From Acidobacteriota bacterium (GTDB taxonomy: Bacteria > Acidobacteriota > Terriglobia > Terriglobales > Acidobacteriaceae): a DNA stretch of 46,228 nucleotides. The stretch is taken from positions 1 through 46,228 of the forward strand of contig QIAP01000065.1 of the NCBI GenBank assembly GCA_003225075.1, read 5' to 3'. Shown piece by piece: positions 1 to 46,228 of the stretch (its first letter is position 1; every line of letters begins with the position of its first letter). Position numbers and translations under genes: made by a program. A model generated the notes under the pieces. That model searched no databases and was not told the DNA's origin. It worked only from the letters and a program-made list of their open reading frames with translations.

Positions 1-105
1 GAGATAGGCCACCGCGCTCAAGATGAAAAGCCAAAATATTAGAAACCAACGCACTCGAGTTGGCTTTCCGTCAATCATTAGTTTCTTCTCGATGTCGCGT
101 TCCAT
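1..105 (-). CDS. MFS transporter, N-terminal fragment (cut by window edge)
   Basis: An open frame starts with ATG at 105 on the minus strand and runs off the left edge, giving 35 residues. It has a short charged cytoplasmic head, then TRVRW leading into a hydrophobic first membrane helix (FLIFWLFILSAVAYL). This arrangement is typical of the start of anion:cation-symporter-type MFS permeases for sugar acids. It begins 23 bp after the stop of the exported RraA gene on the same strand, so it is probably the last visible gene of that operon. From its position it could import the product of the exported enzymes, which is inference. Only the first helix is visible, so the family call is moderate and the substrate unknown. 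Confidence 0.6.
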   Translation of the reverse strand, partial: MERDIEKKLMIDGKPTRVRWFLIFWLFILSAVAYL

Positions 106-128
106 AAGTATCTGAGGTGGGAGCGGGT

Positions 129-1034
129 TCATTGCACCGGCATCCGCAACTTAGATCCCTTGCGCTCGAGCCAGGTGTTGAACTGCTGGACCATTTCCCT
201 GGTCCACGGTGCATCGATTTGTCCAGGTGTGTACTTACCTTCGCGCAACATCATGTGACCCCATTCATCCACCAGATGATCCATCGCGGTGTCGTTTGCG
301 ACTTTGTCTGCCAGCTGTGAAGGGACAAACGTAATGCCCTCGGGATCGCCAATCGCGATGTCGCCCGGCATAACAGTTACGTCCCCGATACGAACCGCAA
401 CATTAATTCCCATCAACATGACGTTTTCGAGTGCCGAAGGATCAACGCCGCGCACATAGCATTGAAACCCGTGAATCTGTTGAATGCCGGTCACGTCGCG
501 CACCGCACCGTTCACAATAAGACCATTGTGGCTTTTGGCGTATATGGCAGTGGAAAGATTGTCACCCGCGAACGTGCCGTAGCGGATCTTTCCGAACAGA
601 TCGACGACGAGAATGTCATTCGGCTGGAGGATGTCGATCACCCAAGAGTTTTCATCCCCGATGCGTCCTTCTTTCCTGCCGTTGTTCTTAATAATCGAAT
701 CCACATCCGGGCGACGTGGCATGAAAACCGCGGTCACGACCCGGCCTACCAGGCGTTCCCCAGGATTAATTACTTTCCAGCCGCCCTCGAATTGATTGCG
801 ATAACCTGCGCCCTGCAACACATCCCACGCTTCGTCGGCCGTAACCTCCCGCAGCCCTTGAAGCACGGAGTCCGGTACCTTCGGCCGTCCGTCCTCGAAT
901 CGTTCGCCATGCCAATCAGGCGAGAACGTAATACGCTGTTCTTTGGAAAAGAGGCCCAATTGGCTGTGTGCGGCGTTGGTCAATCCCCACAGAACAGCGA
1001 TGCCGATTGCGAAGCAGCGGAACGATCGGTTCAT
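129..1034 (-). CDS. Exported RraA-family protein (aldolase/decarboxylase-like)
   Basis: This 301-residue protein opens with a Sec-type signal (MNRSFRCFAIGIAVLWGLTN, then AAHSQ). The rest is an RraA/HMG-aldolase fold domain; known members are metal-dependent 4-hydroxy-4-methyl-2-oxoglutarate aldolases or oxaloacetate decarboxylases. The core motif GLIVNGAVRD keeps the Arg-Asp pair that binds substrate and metal, but has Asn where most members have Asp (DGAVRD). The acidic residue usually two positions after RD is also absent (RDVTG). It lies 64 bp downstream of the SelA-like gene, in one minus-strand operon with RidA and the PQQ dehydrogenase. It is longer than plain RraA (about 160-220 residues) because of the signal and an N-terminal extension. 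The family is fairly sure; the reaction is not known. Confidence 0.85.
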   Translation of the reverse strand: MNRSFRCFAIGIAVLWGLTNAAHSQLGLFSKEQRITFSPDWHGERFEDGRPKVPDSVLQGLREVTADEAWDVLQGAGYRNQFEGGWKVINPGERLVGRVVTAVFMPRRPDVDSIIKNNGRKEGRIGDENSWVIDILQPNDILVVDLFGKIRYGTFAGDNLSTAIYAKSHNGLIVNGAVRDVTGIQQIHGFQCYVRGVDPSALENVMLMGINVAVRIGDVTVMPGDIAIGDPEGITFVPSQLADKVANDTAMDHLVDEWGHMMLREGKYTPGQIDAPWTREMVQQFNTWLERKGSKLRMPVQ

Positions 1035-1098
1035 TTTGTTCTCAGAGCCGCCAGCGATTCACCCGACTCATCCACACAGCGACATTGGAAATATGCCA

Positions 1099-2352
1099 TC
1101 AAGCGGAGTGCTCGCGAAACAGTTTGACCAACTGCTGCGCGACGATTTTGTCTTCACCCGGCTGCAACATGAATGAGTTCACCACCAGACCGCGCCTGTC
1201 CTCGCCCGTCCCTATGACGATGGATGGTCTTGAGCTTCGCAGCAATTTCGAAGCCTCTTGGGGCGTGAAGGAAATCCGACTCGAATCCCAGGTGATTTGC
1301 ATATGCGGAACGTGATTGGCGATATCCGGGACAAAGAAGGACGTGCTAACGCCAGTGACGTGCGTGATTTGCCGGGAGATTCCTTCGAGCTGGTCCTGCC
1401 ATTGTTTTGCCAGGGCGTCGTGGTCCTCATTGAGGTAGAGTTCGAGCGCTTTCACCATTCCGACAATTTCTTCTTTGCCGACCTTCTGGCTGCGGCCAAG
1501 TGTGTCCTCATGAGGGCTGTTGTTAAGCAGCGCGTTCGCAACCAAATCTGTGCGCCCGATTAGCAGTCCGGCGCATTGCGGACCGCGAATGGCTTTGCCG
1601 CCACTAAAGGCCACCAGGTCGTAGCCGATTTTGGTGTATTCCCAAAGGTGCGATACGGGCGGCGTATCGGCGGCGGCATCGTTGAAGCACGGCACGTTGT
1701 ACTGCTTTGCCAGCTTCGGCCACTCGTCGACTTTGATTTGCCCCGCCGCATTTGCAAAGTTTGTAAAATGCATCATGGCCGTCCGCGGGCCGACCGCTTT
1801 GTGAAGATCATCGCGGCTTTCGATCTCGATGAGCTTCACGCCCGTGGAGCGTAGCTGGTGATCAAAGGGATTGCGGTGTGATTTCTGGATGATCACCTCG
1901 GACTTCATCCCGGTGAGATCAGGCAATTGCTTGATGAAAGTTTCATTGTCGCCGGTGAGAATTCCAGCCAAGCCGGACTGAATTGCAGCAGCGGCGCCGG
2001 ACGTAACCAGCGCGGTGTATCCATCCGGCAACTTGAGCATTTCCGCGATCCGCTTCCCGGCAGCAACCTCTAAGTCCGGAATACTCACAAAGTGCCGTCC
2101 GGCTTGGGCCATGACCGCCTCAAGTTCCGGCCGAAGCACAGAGCCGCCAAGCATAGTCATGGTTCCTTCGCCGTTAATGACCGTGGTCACGCCCAGCTCT
2201 TCGTAGGGATTACCTGATTGTCCAAACCCGGTAACAGAAGTGCCAGCCGACCGATTCAGGCTGAATAATTTTGCTGGAGCTAACGCCACACCTGCAATTA
2301 CGGCTAGCGTCTCCAAGAACGAGCGTCGATTCCATTTTTCCTTCAGTGACAT
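1099..2352 (-). CDS. Tat-exported SelA-like PLP-dependent lyase/transferase
   Basis: This is a fold-type I PLP enzyme of 417 residues in the SelA-related family, which includes D-glucosaminate-6-phosphate ammonia-lyase. The PLP lysine is K253 in AFSGGKAIRGPQ, and D225 in CFNDAAADTPP is the likely pyridine-nitrogen aspartate. The N-terminus carries a twin-arginine signal (NRRSFLETLAV followed by a hydrophobic stretch), so the folded, PLP-loaded enzyme is predicted to be exported, which is unusual for this family. AAGGAG lies about 8 bases before the ATG. Its stop is 64 bp before the RraA start and its start is 18 bp after the RidA stop. A lyase releasing an enamine beside RidA makes biochemical sense, but the substrate is inference. 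True selenocysteine synthase is unlikely given the export signal and lack of SelB context. Confidence 0.85.
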   Translation of the reverse strand: MSLKEKWNRRSFLETLAVIAGVALAPAKLFSLNRSAGTSVTGFGQSGNPYEELGVTTVINGEGTMTMLGGSVLRPELEAVMAQAGRHFVSIPDLEVAAGKRIAEMLKLPDGYTALVTSGAAAAIQSGLAGILTGDNETFIKQLPDLTGMKSEVIIQKSHRNPFDHQLRSTGVKLIEIESRDDLHKAVGPRTAMMHFTNFANAAGQIKVDEWPKLAKQYNVPCFNDAAADTPPVSHLWEYTKIGYDLVAFSGGKAIRGPQCAGLLIGRTDLVANALLNNSPHEDTLGRSQKVGKEEIVGMVKALELYLNEDHDALAKQWQDQLEGISRQITHVTGVSTSFFVPDIANHVPHMQITWDSSRISFTPQEASKLLRSSRPSIVIGTGEDRRGLVVNSFMLQPGEDKIVAQQLVKLFREHSA

Positions 2353-2370
2353 GCTGCAAGCTCCTTGTAA

Positions 2371-2877
2371 TCACTTGCGGGTGACGGCGGCAATGCAATT
2401 GATTTCGAGCAATGAGTGTCCCGGGACCCCGGCCACGGACACGGTTGTGCGCGCAGGTCCCCCATGCGGAAAATATGTCTTGAAAACTTTGTTCATGCCC
2501 TCGTAGTAATCCAAATTTCCCAGATACACCGTTAGCTGCAAGATGCTGTCCATGGTGCCCCCGCCGGCCTCCACCAGCTTTTTCACATTGTTCATGACTT
2601 TCGTGGTATGGCTTTCGATGTCGCTCTGTTGCACCGAACCAGCATCATTCGCTCCCTGGCCTGAGATGTAAATTAGGCCGTTGTGGACAATGAGCGACGT
2701 GATCATCTGGGTGCCGTCGGCTGGTTTGCCGTCATAATCGAGTTTGCGGACAGTTGAATCCTGAGCGCTGGACTTTTTGGCGCCCAGTATGGTGCCGGTG
2801 ATGCCCAGCCCGGAAAGGATTGCGGCCAGGCGGAGTGCGAAGTTCCTGCGACTGAATGAACTGGAAATCATAGCCAT
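2371..2877 (-). CDS. Tat-exported RidA-family enamine/imine deaminase
   Basis: This RidA (YjgF/YER057c/UK114) protein of about 168 residues carries a twin-arginine signal (SRRNFALRLAAILSG). RidA proteins hydrolyse reactive enamine/imine intermediates released by PLP enzymes. The key Arg is present in PARTTVSV and the acidic residue in LLEINCIAA, so it should be active. I chose the ATG at 2877 over a GTG at 2895 because AGGAG sits about 8 bases upstream of it. It lies directly before the SelA-like PLP enzyme (18 bp apart), a functional pairing known from cytoplasmic RidA biology. Here both partners carry Tat signals, suggesting co-localisation outside the cytoplasm. The family is certain; the substrate is unknown. 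Confidence 0.88.
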   Translation of the reverse strand: MAMISSSFSRRNFALRLAAILSGLGITGTILGAKKSSAQDSTVRKLDYDGKPADGTQMITSLIVHNGLIYISGQGANDAGSVQQSDIESHTTKVMNNVKKLVEAGGGTMDSILQLTVYLGNLDYYEGMNKVFKTYFPHGGPARTTVSVAGVPGHSLLEINCIAAVTRK

Positions 2878-2925
2878 ATCTTTATCTCCTCTCACGTTCC
2901 ACGCTCCTTACAAGTGTTTGCCCGA

Positions 2926-4584
2926 TCAAGGCAAGCCAAAGCTAAAGACGTCACTGCCGGATGCGATAGCTACGTACTGCTTGCCCGCGATTGCATAGCT
3001 CATTGGTGAGGCATCCACGCTCTGACCGGTATTGAAATGCCAGAGTGGTTCACCATTTTGTGCGTCCACAGCCTCAAACGATTGAGAGTCGTCTCCAAAG
3101 AAAACGATCCCACCGGCGGTGGTCATGGTTCCGCCGGACGAATATGTTGATCCCACTTGAGGATATTTCCAAGCGAAGCTTTTGGTGTCAAAGTTATAGG
3201 CCAGGAGAATCTTCTGGCGGCTCTCGCTGGAAAGATGTTTAACCCCGTTGGCGTAATAGGTGCGTCCCTCGGAGAACTGCTCCGGTTTCAAGAAGAAATT
3301 TCCGCAGTCCTCGAGCGCTTTGAAATAAAACAGATGAGTCACTTCGCTGTAAGAAGGTGCAAACCAATTGGTGGCTCCCGCGAAGCCGGGGCACACTCGG
3401 GTTCCTTCCGCTGACGGTTGAATGCCTGTGCGGATCGGACGTCCCTGCGCGTCAATGCCTCTTGCCCAGTTCAGTTTTTCCACGAAGGGGACGGCTGACA
3501 GAAATTTACCGTTGCTGCGGTCCAGCACATAGACAAATCCGTTGCGATTCGCTTCAACCAACAGCTTTCGCGGCTCCCCTTGGTAGACTGCGTCGATCAG
3601 AACGGGCGTTTCTGTCGCATCATAGTCAAAAAGATCATGAGGGGTGAATTGAAAATACCACTTCAGTTTGCCGTTGTCGGGATCCATGGCTAACACGCAG
3701 TCGGTATAAAGATCATCGCCAGGGCGCACTTCTCCATCGAAATCGGGAGACGGATTGCTGGTGCCCCAGTAGATAGTATTCAGTTCGGGATCGTACGTGC
3801 CCGGCATCCAAGTCGTGCCGCCACCATGGATATACAGTTTTCCCGGCCAACTGGCTGAGCCAAATTCGCCAGGTCCTGGAATCGTCCAGAAACGCCACGC
3901 TTGTTTTCCTGTGAGCGCATCGTACGCAGCAACGAATCCCCGGACGCCATCGTCTCCACCGGAAGTGCCCACCAGAACTTTGTCCTTGACCAGCAGCGGA
4001 GCACTGGTCGCGCCATAGTTCTTATTTTCGACCGCATATGCCACGTCCCATATTAAGTGGCCTGATCGCGCATCCAGGCAAAGCAGATGCGCGTTATCGG
4101 TCTCCAGATAAATTCGCGAATGCCATACCGCAACTCCTCGACTCACATGTCTCGACGCATCATCGATCAGGCCTTCGGTCACCGGACGCGTGTAGTGCCA
4201 TACAACTCGACCAGTTCGGGCATCGAGGGCAAGTGCATCGTTCGAAGCGGTTACAAACATCATTCCATTGATCACTACTGGCGTAACTTCCAGCCGGCTT
4301 GAATTGTCCGAATGGAAGACCCACTGGGCACGTAACTGGCCGACATTCTGAACGTTGATTTCACTGAGACTGCTGTAGCGCCGCCCGGAGTAATCGCCGT
4401 TATAGGAAACCCAGTTCTCGCCGGGCGGTTGGGCAACAAGATCTGCGGGGAGTACATCGACGGTGGTTGAAATAGGGGCATTAAACTTGTTCTGCGCGGC
4501 TGCGGCGACAAAGAGAAACAGCCAGACTAGAGTCGTCCATCTCGTTCTCGGCCTGATATACATGGTCCGGCGAGCTCTCACCAT
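2926..4584 (-). CDS. Exported PQQ-dependent dehydrogenase (type I quinoprotein)
   Basis: This 552-residue eight-bladed propeller quinoprotein of the alcohol-dehydrogenase type oxidises an alcohol or sugar and passes electrons to cytochrome c. Recognisable signatures are the N-terminal NWVSYNGDYSGRRYSSL block, repeated W-motif blades (GKLKWYFQ, GEPLWHF), IYWGTSNPSPDF and the active-site FTPHDLFDYDATETP. The vicinal Cys-Cys of methanol dehydrogenase appears absent; the aligned stretch reads ASRHVSRG. There is no C-terminal cytochrome c domain, so an external acceptor is needed; the di-haem cytochrome at 7063 is the obvious candidate. A signal peptide is visible (WTTLVWLFLFVAAAAQ). The start may be ATG 4584 or ATG 4563; neither has a strong ribosome site. 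Substrate not deducible. Confidence 0.9.
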   Translation of the reverse strand: MVRARRTMYIRPRTRWTTLVWLFLFVAAAAQNKFNAPISTTVDVLPADLVAQPPGENWVSYNGDYSGRRYSSLSEINVQNVGQLRAQWVFHSDNSSRLEVTPVVINGMMFVTASNDALALDARTGRVVWHYTRPVTEGLIDDASRHVSRGVAVWHSRIYLETDNAHLLCLDARSGHLIWDVAYAVENKNYGATSAPLLVKDKVLVGTSGGDDGVRGFVAAYDALTGKQAWRFWTIPGPGEFGSASWPGKLYIHGGGTTWMPGTYDPELNTIYWGTSNPSPDFDGEVRPGDDLYTDCVLAMDPDNGKLKWYFQFTPHDLFDYDATETPVLIDAVYQGEPRKLLVEANRNGFVYVLDRSNGKFLSAVPFVEKLNWARGIDAQGRPIRTGIQPSAEGTRVCPGFAGATNWFAPSYSEVTHLFYFKALEDCGNFFLKPEQFSEGRTYYANGVKHLSSESRQKILLAYNFDTKSFAWKYPQVGSTYSSGGTMTTAGGIVFFGDDSQSFEAVDAQNGEPLWHFNTGQSVDASPMSYAIAGKQYVAIASGSDVFSFGLP

Positions 4585-4624
4585 CTGATCAAGATAATCC
4601 GCCCAAGATGGCCCATTTCTCCAC

Positions 4625-5377
4625 TTAGTGTGGAGCCGAAGCAGCTTTTGAGACAGAACGGAGCTGATGCACAGCGGAAGTTACCCCAGTCGGGCCCCGC
4701 TGAGTTTGCATGGACGCTTGATAGCCGGCGTTAACCATCCCGGAATGATCCCAAACCGGAGCGGCTATGCATCGAATGTGCGGTTCATTCTCCTCCAGAT
4801 CGCAGGCGTATCCATTCCGCCGCACTTTTTGCAAATGTGTTTGCAGCTCTTGAATGCTTCCAATCGTGTTCGCGGACATGCGCTTTAACTCGAGCTGGGG
4901 AATAATATTTGCCAGCTCCTGCGGTGGCATATACGCCAACAAAACCTTGCCGACTGCTGAGCAGTACAAGGGAACAGCGGCTCCGATGCGTGAATAGATG
5001 CGAAGTGGTTCCGAGGAATCGAGCTTCTCAACGTAGACAGCAGCCAGCCCGTGACGGACCGTCAAATGGACTGTTTCGCGAGTCTGCTGGTTTAATTTCT
5101 GCAAATACGGCAAGCTCAAGCGCCGAATATCGAGTTGCGCCAAAGCAGCCTGGCCAAGTGAAAAGCAGCCGAGGCCGAGGTGATAGATCCCCACGTCGCT
5201 ACAGTTTAAAAAGCTCGAAGATTCGAGATTTACCAGGAAGCGATGTACTGTACTAACCGGAAGGCCAGATATTTTTGCAACTTGCGACGCGGTTAAGCCT
5301 TTCTCGGCGTTGGCAAAGAAATTGAGCAGCCGCAGTCCGCGTTGCAGGGCGGTAATGTTGTAAGTTCGTTTTGCCAT
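4625..5377 (-). CDS. IclR-family transcriptional regulator
   Basis: The protein has 250 residues, the usual family length. An N-terminal winged helix (residues about 8-70, with GLTASQVAKISGLPVSTVHRFL) precedes the ligand-binding IclR effector domain (about 80-245, with VGKVLLAYMPPQEL and YACDLEENEPHIRCIAAPV). IclR proteins usually control catabolic operons for aromatic or sugar-acid substrates and bind small carboxylates. It sits between the RraA at 5457 and the PQQ dehydrogenase (40 bp gap) on the same strand. It is therefore probably the local regulator of both the minus-strand operon and the divergent RidA-cytochrome-lactonase genes; this is inferred from position. The ATG at 5377 gives the expected MAKRTYNITALQRGLRLL start. 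Confidence 0.92.
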   Translation of the reverse strand: MAKRTYNITALQRGLRLLNFFANAEKGLTASQVAKISGLPVSTVHRFLVNLESSSFLNCSDVGIYHLGLGCFSLGQAALAQLDIRRLSLPYLQKLNQQTRETVHLTVRHGLAAVYVEKLDSSEPLRIYSRIGAAVPLYCSAVGKVLLAYMPPQELANIIPQLELKRMSANTIGSIQELQTHLQKVRRNGYACDLEENEPHIRCIAAPVWDHSGMVNAGYQASMQTQRGPTGVTSAVHQLRSVSKAASAPH

Positions 5378-5456
5378 TGCCCACCTACGGTTCTCTCAGT
5401 TGGTCAAAATGAAAGTGCGGATTATCTGATGAAAGTTGGTTTTGTGCAAGTACTCT

Positions 5457-6245
5457 CTACAAGCGTCCAAATTGTTTCACCGCCTCTTGGATCGACTTGA
5501 GTTTTTCAATGTAGGGATACATCGAATGTTCTTTGAAGTCGAGTTGCTGGGCCAGAGCCAGGACCTCTTGAGCCTTGGCCCGGGGAACAACAACTACGCC
5601 GTCGGAATCGGCTACGACAACGTCGTAGGGATGCACAGCTACTCCGTCGCAGACCACCGGAACGTTCGCACCCGCAAACCGATAATGATTTACTGAGGTA
5701 GAGGGTACGATACCGAGCGCAAAAACAGGGAAGCTAATTTTACGAAGGTATCCCACATCGCGAACCCCACCGTCAATGACCGCTCCCGCGTAGCCTCTTG
5801 CGGACATGGCAGTTCCCATTAATCCTCCCATGCCCGCGATATCAATTCCGTCTTCCACTACCATGACATAGACGGAATTTGCTGTGCCCTGGTCAATTGC
5901 CGCCAGCATTCCATTCAGAGCAGCGGGGTCGTTGTTAGCTTCCGCTTTTTTAAGCAACACGGTGATGGCGAGCCCCGCGAACTTTGCGGGAAATATCGGC
6001 TGCATGCGATGCGTCATATACATTTTGCGTCCCGCAATCTGTTCCATAGCGTCGGACACCGAAGCAACTTCGACATGCCGAAATCCATCCAGCAGAGTCG
6101 CTTCTTCGTTGGGAGAGGTTGGTTGAGCGGCCGACTGCGCTGCAAGCAACCGGCCAACCTGTGAGAGTCCTGCCAGAAACAAGAGTACAGAAAGAATGAG
6201 GATGGCATTTTTTCGCTGGAGCCTTGGAAAGCGAGATTTGTTCAT
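5457..6245 (-). CDS. Exported RraA-family protein, second copy
   Basis: This 262-residue RraA-family protein has a Sec signal (KNAILILSVLLFLAGLSQ). Its core is closer to the family norm than the copy at 129-1034: GYAGAVIDGGVRD and DVVVADSDGVVVVPRAKA are textbook. A Gly lies 20 residues before the Arg of the RD pair, but the acidic residue expected two positions after RD is replaced (RDVGY). GGAGG sits about 5 bases before the ATG. It is the first gene of the minus-strand cluster and is divergent from the exported RidA at 6387. Two exported RraA paralogues in one cluster suggest two C-C cleavage or decarboxylation steps, or different substrates; this is inference. Confidence 0.87.
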   Translation of the reverse strand: MNKSRFPRLQRKNAILILSVLLFLAGLSQVGRLLAAQSAAQPTSPNEEATLLDGFRHVEVASVSDAMEQIAGRKMYMTHRMQPIFPAKFAGLAITVLLKKAEANNDPAALNGMLAAIDQGTANSVYVMVVEDGIDIAGMGGLMGTAMSARGYAGAVIDGGVRDVGYLRKISFPVFALGIVPSTSVNHYRFAGANVPVVCDGVAVHPYDVVVADSDGVVVVPRAKAQEVLALAQQLDFKEHSMYPYIEKLKSIQEAVKQFGRL

Positions 6246-6386
6246 TGAGTCCTCCCGTTGTATATATGAGCGCGGACTTTAGCATTGTTTTTGGTGGTAT
6301 GGAAGAGCGGCGAATGCAGATTTCTCGAAAATTGGGAAGTGAACTGCTATCTGAGAAATGATTATCAACAAAAGGAGATCACAAAT
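6246..6386. promoter_or_regulatory. Divergent intergenic region between exported RraA and RidA
   Basis: These 141 bases separate two divergently transcribed genes and must carry at least two promoters. AAGGAG at 6372-6377 serves the RidA start and GGAGG in reverse serves RraA. A 7-bp inverted repeat, ATTTCTC with GAGAAAT about 26 bases on, lies near 6323-6357. It could be a regulator site for the neighbouring IclR protein, but it is too short and AT-rich to be convincing. No near-consensus -35/-10 pair was found. Confidence 0.35.
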
Positions 6387-6851
6387 ATGGCGACAAGAGT
6401 TCTTAAGCAATTGATGGTTCTGCTCATGATCACGGCCGGCTTTTTACTGACTGGCTCTGCCAGTTGTTTTGCTCAGCAGCGGCGCGCTATCAGCGTCGGA
6501 CCAGCCAAAGGGCTTCCATTTAGTGATGGCATGCTTGTCGGCAACACTCTCTACATTGCCGGAACTGAAGGTACCGATGACCAGGGAAAATTGAAAACCG
6601 GCGGGATAGGCCCGGAAACGCAAGCCGCACTCGAAAACATTGAGAAGGTAATCAAGGCGGCTGGGTTCGAGTTGAAGGATGTGGTTGCGGTGACGGTTTA
6701 CCTGGCAGACATTCATGAATTTGCGGATATGAACAAGGTGTACAAGAGTTTCATGCCCGATCCCAAGCCTACGCGCGCGACCGTGCAAGTCGGCGGTCTT
6801 GTCAACAACGCGCGCATTGAAATCTCGGCCGTTGCGGCCAAGGACAAGTAG
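6387..6851 (+). CDS. Exported RidA-family protein, second copy
   Basis: This RidA-family protein has 154 residues. The start is ATG 6387, preceded by AAAGGAG at about 9 bases. It gives a clean Sec signal peptide (LKQLMVLLMITAGFLLTG, cleavage near CFAQ); an in-frame upstream start at 6285 would add a non-signal-like head. The RidA core runs from AISVGPAKGLPFSDG to the end. The conserved Arg (PTRATVQV) and Glu (RIEISAVAA) are both present, so deaminase chemistry is plausible. It is divergent from RraA and followed after 211 bp by the cytochrome c gene. Together with 2371-2877 this makes two exported RidA copies in one locus, which supports enamine/imine chemistry outside the cytoplasm. Confidence 0.88.
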   Translation: MATRVLKQLMVLLMITAGFLLTGSASCFAQQRRAISVGPAKGLPFSDGMLVGNTLYIAGTEGTDDQGKLKTGGIGPETQAALENIEKVIKAAGFELKDVVAVTVYLADIHEFADMNKVYKSFMPDPKPTRATVQVGGLVNNARIEISAVAAKDK

Positions 6852-7062
6852 TAGGCAGTTGGGCGAAGCCGGATGGTGCCGAGCAATTCGCAGGGATCAC
6901 CCGCGAGAAGTTTATTCGGAATCGCTTCCGCGCACGACCGCGTCTGTCTTTGACACGACCTTGACATGCTCGGCGATGGTGATGTAACAGGATGAACCGG
7001 TTGTCGGGCAACTAAGCCTTGTTAAGAGCTTTATCTTAATCTTTAGATTCGCTTTGAGGTGA

Positions 7063-7953
7063 GTGGGCAAGGAGCAGGGGGGAGATATTCCGCACGTATC
7101 GTCGTACCCATGGATATTGCTGTTACTGGGCGCCGCTTGTGTCGGGGAAATGGTTCCGATTCTCAAGTCTCAGACCCGGCCACCGCGCCGTTCAAAATCT
7201 GCCTTAGCGTCCACGCATTTAGCAGGCCAACAAGTCTTCGCTTCGAATTGTGCATCGTGCCACGGATTAGATGGTCGCGGCGGTGAGCGGGCGCCCGATA
7301 TTGCGGGTACAGCAAAAGTACAAAAGTTTCCCGATGAGAAACTGTTTCATATTGTTGGGGACGGTATTCCAGCGACAGGAATGCCCGCCTTTCGCACGCT
7401 CGGCGCGGACAAAATCAAGGCAGTGGTGAGTTACCTGCGCGTTCTGCAAGGACGGACTCCTTCCGTCAAATTACCGGGTAATCCTGAGAGAGGTAAGCTG
7501 CTCTTTTTCGGTAAAGGGAGATGTTCCAACTGTCACATAATTGCCGGTGCGGGCGGTTTTATTGGAACTGATTTGTCCGTTTACGCCAAGACTCGGTCCG
7601 TCGAGGAAATCCGCGAGGCGATAACGAAGCCCGGGAAAAATGTGGAGACACATGGGAAGGAAAAGCGCGAAAGACCTGTAACGGTGCTCATGCGTGATGG
7701 GCAGAAATATATTGGCATCGCGCGCAACGAAGACAATTTTTCCCTACAGTTGCAGACCCTCGACGGAGCTTTTCATTTCCTGATGAAATCAGAACTGGAT
7801 CATATTGAGTATCAGCCGCAGTCCCTGATGCCATCGGATTATGGCTCAACCCTGAGCCGCCAGGAACTGGACGATCTGATTAGTTTTCTTGTCAGCACTT
7901 CGAAGTCCAGCAAGGCCAGGCAGTCCGCCGACAATGGTGAACCTGACCCTTAA
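7063..7953 (+). CDS. Di-haem cytochrome c, probable electron acceptor of the PQQ dehydrogenase
   Basis: This 296-residue protein has two CXXCH haem sites. CASCH at residues 63-67 has a likely axial Met in GMPAF (about 107). CSNCH at 154-158 has a candidate Met in SLMPSDYG. The second domain resembles the haem-binding domain found fused to membrane-bound dehydrogenases, with its interposed beta region (VLMRDGQKYIGIARNEDNF). The N-terminus carries an uncleaved or cleaved hydrophobic signal (YPWILLLLGAACVG). The start is GTG 7063, a weak but necessary choice because the signal lies directly after it. A PQQ enzyme without its own cytochrome domain lies 2.5 kb away, so this is the obvious partner. 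The 211-bp gap before it shows no clear promoter. Confidence 0.88.
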   Translation: MGKEQGGDIPHVSSYPWILLLLGAACVGEMVPILKSQTRPPRRSKSALASTHLAGQQVFASNCASCHGLDGRGGERAPDIAGTAKVQKFPDEKLFHIVGDGIPATGMPAFRTLGADKIKAVVSYLRVLQGRTPSVKLPGNPERGKLLFFGKGRCSNCHIIAGAGGFIGTDLSVYAKTRSVEEIREAITKPGKNVETHGKEKRERPVTVLMRDGQKYIGIARNEDNFSLQLQTLDGAFHFLMKSELDHIEYQPQSLMPSDYGSTLSRQELDDLISFLVSTSKSSKARQSADNGEPDP

Positions 7954-8010
7954 ATGCACTTGGTCTGAATCTTGGGCTAAAGCATATCCCAATTTGAAAG
8001 GGCAACCCCT

Positions 8011-8985
8011 GTGGATCACAACACAGTATCAAGAGCAGGATCTCTGATCATAAGAGCCCTTTTGCTAACTATTGTTAGCGCGTCTCTCATCGCTGAAACG
8101 AATATCCGCACCTTTGAATTACAAGCCGTGCGACCAGAATTTTGGGATCTTCTCGATCACGATGCCAAGTTAAGCACAGTCGCGGGCGGATTCGGATTTA
8201 CAGAGGGACCCGTCTGGGATGAAGCCGGCTTTCTGTACGTGAGTGACGAGACTCTAAATAAGATTTTTCGCGTTTATCCTGATGGCAAGAAGGAAACCGT
8301 CATTTCTCTTGGCGATCCGGACGGCAGCACTTTCGACCGGCATCATCGTCTTCTTGACTGCGCCAGCGTTCTGCGAGCGATCATTGAAGTAAGTCCGGAG
8401 GGACAATACAAGATCCTCGCGGACCGTTATGAAGGGAAAAAATTCAACAGCCCGAATGATGTGGTGATTGGTCCAGATGGGGCGATTTACTTTACCGACC
8501 CGACCCTTGACTTGCCTCAGGGTGAGAAGCAAGAGATAGCCTTTCAGGGCGTGTACCGCCTGGACGACAAAGGGAGTGTGAAGCTGTTGACCAAAGATCT
8601 ATCACAGCCTAACGGGCTGGCTTTCTCGCCGGACGGCAAACATTTCTACGTGGACGACAGTGAGAAGAGAAACATTCGTGTATACGATTTTTCATCGGAT
8701 GGAACCATCAGCAATGGACGGATCTTTGGCGAAGAACCCGGCGGCAAGCACGAGGGCGTGCCGGATGGAATCAAAGTGGACGAGAAAGGCAACCTGTTCG
8801 TTACCGGTCCCAAGGGTATCTGGATATGGGATGCCGGAGGTCATCATCTCGGCACGATCGCCATGCCGGAACAACCGGCGAATCTGGCGTGGGGAGACAA
8901 AGACTATGGCACGCTCTATATAACTGCAACCACTTCAGTGTATCGCTTGCGGACCAAAACTCACGGTTACATACCCTATCGTTGA
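8011..8985 (+). CDS. Exported SMP-30/gluconolactonase-family lactonase
   Basis: This 324-residue six-bladed propeller belongs to the SMP-30/gluconolaconase/LRE family. The metal ligands are recognisable: Glu in GFTEGPVWD, Asn in FNSPNDVVIGPDG, and Asp in GVPDGIKVDEKGN. The start is GTG 8011. A hydrophobic signal follows (SLIIRALLLTIVSASLIA), so the enzyme is exported. Members hydrolyse sugar lactones such as gluconolactone, the direct products of sugar oxidation by quinoproteins, so it fits downstream of the PQQ dehydrogenase in this locus. It follows the cytochrome gene by 57 bp. Its 3' end overlaps the convergent discoidin/glycosidase fragment by 51 bp. Family call is firm; the lactone is unknown. 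Confidence 0.9.
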   Translation: MDHNTVSRAGSLIIRALLLTIVSASLIAETNIRTFELQAVRPEFWDLLDHDAKLSTVAGGFGFTEGPVWDEAGFLYVSDETLNKIFRVYPDGKKETVISLGDPDGSTFDRHHRLLDCASVLRAIIEVSPEGQYKILADRYEGKKFNSPNDVVIGPDGAIYFTDPTLDLPQGEKQEIAFQGVYRLDDKGSVKLLTKDLSQPNGLAFSPDGKHFYVDDSEKRNIRVYDFSSDGTISNGRIFGEEPGGKHEGVPDGIKVDEKGNLFVTGPKGIWIWDAGGHHLGTIAMPEQPANLAWGDKDYGTLYITATTSVYRLRTKTHGYIPYR

Positions 8986-9606
8986 GTATCGAGTATCCGG
9001 CGTGCCGCGCAACACGGTCACAGACGCTGCGGGTAGGCTGTAAGTTGCATTGAAAGCACCCTGTAAGGTGGATTTCACGGTTGGTCCATCCGGGTCTGCG
9101 TAGCCGTTTCTTCCGGCTGGATGCCACTGATACTGCGCCTTGCCAAATGTAATCATCGTGACCGGCCCGACGAACGAAGCGTCCTTCCCGGCATCATCAT
9201 CGTGAAACGCAATGCGCACCGGATGGGCGTTGTCATAATCCTTGTTGATTAGCATGAGCGACCACTGGTGGTCAGGGCGGAGTATGGCATAGGCGGTGAC
9301 CAGCACATCGCCGTCCGCGTCCCTTATGTCGGTCGAAGCTTTGAATACTCGATGCTGTGCGTCTACCGGTTGGACCCACTCTTGGGTGAGTAGCTGCGCG
9401 GCGAAGAATTGCGACGTGCGTTGTCTGATCTGATAGTTCCGATCCACCATGAACATGTGATAGGTCCCCCAACTGTTTGCGCATGCCGGATGTGGGGGAG
9501 AATAGGCAAGTGCGTGATAATAGTAAGTGGCCGTGCCGCCCGCCGTCAGAACCACACTTGCATAATATGAGTGAGCAGCTGCGGCTCTTCGTAGAGATTT
9601 TTCCAC
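8935..9606 (-). pseudogene. 3' part of a broken discoidin/glycosidase-like gene
   Basis: This frame (native from about 9555 downward) encodes the C-terminal half of the protein begun at 11024: TAGGTATYYYHALAYSP, NSWGTYHMFMVD, then a beta-sandwich-like end (DVLVTAYAILRPDHQWSLML). The upstream fragment ends in HIMQVW near 9555, so the two halves meet in different frames. In family members I recall, about 35-40 residues (a segment with an acidic ESN-like motif and an FGALWLADY-like helix) separate these two blocks. The break therefore looks like an out-of-frame internal deletion, not a one-base error; this is inferred from family memory. The 3' end runs 51 bp into the convergent lactonase gene. 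Confidence 0.65.
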
Positions 9607-11024
9607 GGCGTCTCGCAGCCGTCATACGGATAGTGTTCAAATGACATAAACGCCAGATCCGATAGCCGACCATGAGCCTTCAAGTAATCAAGAAATCGTC
9701 CGAACCATGAAGTCTTGCCCTGCGCGTCTGGCCACACTTTGATGTCTTCCGTAACACCCTCAAACACAGGCCCTCCGAGCTTAAGCTTCGGGTCAACGCG
9801 ATGGAGCGCCGTCGCCCACTGCAGGTATAGGGCGCCGTAATCCTCTGGAAGCATGTACTGGCCGTCGGGTTCTTCTCCCATTTCCACATACGAAATGGGA
9901 TAGCCACGTTTTTCCAGATAAGTGAGTTGTGCTACTGAATCTTCGGGCGTGCCGTAGAGCATTGCGACTGGAATGACGGCGGGAAGGCCCCGCGTTATGC
10001 CACTCGTATAGAACAAATCGAATCCTGGCTGATCTCCCGATTCCATGCGGTCGGGGGCAACGTATAAATCGGAAGGCTCATGCCACGGATCAACCGAACT
10101 GCAATAGGTGAGTGACTGATGTTGATCCGGAGAGTGATGAAGTACGTCTTTGAAGTTGCCATTAGCGTCCATCATGCCGACGTAAACTTCTTTGATGCCA
10201 TACCCGACGCAGTTGCGCCGATCGCTTGAACCATGGTTGTCGCAAGTGTTCGAGGATTGCGTCATCAAGACGCGAACATACTTTGTGTTGATAGGTGAGG
10301 CATCAAGCAGAAGGGCCGGAGTACCGCCTTTGCCATTCGTCACCACTCCTGAGACGAAGCCTTTCCACTCTCCTTTCGCTTGATCATCCATCGCGTCACC
10401 GTCGCCAACCCAGTACTGTACCTGGAAGGTTCGGGCATAGGGCTCCGCCCAGGCAATACGGATCGCGTTGACGTCCTGCTTTTTATCCAGGTCAATCACA
10501 ATCCACTGCGGATGGAGCGAGTCATCCTCCCCTGTGAACGGCTTGGTGAGATAAGGATTGCTCTTCCAATAAGTAGCCTCGTCTCCATCGTTCAGGCGCG
10601 AGAAGCCGTCAAACTCGGTTCCACCATTTCGGGTAAAGCCGCGATGACGGAGTGAATAGCCGTAGGAATGCCGAATCATCTCGGTCGGTGAGGAATTACC
10701 GGTGAAGTAGCCTTTGCCGGAGGGGTCGCTCCAGGTTCCTTTTGGATTCCAATGCCAGGCTTGAACAAACAACTCAGTGTTCTGCCGATAACTGATCGTC
10801 CCCCAGCCGGCGGAGAGAATTTCCTTAAGCTGGTCTGGTCTAAAAAATACGTCGGTGGCATTGCTGGGGACCCGGTCGACCGTCGAACCGAGCGCAGAGG
10901 GAGGACTAAATGAGTTCAGCACATGACTGGGAGTCGAATCTACTTGTACTGTCTGTGCAACGATGGCTGGCGCTGAGACGATGATGATTGATACGACGAT
11001 GTGGGAGCACGCGCACAAGAACAT
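9546..11024 (-). pseudogene. 5' part of a broken exported discoidin/glycosidase-like gene
   Basis: I place the start at ATG 11024, which gives a signal peptide (MFLCACSHIVVSIIIVSAPA). In-frame codons up to 11285 read as non-signal sequence. An F5/8-type C (discoidin) carbohydrate-binding-like domain follows, from TEFDGFSRLNDGDEATYWKS to TKYVRVLMTQSS. Next comes a TIM-barrel-like catalytic domain with ISYVEMGEEPDGQYMLPEDY, in which a Glu of GEEPDG is a plausible acid/base, and FMSFEHYPYDGCETPWKN. The frame stops at 9546 shortly after HIMQVW; the remainder is in another frame at 8935-9606. The protein probably acted on extracellular polysaccharide. Without the deleted stretch the barrel would be incomplete, so a pseudogene or an assembly error is likely. 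Confidence 0.65.
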
Positions 11025-11379
11025 TCTTGATGGCCTCACATAATTGGCGATATGCGCCCGCTCAAACCGCGAAGCTATGAGAATCATGAGTAAGCCCTCG
11101 GGTCGAATGCCGACAAGTGTAGAAGAAGTCCTTGCAGGATGCGGCAACAATTCAGCAATCTCACCAACTTTGGACTGGTCATTTTCGCCCAGTGAAAGCG
11201 GCTTGGTCATAGTTGGTGTCGTCGTTTGATAGTTTTGCAATCCGACATCGCTTCTGGATATTGGAATGTCGGCCTCCGCCGCCATAAATCGTTACACTGG
11301 CCACGTTTTTCAAAAAATCCATTACTGCCATCGAAATTCTAGATTGTACTTTTCAGCGTTAGCAGTTTAAACAATTGCG
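11025..11379. other. Divergent intergenic region upstream of gltB
   Basis: No gene is supported in these 355 bases; the open frames are short or are the unused 5' extension of the discoidin gene. It should hold the promoters of the two divergent genes, but no near-consensus -35/-10 pair stands out. The gltB start has no strong ribosome site. The only clear structure is the inverted repeat listed at 11242-11272. Confidence 0.4.
11242..11272. repeat. Inverted repeat CCGACAT-N17-ATGTCGG upstream of gltB
   Basis: A perfect 7-bp inverted repeat (11242-11248 and 11266-11272) with a 17-base spacer lies about 110 bp before the gltB start. It is not followed by a T-tract, so it is unlikely to be a terminator. 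The half-site spacing, about 24 bases start to start, would suit a dimeric or tetrameric regulator on one DNA face. The LysR gene downstream of gltB is one conceivable binder, but LysR sites usually have a T-N11-A core, which is not obvious here. Function unproven. Confidence 0.35.
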
Positions 11380-13938
11380 ATGGCAGTTAATCGCGGCAGT
11401 GTCTCAACCGACCACGATGCCTGTGGTGTCGGCTTCATCGCGCGACTTGGAAGCACAGGGTCGCGTGAAGTGGTGGAGCGCGCGCTGGAGGCACTGCTGC
11501 GACTTTCTCACCGCGGTGGCGTCGACGCGGACGGCCGCAGCGGCGATGGCGCAGGACTGCTAACCAGGATTCCAGACCGCTTTATCCGTCGTAGCGCCCG
11601 AGAAGCCGGAATAGAACTGCCAGCTTCCTTCGGCCTGGGAATGGTTTTCCTTCCGGCGGGCGCGGAAGCGCGAACGCGTGATGTGATTGAAATTATCGCA
11701 AAAGGAAACGGACTTCGATGTCTGGGGTGGCGTATTGTCCCCGTCGATTCGACGATTGTCGGACCGCGAGCCCGCGACACACTACCGGTTGTGCAGCAGT
11801 GTTTCTTTGCCGGTGGTCCCGAAGCCGATCTGGAACCGCTGCTTTATGTACTGCGGAAAGAAGTTGAAGCGGCCGCCCCGAAGGGAGTCTATTTTTGTTC
11901 ACTGTCTTCACGCACAGTGGTCTACAAGGGATTATTGACGCCGGAACAGTTGCCTGCGTTTTACCCGGATCTGCGCAGCTCGGAGTTCGAGAGTCCGTTC
12001 GCCATCTTTCATCAGCGCTACTCTACCAATACGCAACCGAGTTGGTCGCTGGCCCAGCCTTTCCGCTTGGTGGCACACAACGGCGAGATCAACACGATAA
12101 GTGGAAATCGGCGTTGGCTCAGGGCCAGGGAACCGGTTTTGCGGCAGACGCTCGGATTGTCTGATCGAGTTCGCTTGTTGGAAGAGGGCGTGAGCGACTC
12201 GGCAAGCTTCGACAACGGGCTGGAGATATTCATTCGTCAAGCCTACCCCTCGCACGCTGCGATGCTGTGCATGGTCCCTCCTGCGGTACAAGACCAGCGA
12301 CATACATCGCAGGAATACCGCTGTTTCATTGAAGCGCACGCTCGCGAACATGAGCCGTGGGATGGACCGGCCGCACTGATTTTCACGGACGGCGTGACTG
12401 TGGGGGCGAAGCTCGATCGCAATGGCCTGCGACCGCTGCGGTATACGGTGACCTCTGACGGCTTGATCGTCGTGGGCTCGGAAGTGGGCGTTGTCGATCT
12501 CCGCGGCAAACGGGTGACGCAGCGCCAGCGTCTTGGTCCTGGCGAAATGTTGCTCGCCAATCCAATAACTGGAAGCTTCTGGCGCCCGCAGGAAATTCTG
12601 AAACTGAAGGGATGGGGTAACCCAAAGCGGTGTTCACTGCCGCGACGCGTAATCGCGACTGGACAGAGCTGTGATTTGCCGCCGGCGGAAGTCAAAAGGG
12701 AAATGGTGGCTTTAGGCTGGAGCGCAGATCAGTTTCGCCTGCTTTTCCTGCCGCTGGTGCAGGACGCGCAGGAAGCCGTTTGGAGTATGGGCGATGACAC
12801 GCCGCCTGCCTTCCTCTCTACTATGCGGAGGCCTCTCTGGGAGTACTGCAAACAACGATTTGCCCAGGTGACGAACCCGCCTATAGATCCTCTGCGCGAG
12901 ACTCACGTCATGTCGCTTGACGTTTTTCTCGGCGCGGACACCGTGATCAGTTCTCCTCTGCTCGATTCCGGCCAGATAAAAGTGCTTGCCGACATTCTGC
13001 GCCCAGTACAGCGCATCGATTTTACTTTTTCGGGCGATAGTGGGATTGAAGGTGCGAAGACTGCCTTGACGCGGGTGCAAGACCAGGCTGGCAATGCTGC
13101 GGCGCTGAAACCAGGAATGATCTTGCTAAGCGACCGAGGGATAGACGCGAATCGAGCGGCGCTGCCGGCTTTGCTGGCACTGGCAGCCGCATGGAAATCA
13201 ATGGTGCGGGCAGGATTTTTCGACGTGCCGCTGGTGATTGAGACCGGACAAGTCATCGAGACCCACCACGTGGCACTGTTGATCGCGGCCGGTGCCAGTG
13301 CTGTAGTTCCCTACATGGCATTGCAGCAGGCGGCCAGCCTGAGCCCCGAAGGTCCCCGCAAGTATCGCATTGCAATAGAGAAGGGACTGAGGAAGGTGCT
13401 GGCGCGCATGGGGATCTCAACGGTTACGAGTTATCGCAACAGCCAGCTCTTCGAAATCGTAGGCTTGGACGAAGATCTTTGTAAGGAATTGTTTGAAGAC
13501 GCAAATTATACGATCGGCGGGATTGGACTGTCTGATCTTCTGCAAGACTGCATGGAACGCCACGGCGCAGCCTACGCTTCCGACAAAGGAGAACTGTGCG
13601 ATGCCGGCTTATATCGCTTCCGACACAACGGGGAGCGCCATGCGAGTTCGCCTGAACTTGTGCGTCGGATGCACCGCTACATTAAGTCAAATAACGTGGA
13701 AGACTATCGCAGGTTCAGCGAATTGAGCCACGAAACACAGCCGCTTGTCATTCGCGACCTGCTAGAAGTCACCGCCGCTGTGCCAGTGCCGTTGCATGAG
13801 GTGGAGCCCGAGGCTTCACTGCTCAGCCGGTTTTCTACCCAGGCAAGGCGGGGAAGATCCGGCAGTCTACACAGACTATTCCGGTGCCAACAATCGGGTG
13901 AAGCAAGTCGCTTCGGCGCGCTTCGGAGTCACCACTGA
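11380..13938 (+). pseudogene. gltB: Glutamate synthase large subunit, 5' part (frame broken)
   Basis: GltB makes glutamate from glutamine and 2-oxoglutarate. This 852-codon frame holds the class II glutaminase domain, with the N-terminal nucleophile Cys15 in DHDACGVGFIA, QRYSTNTQPSW and AHNGEINTISGNRRW. The central domain and the start of the FMN synthase domain follow (VPLHEVEPEASLLSRF). Native sequence ends at about codon 822 (13845). The last 30 codons (RRGRSGSLHRLF onward) are out-of-frame read-through. The continuation lies in the next frame at about 13846-15634. Between STQA here and GGEDP there, homologues have about 28-30 residues of the MSFGSLS...NTGE type that are missing, so bases were deleted, not just shifted. 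Either a real inactivating mutation or an assembly fault. Confidence 0.85.
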
Positions 13939-15634
13939 GTATCTGATCCATGCGGACGAGCTGGAGATCAAGATTGCGCAAGGAGCGAAGCCGGGGGAGG
14001 GTGGACAACTGCCTGCCGCAAAAGTCACGGCGTATATCGCTAAACTTCGCCATGCCGTTCCCAACATGGCGCTGATCTCACCGCCTCCACACCACGACAT
14101 CTATAGCATCGAAGATTTGGCCCAGTTGATCTACGATCTGCGCGCGGTGAATCCGCATGCCCGGATCGGCGTGAAACTTGTTTCCAGCGGGAGTGTCGGC
14201 ATCATTGCAGCCGGCGTCGCCAAGGCAGGGGCGAACGTTATCACCATCAGCGGTTATGACGGCGGCACGGGTGCGTCGCCTCTCACATCCATAAAGAACA
14301 CCGGAATTCCGTGGGAGATTGGCCTTTACGAGGCGCATTGTGCGTTGGTACGGACAGGGTTGCGCGGGCGAGTACGCTTGCGCGTGGATGGGGGTTTCAA
14401 GTTTGCGCGGGACGTCATCTTTGGAGCACTGCTCGGGGCAGAAGAGTTTGGTTTTGGTACCGCGGCTCTGCTTGCCGTAGGCTGCGTGATGGCCCGCCAA
14501 TGTCACCTGAACACCTGTCCGGTGGGTATTGCCACTCAGGATGAAAAGTTGCGGGCTCGTTTTTCCGGAACTCCGGAGATGGTTGAAAGCTATTTTCGGT
14601 CTGTTGCAGTTGAGGTGCGCGAGCTGCTGGCTGGCATGGGAGCCTGTTCGATTGATGAAATAGTAGGCTCTGTGGACCGTCTGCGTCCACGAAATGCGCA
14701 AGCAGAACGAGCGTTGGGATATCTGCTGGAGCCAATCGAGCGTGTCCCGCAGTTAGCCTGCCGGCAGGAGAGCGACACGAGCCTGCATCTCCGACTGAAC
14801 CGCTTTGTCAACGGCCTGGAACACTTGGCTGACCATCCTCACCGCTTCCATATTGCGAATTGCGATCGGGCAATCGGCGCTCACTTGAGCGGTGAAGTGC
14901 TGCGCCGCCTGGGGCCATCACCCGCTCTTCCGGTGTCAATGGATTATGAATTTGTAGGGTCTGCGGGACAAAGTTTTGGTGCATTCCTGATCGCCGGAAT
15001 CAACTTTCGGCTGACGGGGGAAGCCAATGATTACGTCGGTAAAGGTCTCTCTGGAGGCGCCATCTCAATCAGCGCGGGCACGGAAAGTTCTCAGCGCGGT
15101 GACGTGCTAGTGGGAAATACGGTTCTTTACGGCGCTACTGCTGGCGAATTGTATGTCGCCGGAAGAGCAGGTGAGCGATTCGGAGTACGAAACAGCGGCG
15201 CTCTTGCCGTTGTAGAAGGTGTGGGGCAACACGGTTGTGAGTACATGACCGCGGGTGTTGTCGTAATTTTGGGGCCTGCCGGCACCAACCTGGGTGCGGG
15301 GATGACTGGCGGGTTAGCCTATCTGTTGCGCGATTCCGTGGCCGGGGACGGTTATAACCATCAATCTGTGCGGATGGTTCCGCTTGAAGTGCGGGAGGAG
15401 TTGTGGCTGCGACGCGTTCTGCAAAAACATCTGCGCCTCACCGGCAGTCCACGGGCGGCAAGGTTGCTGAGCAGCGATGCTGCGCTGCCGCTGCTCCGGG
15501 TAGAACCGTTGCACCGCCCGTGCTCTATCGCAGAAACCTGGTCGGGCAGTCTGAAGCGACTGCGAGGGGACAGTGTGGTCCCGATGGAGTCTCCTCAAAT
15601 CGTTTCTCCCGAGTTAGCAATCATGTTGCGATAG
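13796..15634 (+). pseudogene. gltB: Glutamate synthase large subunit, 3' part (frame broken)
   Basis: This second frame resumes GltB at GGEDPAVYTDYSG (about 13847). The first 16 or so codons (MRWSPRLHCSAG) are out-of-frame sequence of the 5' half. It holds the FMN/2-oxoglutarate site (KPGEGGQLP, SPPPHHDIYSIEDLAQLIYDL, GYDGGTGASPLTSIKNTG) and the 3Fe-4S cysteines in CVMARQCHLNTCPVG. The C-terminal GXGXG beta-helix follows (GAISISAG, VLYGATAGELYVAGRAGERF, GAGMTGG). All parts except the junction look well conserved, so the lesion is recent or artefactual. No gltD (small subunit) is adjacent; a LysR gene follows. Confidence 0.85.
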
Positions 15635-15669
15635 ACAAGAAAGCGCCGGTTTGTTTCTCTCATCCGTAA

Positions 15670-15687
15670 CGGAGCGTCCCGGCTCCG
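15670..15687 (+). terminator. Hairpin between gltB and the LysR gene
   Basis: A perfect 6-bp stem, CGGAGC with GCTCCG, encloses a 6-base loop 36 bases after the gltB stop. No T-tract follows, so intrinsic termination would be weak. A perfect TATAAT hexamer lies just after it at 15689-15694, 12 bases before the GTG start of the LysR gene. That hexamer could be a -10 for a short-leader transcript, although no matching -35 is visible. Confidence 0.35.
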
Positions 15688-15706
15688 CTATAATCACGCA
15701 CTATCC

Positions 15707-16597
15707 GTGGATTTCGATCAGCTAGTTACGTTTCTGGAAGTTGCCAAGCTCGGCAGTTTCTCGCGAGCCGGACAAAAAGTATTTCGCTCGCAATCGGCAG
15801 TCAGCGCGCAGATTCGACAACTCGAGCAGGAATATGGCGACCGGCTCCTGGACCGTTCAGGAAAAGTCGTAAGGCTCACACCCGCAGGCAGGGTGTTGTT
15901 TGCTTACGGCGAGCGGCTCCTGAAATTGCGTGATGAGTCGCTGCTGGCGGTGGCCGACCAAGGCGCAACGCCCCGCGGCACTTTGGTGATTGGCGCCAAC
16001 GAAGCCACTTGCTTGTACGTTCTGCCTGAGGTGTTTGCCGAGTATTGTCGGCTTTATCCTGGAGTACAAATCAGTATTTATCGTAACTTCAGTTACAAGA
16101 TCATCGAGAAATTGGAAGTCGGTCAGATAGACGTAGGGATTGTTACGCTCCCGGTAAAGTCTCCCAGCCTGAAGGTGCATGCCATCTTCAGGGACCAGCT
16201 CATGTTAATGGTCAGTCCACAGAGTCCCCTCGCGAAACATAAACTGGTGCCGGTCAGCGAGATTGCTAAGCATCCCCTACTGCTGCCGAAAACCGGGTAT
16301 ACGCGCCAGCTCATGGACAAGCTCTTCAGGCCTTACAACTCGCACTTGCACGTCAGCATGGAGCTGCCGAGCATCGGCATGATCAAGAGTTTCGTTGCCG
16401 CTGACCTGGGCGTGTCCCTGATCAGCTCCAGCTTCGCGCGCGATGAGGTGAGCGCTGGGCGCGTGAAATTGATCGGATTGCAAGATGTGGAGTTATGGCG
16501 GGAACTCGGACTAGTCTACCGTCGCGATCGTACCTTGCCACGGGCGACCACTACATTCATCGCTACGGTACGACAGCTCGCAGCGGCGTCAAAGTAA
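15707..16597 (+). CDS. LysR-family transcriptional regulator (CysB/CysL-like)
   Basis: The protein has 296 residues, the normal LysR length. The N-terminal winged helix-turn-helix (residues 1-60) contains LGSFSRAGQKVFRSQSAVSAQIRQLEQEYGD in two blocks. A periplasmic-binding-like effector domain follows (about 90-290; GTLVIGANEATCLYVLPEVF, VGQIDVGIVTLPV). The start is GTG 15707 (MDFDQLVTFLEVAKLGS), with TATAAT just upstream at 15689. It follows gltB on the same strand, so control of nitrogen or sulfur assimilation is conceivable, but LysR genes usually regulate a divergent neighbour and none is present here. Target and coinducer unknown. Confidence 0.92.
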   Translation: MDFDQLVTFLEVAKLGSFSRAGQKVFRSQSAVSAQIRQLEQEYGDRLLDRSGKVVRLTPAGRVLFAYGERLLKLRDESLLAVADQGATPRGTLVIGANEATCLYVLPEVFAEYCRLYPGVQISIYRNFSYKIIEKLEVGQIDVGIVTLPVKSPSLKVHAIFRDQLMLMVSPQSPLAKHKLVPVSEIAKHPLLLPKTGYTRQLMDKLFRPYNSHLHVSMELPSIGMIKSFVAADLGVSLISSSFARDEVSAGRVKLIGLQDVELWRELGLVYRRDRTLPRATTTFIATVRQLAAASK

Positions 16598-16807
16598 GAT
16601 GAGGAGGTTCGGAGACTTCTGCCGAGAGACGAAGCATTCCAAAGATATTCTGTTTTTCGATGAGTTCGATCAAAATTTCCGATTTCCGTTTTGCAGAAGA
16701 AAAGGTTAAGGTGGCATTGGTAAAAACATCTGCGTTGTGAGCGAGACTGTAAGATCGCTCATCTGCAAGGGTTTCGGTCGAACCACTGTCATCTGAGAGA
16801 GTGCACC

Positions 16808-16978
16808 ATGACAAGACTGGAAGATAATCTAAACCGTGTTCTGGAGGAGCATCAACACGAAAGCGGGCTGCACATCATTGGCGGCCGGCGGCGGCTGATT
16901 GATCGTTTGGTCGAGTTGTTTGAGGGACTGAAGCAAGAGAGCGGCCAACGAAGACTAGCGAACGAACGGGATAATTGA
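16808..16978 (+). CDS. Small uncharacterised ORF upstream of lysC leader
   Basis: A 56-codon ATG frame encodes a charged, mostly helical peptide (MTRLEDNLNRVLEEHQ... RRRLIDRLVELFEGLKQ), preceded by a weak GAGAG. I do not recognise it. Two points favour reality: amphipathic heptad-like spacing of Leu/Val, and position in an otherwise empty 600-bp gap. A third frame, open from 16959 to the TAA at 17106, reads like protein (YDYEPYFPEDEANYND) but lacks a start codon. If a frameshift lies near 16960-16978, the true gene could be about 100 codons ending just before the terminator. Low confidence. Confidence 0.35.
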   Translation: MTRLEDNLNRVLEEHQHESGLHIIGGRRRLIDRLVELFEGLKQESGQRRLANERDN

Positions 16979-17001
16979 TCGTTCTCGAACTCTGCAGAAA
17001 T

Positions 17002-17103
17002 ATGACTATGAACCCTACTTCCCAGAAGACGAAGCGAATTACAACGATGCGCACAGGCACGGCGACACGAATTACGTGTCTTCTGAGGGAGGGCGCCTGG
17101 TGA
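17002..17103 (+). CDS. Candidate threonine-rich leader peptide of lysC
   Basis: A 33-codon frame runs from ATG 17002 (or ATG 17008) to TGA 17101. It contains nine Thr and two Ile codons concentrated in KTKRITTMRTGTATRIT, strongly reminiscent of the enterobacterial thr leader (KRISTTITTTITITT). It stops 34 bases before an intrinsic terminator hairpin and precedes aspartokinase, the first enzyme of the Thr/Lys/Met pathway. That is the classic layout of ribosome-mediated attenuation. Weak points: no good ribosome-binding site is visible, and an overlapping frame (to 17108) also reads as plausible protein, so the Thr-rich frame could be its shadow. What I see is the codon bias and layout; the regulatory role is inference. 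Confidence 0.5.
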   Translation: MTMNPTSQKTKRITTMRTGTATRITCLLREGAW

Positions 17104-17173
17104 AATAAGCTCACAAGTTCACCGCAGTAACAGGACCCACCGCCAGAAGCAAATTGGCTGGTGGTTTTTTTTT
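17091..17173 (+). terminator. Intrinsic terminator / candidate attenuator before lysC
   Basis: Stem 17137-17145 (CCACCGCCA) pairs with 17155-17164 (TGGC, one bulged T, GGTGG) around a 9-base loop. It is followed by nine T at 17165-17173, a strong intrinsic terminator. It ends only 33 bases before the lysC ATG, too close for a promoter in between, so lysC transcription probably reads through it. Just upstream, GGTGAA (17099-17104, overlapping the leader stop) can pair with TTCACC (17118-17123). GGCG/GTG at 17092-17102 can also pair partly with CACCGCC of the terminator stem. These are candidates for a pause hairpin and an antiterminator. The terminator itself is clear; the switching is inferred. 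Confidence 0.7.
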
Positions 17174-17206
17174 GCTTTGAGATTGCAAAGGAAAGTGGGC
17201 GGCGAT

Positions 17207-18661
17207 ATGAAGGAATTTTTGCAAGGCATCGAGCAGAAGTCGAGGAATGCGCCATCTGACGTTGTCGTGATGAAGTTTGGTGGCACGTCGGTGGAGAATG
17301 CAGCAGCCATCCGGCGGGTGGCGCAGATTGTACGCTCCCGGCTCGGAAGTAGGCCGGTGGTGGTCGTTAGTGCCTTGTCCAAGGTGACTGACCGCCTGTT
17401 GCTGATGGGCAAGGCTGCGGCGAGGGGAGATTTGGAAACCGCCATGCAGGTGCTGCAAGAGCTTCGCCAGCGCCACCAGGAAGTCGCTCTCGATCTCGTC
17501 CATGGAGCGGACCACGAGCGCGTGCAGCAGTCTCTGACTCTCGATTTTGAGATAGTTAGCGAACTCATTCGCGGAATTGCCGCAGTGGGGGAGTTCAGTC
17601 CACGCACGCAGGACTCCCTGCTGGGCTTTGGCGAGTGCCTTTCCAGCAAAATCGCCAGCGCTGCCTTCATTGAAAACGGTTTGAACGTCGCGCTAGTTGA
17701 TGCCCACGACTGCATCGTTACCGATACCGCTCACACCCAGGCCACCCCGCTGTGGGATCAGACCAATGAGCACTTGGCAAGGCTCCTTACGCCGTTGCTC
17801 GAGGCTGGCCAAATTCCACTGCTGGGTGGTTTTATTGGAGCAACTTGTGACGGCATTCCTACCACCCTTGGACGAGGCGGATCGGACTTTAGTGCGGCTA
17901 TCGTGGGAGCAGGTTTAAACGCGGAACGAATTGAAATCTGGACTGATGTCGACGGTATCATGACCAGTGATCCCAATGTCTGTCCTGATGCGCTGCGCAT
18001 CGAGCGGATGAGTTTTGCTGAGGCCGCCGAACTCGCCTATTTCGGAGCGAAGGTGCTACATCCGGCCACCCTGTTGCCCGCCATGAGGCAGAACATTCCC
18101 GTATACGTCCTGAACTCACGCAATCCGGATTGCGAAGGCACGGAGATCGTCGCTCAGTGCAACGGTGCTACGAGAGTTAAAGCTATCACGGTCAAGCGCG
18201 GCGTTGCTGTAGTGGACGTTGAGGCAGTGCGGCGGATGGAACCCGAGTTACTGCGGGAAATCTGCGAGATGTTAGGACGTCATCAATGCACCTTCGATCT
18301 GGTCTCCGCATCATGGAGCAGTGCCTCTTTGCTGGTCGGTTCGACCCTGGGCCTTCCGGCAGTTGCCGCGGAACTGAAAGGTCTGGCGAGCGTGAGATGG
18401 GAGAACCACAAGGCTCTGGTCTGCCTGGTCGGAGACAAGATTCGCCGACCGGAGATCGCCGGCCATGTTTTCAAAGCGATTTCCCATGTGGATGCCCGCA
18501 TGATCGGCCAAGGGGCGTCGGAACGGAACATCAGCTTTCTGGTCGATGAGTCCATCGCCGATGAATCGGTGCGGGTGCTGCATCAACTCTTCTTCTCAAG
18601 TGATGTCGCCGCCCGCGCAGCTTCAAAGGCTTTATGCCAGGCAGGCGAGGCTTGGCAATGA
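17207..18661 (+). CDS. lysC: Aspartate kinase
   Basis: Aspartokinase phosphorylates aspartate, the entry to Lys, Thr, Met and Ile synthesis. ATG 17207 gives 484 residues; AAGGAA lies upstream (an in-frame TTG at 17177 is less likely). The kinase domain (about 20-300) shows VVMKFGGTSVENAAAIRR, LLGFGECLSSKI, TLGRGGSDFSAAIVG and DVDGIMTSDPNVCPDA. Two C-terminal ACT modules follow (ITVKRGVAVVDVE and KALVCLVGDKIRR), which usually mediate feedback inhibition. Length and layout match monofunctional LysC of the E. coli type; there is no homoserine dehydrogenase domain. A terminator and a candidate Thr-rich leader lie directly upstream. The arg operon starts 231 bp downstream from its own promoter. 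Confidence 0.95.
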   Translation: MKEFLQGIEQKSRNAPSDVVVMKFGGTSVENAAAIRRVAQIVRSRLGSRPVVVVSALSKVTDRLLLMGKAAARGDLETAMQVLQELRQRHQEVALDLVHGADHERVQQSLTLDFEIVSELIRGIAAVGEFSPRTQDSLLGFGECLSSKIASAAFIENGLNVALVDAHDCIVTDTAHTQATPLWDQTNEHLARLLTPLLEAGQIPLLGGFIGATCDGIPTTLGRGGSDFSAAIVGAGLNAERIEIWTDVDGIMTSDPNVCPDALRIERMSFAEAAELAYFGAKVLHPATLLPAMRQNIPVYVLNSRNPDCEGTEIVAQCNGATRVKAITVKRGVAVVDVEAVRRMEPELLREICEMLGRHQCTFDLVSASWSSASLLVGSTLGLPAVAAELKGLASVRWENHKALVCLVGDKIRRPEIAGHVFKAISHVDARMIGQGASERNISFLVDESIADESVRVLHQLFFSSDVAARAASKALCQAGEAWQ

Positions 18662-18830
18662 TTATGTTCAGCGGGCTCAGTTAAAGAAAAGATCGGACTA
18701 ATATTTAGAATCTGCCGCCGTCTCCTTGAGACCGCACACGGCCTGCGTCCATACCTTCGTCCCGCGCGTGACTCCCAACCCGTCACCAGATGGCTCTCTT
18801 CATATCCTGCGTACCGCCCTAAATTGTTGC

Positions 18831-18858
18831 TTGACAGATCAGCGACGCAAGGTAATAT
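18831..18858 (+). promoter_or_regulatory. Sigma-70-type promoter of the arg operon
   Basis: A perfect -35 (TTGACA, 18831-18836) and a near-perfect -10 (TAATAT, 18853-18858) are separated by 16 bases. Transcription would start near 18865, inside the tandem ARG boxes and about 28 bases before the argR ATG. Repressor bound there would block initiation directly. The upstream part of this gap (18662-18830) shows nothing recognised. Confidence 0.8.
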
Positions 18859-18893
18859 GAATAATTATGCTTATCAATGAATACAAATTCATA
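18856..18893 (+). promoter_or_regulatory. Tandem ARG boxes (ArgR operator)
   Basis: Box 2 holds TGAATACAAATTCA (18878-18891), a perfect match to the ARG palindrome TGAAT-N4-ATTCA. Box 1 (core 18858-18871, TGAATAATTATGCT) has an intact left half and a degenerate right half. The 18-bp boxes are 18856-18873 and 18876-18893, separated by 2 bp. To my recollection that is the spacing of the E. coli argR operator, while most E. coli arg operators use 3 bp. The boxes cover the -10, the probable start site and the first base of argR, so arginine-bound ArgR hexamer should repress the whole operon and itself. Confidence 0.85.
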
Positions 18894-19333
18894 TGAGCAA
18901 ACCTGCCAGACAGAAAGCAATTCTCGAACTAGTTCGACAGGGGCCAGTTGCCAGTCAGGACGATCTGCAAAAGGATTTAGGAAGGCGCGGGTTCAGGGTA
19001 GGGCAGGCTACGCTCTCACGCGACATTCACGATCTAGGTCTGGTTAAGACCTCGCGAGGTTACGCGCTGTCCTCGGGAGAAAGCTCGGAACCGACACTGC
19101 CCTCGGTTGCGCGATTGGTTGGGGAATTCGTGCTCAACGTTCGGCCGGCGCAAAATTTGCTGGTTGTGAAGACCACGGTGGGGAGTGCCCAGCCAGTCGC
19201 CGCCGCGCTCGATGGAGAATCTTGGAAGGAGGTCGTCGGCACCATTGCAGGCGACGATGCCGTCCTAATCGTTTCTCCAGACAAGAAGTCAGCTAAAAGA
19301 CTCGCGGTCCGCATTCAGGAGATGCTTGGCTAA
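18893..19333 (+). CDS. argR: Arginine repressor
   Basis: The 146-residue product has the usual ArgR length. The N-terminal winged helix (residues about 1-70) contains SQDDLQKDLGRRGFRVGQATLSRDIHDLGLVK, the DNA-recognition region. The C-terminal hexamerisation and arginine-binding domain has VVKTTVGSAQPVAAALD and the arginine-contact GTIAGDDAVLIV. As first gene of the operon, behind tandem ARG boxes, it is autoregulated with the biosynthetic genes. Its TAA overlaps the argC ATG by one base, so translation is coupled. ArgR heading a complete arg operon is a compact arrangement. Confidence 0.96.
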   Translation: MSKPARQKAILELVRQGPVASQDDLQKDLGRRGFRVGQATLSRDIHDLGLVKTSRGYALSSGESSEPTLPSVARLVGEFVLNVRPAQNLLVVKTTVGSAQPVAAALDGESWKEVVGTIAGDDAVLIVSPDKKSAKRLAVRIQEMLG

Positions 19334-20376
19334 TGCCGGCCAAACTAAAAACTGCGATTTTAGGCGCGACCGGCTACAGCGGCTGTGAGCTTACGCGGCT
19401 TCTCCTGCGCCACCCGCGGGTCGGTAAGCCGCTGCTTCTGAGGCGCCAGAGCGATTCTGACGCACCCATCGACTTGGCCGAAGTGTTCCCGTCTCTGTCA
19501 GGAAATGGCGGTTATCCCTTGCAGCCTTTTTCGTGGTCGACGCTGCATGCCGAAGGTGTGGACCTACTTTTTCTGGCAACTCCTCACGAGACTTCTCGCG
19601 CGCTTGTACCTGAGGCTGCCGCTCGCGGGTTGCGTGTCGTCGATCTCAGCGGGGCCTGGCGTTTGAAGCAAGCGAAACACCGTGCCGTCTATGGCTTCCA
19701 CGACAATGGCTCACACTCATCCGAACTTGCTGACAAAGTCATATACGGTCTTCCAGAGCTCAACGGAAGTGCAATCTCAAGTGCCACACTGGTGGCGAAC
19801 CCCGGCTGTTACGCAACTTCGGTTATCTTGGCGCTGGCGCCGCTCCTGTTGGCGGGTGTAGTGGATCGCAATCGCGGGATTGTTTCCGATTCCAAATCGG
19901 GAGTCTCGGGAGCGGGCAAAGAAGCAAACTCGCGGACCCACTTCGTTTCAGTTGCCAATAACTTTTCTGTCTATTCGGTCTTCGGACATCGTCATGTGGG
20001 AGAGATCCTGGAGCAACTCAACCTCGACTCCTGCGAATTGATCTTCACTCCACATTTACTGCCCATTCCCCGAGGCATTCTGTCTACGATTTACGTCCAT
20101 CTGTCTAAATCCATGACTGGTGCCGAGGTGGAAACCTGCTTTCGCGACTTCTATGGGAACCGGCCGTGGGTGCGGATTTTTCCTCCATCGCGTCTGCCGC
20201 AAATCCAGTTCGCTTTGCTAACCAACTACTGCGATATCGGATTTTGCGTAGCGGATGATGGGCGCCGGCTTGTGCTGGTTTCATGTCTGGACAATCTGCT
20301 TAAGGGTGCGGCTGGACAGGCAGTTCAGAACATGAACCTTATGTGTGGATGGAATGAGAGAGAGGGCCTGAATTGA
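19333..20376 (+). CDS. argC: N-acetyl-gamma-glutamyl-phosphate reductase
   Basis: ArgC reduces N-acetylglutamyl phosphate to the semialdehyde with NADPH, the third step of arginine synthesis. This 347-residue type I form has the Rossmann start KTAILGATGYSGCELTRLLLRHP, the catalytic Cys159 in NPGCYATSVILAL, KSGVSGAGKEANSRTHF and FTPHLLPIPRGILSTIYV. Its end (NLLKGAAGQAVQNMNLM) is typical. The start overlaps the argR stop and the end overlaps the TTG start of argB by 4 bases. Nothing is abnormal. Confidence 0.96.
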   Translation: MPAKLKTAILGATGYSGCELTRLLLRHPRVGKPLLLRRQSDSDAPIDLAEVFPSLSGNGGYPLQPFSWSTLHAEGVDLLFLATPHETSRALVPEAAARGLRVVDLSGAWRLKQAKHRAVYGFHDNGSHSSELADKVIYGLPELNGSAISSATLVANPGCYATSVILALAPLLLAGVVDRNRGIVSDSKSGVSGAGKEANSRTHFVSVANNFSVYSVFGHRHVGEILEQLNLDSCELIFTPHLLPIPRGILSTIYVHLSKSMTGAEVETCFRDFYGNRPWVRIFPPSRLPQIQFALLTNYCDIGFCVADDGRRLVLVSCLDNLLKGAAGQAVQNMNLMCGWNEREGLN

Positions 20377-21158
20377 AAGTGGTGATCAAGATCGGAGGGG
20401 CCGCCCTTGAGGATAGATCGGTGCTGCAGAAGTGTGCCCGCGCGGTAGTTCAACTCGCGCAGGATTGTCACCGCGTGGCCGTCGTTCATGGTGGAGGCAT
20501 CGCTTTGACTCGCACCTTGGGGCAGATGGGAAAGAAGACTAACTTCGTGAATGGCCTGCGTGTCACCGATGCTGAAACCCGGGATGTGGCGCTGATGGTG
20601 CTCGCTGGCATCGTGAACAAGAATGTAGTGGCAGCGATTACTGCGGCAGGTCAACCGGCCATCGGATTGTGTGGCGGTGACGGGGCTGCTTTTCGCGCAC
20701 GTAAGAAACAGAGTGAAGGACTCGACTTGGGTTATGTGGGAGAAATCTGTTCGGTTGAGCCACGGTGGCTCGAAGCCATTTGGGCGCAGGGTGGTATTCC
20801 AGTTATCTCCAGCGTCGCGTTGGGCTCGGACGGAGAGTATTACAACATCAACGCTGATCAGATGGCGGCAGCATGCGCGGTCGCATCGCAGGCGAATGCA
20901 CTGATTTTTCTCACCGACGTCCCAGGAGTGAAGAATGCAGATGGCTCCGTCATGCCTTGGCTGGACTTGAAGCAAGTAGCTGCGTTGATCACGGAGTCCG
21001 TAATTGCCGGGGGGATGCTGCCTAAACTCGAAGCTTGCGGTCACGCCCTAAAACGCGGAGTAGGAAGAGTGCGCATCCTGCCTGCTGCGCAAGCGCAGGT
21101 CTTGCCACAGTTTTATTTCTCCAAGATCGAGTTTGGCACGGAGGTTATGGCGCTATGA
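20373..21158 (+). CDS. argB: Acetylglutamate kinase
   Basis: ArgB phosphorylates N-acetylglutamate, the second step of arginine synthesis. The 261 residues include VVIKIGGAALED, VVHGGGIALTRTLGQMG, FVNGLRVTDAETRDVALMVL and NINADQMAAACAVA, followed by LIFLTDVPGVKN. It is short and lacks the N-terminal helix of arginine-inhibited hexameric forms, so it is probably insensitive to arginine (inferred from length). The start is TTG 20373, overlapping the argC stop as TTGA; GTG codons at 20379 and 20382 are alternatives. Its TGA overlaps the argD ATG (ATGA). Confidence 0.95.
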   Translation: MKVVIKIGGAALEDRSVLQKCARAVVQLAQDCHRVAVVHGGGIALTRTLGQMGKKTNFVNGLRVTDAETRDVALMVLAGIVNKNVVAAITAAGQPAIGLCGGDGAAFRARKKQSEGLDLGYVGEICSVEPRWLEAIWAQGGIPVISSVALGSDGEYYNINADQMAAACAVASQANALIFLTDVPGVKNADGSVMPWLDLKQVAALITESVIAGGMLPKLEACGHALKRGVGRVRILPAAQAQVLPQFYFSKIEFGTEVMAL

Positions 21159-22414
21159 GTCTCGCTGCGGTCAAACGCTCGGAAGCGGCGCTCCTGCTCC
21201 CCACATATGAACGGCAACCAGTTCTATTTACTCGCGGGCGCGGTGTGTACCTCTGGGATTCGACCGGTAAAAAGTATCTCGATTTCCTGAGCGGCATCGG
21301 GGTCAATGCGCTGGGACACGGCCATCCCGCGATACGGGCAGCTCTACGTGGCCAAGCCAGCCGTCTTGTCCACGTCTCCAATCTTTTCTTTCATGAATAT
21401 CAAGCGCAACTGGCAGCGCGTCTGACCAAGATGTCCGGTCTGGATCGTGCATTTTTTTGCAATAGCGGCACGGAGGCGTGGGAAGGGGCATTGAAGCTTG
21501 CCCGTGCGTACGCGCATGGCCAGAATCACAACGGGCACAAGGCTAAATGGCGCATGTTGGCGCTTGAAAACTCCTTTCATGGCCGAACTTTTGGTGCGCT
21601 TGCTACCACAGGACACGCCAAGTATCGGCATCCGTTTGTGCCATTGATGCCTGGGGTGAGTTTTGTCGCTCTGAACGACGTACAGGATCTTAAGCGGCAG
21701 TTCGATTCCAGTGTCTGCGCCATATGCGTGGAGGTCATTCAGGGCGAGGGTGGAATCCAGCCGATCACTTCCGAGTTCTTGCAGCTCGCACGTGATTTAA
21801 CTGAACGATCCGGCGCGGTGCTCATTGCCGATGAGATCCAATGTGGCTTAGGGCGTACCGGGCGTCATTTCGCATACCAGCATTACGGTATTCAACCTGA
21901 CATCGTCACCGTGGCCAAGCCGCTGGCGGCTGGTCTGCCGCTGGGAGCAATCCTCACCAACAATCGCGTGGCTGGTTGCATGCAGCCCGGCCTGCACGGC
22001 ACTACGTTTGGCGGAGGCCCACTGGCGTGTGCGGTCGCCATTGAATTCATTGAGCAGCTCGAAGGCATTTTGGGAAACGTGCGGAGGATCGGAGAATACT
22101 TCTGGGCTCAGCTTGAAAGACTGGCTGCCAGGCACCCGTGCATCCGCGAAGTTCGCGGTCTTGGCTTGATGCTAGGGATTGAACTGGACTCGTCCGAAGT
22201 CGCGAAGACAGTCGTCCTTCAGTTGCTGCGCAGCGGGATCATCATCAACCGCACCCACGAAACGGTCCTACGTTTTCTGCCTCCCTACATTATTCAGAAG
22301 AAACACGTGGACATAGTGATCCGCGCCCTCGACTCCGCTCTGCTGGCAACGGCGCCAAAAGCGTTGGGGGGGGCGACGAACCGTCGCGCGTTCATCCACA
22401 GGAGCAAAGTATGA
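21155..22414 (+). CDS. argD: Acetylornithine aminotransferase
   Basis: ArgD is a class III PLP transaminase that converts N-acetylglutamate semialdehyde to N-acetylornithine. I set the start at ATG 21155 (MSLAAVKRSEAALLLPTYER), giving 419 residues; the in-frame region back to 21035 is antisense-like filler inside argB. Signatures are FFCNSGTEAWEGALKLARAY, NSFHGRTFGALATTGH, LIADEIQCGLGRTG and the PLP lysine K255 in VTVAKPLAAGLPLGA. The start overlaps the argB stop and the end overlaps the argF start. The last 20 or so residues (GGATNRRAFIHRSKV) extend a little beyond the usual end. Confidence 0.96.
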   Translation: MSLAAVKRSEAALLLPTYERQPVLFTRGRGVYLWDSTGKKYLDFLSGIGVNALGHGHPAIRAALRGQASRLVHVSNLFFHEYQAQLAARLTKMSGLDRAFFCNSGTEAWEGALKLARAYAHGQNHNGHKAKWRMLALENSFHGRTFGALATTGHAKYRHPFVPLMPGVSFVALNDVQDLKRQFDSSVCAICVEVIQGEGGIQPITSEFLQLARDLTERSGAVLIADEIQCGLGRTGRHFAYQHYGIQPDIVTVAKPLAAGLPLGAILTNNRVAGCMQPGLHGTTFGGGPLACAVAIEFIEQLEGILGNVRRIGEYFWAQLERLAARHPCIREVRGLGLMLGIELDSSEVAKTVVLQLLRSGIIINRTHETVLRFLPPYIIQKKHVDIVIRALDSALLATAPKALGGATNRRAFIHRSKV

Positions 22415-23421
22415 GTAGTCAATCTCTTCACACCTCTCAGGCCGTGAGCGCCCCGGAAAAAGAATTCTGGTGCCGCGACTTGGTTTCGATTTGCGACCTT
22501 AGTCCGCAGGAGTTGAAGGCCGTGATGGATCTTGCCGGCCTGATGAAAGCACGTCCCTGGGACTTTCGAGGTGCGCTGGCGGGCAAACAGATGGCGATGT
22601 TTTTTGAAAAGCCCTCCTTACGAACACGTCTGACTTTCGAGGCTGGCATGGCCAGCTTGGGCGGCGTCTCGTTCTTCGTGGACCAGACTCAAAGCCGCAT
22701 TGACGCGCGCGAGAGCCTTAGCGACATTGCACGCAACCTGGAGCGCTGGGTGGATGTCGTTGTGCTGCGCACCTTCGACCATTCCACGGTTGCGACCATG
22801 GCAGAGCATGCATGTATCCCGGTGATCAACGCTCTCAGCGAACTCGAGCATCCGTGCCAGGCGCTGGCGGACTACTTCACCTTGCAGGAAAGGTTTGGAG
22901 ATCTGCGGAATATTCGCCTCGCATTCGTAGGCGATGGTAATAACGTGGCGCATTCACTATTGCTTGCCTGCGCCTGCCTGGGCTCCTCAATTCGAATTGC
23001 GACGCCGCCAGGGTATGAACCGAGCGCGCGAGTCATTGCGGATGCCCAAGTGATTGCGCATGAGACCGGCGCCATTGTTGAAGTATGTTCGGACCCATAT
23101 ACGGCGGTTTCCGGCGCTGACGCTGTGTACACGGATGTGTGGACCAGCATGGGCCAAGAGCATGAGGCTGCGTCGCGCGCGAGCGTTTTCGAACCCTACC
23201 AGGTAAATCAAGAGTTGATGAGTGAAGCCGCGCCCAATGCCGTATTCATGCATTGTTTACCCGCTCACCGCGGCCAGGAAGTCACAGATAGTGTGATCGA
23301 CTCCTCGCGCTCGATCGTTTTCGACCAGGCGGAGGGCCGTATGCATGTACAGAAAGCCATTCTCTTACTATTGCTGGGCGGCGGAATGAACCGATTGCCT
23401 ATTAGGAGCGTCCATGCCTGA
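22411..23421 (+). CDS. argF: Ornithine carbamoyltransferase
   Basis: The product transfers carbamoyl from carbamoyl phosphate to ornithine to make citrulline. The 336 residues show the carbamoyl-phosphate loop FFEKPSLRTRLTFEAGM (SLRTR in place of the common STRTR), HPCQALADYFTLQE, and the ornithine-site HCLPAHRGQEV. HPCQ, not HPTQ, argues for ordinary OTCase over N-acetylornithine carbamoyltransferase. AGGAG lies 6 bases before the ATG. It overlaps argD by 4 and argG by 8 bases. If OTCase is right, a deacetylase (ArgE or ArgJ) must exist elsewhere in the genome. Confidence 0.94.
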   Translation: MSSQSLHTSQAVSAPEKEFWCRDLVSICDLSPQELKAVMDLAGLMKARPWDFRGALAGKQMAMFFEKPSLRTRLTFEAGMASLGGVSFFVDQTQSRIDARESLSDIARNLERWVDVVVLRTFDHSTVATMAEHACIPVINALSELEHPCQALADYFTLQERFGDLRNIRLAFVGDGNNVAHSLLLACACLGSSIRIATPPGYEPSARVIADAQVIAHETGAIVEVCSDPYTAVSGADAVYTDVWTSMGQEHEAASRASVFEPYQVNQELMSEAAPNAVFMHCLPAHRGQEVTDSVIDSSRSIVFDQAEGRMHVQKAILLLLLGGGMNRLPIRSVHA

Positions 23422-24619
23422 AAAAGTGGTGCTTGCCTACTCGGGTGGGTTGGATACCTCGATCATTATTCCCTGGCTGAGGGAAAACTATTCCTACGAT
23501 GTAATTGCCATGGTCGGCGACGTCGGTCAGGGCGATGATCTTGATGCCGTTGTGAATAAAGCGTACGCCACCGGCGCCAGCAAAGTTGTGGTGGAGGATC
23601 TGCGCAGGGAATTTCTTACCACGTACGTGTTCCCTGCTTTGAAAGCCGGTGCGGTCTACGAACACAAATATCTACTGGGAACTTCGCTGGCGCGTCCGGT
23701 AATCGCCATGCATCAAGTGGAAGTTGCCTTTCGCGAGGGGGCCACTGCGCTAGCTCACGGGTGCACGGGAAAAGGCAACGACCAGGTCCGGTTTGAACTG
23801 GCCTATCAGGCTCTGGCCCCAGAACTCAGGATCATCGCGCCATGGCGTGAATGGAATTTGAAATCTCGGGAGGACTGTCTCGACTACGCCGAACAACACG
23901 CGATCCCAGTCGAAGCCAGCCGCCAGAAGATCCACAGTCGCGATCGCAATTTGTGGCACGTCAGCCACGAAGGAGGCGAACTGGAAGATGCGGCCAATAC
24001 GCCGTTCCTCAGCACCTGGCAAATTACGCGCTCTCCACAAGAAGCCCCCGACCACGAGGAGCACGTTGAAATCGGCTTCGACAAAGGGGTGCCAATCTCC
24101 GTCAACGGCATAAGGCTCGACGCAGTTTCGCTGGTGGAGCTGCTCAATGAAATCGGTGGTCGAAATGCCATTGGACGGGTCGACCTGGTGGAGAACCGTT
24201 TTGTAGGGATAAAGTCACGCGGCTGCTACGAAACTCCGGGCGGCACATTGTTGCTCGCGGCTCAGCGAGAGCTTGAAGCACTATGCCTGGACCGTGATCT
24301 GATGCACTTCAAACAGCACATCGCCCTGAAATATGCAGAGCTGGTGTACTTCGGTCTGTGGTTCACACCGCTGCGCGAGGCTTTGGACGCTTTCGTGGAA
24401 AATACGCAAGAAAATGTATCCGGGGCGGTAACCCTCTCCCTCTACAAGGGAAACGTTAGCGTGGTGAGCCGCCGTTCTGAATGCTCGCTGTATCGTACCG
24501 ACCTCGCTGCTTTTACGATGGGAGACAACTATAACCAGAAAGATGCGGAAGGATTCATCCGTATCCTCGGATTGCCCTCACGCTCCCGCGCGCAGTCGCG
24601 CATGGAGGTCGCAAAATGA
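23414..24619 (+). CDS. argG: Argininosuccinate synthase
   Basis: ArgG joins citrulline and aspartate using ATP. The 401 residues match the family. The ATP pyrophosphatase P-loop is VVLAYSGGLDTSIIIPWL at the N-terminus. Further signatures are AHGCTGKGNDQVRFELAY, the RAPWRE-type IIAPWREWNLKSRED, and the C-terminal VTLSLYKGNVSVVSRRS with YNQKDAEGFI. AGGAG precedes the ATG by about 5 bases within the end of argF. It overlaps argH by 4 bases (ATGA). No anomalies. Confidence 0.96.
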   Translation: MPEKVVLAYSGGLDTSIIIPWLRENYSYDVIAMVGDVGQGDDLDAVVNKAYATGASKVVVEDLRREFLTTYVFPALKAGAVYEHKYLLGTSLARPVIAMHQVEVAFREGATALAHGCTGKGNDQVRFELAYQALAPELRIIAPWREWNLKSREDCLDYAEQHAIPVEASRQKIHSRDRNLWHVSHEGGELEDAANTPFLSTWQITRSPQEAPDHEEHVEIGFDKGVPISVNGIRLDAVSLVELLNEIGGRNAIGRVDLVENRFVGIKSRGCYETPGGTLLLAAQRELEALCLDRDLMHFKQHIALKYAELVYFGLWFTPLREALDAFVENTQENVSGAVTLSLYKGNVSVVSRRSECSLYRTDLAAFTMGDNYNQKDAEGFIRILGLPSRSRAQSRMEVAK

Positions 24620-26019
24620 AAATGTGGGCAGGCCGCTTCCGGCAGCCTCTTGATTCTGAATTTGCAAATTGGCAGAGGTCCTTTTCCTTTGACTGGCGCC
24701 TGCTGGCCCACGAGTTGGCCGCCAGCCTGGTCCACGCTCGCGCTCTGAAGGAGTCTGGAATCTTATCGTCGGAAGAGTTGGCGAAGATTCTCCAAGGCCT
24801 GGAGCAAATCGCCAGCAGAGCAGAGAATTCGCCAGGGTTCCGTGATGACGACGAGGCCGAGGATGTACACCACTTTGTCGAGAAACAATTGGTCAACCTG
24901 ATCGGTGACACCGGTTACAAATTGCACAGCGGGCGTAGCCGCAACGAGCAGATCGCTACCGATCTTCGCCTGTATGTTCGTGACAGCATCGACAAGATTC
25001 AACTCCTTCTGGCGAACTGGCTCGACGTAACGCTGAGCCGAGCTGACAAAGCGGGTGGTGCGGCCATGCCTGCATACACGCATCTGCAGCGTGCCGAACC
25101 GGTCCTGGTTGCTCATTGGCTGTTAGCGTACGTCGAAATGTTTTTGCGCGACTACGACCGCTTTAGTGACTGCCGAAAGCGGGTGAATCTCTGTCCTTTG
25201 GGCTCCGGCGCGGTCGCCGGGGCCAGTGTGTCATTGGATCGAGAAATGATGGCGGCCGAGCTGGGCTTCAGCGGCCCAACTCCAAACAGTGTGGATGCAA
25301 CCAGTGACCGCGATTTTGTATTGGAGTTTGTGAATGATCTCTCTATTCTGGCATTGCATCTGAGCCGCTGGGCAGAGGAGATGATTCTTTTCTCCACCCC
25401 GGAATTTGGTTTCATAAATTCGCCGGACAAGTATTCCACGGGCAGCAGCGCCCTGCCGCAGAAAAAGAATCCGGATCTGGTGGAATTGACGCGCGCGAAA
25501 TCGGCCCGGATTATGGGCGCAGCGACCACTTTGTTCGTTACCGTCAAGGGTCTGCCGCTGGCTTACAACAAGGATTTGCAAGAAACACAGGAGCCGCTGT
25601 TCGACTCCACTGAAACCGCGCTCTCGTTGCTCCCTCTGCTAACCGGATGGATGAAAGAAATGAAATTCGACTATGTCCGGATGCAGTCGTCGGTGCAGTC
25701 CGGATTCATGAATGCCTTGGCCGGCGCCACCTATTTGGTGCATCGCGGCGTGCCGTTCCGTATGGCACACGAGCAGATCGGCAAGGCGGTGCAGGAGTGC
25801 TTGGAGAAAGGCTGCGAGCTGCAAGACCTCTCGCTCGAAGAGCTGCGCCAGTTTAATCCGTTATTTGATCAGGACTTCTATTCTGCTTTGACCTTGGAGT
25901 CGGTGCTCTCGGTTCATGACGTGTCCGGTGGCACTGCGCCAGTCCAAGTCAAGCAGGCGATTGCAGAAGCCAAGCACCGGGTAGCCCTTTTGCGGGGAGA
26001 AGTTCATGCGCACGCGTGA
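24616..26019 (+). CDS. argH: Argininosuccinate lyase
   Basis: ArgH cleaves argininosuccinate to arginine and fumarate, the last step. The 467 residues belong to the fumarase/aspartase superfamily. MWAGRFRQPLDSEF opens the protein; HSGRSRNEQIATDLRLY, AYTHLQRAEPVLVAHW and the flexible catalytic loop STGSSALPQKKNPDLVEL follow. The loop normally reads GSSIMPQKKNPD, so the change is minor. Typical SVESVVKG-like C-terminal elements are replaced by VSGGTAPVQVKQAI. It overlaps the following acetyltransferase by 14 bases, indicating strong translational coupling. Confidence 0.96.
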   Translation: MKMWAGRFRQPLDSEFANWQRSFSFDWRLLAHELAASLVHARALKESGILSSEELAKILQGLEQIASRAENSPGFRDDDEAEDVHHFVEKQLVNLIGDTGYKLHSGRSRNEQIATDLRLYVRDSIDKIQLLLANWLDVTLSRADKAGGAAMPAYTHLQRAEPVLVAHWLLAYVEMFLRDYDRFSDCRKRVNLCPLGSGAVAGASVSLDREMMAAELGFSGPTPNSVDATSDRDFVLEFVNDLSILALHLSRWAEEMILFSTPEFGFINSPDKYSTGSSALPQKKNPDLVELTRAKSARIMGAATTLFVTVKGLPLAYNKDLQETQEPLFDSTETALSLLPLLTGWMKEMKFDYVRMQSSVQSGFMNALAGATYLVHRGVPFRMAHEQIGKAVQECLEKGCELQDLSLEELRQFNPLFDQDFYSALTLESVLSVHDVSGGTAPVQVKQAIAEAKHRVALLRGEVHAHA

Positions 26020-26515
26020 CGCGATCCTGCCAGACGCACGGCAGATTCACGATTTGATCGCTCTCTACTCCGGAGACGGTACCTTGCTTCCCCGAAGCCT
26101 GGCAGAGATCCATGAAAACATCCGCGATTTTGTAGTAGTGGAAGACAGCGCCCGCATCATTGGCTGTGGTGCGCTGCATCTCTATGGTATGCACTTGGCC
26201 GAAATCCGTTCGATCGCGGTTCACCCTCGCGACAAAGGCTGCGGGGCGGGCAAGCGCCTGGTTAAGTCTTTGCTGGCGCAAGCTGAAAAACAGCAGGTCA
26301 CTTGCGTTTGTCTCTTTACACGCCTGCCGGAGTTCTTCGCTCGGATGGGTTTTTCGGTTGCCGCGCGTGAGGACCTTCCCGACAAAATATATAAGGACTG
26401 TTGCAAGTGTCCCAAGGTGCACTGCTGCGACGAGGTCGCAATGGTGCGGGGGGACTTACCCAAGTTTGCCATTCTGCAGCAGCCTGGTTCCGTGTTCGTA
26501 AAACTTCAGGCGTGA
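26006..26515 (+). CDS. argA: Short GNAT-type N-acetylglutamate synthase
   Basis: This 169-residue GNAT acetyltransferase starts at ATG 26006, inside the end of argH, with GGGGAGAAG just upstream. The acetyl-CoA motif is IRSIAVHPRDKGCGAGKRLVKSLL. The C-terminal KIYKDCCKCPKVHCCDEVAMV matches the signature of stand-alone (short) N-acetylglutamate synthases, which lack the amino-acid-kinase domain of E. coli ArgA. Its place as last gene of an arg operon without argJ strongly supports the role of making N-acetylglutamate, the first step. The Cys cluster (CCKC...CC) might bind metal; that is speculation. Confidence 0.87.
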   Translation: MRTRDAILPDARQIHDLIALYSGDGTLLPRSLAEIHENIRDFVVVEDSARIIGCGALHLYGMHLAEIRSIAVHPRDKGCGAGKRLVKSLLAQAEKQQVTCVCLFTRLPEFFARMGFSVAAREDLPDKIYKDCCKCPKVHCCDEVAMVRGDLPKFAILQQPGSVFVKLQA

Positions 26516-26550
26516 TCTAAAGATTTAGCGATTTTGCGTTCAAATTCGAA

Positions 26551-26578
26551 GGAGCCCGTCACGAAAGTGTCGGGCTCC
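26551..26578. terminator. Terminator hairpin at the end of the arg operon
   Basis: GGAGCCCG (26551-26558) pairs perfectly with CGGGCTCC (26571-26578). CAC/GTG extends the stem after one T-T mismatch, closed by a GAAA tetraloop. It lies between the convergent argA and Ig-like-repeat genes and could serve both. No T-tract follows on the plus strand, so termination may be inefficient or Rho-assisted. Confidence 0.7.
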
Positions 26579-26601
26579 TCCTAATCGCAAACGGCTTCGT
26601 T

Positions 26602-28803
26602 TTAGTTAACAGTCAAAGTTGTGCTGCCGCTCACCGGTGTACCGCTTTGTGTAACGGTAGCTTTGATCGTGGTGGTTCCAGTACCAGAGGTGGTGAAGAG
26701 TCCGGGAGAACCCAGCACCGCTACGCCCGCGTTTGAGGAGTTCCACGACGCAAAGTTCGTCAGGATCTCCGTAGTACCGTCATTGAACATTCCGGTGGCT
26801 ACGAATTGCTCAGAGCTGCCCAGGCTTATGCTGGGGTTGGCCGGCGTAATCTGAACTGAAGTAAGCACTGCATTGGTGATGTTCAGAGAGATCGTGCCGC
26901 TAATCCCTCCGAATGAGGCGGTAATGGTGGCTGCACCCGGAGCCACACCGTTGACCACCCCGGAAACACCGGACACCGTCGCAATCGCTGGCTTGGAGGA
27001 AGTCCAAGATGCCGATCCGGTTAGATTTTGGGTACTACCGTCCGCGAAATTGCCGGTCGCCGTTAATTGAGCCGAAGTCTCTACGGCCAGGTTTGAAGCT
27101 GGGTTTGGTGAGGTGACGGTAATGGAGGTCAGTTGAGAATTGGTGACCTTCAAGCTGGCAGTACCGCTAACGCCAGTCAAACTAGCGGTGATTGTGGCAG
27201 TACCTACCCCTTGACCCCTTGCTAATCCGGTGCTGACGGTAGCGACGGAGGAAGGCGATGCATTCCACGCCACCGATTGCGTGAGGTTTTGCGTGCTGTT
27301 ATCGCTGAAAGTGCCAGTGGCAATGAACTGCACGCTGCCTCCCGGCGCCGTAAATGTACTCGCCGGGGTGACCGCGATCGATCTCAAGCTTAGACCCGTG
27401 ACCGTAAGTTGAACCGCACGCGAAATGGTCGGAGCGAAAGTTGCTGTAGCGGAGATATTTGTGGTTCCCGCGGCGACTGCAGTTGCGGACCCATTGCCGG
27501 TGATTGTGGCGGCAGATTTGTTGCTTGAGTCCCAAGTAACTTGCGATGTTATCGTCTGTGTTGAGGCGTCGTCGAAGGTGCCTACCGCGGTGAAATTGAG
27601 CTTAGTACCGGGGTTTACCGATGCACCAGAAGGTGCTATGGCAATCGAGCTCAGCGTGGCACTACTAACATGCAGGTTAGTGGTGACTGGTGCAAGGGAA
27701 CTCAAGGTTGCTGTGATTGTGGTGTCGCCGGGTGCGGTGTTGCTTGCCAGACCGCTTCCCGCACCAATGGTTGCAACCGAGGTATTCGAAGAACTCCAGG
27801 TTACCAGGTTCGATACATTGTGTGTGCTGCCATCGGTAAGCGTACCGGTAGCGCCAAATTGTACGTTCGTCAGATGGGCTATCGTCGAGTCCTTTGGAGA
27901 TATGCTAATCGAAACCACATTGGCCAGGTCCACAGTGATTGACGTATTACCGTTCACTCCACCGAAGCTAGCTGTAATTGTTGCTGTTCCTTTGTTGTTT
28001 CCTGTCGCCACGCCACTGTTGGACGTGACCGAGGCCACGCCATTTGCCGAGGAACTCCAGAGCGAAACGTTGGTTATGTCCTGTGAGGTGCCATCTGAGA
28101 ATGTGCCGCGTGCCGTGAACTTCTGCTGAGTGAAGACCGAAATTGTCGGGTTCGCGGGAGTCACAGTGATCAAAGTCGGTGTCGCGTTTGTCACTGTGAG
28201 CGTTGTGGATCCGGAAACGCCGTTCAACGCCGCTGTTATGGTCGTCGTACCGGCTTGGTTTCCAGCCTGAGCCACACCCTGAACGATGATGGTAGCCACG
28301 GCGGTCGTAGCGGAACTCCAGGTGGCCAGTGTGGTTATGTTCTGAATCGTTCCGTCGAAATAGGTTCCCGTCGCCGTGAATTGCTGTTGCGTATTACGGG
28401 CAATGGACGGGGTCGCAGGCGTAATCGCGATCGACTTTAACGCTACACCGATGGTCAGAGTTGTCTTGCCACTCACACCGCCCGAGGTCGCGGTGATGGT
28501 GGCGGAGCCCTTCTTCAGTCCTGTCGCGACACCGGTTGCGCTTATCGTCGCTACGGCGGTATCCGATGAACTCCAGCTCGCCGAGCTGCTCAGGTCTTTG
28601 GTACTGCCGTCGTTGAACCTGCCGGTGGCAGTAAATGGCTGCGTTGCTCCGCCAGCAGCAATCGTTATAGATGGGTTGGCAGGAGTTACCTGTATCGATT
28701 GAAGAACGGGAGGCTGAGGATTTCCACCATTCGAGCCACCACCGCCACAACCCAACAGCAGGCCTAAACACACAAATCCAATCGATAGCAAGACCCTTTT
28801 CAC
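26602..28803 (-). CDS. Lipoprotein made of eight bacterial Ig-like (Big_2) repeats
   Basis: The start is GTG 28803 with GGAGG 7 bases upstream. A lipoprotein signal (LLSIGFVCLGLLLGCGGGGS) gives a probable acylated Cys19. The remainder, residues about 34-733, is eight consecutive 85-90-residue Ig-like domains. Each follows the pattern L.SI.VTPA...I..G...QFTATGTF.DGS.Q..T....W.SS...VATV...G.A.G...G.ATITA. The protein ends exactly at the end of repeat eight, with no enzymatic or anchoring domain. Such proteins are usually surface adhesins or spacers. Internal homology on the DNA level makes the copy number prone to recombination or assembly collapse. It is convergent with the arg operon and does not appear related to it. 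Confidence 0.9.
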   Translation of the reverse strand: MKRVLLSIGFVCLGLLLGCGGGGSNGGNPQPPVLQSIQVTPANPSITIAAGGATQPFTATGRFNDGSTKDLSSSASWSSSDTAVATISATGVATGLKKGSATITATSGGVSGKTTLTIGVALKSIAITPATPSIARNTQQQFTATGTYFDGTIQNITTLATWSSATTAVATIIVQGVAQAGNQAGTTTITAALNGVSGSTTLTVTNATPTLITVTPANPTISVFTQQKFTARGTFSDGTSQDITNVSLWSSSANGVASVTSNSGVATGNNKGTATITASFGGVNGNTSITVDLANVVSISISPKDSTIAHLTNVQFGATGTLTDGSTHNVSNLVTWSSSNTSVATIGAGSGLASNTAPGDTTITATLSSLAPVTTNLHVSSATLSSIAIAPSGASVNPGTKLNFTAVGTFDDASTQTITSQVTWDSSNKSAATITGNGSATAVAAGTTNISATATFAPTISRAVQLTVTGLSLRSIAVTPASTFTAPGGSVQFIATGTFSDNSTQNLTQSVAWNASPSSVATVSTGLARGQGVGTATITASLTGVSGTASLKVTNSQLTSITVTSPNPASNLAVETSAQLTATGNFADGSTQNLTGSASWTSSKPAIATVSGVSGVVNGVAPGAATITASFGGISGTISLNITNAVLTSVQITPANPSISLGSSEQFVATGMFNDGTTEILTNFASWNSSNAGVAVLGSPGLFTTSGTGTTTIKATVTQSGTPVSGSTTLTVN

Positions 28804-29245
28804 GAGAAAACCTCCGAGAATTTATGAGCTATTACCACCGCAGAGCTGGGGATGGGTGAACGTCGTAATACTGTTCATTAGGCAGTTGACTTGCCAAATC
28901 AGCGTTTAGCGTTTCATCGCCGCCATGTTATTGATGCTCATGAACTTGCTTGCTCGTAGGGGGGTACCCGGAAGAACCTCTATCAGCCAGGTGTGCAAAC
29001 TCTTTCACTGGGCACGGTGGGAACATTCCTGCCCTTTGGACGCGACAGAAAAGTCGACCAAACAGAGGCTCATGGGTCGGCCAAGGAACTTTGCGGAGGA
29101 CTTAATTAAATATGACAATGCTCAACCCTGAAAATCCGAGGTGATGATCCAGCCCGCGTGTAATCCTCCGTGGTCTTGAGGCTTTGACCTTCACTAATCT
29201 GTAGAATCGGGCGTTCGCGAACTGCAGTGTCCCAAGGAGAGTGCG
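28804..29245. other. Divergent intergenic region, no gene seen
   Basis: These 442 bases lie between the divergent Ig-repeat lipoprotein and lactate permease genes. Short frames (for example 28925-29131) have no ribosome site or recognisable content. GGAGG at the left end serves the lipoprotein and AAGGAGA at 29234-29240 the permease. No near-consensus promoter pair or riboswitch was identified. Confidence 0.4.
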
Positions 29246-31015
29246 ATGCACTGGACCCAGATTTATGATCCATTCGGTCACTGGTGGCTGTCCACGTTAG
29301 TTGCGGCTCTTCCCATCCTTGTGTTGTTTGGATTGCTCGCCGGTCTGAAAGTGAAACCGCACTGGTGTGCCATCGCCGGCGCACTTACCGCCATGATCGT
29401 GGCTGTTTTCGTTTTCAAGATGCCACCGGTCCTTGCGGTCATGAGCTTCGGCTACGGTGTTGCATTCGGGATATTGAAGATAGCTTGGATTGTTCTCGCC
29501 GCTGTCTATCTATATGACATTTCCGTCGAAACGGGTCAGTTCGAAGTCATGAAAGAGTCGGTCGCGGCGATTACCTCCGACCGCCGCTTACAAGTCTTGC
29601 TGGTTGCGTTTTGTTTTGGCGCATTTATTGAAGGGGCAGCAGGATTCGGTGCGCCAGTGGCCATCGCGGGCGCTTTCATGATCGGCCTCGGTTTTAGACC
29701 CTTTCACGCTGCTGCCCTGAATTTGATCGCGAACACGGCACCGGTAGCATGGGGCTCTATCGGGACACCGATCCACACGCTGGCCGCCGTCTGCGGTCTC
29801 CCGGAATCGGATTTGAATGCCATGATCGGACGAATCCTTCCATTTACAGCGGTAATTGTCCCCTTCTGGCTGGTGCGAACCATGGTGAACTGGGAAGAGA
29901 CTTTTGAAGTTCTTCCCGCCATTCTGGTTGTCGGTTTCTCTTTCGCTTTCACCCAATTCTTCTGGTCGAACCACGTTGACGGTAATCTGGTGGATATTGT
30001 GGCGGGCGTGGTCTCGATCACTGCGACGTTGGTATTCCTCCGCATCTGGAAGCCGAAAAAGATCTGGCGCTTTGACTACGACAAAGAAGTAGCGCCGGCG
30101 ATGCCATTGCAGGGCAAAATCGTGGACCAGTTCGGGGGCCAATGGGATGCCGAAAAGTTGGACGGCTATGTGAATGCGAACTCCTATTCTGCCGGCCAGG
30201 TCATAAAAGCCTGGATGCCTTTCGCCATTCTCTCTTTTTTTGTGCTGCTCTGGGGTATGCCTTCGATCAAGCTTGCCATGAACCGGACCACCACGCCCGC
30301 TTTTACCGTTACGCTTGCTGACGGCAAGGTGCGCTCAGGGCCGCCCGGTTGGGACGTTCCCTATCTCCATAACGCGGTCTACCGGTCCGCTCCCATAGCG
30401 GCTAAGCCCACTCCTGAAGCGGCACGATATGACTTCAATTGGCTGTCTGCGACTGGGACGGGATGCTTCTTCGCCGCCATTGTTTCTGGGTTACTTCTCG
30501 GATTGAATCCACTCCGGCTGATGAACATTTTCTGGCGCACGCTGCTACGCATGCGGCTCGCGGTCATCGCCATATCGTTTATGCTGGGGCTTGGTTATGT
30601 GACACGGTACTCGGGACTCGACGCGGTGCTCGGGCTGGCCTTCACTCGAACCGGCTGGGCTTATCCTTTCTTCGGTACGTTTCTAGGGTGGCTCGGGGTT
30701 GCCCTGACCGGAAGCGACACTTCATCGAATGCGCTCTTCGGAAGCTTGCAGCGAATCACTTCGCAGCAATTGGGAATCGATCCTGTGCTCATGTGCGCCG
30801 CCAATAGTGCTGGGGGTGTGATGGGCAAAATGGTGGATGCACAATCGATTACCATTGCCACTGCCGCAACCGAGCAGGTGGGCAATGAAGGCATCATTTT
30901 TCGCTTCGTGGTGTGGCATTCGGTTGCTCTCGGAGTAATTGTCGGGATCATTGTCATGCTCTACGCTTACGTGTTTCCTCACGCCGTACCTCATGGACTA
31001 TCGTTTGTAAAGTGA
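29246..31015 (+). CDS. lldP: L-lactate permease (LctP family)
   Basis: This 589-residue multi-spanning membrane protein belongs to the lactate permease family, which imports lactate or glycolate with protons. The family signature is clear: FGAFIEGAAGFGAPVAIAGA, ANTAPVAWGSIGTPI and, near the end, GTFLGWLGVALTGSDTSSN, with SAGGVMGKMVDAQSI. About a dozen hydrophobic helices can be seen. A soluble insert around residues 330-400 (ADGKVRSGPPGWDVPYLHN) makes it slightly longer than the usual 550. AAGGAGA precedes the ATG. No lactate dehydrogenase genes are adjacent; the next gene, 25 bp downstream, is a serine hydrolase. The symbol follows E. coli usage; lactate specificity is not proven. Confidence 0.92.
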   Translation: MHWTQIYDPFGHWWLSTLVAALPILVLFGLLAGLKVKPHWCAIAGALTAMIVAVFVFKMPPVLAVMSFGYGVAFGILKIAWIVLAAVYLYDISVETGQFEVMKESVAAITSDRRLQVLLVAFCFGAFIEGAAGFGAPVAIAGAFMIGLGFRPFHAAALNLIANTAPVAWGSIGTPIHTLAAVCGLPESDLNAMIGRILPFTAVIVPFWLVRTMVNWEETFEVLPAILVVGFSFAFTQFFWSNHVDGNLVDIVAGVVSITATLVFLRIWKPKKIWRFDYDKEVAPAMPLQGKIVDQFGGQWDAEKLDGYVNANSYSAGQVIKAWMPFAILSFFVLLWGMPSIKLAMNRTTTPAFTVTLADGKVRSGPPGWDVPYLHNAVYRSAPIAAKPTPEAARYDFNWLSATGTGCFFAAIVSGLLLGLNPLRLMNIFWRTLLRMRLAVIAISFMLGLGYVTRYSGLDAVLGLAFTRTGWAYPFFGTFLGWLGVALTGSDTSSNALFGSLQRITSQQLGIDPVLMCAANSAGGVMGKMVDAQSITIATAATEQVGNEGIIFRFVVWHSVALGVIVGIIVMLYAYVFPHAVPHGLSFVK

Positions 31016-31040
31016 GCTGACCGTACTGTCGGAGGATTGA

Positions 31041-32234
31041 GTGAGCTTTCCGTGCATGGCTGACACGATTTCCGGTTCTCGCTTTACGGTAAAACGGACG
31101 TGTATCTTCTATGTGTTGCCACTTCTCTTGATGATTTCACCATGCAAGTCCGCTGCTGGCCCCCGCGGTTCACAAGCCGATCGCGCGCACGTCGCGCCGG
31201 GGAGAATTGATGCCATCTTCGGCGGGTTGAAGTCGAAAGATGCTCCGGGCGGAGCTGTGCTTGTGATTAAGAATGGGCAGATCGTGTTCCAGCAGGGATA
31301 CGGAGTAACGGATCTCCATTCACTTCATGAAATCGATGCGCACACCAATTTCCGGTTAGCTTCGGTGACCAAACAGTTCACCGCCACAGCGGTGATGCTG
31401 CTGGTTGAAGATGGAAAATTGCACTACGACGACGATCGGGTCACTGATATTCTTCCGGAGTTTGCTGATTATGGAAAATCGATTACTATCCGCAATCTGT
31501 TGAACCACACGTCGGGCTTACAAGACTACGAAGACTTAATGGTGAATGATCGGCCAGGGGACGAGATTCCTCAGATTAAAGATGCGGGAGTACTCGATCT
31601 CCTAAAGAAACAAAAGGGCACAAAATTCGCGCCAGGATCACAGTGGGATTACAGCAATTCCGGTTACGCACTTCTGGCTATGATCGTAGAGAAGGTTTCC
31701 GGGCGGCCATTTGGGCTGTTCTTACTCGACCGCATCTTCGCGCCAGTGGGGATGCGAAATACCCTGGCTTATGAGAAAGGAACGAACAAAGTGCTTAATC
31801 GCGCTTATGGGCATACCAAGGCGGACGACGGATGGCATGAAACCGATCAAAGTCCAACCTCGGCTGTTTTGGGGGACGGGGGAATTTACTCCTCAATCGA
31901 GGATATGGCCAGATGGGATCAAAGTTTGGAGCGCCATAGTCTGCTGAGTGAATCCAAAATGCGGCCCGCGCTTACCCCGGCAACATCATTATCAGGTGAT
32001 CTTCTCAAGGGTCCGGACGGAAAACCTGTCAGCTATGGCTTTGGGTGGTTCTTGGATCCATACAAAGGCCATGCTCGCATGTTTCACAACGGTGAAACCG
32101 TCGGCTTTCGAAACACGATTCAGCGTTTTCTGGACCGCAAGCTTACCATTGTGGTGCTCTGTAACCGCGCTGATGTCAATCCGGAGGCGCTGGCTTTGCA
32201 GGTAGCTGATTTGTATTTTGGCGCGGCGGACTAG
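31041..32234 (+). CDS. Exported serine hydrolase of the class C beta-lactamase/PBP-like family
   Basis: This 397-residue beta-lactamase-related serine hydrolase starts at GTG 31041, with GGAGG 5 bases upstream. A hydrophobic signal follows (CIFYVLPLLLMISPC). The active-site motif S-x-x-K is S108-V-T-K111 (RLASVTKQFTATAVMLL), the Tyr motif is YSNSGYALLAMI, and the third motif is HNGETVGF (HxG in place of KTG). Family members include D-aminopeptidases, esterases and peptidoglycan-active enzymes, and the substrate cannot be read from the sequence. It is 25 bp after the permease. A lactone or ester of lactate is a tempting but unsupported guess. Confidence 0.88.
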   Translation: MSFPCMADTISGSRFTVKRTCIFYVLPLLLMISPCKSAAGPRGSQADRAHVAPGRIDAIFGGLKSKDAPGGAVLVIKNGQIVFQQGYGVTDLHSLHEIDAHTNFRLASVTKQFTATAVMLLVEDGKLHYDDDRVTDILPEFADYGKSITIRNLLNHTSGLQDYEDLMVNDRPGDEIPQIKDAGVLDLLKKQKGTKFAPGSQWDYSNSGYALLAMIVEKVSGRPFGLFLLDRIFAPVGMRNTLAYEKGTNKVLNRAYGHTKADDGWHETDQSPTSAVLGDGGIYSSIEDMARWDQSLERHSLLSESKMRPALTPATSLSGDLLKGPDGKPVSYGFGWFLDPYKGHARMFHNGETVGFRNTIQRFLDRKLTIVVLCNRADVNPEALALQVADLYFGAAD

Positions 32235-32328
32235 AATTCCATACTGCTTGTCGAATGTGGGCCGATTACCGCTCACTCCGTGTTGACAAGTATTATTGCG
32301 TGCCCAATCGAATGAAAGGGAATCATCG

Positions 32329-34389
32329 ATGCGACTACTGCGCCTCCTCGCTATTGTTTGCTTGCTGGTTATGTCTGTAGCTCTCGTCCACTCTCAGCAG
32401 CAAATTAGCACTATGCCATTGCCTGCAAGTTTCCGGCCAGGAAGTGGTCAATTTGTCATCGACCAGTCATTTTCGGTTTCGCTTACAGGCTATAAAGACA
32501 AACGTGTGGAACGAGGCACACAGCGTTTTTTGCAACAGCTTTCCCGGCAAACCGGAATGCCGTTAGTCAATAAATCTGCCGAGTCATCACGAGCGGGTCT
32601 GACTATTCGTACAGACCACGGAAGCAAACAGGTTCAGGAACTCGGTGAAGATGAGTCCTACGATCTGCAAGTGACATCTTCAGGGGCGCAACTAAGCGCT
32701 CCTAGTCCTCTGGGCGTACTGCATGGACTGCAGACATTTCTTCAGTTGGTAAAAACCAGCAGCACCGGCTTTGCCGTGCCAGAGGTCACGATTCAGGATA
32801 GACCTCGCTTTGCTTGGCGTGGATTGATGATCGACGTAGCTCGCCATTTCATTCCCCTGGATGTACTAAAGCGCAATCTCGATGGGATGGCGGCGGTCAA
32901 GATGAACGTATTCCACTGGCATCTATCGGAGAACCAGGGGTTCCGCATCGAAAGCAAAAAATTGCCCAAGCTCCACCAACTCGGCTCCGACGGTCTCTAT
33001 TACACCCAGGATGAAGTACGCGAGTTGATCGCCTACGCGCGCGACCGGGGCATCCGCGTGATTCCGGAATTTGACATGCCCGGGCACAGCACCTCCTGGT
33101 TCGTCGGGTATCCCGAACTGGCGAGTGCGGCGGGCCCTTATCAGATCGAACGCAAATGGGGAGTCTTCGACCCCGCAATGGACCCAACCCAGGAGAGAAC
33201 ATACAAGTTCCTCGACCAGTTCATCGGTGAGATGGCCGCGCTTTTTCCCGATCAGTATTTTCACATCGGCGGTGACGAAGTAAATGGAAAGCAGTGGGAC
33301 GCCAATCCGAAGATTCAGGAGTTCATGCGTTCCCATGGCATGAAGAGCAATCAGGACCTGCAGGCATACTTCAACAAGCGAGTACAGGCGATAGTAAGCA
33401 AACATAAGAAAACCATGATCGGCTGGGATGAGATCCTGAATCCCGATTTGCGGAAAACTATTACCATCCAGTCATGGCGTGGCCAGCAATCGCTGGCGCA
33501 AGCAGCGAAGTTGGGTTATCGCGGGCTGCTGTCGCATGGCTATTACATTGATTTGATGTGGCCGGCATGGCAGCACTACGCGGTGGATCCCATGGCCGAT
33601 GCTGCGGCGAGCCTGAGCCCAGAAGAAAAGCAACGTATCTTGGGCGGGGAAGCCTGCATGTGGTCGGAATACGTTTCGCCGGAGAACATCGACTCACGTA
33701 TCTGGCCTCGGAGCGCGGCAATTGCGGAGCGTCTCTGGTCGCCGCAGAATGTGCAGGACGTGAATTCGATGTACCAGCGCCTTAAGATCGTCAGTCGGCA
33801 TTTAGACTGGCTGGGCTTGACTCATAATTCCAGCTATTGGCCCATGCTTCGCCGAATTGCGGGTACAGAGGACATTTCGGCATTGCGGACACTGGCTGAC
33901 GTGGTGGAGCCTGTCAAAGACTATACCCGCGAGGAAACTGCGCCATCAGTGCCGACAAGCGCAACTCCGCTGAATCGTCTGGTGGATGCTGCGCGTCCCG
34001 AAAGCCAGACGGCACGGCAGTTCGCCGCTCTGGTGAATGCTTTTATTTCGCAGCAATCCAACAGCGACGAGATTAGAGCTGAAATTCGTGCGCTGCTGAC
34101 GAGATGGCGTGACAATGCAAACAAATTTCAACCGGCGACGGTCAGTTCCTTTCTATTGAAGGAGGTTGTACCGGTTTCGAACGAACTCTCAGCGCTTGGT
34201 ACCGCCGGTCTGAGTGCGCTGGATTACCTCGAAAACGGGGAGACCCGTCCGGAGACGTGGGAGGCAGAACAACTTGCGCTAGTGGAACGAGCCAAGAAGC
34301 CGCAGGCGCAGGTTCTACTCATGGTGGCACCCGCGGTGCAGGCGTTAATTGAAGCGAGCGCCGCCACCGAACCTTCATCATCCAAATAG
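32329..34389 (+). CDS. Exported beta-N-acetylhexosaminidase (GH20)
   Basis: GH20 enzymes release terminal GlcNAc or GalNAc by substrate-assisted catalysis. ATG 32329 is preferred because GAAAGGG lies 9 bases upstream and the signal peptide starts there (RLLRLLAIVCLLVMSVALVHS); the open frame extends to 32296. The 686 residues contain the GH20b N-terminal domain (about 25-150). The barrel has FAWRGLMIDVARHFIP, FHWHLSENQGFRIESKK, IPEFDMPGHSTSW and the catalytic Asp316-Glu317 in HIGGDEVNGKQW. Conserved GGEACMWSEYV and WPRSAAIAERLW follow. The C-terminal 180 residues are helical and uncharacterised. It is 36 bp upstream of the Gfo/Idh oxidoreductase, so an amino-sugar role is likely. Confidence 0.93.
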   Translation: MRLLRLLAIVCLLVMSVALVHSQQQISTMPLPASFRPGSGQFVIDQSFSVSLTGYKDKRVERGTQRFLQQLSRQTGMPLVNKSAESSRAGLTIRTDHGSKQVQELGEDESYDLQVTSSGAQLSAPSPLGVLHGLQTFLQLVKTSSTGFAVPEVTIQDRPRFAWRGLMIDVARHFIPLDVLKRNLDGMAAVKMNVFHWHLSENQGFRIESKKLPKLHQLGSDGLYYTQDEVRELIAYARDRGIRVIPEFDMPGHSTSWFVGYPELASAAGPYQIERKWGVFDPAMDPTQERTYKFLDQFIGEMAALFPDQYFHIGGDEVNGKQWDANPKIQEFMRSHGMKSNQDLQAYFNKRVQAIVSKHKKTMIGWDEILNPDLRKTITIQSWRGQQSLAQAAKLGYRGLLSHGYYIDLMWPAWQHYAVDPMADAAASLSPEEKQRILGGEACMWSEYVSPENIDSRIWPRSAAIAERLWSPQNVQDVNSMYQRLKIVSRHLDWLGLTHNSSYWPMLRRIAGTEDISALRTLADVVEPVKDYTREETAPSVPTSATPLNRLVDAARPESQTARQFAALVNAFISQQSNSDEIRAEIRALLTRWRDNANKFQPATVSSFLLKEVVPVSNELSALGTAGLSALDYLENGETRPETWEAEQLALVERAKKPQAQVLLMVAPAVQALIEASAATEPSSSK

Positions 34390-34424
34390 CCCGGTGATCT
34401 CATATCGACCCGCCGCACAAAGCG

Positions 34425-35519
34425 ATGACTGAACGCAAACAGACGCTGAATGTCGCTATGATCGGTCATGGCTTTATCGGACGAGTCCATTCCAACGCCT
34501 TTCATCAAGTCGGCCACTTCTTCGATATTCCTTACAAACTCCATTTGAAGGTAGTCTGCGGCCGAGATCGCACCAAGCTAGACGCGATGGCGTCGCAATG
34601 GGGTTGGGAAGGAACGGAAACTGATTGGCGGGCTGTGATCAGCAGACCGGACATCCAAATTGTGGACATAGCAGCTCCTAACGTGTTGCACGCTCCGATA
34701 GCACTGGCTGCGGCCCAGGCAGGAAAAATCGTGCTTTGCGAGAAACCGCTGGCCATGTCGCTGGAAGAGGCTGAGGCTATGGCAAAGGCCGTTGATGGCC
34801 TGCCCAACCTGGTTTGGTTTAACTACCGCCGTGTACCAGCTATCGCGTTTGCAAGAGCACTCATTAATGAAGGCCGCACCGGCCAGACATTTCATTATCG
34901 TTCTACTTATCTACACCAATCCGGCACTGATCCAGCGAGAGCTTCAGGCTGGCGCTTTAAGCGTAGCGAGGCGGGTTCGGGCGCTATGGGAGATCTTTTG
35001 TCGCACTCTGTTGACCTCGGGTTTCATCTCAACGGCGCCATCACGGAGTTGATGGCGATGACTCACACTTTTGTCCCCGAACGGGAAGTGGATGATGCGG
35101 TGATGTTCCTGGCGCGGTTCACCAATGGCAGTATTGGGACTTTCGAGGCCAGCCGCTTTGCAGTAGGGTGCCGCAATCGCAATACTTTCGAGATCCATGG
35201 ATCACGGGGCATGTTGCGCTTCAATATGGAAAATATGAATCAGCTTGAGTTCTACGATGCGACTGAAGCTCCAAATCTTCAAGGCACCCGTAACCTGATG
35301 ATTACCGGTCCGGATCATCCCTATTCCTCGAACTTCTGGAAACCGGGTCACATCATTGGCTATGAGCACACCTTTATTGCCACTCTGGGAGATTTCTTTG
35401 GCGCATTAGCGCGGCACGAAGGGTTCCATCCAGATTTTGAGGATGCCGTCTTGGTCCAACGAGCCTTGAGTGCGGTCGAGCGATCGGCCGTGTCACGGAG
35501 TTGGGTGTCGTTGAAATGA
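34425..35519 (+). CDS. Gfo/Idh/MocA-family oxidoreductase
   Basis: This 364-residue NAD(P)-dependent sugar oxidoreductase-like protein has an N-terminal Rossmann domain (VAMIGHGFIGRVHSNAF), the family EKP motif in VLCEKPLAMSLEEAEAMAKA, and the C-terminal alpha/beta domain with MGDLLSHSVDLGFHLNG. The conserved catalytic-type His-x3-Asp in this block is retained (HSVDL). It lacks an export signal, in contrast to its GH20 neighbour, so it acts in the cytoplasm. Members oxidise or epimerise sugars, inositols or sugar acids. Following the hexosaminidase, amino-sugar processing is plausible. A hairpin lies 60 bp after its stop. Confidence 0.92.
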   Translation: MTERKQTLNVAMIGHGFIGRVHSNAFHQVGHFFDIPYKLHLKVVCGRDRTKLDAMASQWGWEGTETDWRAVISRPDIQIVDIAAPNVLHAPIALAAAQAGKIVLCEKPLAMSLEEAEAMAKAVDGLPNLVWFNYRRVPAIAFARALINEGRTGQTFHYRSTYLHQSGTDPARASGWRFKRSEAGSGAMGDLLSHSVDLGFHLNGAITELMAMTHTFVPEREVDDAVMFLARFTNGSIGTFEASRFAVGCRNRNTFEIHGSRGMLRFNMENMNQLEFYDATEAPNLQGTRNLMITGPDHPYSSNFWKPGHIIGYEHTFIATLGDFFGALARHEGFHPDFEDAVLVQRALSAVERSAVSRSWVSLK

Positions 35520-35579
35520 AGGGAAGAAGGACGTTTTTCGGATCTCCCGAAGCGCCAAATACATGCCTGTGGCCCTTGC

Positions 35580-35603
35580 GTAGGCTCCACGCCGCGAGCC
35601 TAC
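35580..35603. repeat. Perfect hairpin after the Gfo/Idh gene
   Basis: GTAGGCTC (35580-35587) and GAGCCTAC (35596-35603) form a perfect 8-bp stem with an 8-base GC-rich loop. It sits 60 bases after the oxidoreductase stop, in a 291-bp gap otherwise without features, and may end that transcript. No T-tract follows, so intrinsic termination is doubtful. The rest of the gap (to 35810) shows no clear promoter for the kinase gene. Confidence 0.45.
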
Positions 35604-35810
35604 AGGAAAGACCGTATGGACGCCGCAGGGTTACTCTCTTAGGCTTAAGGGTTGATCTGTCTATAAATGTCGTATTCCTTTACAGTATTTGGGCAAGGGG
35701 CCATCTTGGTCCGGTTGGCAGTGGGGAGAGAGTCTTTCGTTCCGTTATCGGGCCTCTCAAGGCGACACTCTTTCATTTTTCTACGACGTCTCATCTTCGA
35801 GTAAAAACGT

Positions 35811-38633
35811 GTGCAAGGGTGCGTTGTGGCCTTTTTGCGGATACTCATAGCAGATGATCACGAAACGGTACGCCGTGGGCTGCGCAATCTTTTATCTTTG
35901 CGTCCCGAGTGGGAGATCTGCGGCGAGGCCGTTGATGGCCACGATGCTGTGCAGAAAGTCAAAGAACTAAAACCCCGAGTTGCCGTGCTCGACATCAGCA
36001 TGCCGCAACTAAACGGTCTGGAAGCCACACGTCTGATCCGAAAAGAAGTTCCGGAGACTGAAGTTCTTATCGTAAGCCAGCACGTGTCGCCAGCGGTCGT
36101 GGCTGCGGCAATGAACGCCGGCGCGCGAGGCTATGTTGTCAAAGCCGATGTACCGCGTGACTTTCTGGCAGCTGTTGAGGCTGTAAGTCAGTGTAGATCC
36201 GCTTTCAGCTCCAGTGTCGCTGACTATCCGGCGAACCTGTTCCTCCATGCGGATGATCCTTCTCGCAATTTAATCCTCCCAGCCAGCGCCGCGGACACTG
36301 AACTCGATTCGATTGGCGGTAGTGGTCACAGCGCTCTCGTGGGCGTAAGAGACCGACTGATTTTTCAGCAAAGTCCCCAGCCGATGTGGGTGTGTGATGC
36401 GAGCACCCTTCAATTCCTTGATGTCAACGAAGCGGCGATTCGGAACTACGGGTACTCGCGCCAAGAATTTGTCGGAATGACAATTAAGAATATCCATCCT
36501 GGGGAAGACGTTCCGAGACTGGAACAAGCTTTGAGCGAGGCCCACCTTGCTGGAGTTTACAGCGGACAATGGAGGCACCGAACAAAGAACGGATCTTTTA
36601 TCGATGTAGAGGTAACCTCGCATCAGCAAGACTTTGTCGGGAAACAGATCTGGTTTTCGGTCGCAAATGACATTACGGACCGCAAGCGAGCTGAAGCTGC
36701 ATGCCTTATGCTAGCGGCAATTGTGGATTCCTCCGATGATGCGATTATCTCCAAAGACTTGAATGGGGTTATCACCAGCTGGAACATCAGCGCTCAGCGT
36801 ATTTTCGGTTATGACGCTGCAGAAGCGATCGGACGGAATATTAGGATTATCATTCCACCCGAACTGCGAGATGAAGAGCCAAAGATCCTACAACGGCTCC
36901 GGGCCGGTGAACGCATCGGGCATTATGAAACAACTCGCGTCACCAAGCAGGGGAAAAGAGTCAAGGTCTCGTTGACTATCTCTCCAATAAAAGACTCTGA
37001 CGGGCGAGTTATAGGTGCTTCCAAGATCGCCCGCGACATAACCGAGCGCTTGCAGATTGAATCGGCGTTACGTGACAGTGAGAATCGTCTCCGCTTGGCA
37101 CAAGCGGCGGCCAACATCGGTACGTGGGAATGGGATCCAGTCCGTAATGTAGGTTCCTTGTCGGACGACCTCCATCGAATGTTTGGAACAGACTCGACCG
37201 ATCAACGGCACCCCCAAACCTGGATTTCCCATGTTCATCCCGAAGACCTGCCGAAGGTGCAGGCCAAAATGGAAGAAACTCGTGGCTCGGATGTGATGGA
37301 ATTCGAATACCGTTACCAGCATCCTGAACGCGGACTTCGCTGGTTTTACTGCAAGGGCCGCAGATTTTCTGATGGTAACAACGACCGCAGTATGTTTGGC
37401 GTCCTTTTGGACGTTACCGAGCGTAAGCAGCTCGAACAGGAATTGCGGGCAGCTCATGATGAACTCGAAAAACGAGTTCAGGAGCGGACGGCTGAGCTCG
37501 CTGAATCCAATCGGGCGCTTGAAGCGCAGATAAGAGCGCGGACCCAAGCCCAAGAAGCGCTGGAAAGGCAGACTGGCACTTTACGTGAGCACTCCCAATT
37601 GCTGGACTTGGCGAATGACGCAATTTTCATTCGCAGCTTTGACGGCACGGTGTCGTACTGGAACGACGGCGCCGAACGGCTGTATGGCTGGACCAAGGAA
37701 GAGGCGCGGGAAAAGCGACTCGGTATGCTCTTGCAAACGAAGTTTCCCACTCCTTTCGAAAAGATCAAGGAGGCTCTGGTACGAGATGGTAACTGGGAGG
37801 GGGAGCTCGTTCATACCAGGAAAGACGGCAGCCGTGTTACGGTAGCGAGCCGCTGGACGCTTTGGCGAGATCAAGACGGAAGGCCCCTGGGTTGGTTACA
37901 GATCAATACTGACATTTCCGGTCGCAGGCGTGCCGAGGAAAGCTTGCGCCACCTTTCCGCTCGTCTGTTGCAACTTCAGGATGATGAGAGACGCCGCATC
38001 GCCCGCGAACTCCATGACAGCGCGGGGCAGATTCTCGTGGCCCTGGACATAAATCTTTCTTTAATCGAGAAGAATGCCGAAAACCATTCTCCCAAAACCG
38101 TGAACGCAATCAACGAGAGTCTTGGCTTAGTACAGCAACTCTCCAAAGAGCTTCGGACCATCTCCCATTTGCTGCATCCGCCGCTTCTCGACGAAGCAGG
38201 CCTCCGCTCTGCGGTCCAATGGTATGTTGACGGTTTTGCGAAACGAAGCAAAATACCTGTCGATTTGGAACTTGCGTCCGACTTGGGCCGGCTGCCGCGA
38301 GAGTTGGAAACAACAATCTTCCGGATAGTGCAGGAGTGCCTTACAAACATTCATCGCCACTCTGGTAGTGCGACCGCCAATATCCGGATTTCGCGAAATT
38401 CAGATGGGGTGGCCGTGGAAATACGAGACCGCGGTAAAGGCATGTCCAATAACAATTCTCGCAACTCCTCCGGACCTGTTACTCCGGGGGTTGGAATCCA
38501 AGGTATGCGAGAGCGAGTCCGTCAACTGGGCGGGCATTTGAAAATTCGCTCGGGAAGTGGCGGGACTACCGTTAGTGCCATTTTGCCGGTTGCCATTGCT
38601 TCGGCTCAAAGTGCAACCGGAGCCGCGGATTAA
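35811..38633 (+). CDS. Receiver-PAS(x4)-histidine kinase fusion protein
   Basis: This 940-residue cytoplasmic sensor has domains in an unusual order. First is a NarL/FixJ-like receiver (about 9-125) with acid pocket DDH and phospho-acceptor D61 in AVLDISMPQLNG. Four PAS/PAC units follow (about 180-295, 300-415, 420-540 and 590-710; PAC ends such as NDITDRKRAE, RDITERLQIE, LDVTERKQLE, TDISGRRRAE). A coiled-coil linker rich in Glu/Arg precedes the fourth (HDELEKRVQERTAELAE). The kinase is HisKA_3 type, with phosphorylated His735 in RRIARELHDSAGQIL and an ATPase domain (EIRDRGKGM, GVGIQGMRERVRQLGG). There are no membrane segments. Start GTG 35811 or GTG 35826. No partner response regulator gene is adjacent. 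Confidence 0.92.
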   Translation: MQGCVVAFLRILIADDHETVRRGLRNLLSLRPEWEICGEAVDGHDAVQKVKELKPRVAVLDISMPQLNGLEATRLIRKEVPETEVLIVSQHVSPAVVAAAMNAGARGYVVKADVPRDFLAAVEAVSQCRSAFSSSVADYPANLFLHADDPSRNLILPASAADTELDSIGGSGHSALVGVRDRLIFQQSPQPMWVCDASTLQFLDVNEAAIRNYGYSRQEFVGMTIKNIHPGEDVPRLEQALSEAHLAGVYSGQWRHRTKNGSFIDVEVTSHQQDFVGKQIWFSVANDITDRKRAEAACLMLAAIVDSSDDAIISKDLNGVITSWNISAQRIFGYDAAEAIGRNIRIIIPPELRDEEPKILQRLRAGERIGHYETTRVTKQGKRVKVSLTISPIKDSDGRVIGASKIARDITERLQIESALRDSENRLRLAQAAANIGTWEWDPVRNVGSLSDDLHRMFGTDSTDQRHPQTWISHVHPEDLPKVQAKMEETRGSDVMEFEYRYQHPERGLRWFYCKGRRFSDGNNDRSMFGVLLDVTERKQLEQELRAAHDELEKRVQERTAELAESNRALEAQIRARTQAQEALERQTGTLREHSQLLDLANDAIFIRSFDGTVSYWNDGAERLYGWTKEEAREKRLGMLLQTKFPTPFEKIKEALVRDGNWEGELVHTRKDGSRVTVASRWTLWRDQDGRPLGWLQINTDISGRRRAEESLRHLSARLLQLQDDERRRIARELHDSAGQILVALDINLSLIEKNAENHSPKTVNAINESLGLVQQLSKELRTISHLLHPPLLDEAGLRSAVQWYVDGFAKRSKIPVDLELASDLGRLPRELETTIFRIVQECLTNIHRHSGSATANIRISRNSDGVAVEIRDRGKGMSNNNSRNSSGPVTPGVGIQGMRERVRQLGGHLKIRSGSGGTTVSAILPVAIASAQSATGAAD

Positions 38634-38678
38634 CGGCAGCAAAAAACTAGCCAAGCCTTATTTAAATGAGGGGCTCAA

Positions 38679-39674
38679 TTACTTGTTAGCTCGCTCTATA
38701 TGGTGCCCATAATATTCGTAGGCCGACATTGGTTTTTCGCCGCCTTTCTTCCATAACCGGGTATCTTCAGAGAACTTGCCAAGGGCACGCGCCATTTCGC
38801 GAATGTGAATGGCAACCGCCCCACAGCACGCGCCAATGTAATTGATGCCCATATCCCTTGCCGCTACTGCATAGTCGCCCATATCGCCACGAGTAACCTG
38901 CAGCGGATCGAGCCCATACGGAAACTCTGGCAGGCTCGTAAAATCAGGCTTGTCCACCGGTGTGTGATAGCCGACAGGCTGGCACGCGAGATAGCCTGAG
39001 ACCGCTTTGCGCATCTGTTCCATGGCAGGCAGCATGTGTTCGGGAGGGCGCAAACAATTCATGCCGACGATATCGGCCCCGGCGTCGAACAAGGTCTTGG
39101 CCGCATACGCTGCACTCTTTCCCTCTGCGGTTTCATCTTTGTTCTCGAAACAAATAGTGACCATCGCAGGCAGACCCGTCTTCTTCGCGCACTCCACCGC
39201 AATAAGAGCTTCACCCAGCCAGGAGAAGGTTTCTCCGATAATGAAGTCCACTCCCTCATCCACTTGCACTTCGAGTTGCTCGTCGAAGGTCTTCCGTACC
39301 CGGTCCTTTGCAGAGGCACTGTCGGGTTCATACATCCAGGTGAGACTTAGGTTGCCCGCGACCAGACACTGATCGCCCGCCACTTCGCGGGCGATCCTAA
39401 CAGCGGCACGGTTAAGATCTTCCAGTCGATTCTGCAAGCCAACCGTGGCCAATTTATCGCGGCTGGCGTAGAACGTGAGCGTCTGCAGCACTTCCGCACC
39501 AGCTTGCCGAAACTCGATGTGCAGTTCGCGGAGAGCGTCTGGATAAGTCAATGCGACTTCGGGCGTGAATGGACCCGCGCGTACCCACCCACGTTTCTCC
39601 AGTTCCAGCAGATAGCCACCATCCCCCAAAACTGGGCCGTCCTTCAGCCGCTCCAGAATCCCTTTGTTCTTCAT
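38679..39674 (-). CDS. Betaine-homocysteine S-methyltransferase-like protein
   Basis: This 331-residue zinc-dependent homocysteine methyltransferase is close to animal-type BHMT. It has GDGGYLLELEKRGWVRAGP, LQTLTFYASRDKL, YHTPVDKPDFTSLPEFPYGL and the zinc ligands Cys207 (GMNCLRPP), Cys283 and Cys284 (YIGACCGA). BHMT moves a methyl group from glycine betaine to homocysteine, giving methionine and dimethylglycine. No cobalamin domain is present. It is 91 bp downstream of the FAD oxidoreductase gene on the same strand, behind the TetR-flanked promoter region. A choline-monooxygenase-like Rieske gene on the other side supports a betaine or related methyl-donor role. The exact donor is not proven. 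Confidence 0.85.
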   Translation of the reverse strand: MKNKGILERLKDGPVLGDGGYLLELEKRGWVRAGPFTPEVALTYPDALRELHIEFRQAGAEVLQTLTFYASRDKLATVGLQNRLEDLNRAAVRIAREVAGDQCLVAGNLSLTWMYEPDSASAKDRVRKTFDEQLEVQVDEGVDFIIGETFSWLGEALIAVECAKKTGLPAMVTICFENKDETAEGKSAAYAAKTLFDAGADIVGMNCLRPPEHMLPAMEQMRKAVSGYLACQPVGYHTPVDKPDFTSLPEFPYGLDPLQVTRGDMGDYAVAARDMGINYIGACCGAVAIHIREMARALGKFSEDTRLWKKGGEKPMSAYEYYGHHIERANK

Positions 39675-39765
39675 CCTTGCTCCTTAGCGGAATATGTTTT
39701 GGCACATTGATGGAAATGCTTTCTGCCCCGATTCCGAATCACACCCGCGCGAGAGGTGCGATTGC

Positions 39766-41394
39766 TTACGCCGCAGCCCCCTTAAATCGCCCCTTTTTCC
39801 AGTCACGCAGGGCTTGGTGAGCAGCGTTGTGTCCGGGGGCGCCAGTGACTCCGCCGCCGGGATGCGCGCCCGCCCCGCAAAGATAAAGTCCGGCAATGGG
39901 AGTGCGGTACTGCGCCCATCCTGCTACCGGACGCATAAAGAACAACTGCTCAAGGCTAAGGTCGCCGTGGAAAATGTTGCCTTCAGTCAGCCCGTAGGTG
40001 CGTTCGAGATCGAGTGGTGTCAGCACTTGCCTGGTAAGGATTGCGTTCGGCACATTAGGCGCGTATTCCGCAATCTTCTTCACCACCCGATCGCCCAGCA
40101 GGTCTCGCTTTTCGTCCCAGCTTCCCTCACGCAGGTGATAGGGAACGTATTGCACGAAGCAAGTCATGATGTGCTTACCCTTCGGCGCAAGAGAATCGTC
40201 GACGTTCGAGGCGACAACGCAGTCCACCCAGAGCTCTTCCGGGATCTCTCCGGACTTGGCGATGTCGTAACAACGCTCGGCAAACTGAAGCGAAGGTACC
40301 AGCGTGTAGAGCGCGCGTTCCTTTGGCGTAGCATTCCCGGGAGTCCCCGTGAACCGCGGCTCCTCGGCTAGCACCATGTTCACCTTGGCGCAGGGACCTT
40401 CCATCTTTATGCCCCTCACTGCGCGCAGAAAATCCTCCGGCAGTTCACTCGCACCCAGCATCTTCAGGAAGGTGCGCTTGGGGTCCGCATTAGAGAGCAC
40501 CAGGCGCGAGCGGATTTCCGAGCCATCCTCGAGCACGACCCCTCGGACGCAGCGATGACGGCTGTCAATCTGAGCGACGGGTGCGCTAGTACGAATTTCC
40601 ACTCCCCGCCTCTTACCGGTAGCGGCCAAGGCCTGCGTGATTGCGCCCATTCCGCCCATAACGTGGCCGTAGAAGCCCTGCACTTCGTGGTCGCCCCCGC
40701 TCAACAGATGAAAGAGCAGACCGAGTGCAGAACCAGGCTGATACGGGCCTCCGTGTTTGCCATAAATATTGTTGGCGAGGAATAAGGTTTTGATTTTGTC
40801 GGATTCATAATTGCGATCGAGAAAGTTGCCCAGGCTGCCGGTGAGGAATGCGATCAACTGAGCAACCTCGCTGGCTGAAATTCCGCGAACATGCTTCCCG
40901 ACTCGAAAAAGATCGCACCACCCGCCGGCTGAGTTCATCCCGGGCTCGGGAGGAGGCTGCAAGAAGAACGGTTGCAAATAGCGAGCGAGTTTCTTAAGTT
41001 GGTCGTCTACCCGGACAAAAGTCTGGGCATCTCTGGGAGAAATCTTTCGAAACTCGGCTACTGCACGTTTACGGTCCGCCCACCAGGGGATAACTTGGTG
41101 ATCAGGGAACGGGACTTGGAGCGCTGGGTCACAGAGCACCATTCGCAGTCCGTACTCGCGCAGGTTCAGGTCAGTGATAATTTCGGGACGTAGCATGCTG
41201 GCGATGTACGAAGTGGTGGAAGCGCGACAGCCAGGGGCGATTTCTTCCGTAACACAACAGCCTCCGACGATTTCGCGGCGCTCCAAAACCAACGTAGAAA
41301 GTCCGGCGCGTGCAAGATAGGCGGCGGCGGTCAAACCGTTATGCCCGCCACCAACGACGATTACGTCGTACGTCCGCTGAGCTGTTAGAGACAT
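39766..41394 (-). CDS. FAD-dependent oxidoreductase (phytoene-desaturase/PYROXD2-like)
   Basis: This 542-residue flavoprotein opens with the dinucleotide-binding motif VIVVGGGHNGLTAAAYLARAG, followed by LVLERREIVGGCCVTEE. The C-terminus carries the second FAD motif LYLCGAGAHPGGGVTGAPG. The middle resembles the CrtI/PYROXD2 group more than sarcosine or dimethylglycine oxidases. The electron donor is unknown. ATG 41394 lies 8 bases from a perfect 15-bp palindrome (41403-41417), so repression by the divergent TetR regulator is likely. It is probably cotranscribed with the BHMT-like gene. There are no carotenoid genes nearby, so a carotenoid role is not supported. Confidence 0.88.
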   Translation of the reverse strand: MSLTAQRTYDVIVVGGGHNGLTAAAYLARAGLSTLVLERREIVGGCCVTEEIAPGCRASTTSYIASMLRPEIITDLNLREYGLRMVLCDPALQVPFPDHQVIPWWADRKRAVAEFRKISPRDAQTFVRVDDQLKKLARYLQPFFLQPPPEPGMNSAGGWCDLFRVGKHVRGISASEVAQLIAFLTGSLGNFLDRNYESDKIKTLFLANNIYGKHGGPYQPGSALGLLFHLLSGGDHEVQGFYGHVMGGMGAITQALAATGKRRGVEIRTSAPVAQIDSRHRCVRGVVLEDGSEIRSRLVLSNADPKRTFLKMLGASELPEDFLRAVRGIKMEGPCAKVNMVLAEEPRFTGTPGNATPKERALYTLVPSLQFAERCYDIAKSGEIPEELWVDCVVASNVDDSLAPKGKHIMTCFVQYVPYHLREGSWDEKRDLLGDRVVKKIAEYAPNVPNAILTRQVLTPLDLERTYGLTEGNIFHGDLSLEQLFFMRPVAGWAQYRTPIAGLYLCGAGAHPGGGVTGAPGHNAAHQALRDWKKGRFKGAAA

Positions 41395-41402
41395 GTTGCT
41401 GT

Positions 41403-41417
41403 ATGACCTATGGTCAT
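41403..41417. promoter_or_regulatory. Palindromic operator candidate ATGACC-TAT-GGTCAT
   Basis: This perfect palindrome (6-bp arms, 3-base centre) lies 8 bases upstream of the FAD oxidoreductase start. A second site of the same TGACY-N3-GGTCA design lies at 41505-41517, just before the divergent TetR gene. Matching palindromes at both start sites are what an autoregulated TetR repressor controlling both directions would need. This is inferred from pattern and position. Confidence 0.65.
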
Positions 41418-41504
41418 GAAATCACTGGTAAGGCAACGACACATTACTGCATAACGCAATAAAATTGATTGATATTCGTCATATTTTTCGATATCGTTTT
41501 TCCC

Positions 41505-41517
41505 TGACTTGAGGTCA
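41505..41517. promoter_or_regulatory. Second operator candidate TGACT-TGA-GGTCA
   Basis: This has the same 13-bp design as the palindrome at 41403-41417, with one mismatch in the left arm (T for C). It ends 5 bases before the TetR ATG at 41523. Binding here would block transcription or very early elongation of the tetR-Rieske unit. The 87 bases between the two sites are AT-rich and should hold the divergent promoters; an extra imperfect repeat (GATATTCG ... CGATATC) lies at about 41471-41495. Confidence 0.6.
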
Positions 41518-41522
41518 CTATT

Positions 41523-42215
41523 ATGAGCGGGATTGCTACTAGCCCGGCCACTGCTCTCCGCTTCCGACGTCCTACACTGCCGCGTCCGCGCTCGGAAGCC
41601 AAGCGCACTCGCATCATCGAGGCGGCGATGTATCACTTTGCTGAGCAGGGTTATCATGCATCGCGCGTGGGCGATATTGCGGCGCAACTGGGGATCGCCA
41701 AGGGGTCGATCTTTCAGCATTTCGGCAGTAAGGACGGACTTTTCTTTGAGGTCTACAAGAAAGCTGTTCGCTCCTTGCCCGCGTATCTCGAGGCCCCTGG
41801 AAAAGTTCGAGAGAGTGGATTTTTTGCCGTCCTGCGCTACTGGCTGGTAAGTACCGAGCATTTGCTGCACGAAGATTGGGTTCCATATCGAGTGTCGCTG
41901 CTCGGCAACTATGGAACAGACCTCACGCTCAAGCGAGAAATCAACCGCTTTCTGATGACGGAAGATCCTTATGGTACGGTACCGTTCGTGCGCTTCGGTC
42001 TGCAACGGGGCGAGTTGCGCAAAGACATGGACGTGGAGATGATCGTATCTATTCTTGACTGGATGATGGAACGTTTTCAGGACGCGCTGCTTACCGAAGA
42101 GCTGGACCCGGGGCTGTTTCGGAAGCAAGGCGAGTTGCCGGAGAAGAAGGAAGCGCGAATCAACCAATTTCTGGACGTGTTGCGAAGAGCGATCGGGGCG
42201 GGGCGACGTGCCTGA
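41523..42215 (+). CDS. TetR/AcrR-family transcriptional regulator
   Basis: This 230-residue TetR-type repressor has the N-terminal helix-turn-helix KRTRIIEAAMYHFAEQGYHASRVGDIAAQLGIAKGSIFQHFGSK (residues about 24-68, in two blocks). The start of its effector domain follows (DGLFFEVYKKAVRSLPAYL). The effector domain is divergent, as usual, so the ligand cannot be read. It is divergent from the FAD oxidoreductase and 27 bp upstream of the Rieske oxygenase. Two matching palindromes sit at its own start and at its neighbour's. It probably senses a substrate or product of this methylamine-like module. Confidence 0.93.
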   Translation: MSGIATSPATALRFRRPTLPRPRSEAKRTRIIEAAMYHFAEQGYHASRVGDIAAQLGIAKGSIFQHFGSKDGLFFEVYKKAVRSLPAYLEAPGKVRESGFFAVLRYWLVSTEHLLHEDWVPYRVSLLGNYGTDLTLKREINRFLMTEDPYGTVPFVRFGLQRGELRKDMDVEMIVSILDWMMERFQDALLTEELDPGLFRKQGELPEKKEARINQFLDVLRRAIGAGRRA

Positions 42216-42242
42216 AAGGTGTGTCGAGACGGTATAAATCGT

Positions 42243-43373
42243 ATGGAAACATCAATGCAGAAAACTCTTTCACTTTATGACGACAGCGCGCCGCTAGCTG
42301 AAGCCTTCACCATTCCGGCGCCCTGGTATGTGGATACGCGAATCGCAGAGTTGGAGAAGCAAACTGTCTTCGGCGAGACGTGGCAGATGATCGGTCGCAC
42401 GGACCAGGTAGAGAAACCTGGACAATTTGTGACTGCAGAAGTGGCCGGCGAACCGATTGTCGCGGTGACAGGCAACGATGGGAAACTTCGCGCATTCTTT
42501 AACGTATGCCGTCATCACGCGGCAGCCGTCGCCACGGAGCAGTGCGGGCAAGCGCAGCTTCTTCATTGCCCTTATCACGGATGGAATTACGGACTGGATG
42601 GCTCGCTAAAAGGGATGCCGGAGTTCGACGGGGTGAAGAATTTCAATCGTGATCAAAACGGTCTCGTTCCAGTCAAAGTGGACACGTGGGAGAAGTTTGT
42701 CTTTGTAAGTCTCGATCCTCAGGCCGCGCCATTGGAAGACTTTCTCGCTAGATTAGTTAAGCGCACTGCCCCACTCGGTCTCAGCAAACTGCACTACTTT
42801 GATCGCCGCGTCTATGACATCCACTGCAACTGGAAGGTGTTCGTGGATAACTATCTAGACGGCGGATATCATGTGCCCCATCTCCATAAGGGCTTGAACA
42901 GTGTCCTCGATTACAAGCAATATACGATTGAAAATGAAGACCGGTATTGCCTGCAATCGAGTCCTATGGTGGCCTCGGATGAGGATGCAGCGACAGCCTC
43001 AACCCGCAAAGGTGATCGCGCCTGGTATTTCTGGCAATATCCAAATCTTATGATCAACTGTTACGAAGGCTACATGGATACCAACCTTGTGCTGCCCTTG
43101 GATGTCGACCATTGCCGAGTGATCTTTGATTTTTACTTTGCCGATGTGAGCGAAACGCGACGCAAATATAACCAGGAGAGCGTTGCCGTCGGCGCTCGCG
43201 TTCAGGACGAAGACCTGGGGATTTGCGAAGCGGTCCAGCGTGGTCTCAAGTCTCGCGCTTATCGGGCAGGACGGCTGTCGGTGCGGCGTGAGGCGGGTGA
43301 GCATCTTTTCCATCGGCTGCTGGCCGCTGATTTGAAGAATGGTTTGGGCCGAAGCGCCGCCGCAGCAGATTAA
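42243..43373 (+). CDS. Rieske non-haem iron oxygenase alpha subunit (choline-monooxygenase-like)
   Basis: This ring-hydroxylating-oxygenase-type alpha subunit has about 376 residues. The Rieske 2Fe-2S ligands are Cys89/His91 (CRHHAAAV) and Cys109/His112 (HCPYHGWNYGLDGS). The mononuclear iron site is D202NYLDGGYH210VPHLH215, with a C-terminal acidic ligand likely in the EDLGICEAV region. The DNYLDGGYHVP block and overall length resemble plant choline monooxygenase and bacterial betaine or carnitine oxygenases more than aromatic dioxygenases. No beta subunit or reductase is adjacent. The start is uncertain: ATG 42243, ATG 42255 or GTG 42219. It is cotranscribed with tetR and closed by the terminator at 43409. 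The neighbouring BHMT-like gene supports a quaternary-amine substrate (inference). Confidence 0.88.
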   Translation: METSMQKTLSLYDDSAPLAEAFTIPAPWYVDTRIAELEKQTVFGETWQMIGRTDQVEKPGQFVTAEVAGEPIVAVTGNDGKLRAFFNVCRHHAAAVATEQCGQAQLLHCPYHGWNYGLDGSLKGMPEFDGVKNFNRDQNGLVPVKVDTWEKFVFVSLDPQAAPLEDFLARLVKRTAPLGLSKLHYFDRRVYDIHCNWKVFVDNYLDGGYHVPHLHKGLNSVLDYKQYTIENEDRYCLQSSPMVASDEDAATASTRKGDRAWYFWQYPNLMINCYEGYMDTNLVLPLDVDHCRVIFDFYFADVSETRRKYNQESVAVGARVQDEDLGICEAVQRGLKSRAYRAGRLSVRREAGEHLFHRLLAADLKNGLGRSAAAAD

Positions 43374-43408
43374 AGAGGCCCGTAATGCTCGTTTGAAGGA
43401 TCTTTCCG

Positions 43409-43435
43409 TGGAGGGCTTCTGGCCCTCCATTTATT
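43409..43435 (+). terminator. Intrinsic terminator after the Rieske oxygenase gene
   Basis: TGGAGGGC (43409-43416) pairs perfectly with GCCCTCCA (43422-43429) around a TTCTG loop, followed by TTTATTTGT. It separates the tetR-Rieske unit from the amidohydrolase, whose ATG is only about 24 bases after the stem. That gene must either read through this hairpin or start from a promoter overlapping it. Confidence 0.75.
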
Positions 43436-43452
43436 TGTCTGAGGGAGAAATC

Positions 43453-44739
43453 ATGAAAAGGCTTCTTGGCTTTCTTCTATGTTTCTGCTTGCTCGGTGCC
43501 AACGTTGCTATCGCGCAAGCGATCGCGATCAAGGCCGGACGGCTGGTCGATCCCGAGGCAGGTTCGGTATTGGCCGATCAGGTGGTTCTGATCCATGAGA
43601 ATAAGATTCAGGCAGTCGGAAAGAATTTGCCGATTCCAGCAGACGCCAAGGTGATTGATCTTTCCCAAATGACGGTGCTTCCGGGCTTGATTGATTGTCA
43701 CACTCATTTGGCGGATGGACCAACCGACGATGGTGACCCACTTTCGCAACTGAAGAAGACATCGGCACAAGTGGCGTTGGAGTCGGTTCCCAACGCGCGC
43801 AAAATGCTGGAGTCGGGCTTTACCACGGTTCGCGACGTCGGCGTGTATCGGGCTCTGAATGACATTGCTCTGCGGGATGCCATCGCTCATGGTTACATCG
43901 AAGGTCCACGCATGTTTGTCGCGGGAGCATACATCACAATTACTGGCGGAGCGGGGGCAATGACGGGTCTAGCACCGGATATCAAACTGCCGTGGGACCT
44001 GCATTACGGGGAAGCCAACAGTCCATGGGAAGTACGTCAGAAAATCCGCCAGCTCGCTCATGATGGTGCAGACCACATAAAGGTGCTGTCTACGGGGGCA
44101 GTCTTGACACATGGCAGCAATCCCAAGTCGCAAGAGTTCACGCTTGAAGAACTGCAGGCCGCCGTCGATGAGGCGAATCACTTCGGACTGCGTGTGGCGG
44201 CACACGCACACGCTCCTCGGGGGATTAAAAACGCGATCCGTGCAGGCGTGGCCTCCATTGAGCACGCCACATTGATAGATGATGAAGGCATCGCGCTGGC
44301 CAAAGAGCACGGTACATACCTGGACATGGATATCTACGACGAAGAGTGCATCCAGGAGGCGGGAAGAAAAGGGAATATCCCGAAGGACTTCTTGCAACAC
44401 GATGCTGAGCTCGGGCAAATTCAGCGGGATAATTTCCGCAAAGCCATAAAAGCAGGAGTGAAGATGGCTTTTGGAACTGACGCTGGGGTATGTCCGTATG
44501 GGACAAGCGGCAAGCAGTTCGCCTTCATGGTGAAGTATGGCATGTCGCCCATGCAGGCAATTCAGGCTGCAACCACCTCGGCGGCCGATTTGTTGGGACA
44601 TTCCAAAGAGTTTGGTTCCATCAAGCCTGGAAAATACGCAGACGTGATCGCTGTCTCAGGAGATCCTCTGCAGGACGTAAGCGTGCTGGAACACGTCGAA
44701 TTCGTCATGAAGGATGGGAAGGTGTACAAGACGAGATAG
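43453..44739 (+). CDS. Exported metal-dependent amidohydrolase
   Basis: ATG 43453 with GAGGGAGAAA just upstream gives a signal peptide (KRLLGFLLCFCLLGANVAIAQ) and about 428 residues; the open frame back to 43339 is not needed. The amidohydrolase (imidazolonepropionase/Xaa-Pro dipeptidase-like) metal ligands are the HxH of DCHTHLADG, a bridging Lys in DHIKVLSTGAV, His in RVAAHAHAPRGIKNAI and SIEHATLID, and the Asp of FGTDAGVCPYG. The C-terminal GSIKPGKYADVIAVSGDPL is typical. Exported homologues cleave acyl-prolyl or lysine dipeptides or hydrolyse other amides. The substrate here is unknown. A strong hairpin lies directly upstream. Confidence 0.92.
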   Translation: MKRLLGFLLCFCLLGANVAIAQAIAIKAGRLVDPEAGSVLADQVVLIHENKIQAVGKNLPIPADAKVIDLSQMTVLPGLIDCHTHLADGPTDDGDPLSQLKKTSAQVALESVPNARKMLESGFTTVRDVGVYRALNDIALRDAIAHGYIEGPRMFVAGAYITITGGAGAMTGLAPDIKLPWDLHYGEANSPWEVRQKIRQLAHDGADHIKVLSTGAVLTHGSNPKSQEFTLEELQAAVDEANHFGLRVAAHAHAPRGIKNAIRAGVASIEHATLIDDEGIALAKEHGTYLDMDIYDEECIQEAGRKGNIPKDFLQHDAELGQIQRDNFRKAIKAGVKMAFGTDAGVCPYGTSGKQFAFMVKYGMSPMQAIQAATTSAADLLGHSKEFGSIKPGKYADVIAVSGDPLQDVSVLEHVEFVMKDGKVYKTR

Positions 44740-44762
44740 ATGGTTCAATGAAATGGGTTTAC

Positions 44763-46148
44763 TCAGTCGATGACTTGTTCTTTGCGGATTGCTGCCAGAT
44801 CGATCCCCAGTTGTTCCGCCTTCTTGTAAAGGTGACTGCGTTCTAGCCCCAGGGCCCTCGCCGCACTTGAAATGTTGTAATTGCTGCGTTTTAGTTCTAC
44901 CAGTATGGCCTCGCGCTCAAAAGTCTGCACGCGTTCTGCGAGCGATGAGTTGGAGGCAACCGCTGTAGACCGTGAAGCCGACGTTTGAGGCAGCGCAAGC
45001 TGCACGGTCGCAAGGTCTACTTGGCTGTCGCCGGCTAGCAGCATCACTCGTTCCACTATGTTCCGGAGTTCCCGGACATTACCGGGCCAGGAATGTTCCT
45101 GAAGTGCCTGCATGGCGTCCGAACTGAAGGCAGCCATTTTCCACCCATTTTGCGCGCTCACCTGTCTCGAGAAATGCTCGACCAGAGTAGGGATGTCTTC
45201 GCGGCGCGAGCGCAGTGGCGGCAGCAACAGGGGGAAAACATAAATGCGGTGAAAAAGATCCTGGCGGAACTTGCCGTCGCGGACCTGCGCCTCCAAATCG
45301 CGATGAGTGGCAACCACTACTCGGACGTCAACCGGCACAGGTTTGTCGCCGCCGATGCGTTCGACTTCACCTTCCTCCAATACGCGCAGCAGTTTGGCTT
45401 GCATGCCCAACGGCATGTCACCGATCTCGTCGAGGAAGATTGTGCCGTGCTGCGCCTGTTCGAATTTGCCGATGTGGCGTCCAGCAGCGCCGGTAAACGA
45501 ACCTTTCTCGTGTCCGAAGAGTTCGGATTCGATTAACTCTGCTGGAATAGCAGCGCAATTCAAGGTAATAAAAGGTCCAGCGGCACGCGGGCTGCGCTCA
45601 TGGATCGTGCGCGCCACCAGTTCTTTGCCAGTACCGGTTTCACCCAGGATGCAGACCCGGGTTTCGCTCGCCGCCACCCGTTCCACTTGCGCTGTTACCT
45701 TGCGCATAGTCTCACCCTGCCAGACGATTTCATGCTTTCCCAGTCGCTGACGCAGTTGCCGATTTTCCGCCTCCAGTCGCTGCAGTTTGAGCGCGTTTTC
45801 CAGCGTGAGCAGGAGTTTCTCCGTCGAGATCGGTTTCTCGAGAAAATCGAGGGCTCCAACTCGAGTAGCACGGACCGCCATGTCAATGTCCGCCTGCCCA
45901 GACATCATTACAACGGGTACAATAATGCCGTGCGACTTCAGATCCTCGAGCAGCGCAAGGCCATCCTTGCCAGGCATTACTACGTCCGAGAGGATGAGAT
46001 CAAAGTGTTGCGATTTGGCAAGCTCTAGAGCTCTTGTGGCATTGTCACAGACCGCAGCCTCATGGCCCGCGAGACGGAAAGTGCGCGTCAGCGATGCCAA
46101 AGTATTGGCTTCGTCGTCCACGATGAGAAGATGTGCCTTTTGCGGCAT
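44763..46148 (-). CDS. Sigma-54-dependent response regulator (NtrC/AtoC-like)
   Basis: This 461-residue regulator has a receiver (1-120; DDE at 11-13, phospho-acceptor D55, conserved K105), an AAA+ sigma-54 activator domain (about 140-370) and a Fis-type helix-turn-helix at the C-terminus (NISSAARALGLERSHLYKKAEQLG). Walker A is GETGTGKE (169-176) and Walker B is IFLDEIGDMP. The sigma-54 contact loop reads GSFTGA (216-221) in place of the usual GAFTGA. It is convergent with the amidohydrolase (23-bp gap). The upstream 80 bases, to the window end, should hold its promoter or a cognate kinase gene beyond the edge. Target genes unknown. Confidence 0.95.
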   Translation of the reverse strand: MPQKAHLLIVDDEANTLASLTRTFRLAGHEAAVCDNATRALELAKSQHFDLILSDVVMPGKDGLALLEDLKSHGIIVPVVMMSGQADIDMAVRATRVGALDFLEKPISTEKLLLTLENALKLQRLEAENRQLRQRLGKHEIVWQGETMRKVTAQVERVAASETRVCILGETGTGKELVARTIHERSPRAAGPFITLNCAAIPAELIESELFGHEKGSFTGAAGRHIGKFEQAQHGTIFLDEIGDMPLGMQAKLLRVLEEGEVERIGGDKPVPVDVRVVVATHRDLEAQVRDGKFRQDLFHRIYVFPLLLPPLRSRREDIPTLVEHFSRQVSAQNGWKMAAFSSDAMQALQEHSWPGNVRELRNIVERVMLLAGDSQVDLATVQLALPQTSASRSTAVASNSSLAERVQTFEREAILVELKRSNYNISSAARALGLERSHLYKKAEQLGIDLAAIRKEQVID

Positions 46149-46228
46149 TCTGTCGTCGCCTTAGGCGTTCGCGCGGTTACGTTGTCCGGCCGCTAGTTTC
46201 AATTTCTCAGGGTTCTTACTCAGTTCAA

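Follow-up and report, generated by a model that had tools for sequence, protein, structure and literature searches.

A DgaE-like PLP enzyme and an adjacent RidA, both with predicted twin-arginine leaders, suggest extracytoplasmic deamination in Acidobacteriota

Two adjoining genes of an Acidobacteriota bacterium encode a fold-type I PLP enzyme and a RidA, each with a predicted twin-arginine (Tat) leader, and we read them as a Tat-exported functional pair for the extracytoplasmic deamination of a non-phosphorylated 2-amino-aldonate, in which RidA would hydrolyze the released enamine or imine (probability roughly 0.6). The parts of this reading differ in strength: export of both proteins is predicted with near certainty, their action in one pathway is likely, and the 2-amino-aldonate is a tentative choice of substrate that falls a little short of even odds. 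Leaders, their conservation, gene neighborhood, active-site residues, and the matching compartment were all assessed by comparing sequences of the window, i.e., the whole stretch of DNA analyzed, 46,228 nucleotides long (Table 1), with those of relatives.

RidA, as known from cytoplasm and organelles, protects PLP enzymes against enamines. The pair described here suggests that soil acidobacteria export two folded proteins, a PLP enzyme that resembles an amino-sugar-acid ammonia-lyase and the RidA that disposes of its reactive product, and that chemistry known so far from within cells also takes place beyond the inner membrane. A PLP lyase and a neighboring RidA that are both exported, and are conserved in this state across the phylum, would mean that enamines have to be dealt with in another compartment once the PLP enzyme is moved there; they would also provide a clean test of RidA as a pathway enzyme versus a mere detoxifier, because there are few other PLP targets in the periplasm. 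The pair is present in a cultured species, Granulicella tundricola, and points to an unrecognized use of amino-sugar acids by abundant soil bacteria. Each part has known relatives, while neither the exported DgaE-like/RidA pair nor any exported bacterial RidA was found described in the open-access literature.

Table 1. Features of the gene pair and its neighborhood in the window.
Feature	Position	Strand	Remarks
RraA-like aldolase 1 (RraA1)	129..1034	(-)	Sec-type leader; D-X20-R-D motif; adjoins the PLP gene in many relatives
PLP enzyme, DgaE/SelA-like fold-type I	1099..2352	(-)	417 aa; K253 (Schiff base), D225, and R267 kept
Tat signal region, PLP enzyme	2239..2352	(-)	NRRSFLETLAVIAGVALAPAKLF; R8, R9, F11 invariant
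RidA	2371..2877	(-)	168 aa from ATG; R143 and E158 correspond to E. coli RidA R105 and E120
Tat signal region, RidA	2761..2877	(-)	SRRNFALRLAAILSGLGITGTILGAKKSSAQ; R10, R11 invariant
PQQ-dehydrogenase-like beta-propeller	2926..4584	(-)	Leader; 'acido-empty quinoprotein' group; conserved upstream of RidA
IclR regulator, BhcR/KdgR-like	4625..5377	(-)	
RraA-like aldolase 2 (RraA2)	5457..6245	(-)	Sec-type leader
Second RidA (RidA2)	6387..6851	(+)	Sec-type leader MATRVLKQLMVLLMITAGFLLTG
Cytochrome c / heme-binding domain protein	7063..7953	(+)	N-terminal hydrophobic segment
SMP-30/gluconolactonase-like lactonase	8011..8985	(+)	Leader

The two genes lie on the minus strand. As the initial annotation had it, they adjoin with a gap of 18 bp (2353-2370) and both products bear a Tat motif: each N-terminus has RRxF followed by a hydrophobic stretch, of ~13 residues in the PLP enzyme (MSLKEKWNRRSFLETLAVIAGVALAPAKLF...) and ~17 residues in RidA (MAMISSSFSRRNFALRLAAILSGLGITGTILGAKKSSAQ...). 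A purine-rich Shine-Dalgarno sequence precedes both starts (AAGGAG for the PLP enzyme, AGGAG for RidA), and an alternative GTG start of RidA is possible six codons upstream of the ATG.

Among 31 orthologous loci from Acidobacteriota, 69-83% identical, both proteins have RR wherever the N-terminus could be read. R8, R9, and F11 are the sole invariant columns in the first 40 residues of a 20-row alignment of the PLP enzyme, as are R10, R11, and G25 in an 18-row alignment of RidA; mean column identity over the same 40 residues is 0.55 and 0.48, respectively. The RidA alignment also contains a near-invariant alanine (0.94) at the expected signal peptidase cleavage position. Because RR is invariant while the rest of the leader varies, the motifs are not due to chance. 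The TIGR01409 profile (TAT_signal_seq) matched 7 of the 20 PLP orthologues (best E 0.0018) and no RidA, and gave the window PLP enzyme 10.8 bits, below its 16.7-bit cut-off; it is a weak detector here, and RR conservation was therefore used instead. A TatC gene indicates a Tat translocase in the genome, which stands alongside the conserved RR and the hydrophobic stretch as a mark of a Tat substrate. Leaders were called by a script (RRx[hydrophobic] plus a charge-free hydrophobic window), with exceptions judged by eye. A search for leaders too short for Tat, or for homologues keeping the start without the signal, turned up two exceptions among ~180 leaders: an acidobacterial PLP homologue with no leader (L102) and a RidA in which RR is replaced by RS (L047). 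L102 (G046:C1:1591943-1603079) stands alone among the intact acidobacterial DgaE-like homologues examined in lacking a Tat leader, and its start codon is uncertain.

The comparison was extended to 128 distinct homologues with their surroundings, deduplicated and with plasmid records included; the searches, run at differing E-value limits, gave matches in 183 of 399 class genomes and 40 of 396 phylum genomes. For phyla other than Acidobacteriota the search covered plasmids only, so we make no claim that the pair occurs only in Acidobacteria. A Tat-type leader is present on 111 of the 116 PLP homologues in Acidobacteriota, and on none of the 12 that come from rhizobia, a roseobacter, and haloarchaea. 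Of the five acidobacterial homologues without a Tat call, two (L031, L088) are truncated where their contig stops, two (L032, L059) are the second half of a gene split by a frameshift, and L102 is the one genuine exception. With a Rid partner defined as a Rid gene ≤2.5 kb from the PLP gene, the script assigned the Rid beside 68 acidobacterial Tat-PLP genes a Tat leader in 59 cases and a Sec-like leader in 6, leaving 3 uncalled, namely L058 (SRRGF, Tat by eye), L005 (contig-end cut), and L047; 43 Tat-PLP homologues have no Rid inside 2.5 kb, some owing to contig ends. Neither partner has a leader in any of the non-acidobacterial pairs (9/9).

As a background, Rid leaders in nine acidobacterial genomes were called by eye from the sequences. 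Rid genes beside a PLP gene had a Tat leader in 4 of 6 cases and an export signal of either kind in 6 of 6, versus 1 of 28 and 8 of 28 for those away from one (Fisher p = 0.0015 and 0.0022, respectively); several acidobacterial Rid genes distant from the pair also bear leaders. In the tree, the signal-less proteins and DGL lie together on one side; the Tat/no-Tat contrast is, therefore, confounded with phylogeny and in part a single ancestral event, and more independent evidence comes from several acidobacterial clades, in which the pairing recurs with different Rid subfamilies. In predicted localization, the PLP enzyme and RidA switch compartment together. The original proposal that both partners are Tat-exported, bringing RidA chemistry to a new compartment, is supported at the level of predicted localization by the invariant RR motifs, by exported pairs that recur among paralogous clades across the phylum, and by the leaderless state of both proteins outside it.

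Significant profile and fold matches place the PLP enzyme in the DgaE-like superfamily (TIGR01437 / Pfam SelA, Aminotran_5). It matches TIGR01437 with an E-value of 4e-49 and 167 bits, which is under the DgaE equivalog cut-off of 385 bits, and Pfam SelA with 35.9 bits over a cut-off of 22.8; an additional profile-search score is 123.8 bits. With 167 bits for TIGR01437 against 39 for SelA, DgaE-like is a better name than the 'SelA-like' first given; selenocysteine synthase (SelA) itself was ruled out (TIGR00474, 39.4 bits versus a cut-off of 267.9). An AlphaFold model of moderate confidence (pLDDT 68) ranked DGL (7lc0) first in a fold search, with TM 0.68/0.76, followed by Cap15 (8t7j), whose TM is slightly higher at 0.71/0.79. 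Of the two pocket residues named in the initial annotation, K253 is the Schiff-base lysine, aligning with K213 of DGL (PDB 7lc0), and D225 lies within a DAA motif; the alpha-carboxylate arginine R226 is likewise kept, as R267.

The window enzyme shares with DGL/DgaE the fold, the PLP lysine, the alpha-carboxylate arginine, TIGR01437, and an aldolase downstream in the pathway, but it differs in its Tat leader, its RidA partner, the loss of both His-162/163 and the phosphate-binding arginine cluster, and a score far under the DgaE equivalog cut-off. The histidine pair is deleted in a shorter loop (FTN--FANAAG in the window), a loss found in the aligned acidobacterial homologues as well; the phosphate-binding R301 is replaced by H350; and no equivalents of R332/R346 were seen in the C-terminal stretch of the window enzyme, a weaker comparison in that the DGL sequence used ends at 331. 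The missing histidines and phosphate-binding arginines rule out glucosaminate-6-phosphate ammonia-lyase and make a phosphorylated substrate unlikely, consistent with an extracytoplasmic site. The H163A variant of DGL retains activity but lets the enamine go free; for the removal of such enamines, the authors of that work name an enzyme like RidA (PMC9529869). Loss of His-163 as a predictor of a RidA partner was nonetheless rejected as a rule, because the loss is family-wide in Acidobacteria and in haloarchaea, where the enzymes are cytosolic, and Rid also adjoins the rhizobial enzymes in which HH is retained.

The partner scores 81.6 bits against PF01042, over a cut-off of 27.3, and 79.7 bits against TIGR00004, whose cut-off is 106.25. 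It belongs to the fold family of E. coli RidA/YjgF, which is cytoplasmic, whereas the window RidA has a Tat leader. R105 of the E. coli protein has a catalytic role; with this arginine and Glu120 kept as R143 and E158, the window RidA is probably active as an imine/enamine hydrolase. A structural model (pLDDT 73.5) added nothing beyond the sequence match.

In the pathway that we infer, including export, substrate, enamine release, and the order of steps, the PLP enzyme would fold and bind PLP in the cytoplasm and then leave through Tat with its cofactor, by analogy with PvdN and PtaA. These periplasmic enzymes of pyoverdine tailoring are likewise exported by Tat, folded and with their cofactor (PMC6206403), but they serve siderophore tailoring and belong to other PLP families, and the part of that source devoted to them mentions no RidA partner. 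The initial annotation called PLP enzymes outside the cytoplasm rare; their Tat export is uncommon but has precedent. Outside the inner membrane, the window enzyme would act on a non-phosphorylated 2-amino-3-hydroxy acid, the likeliest being a 2-amino-2-deoxy-aldonate, e.g., D-glucosaminate, from which it would eliminate water and ammonia. It would probably release an enamine, because the His-163 proton donor of DGL is missing. The co-exported RidA would tautomerize or hydrolyze this enamine to a 2-keto-3-deoxy acid and ammonia. Cleavage of this acid by exported RraA-type aldolases could then yield pyruvate plus an aldehyde. The aldonate itself would be produced from sugar by the dehydrogenase, cytochrome c, and lactonase.

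A similar reaction is known in Pseudoalteromonas, which turns GlcN1A into KDG by deamination with no phosphorylation step; the RidA protein OngD is essential there, its role having been left open (PMC9537276). The ong pathway of GlcNAc1A catabolism (OngB/OngC/OngD) resembles the proposed one in deaminating non-phosphorylated glucosaminate to KDG and in its dedicated, essential RidA. However, OngC is a cytoplasmic fold-type III enzyme, and OngD is 127 aa in full length and has no leader. 'Detoxify', the word of the original proposal, may be too narrow for the RidA step, since cells cannot grow on the substrate of that analogous pathway without the cytosolic OngD (PMC9537276).

The gene neighborhood is conserved. 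The order [RraA2]-[IclR]-[quinoprotein]-[RidA]-[PLP enzyme] recurs at orthologous loci, where RidA2, cytochrome c, and gluconolactonase are oriented divergently and RraA1 convergently. By eye, the cluster's enzymes in the window start with a leader or a hydrophobic segment, and conserved neighbors mostly have leaders; the whole conserved cluster looks extracytoplasmic, a point absent from the initial annotation. RidA2 has a Sec-type leader rather than a Tat one, so RidA export does not in itself require Tat. RraA2, unlike RraA1, lacks the D-X20-R-D motif. The quinoprotein gives a match to TIGR04528 ('acido-empty quinoprotein group A') and is without the adjacent-cysteine motif, which puts its cofactor in doubt; it may not be a PQQ dehydrogenase.

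Elsewhere, the pair travels with EF_0837-type amidohydrolase/deacetylases, PIG-L deacetylases, glucose-1-dehydrogenase, lactonases, and IclR regulators. The haloarchaeal, rhizobial, and roseobacter modules (L116, L117, L139, L150-L152, L154) share the DgaE-like/Rid pairing, mostly with a deacetylase and IclR and in some cases with glucose dehydrogenase and lactonase, but their partners are leaderless and transporters are often nearby; the haloarchaeal module consists of PIG-L deacetylase, PLP, Rid, glucose-1-dehydrogenase, lactonase, and IclR. In chitin-using natronoarchaea, a DgaE-like gene, glucose dehydrogenase, RutC/Rid, and IclR lie inside chitinase clusters, and a GlcNAc-to-glucosaminate route has been predicted (PMC12343721). 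The G. tundricola plasmid pACIX902 (L115), from strain MP5ACTX9, has the order RraA-PLP(Tat)-RidA(Tat)-PLP(Tat)-deacetylase-lactonase, and its pair has the accessions WP_013582118/WP_013582117. Its second Tat-bearing DgaE-like protein (9695-11293, 532 aa), annotated merely as 'PLP-dependent transferase', directly follows RidA, which is therefore flanked by two PLP enzymes predicted to be exported.

The neighboring genes, the related modules, and the natronoarchaeal and OngD precedents together point to an amino-aldonate. It is conceivable, if doubtful, that Acidobacteria run an entire non-phosphorylating, Entner-Doudoroff-like route for amino-sugar acids outside the inner membrane, where oxidation, lactone opening, Tat-exported deamination with the RidA step, and exported aldol cleavage would succeed one another, and pyruvate, not the sugar acid, would be taken up. 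The same neighbors, i.e., sugar-acid enzymes (lactonase, sugar/alcohol dehydrogenase-like, RraA aldolases) and a KdgR-like IclR, joined in relatives by amino-sugar-type deacetylases, make it unlikely that the exported pair instead acts on an ordinary beta-hydroxy amino acid (D-/L-serine, threonine, or a cell-wall-derived D-amino acid), with RidA clearing 2-aminoacrylate outside the inner membrane, even though 2-aminoacrylate is the classical substrate of RidA and OngC, the analogous GlcN1A deaminase, also accepts D-serine and D-threonine (PMC9537276).

The close structural match to Cap15 raises the further idea of an oxygen-dependent, Cap15-like enzyme yielding a reactive imine for RidA to hydrolyze. 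We consider this improbable, as Cap15 belongs to antibiotic biosynthesis whereas the genes here have a catabolic context, and as transporters and deacetylases accompany the same module in rhizobia, a roseobacter, and haloarchaea. Some Rid-family proteins are thought to act through binding, and the two genes adjoin; still, that RidA leaves the cytoplasm chiefly in a folded complex with the PLP enzyme, as a hitchhiker or stabilizer and not an active deaminase, seems a slimmer chance yet, given its own invariant RR leader, its conserved catalytic Arg and Glu, and a separate RidA2 with a Sec-type leader in the cluster. Hardly credible is a cytoplasmic location of both proteins with non-functional RR motifs, for which the sub-threshold TIGR01409 score speaks, since RR is invariant within variable leaders in all readable orthologues and the cytosolic relatives are leaderless.

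Exported Rid proteins, as judged from their leaders, look expanded in Acidobacteriota. One ORF (G000:C224 ~217-1490, L145) encodes three Rid domains behind a Sec-type leader, MRWLLAGFLLSGVALTQQQ; G245 and G298 have similar triple-Rid ORFs with export signals close to PLP genes, and G255 has such ORFs too. Finally, two genes of the window appear split by frameshifts, perhaps through errors in the contig assembly: a secreted glycosidase-like gene, represented by the overlapping ORFs 8935-9606 and 9546-11285, and a glutamate synthase gene, represented by the overlapping ORFs 11380-13938 and 13796-15634.
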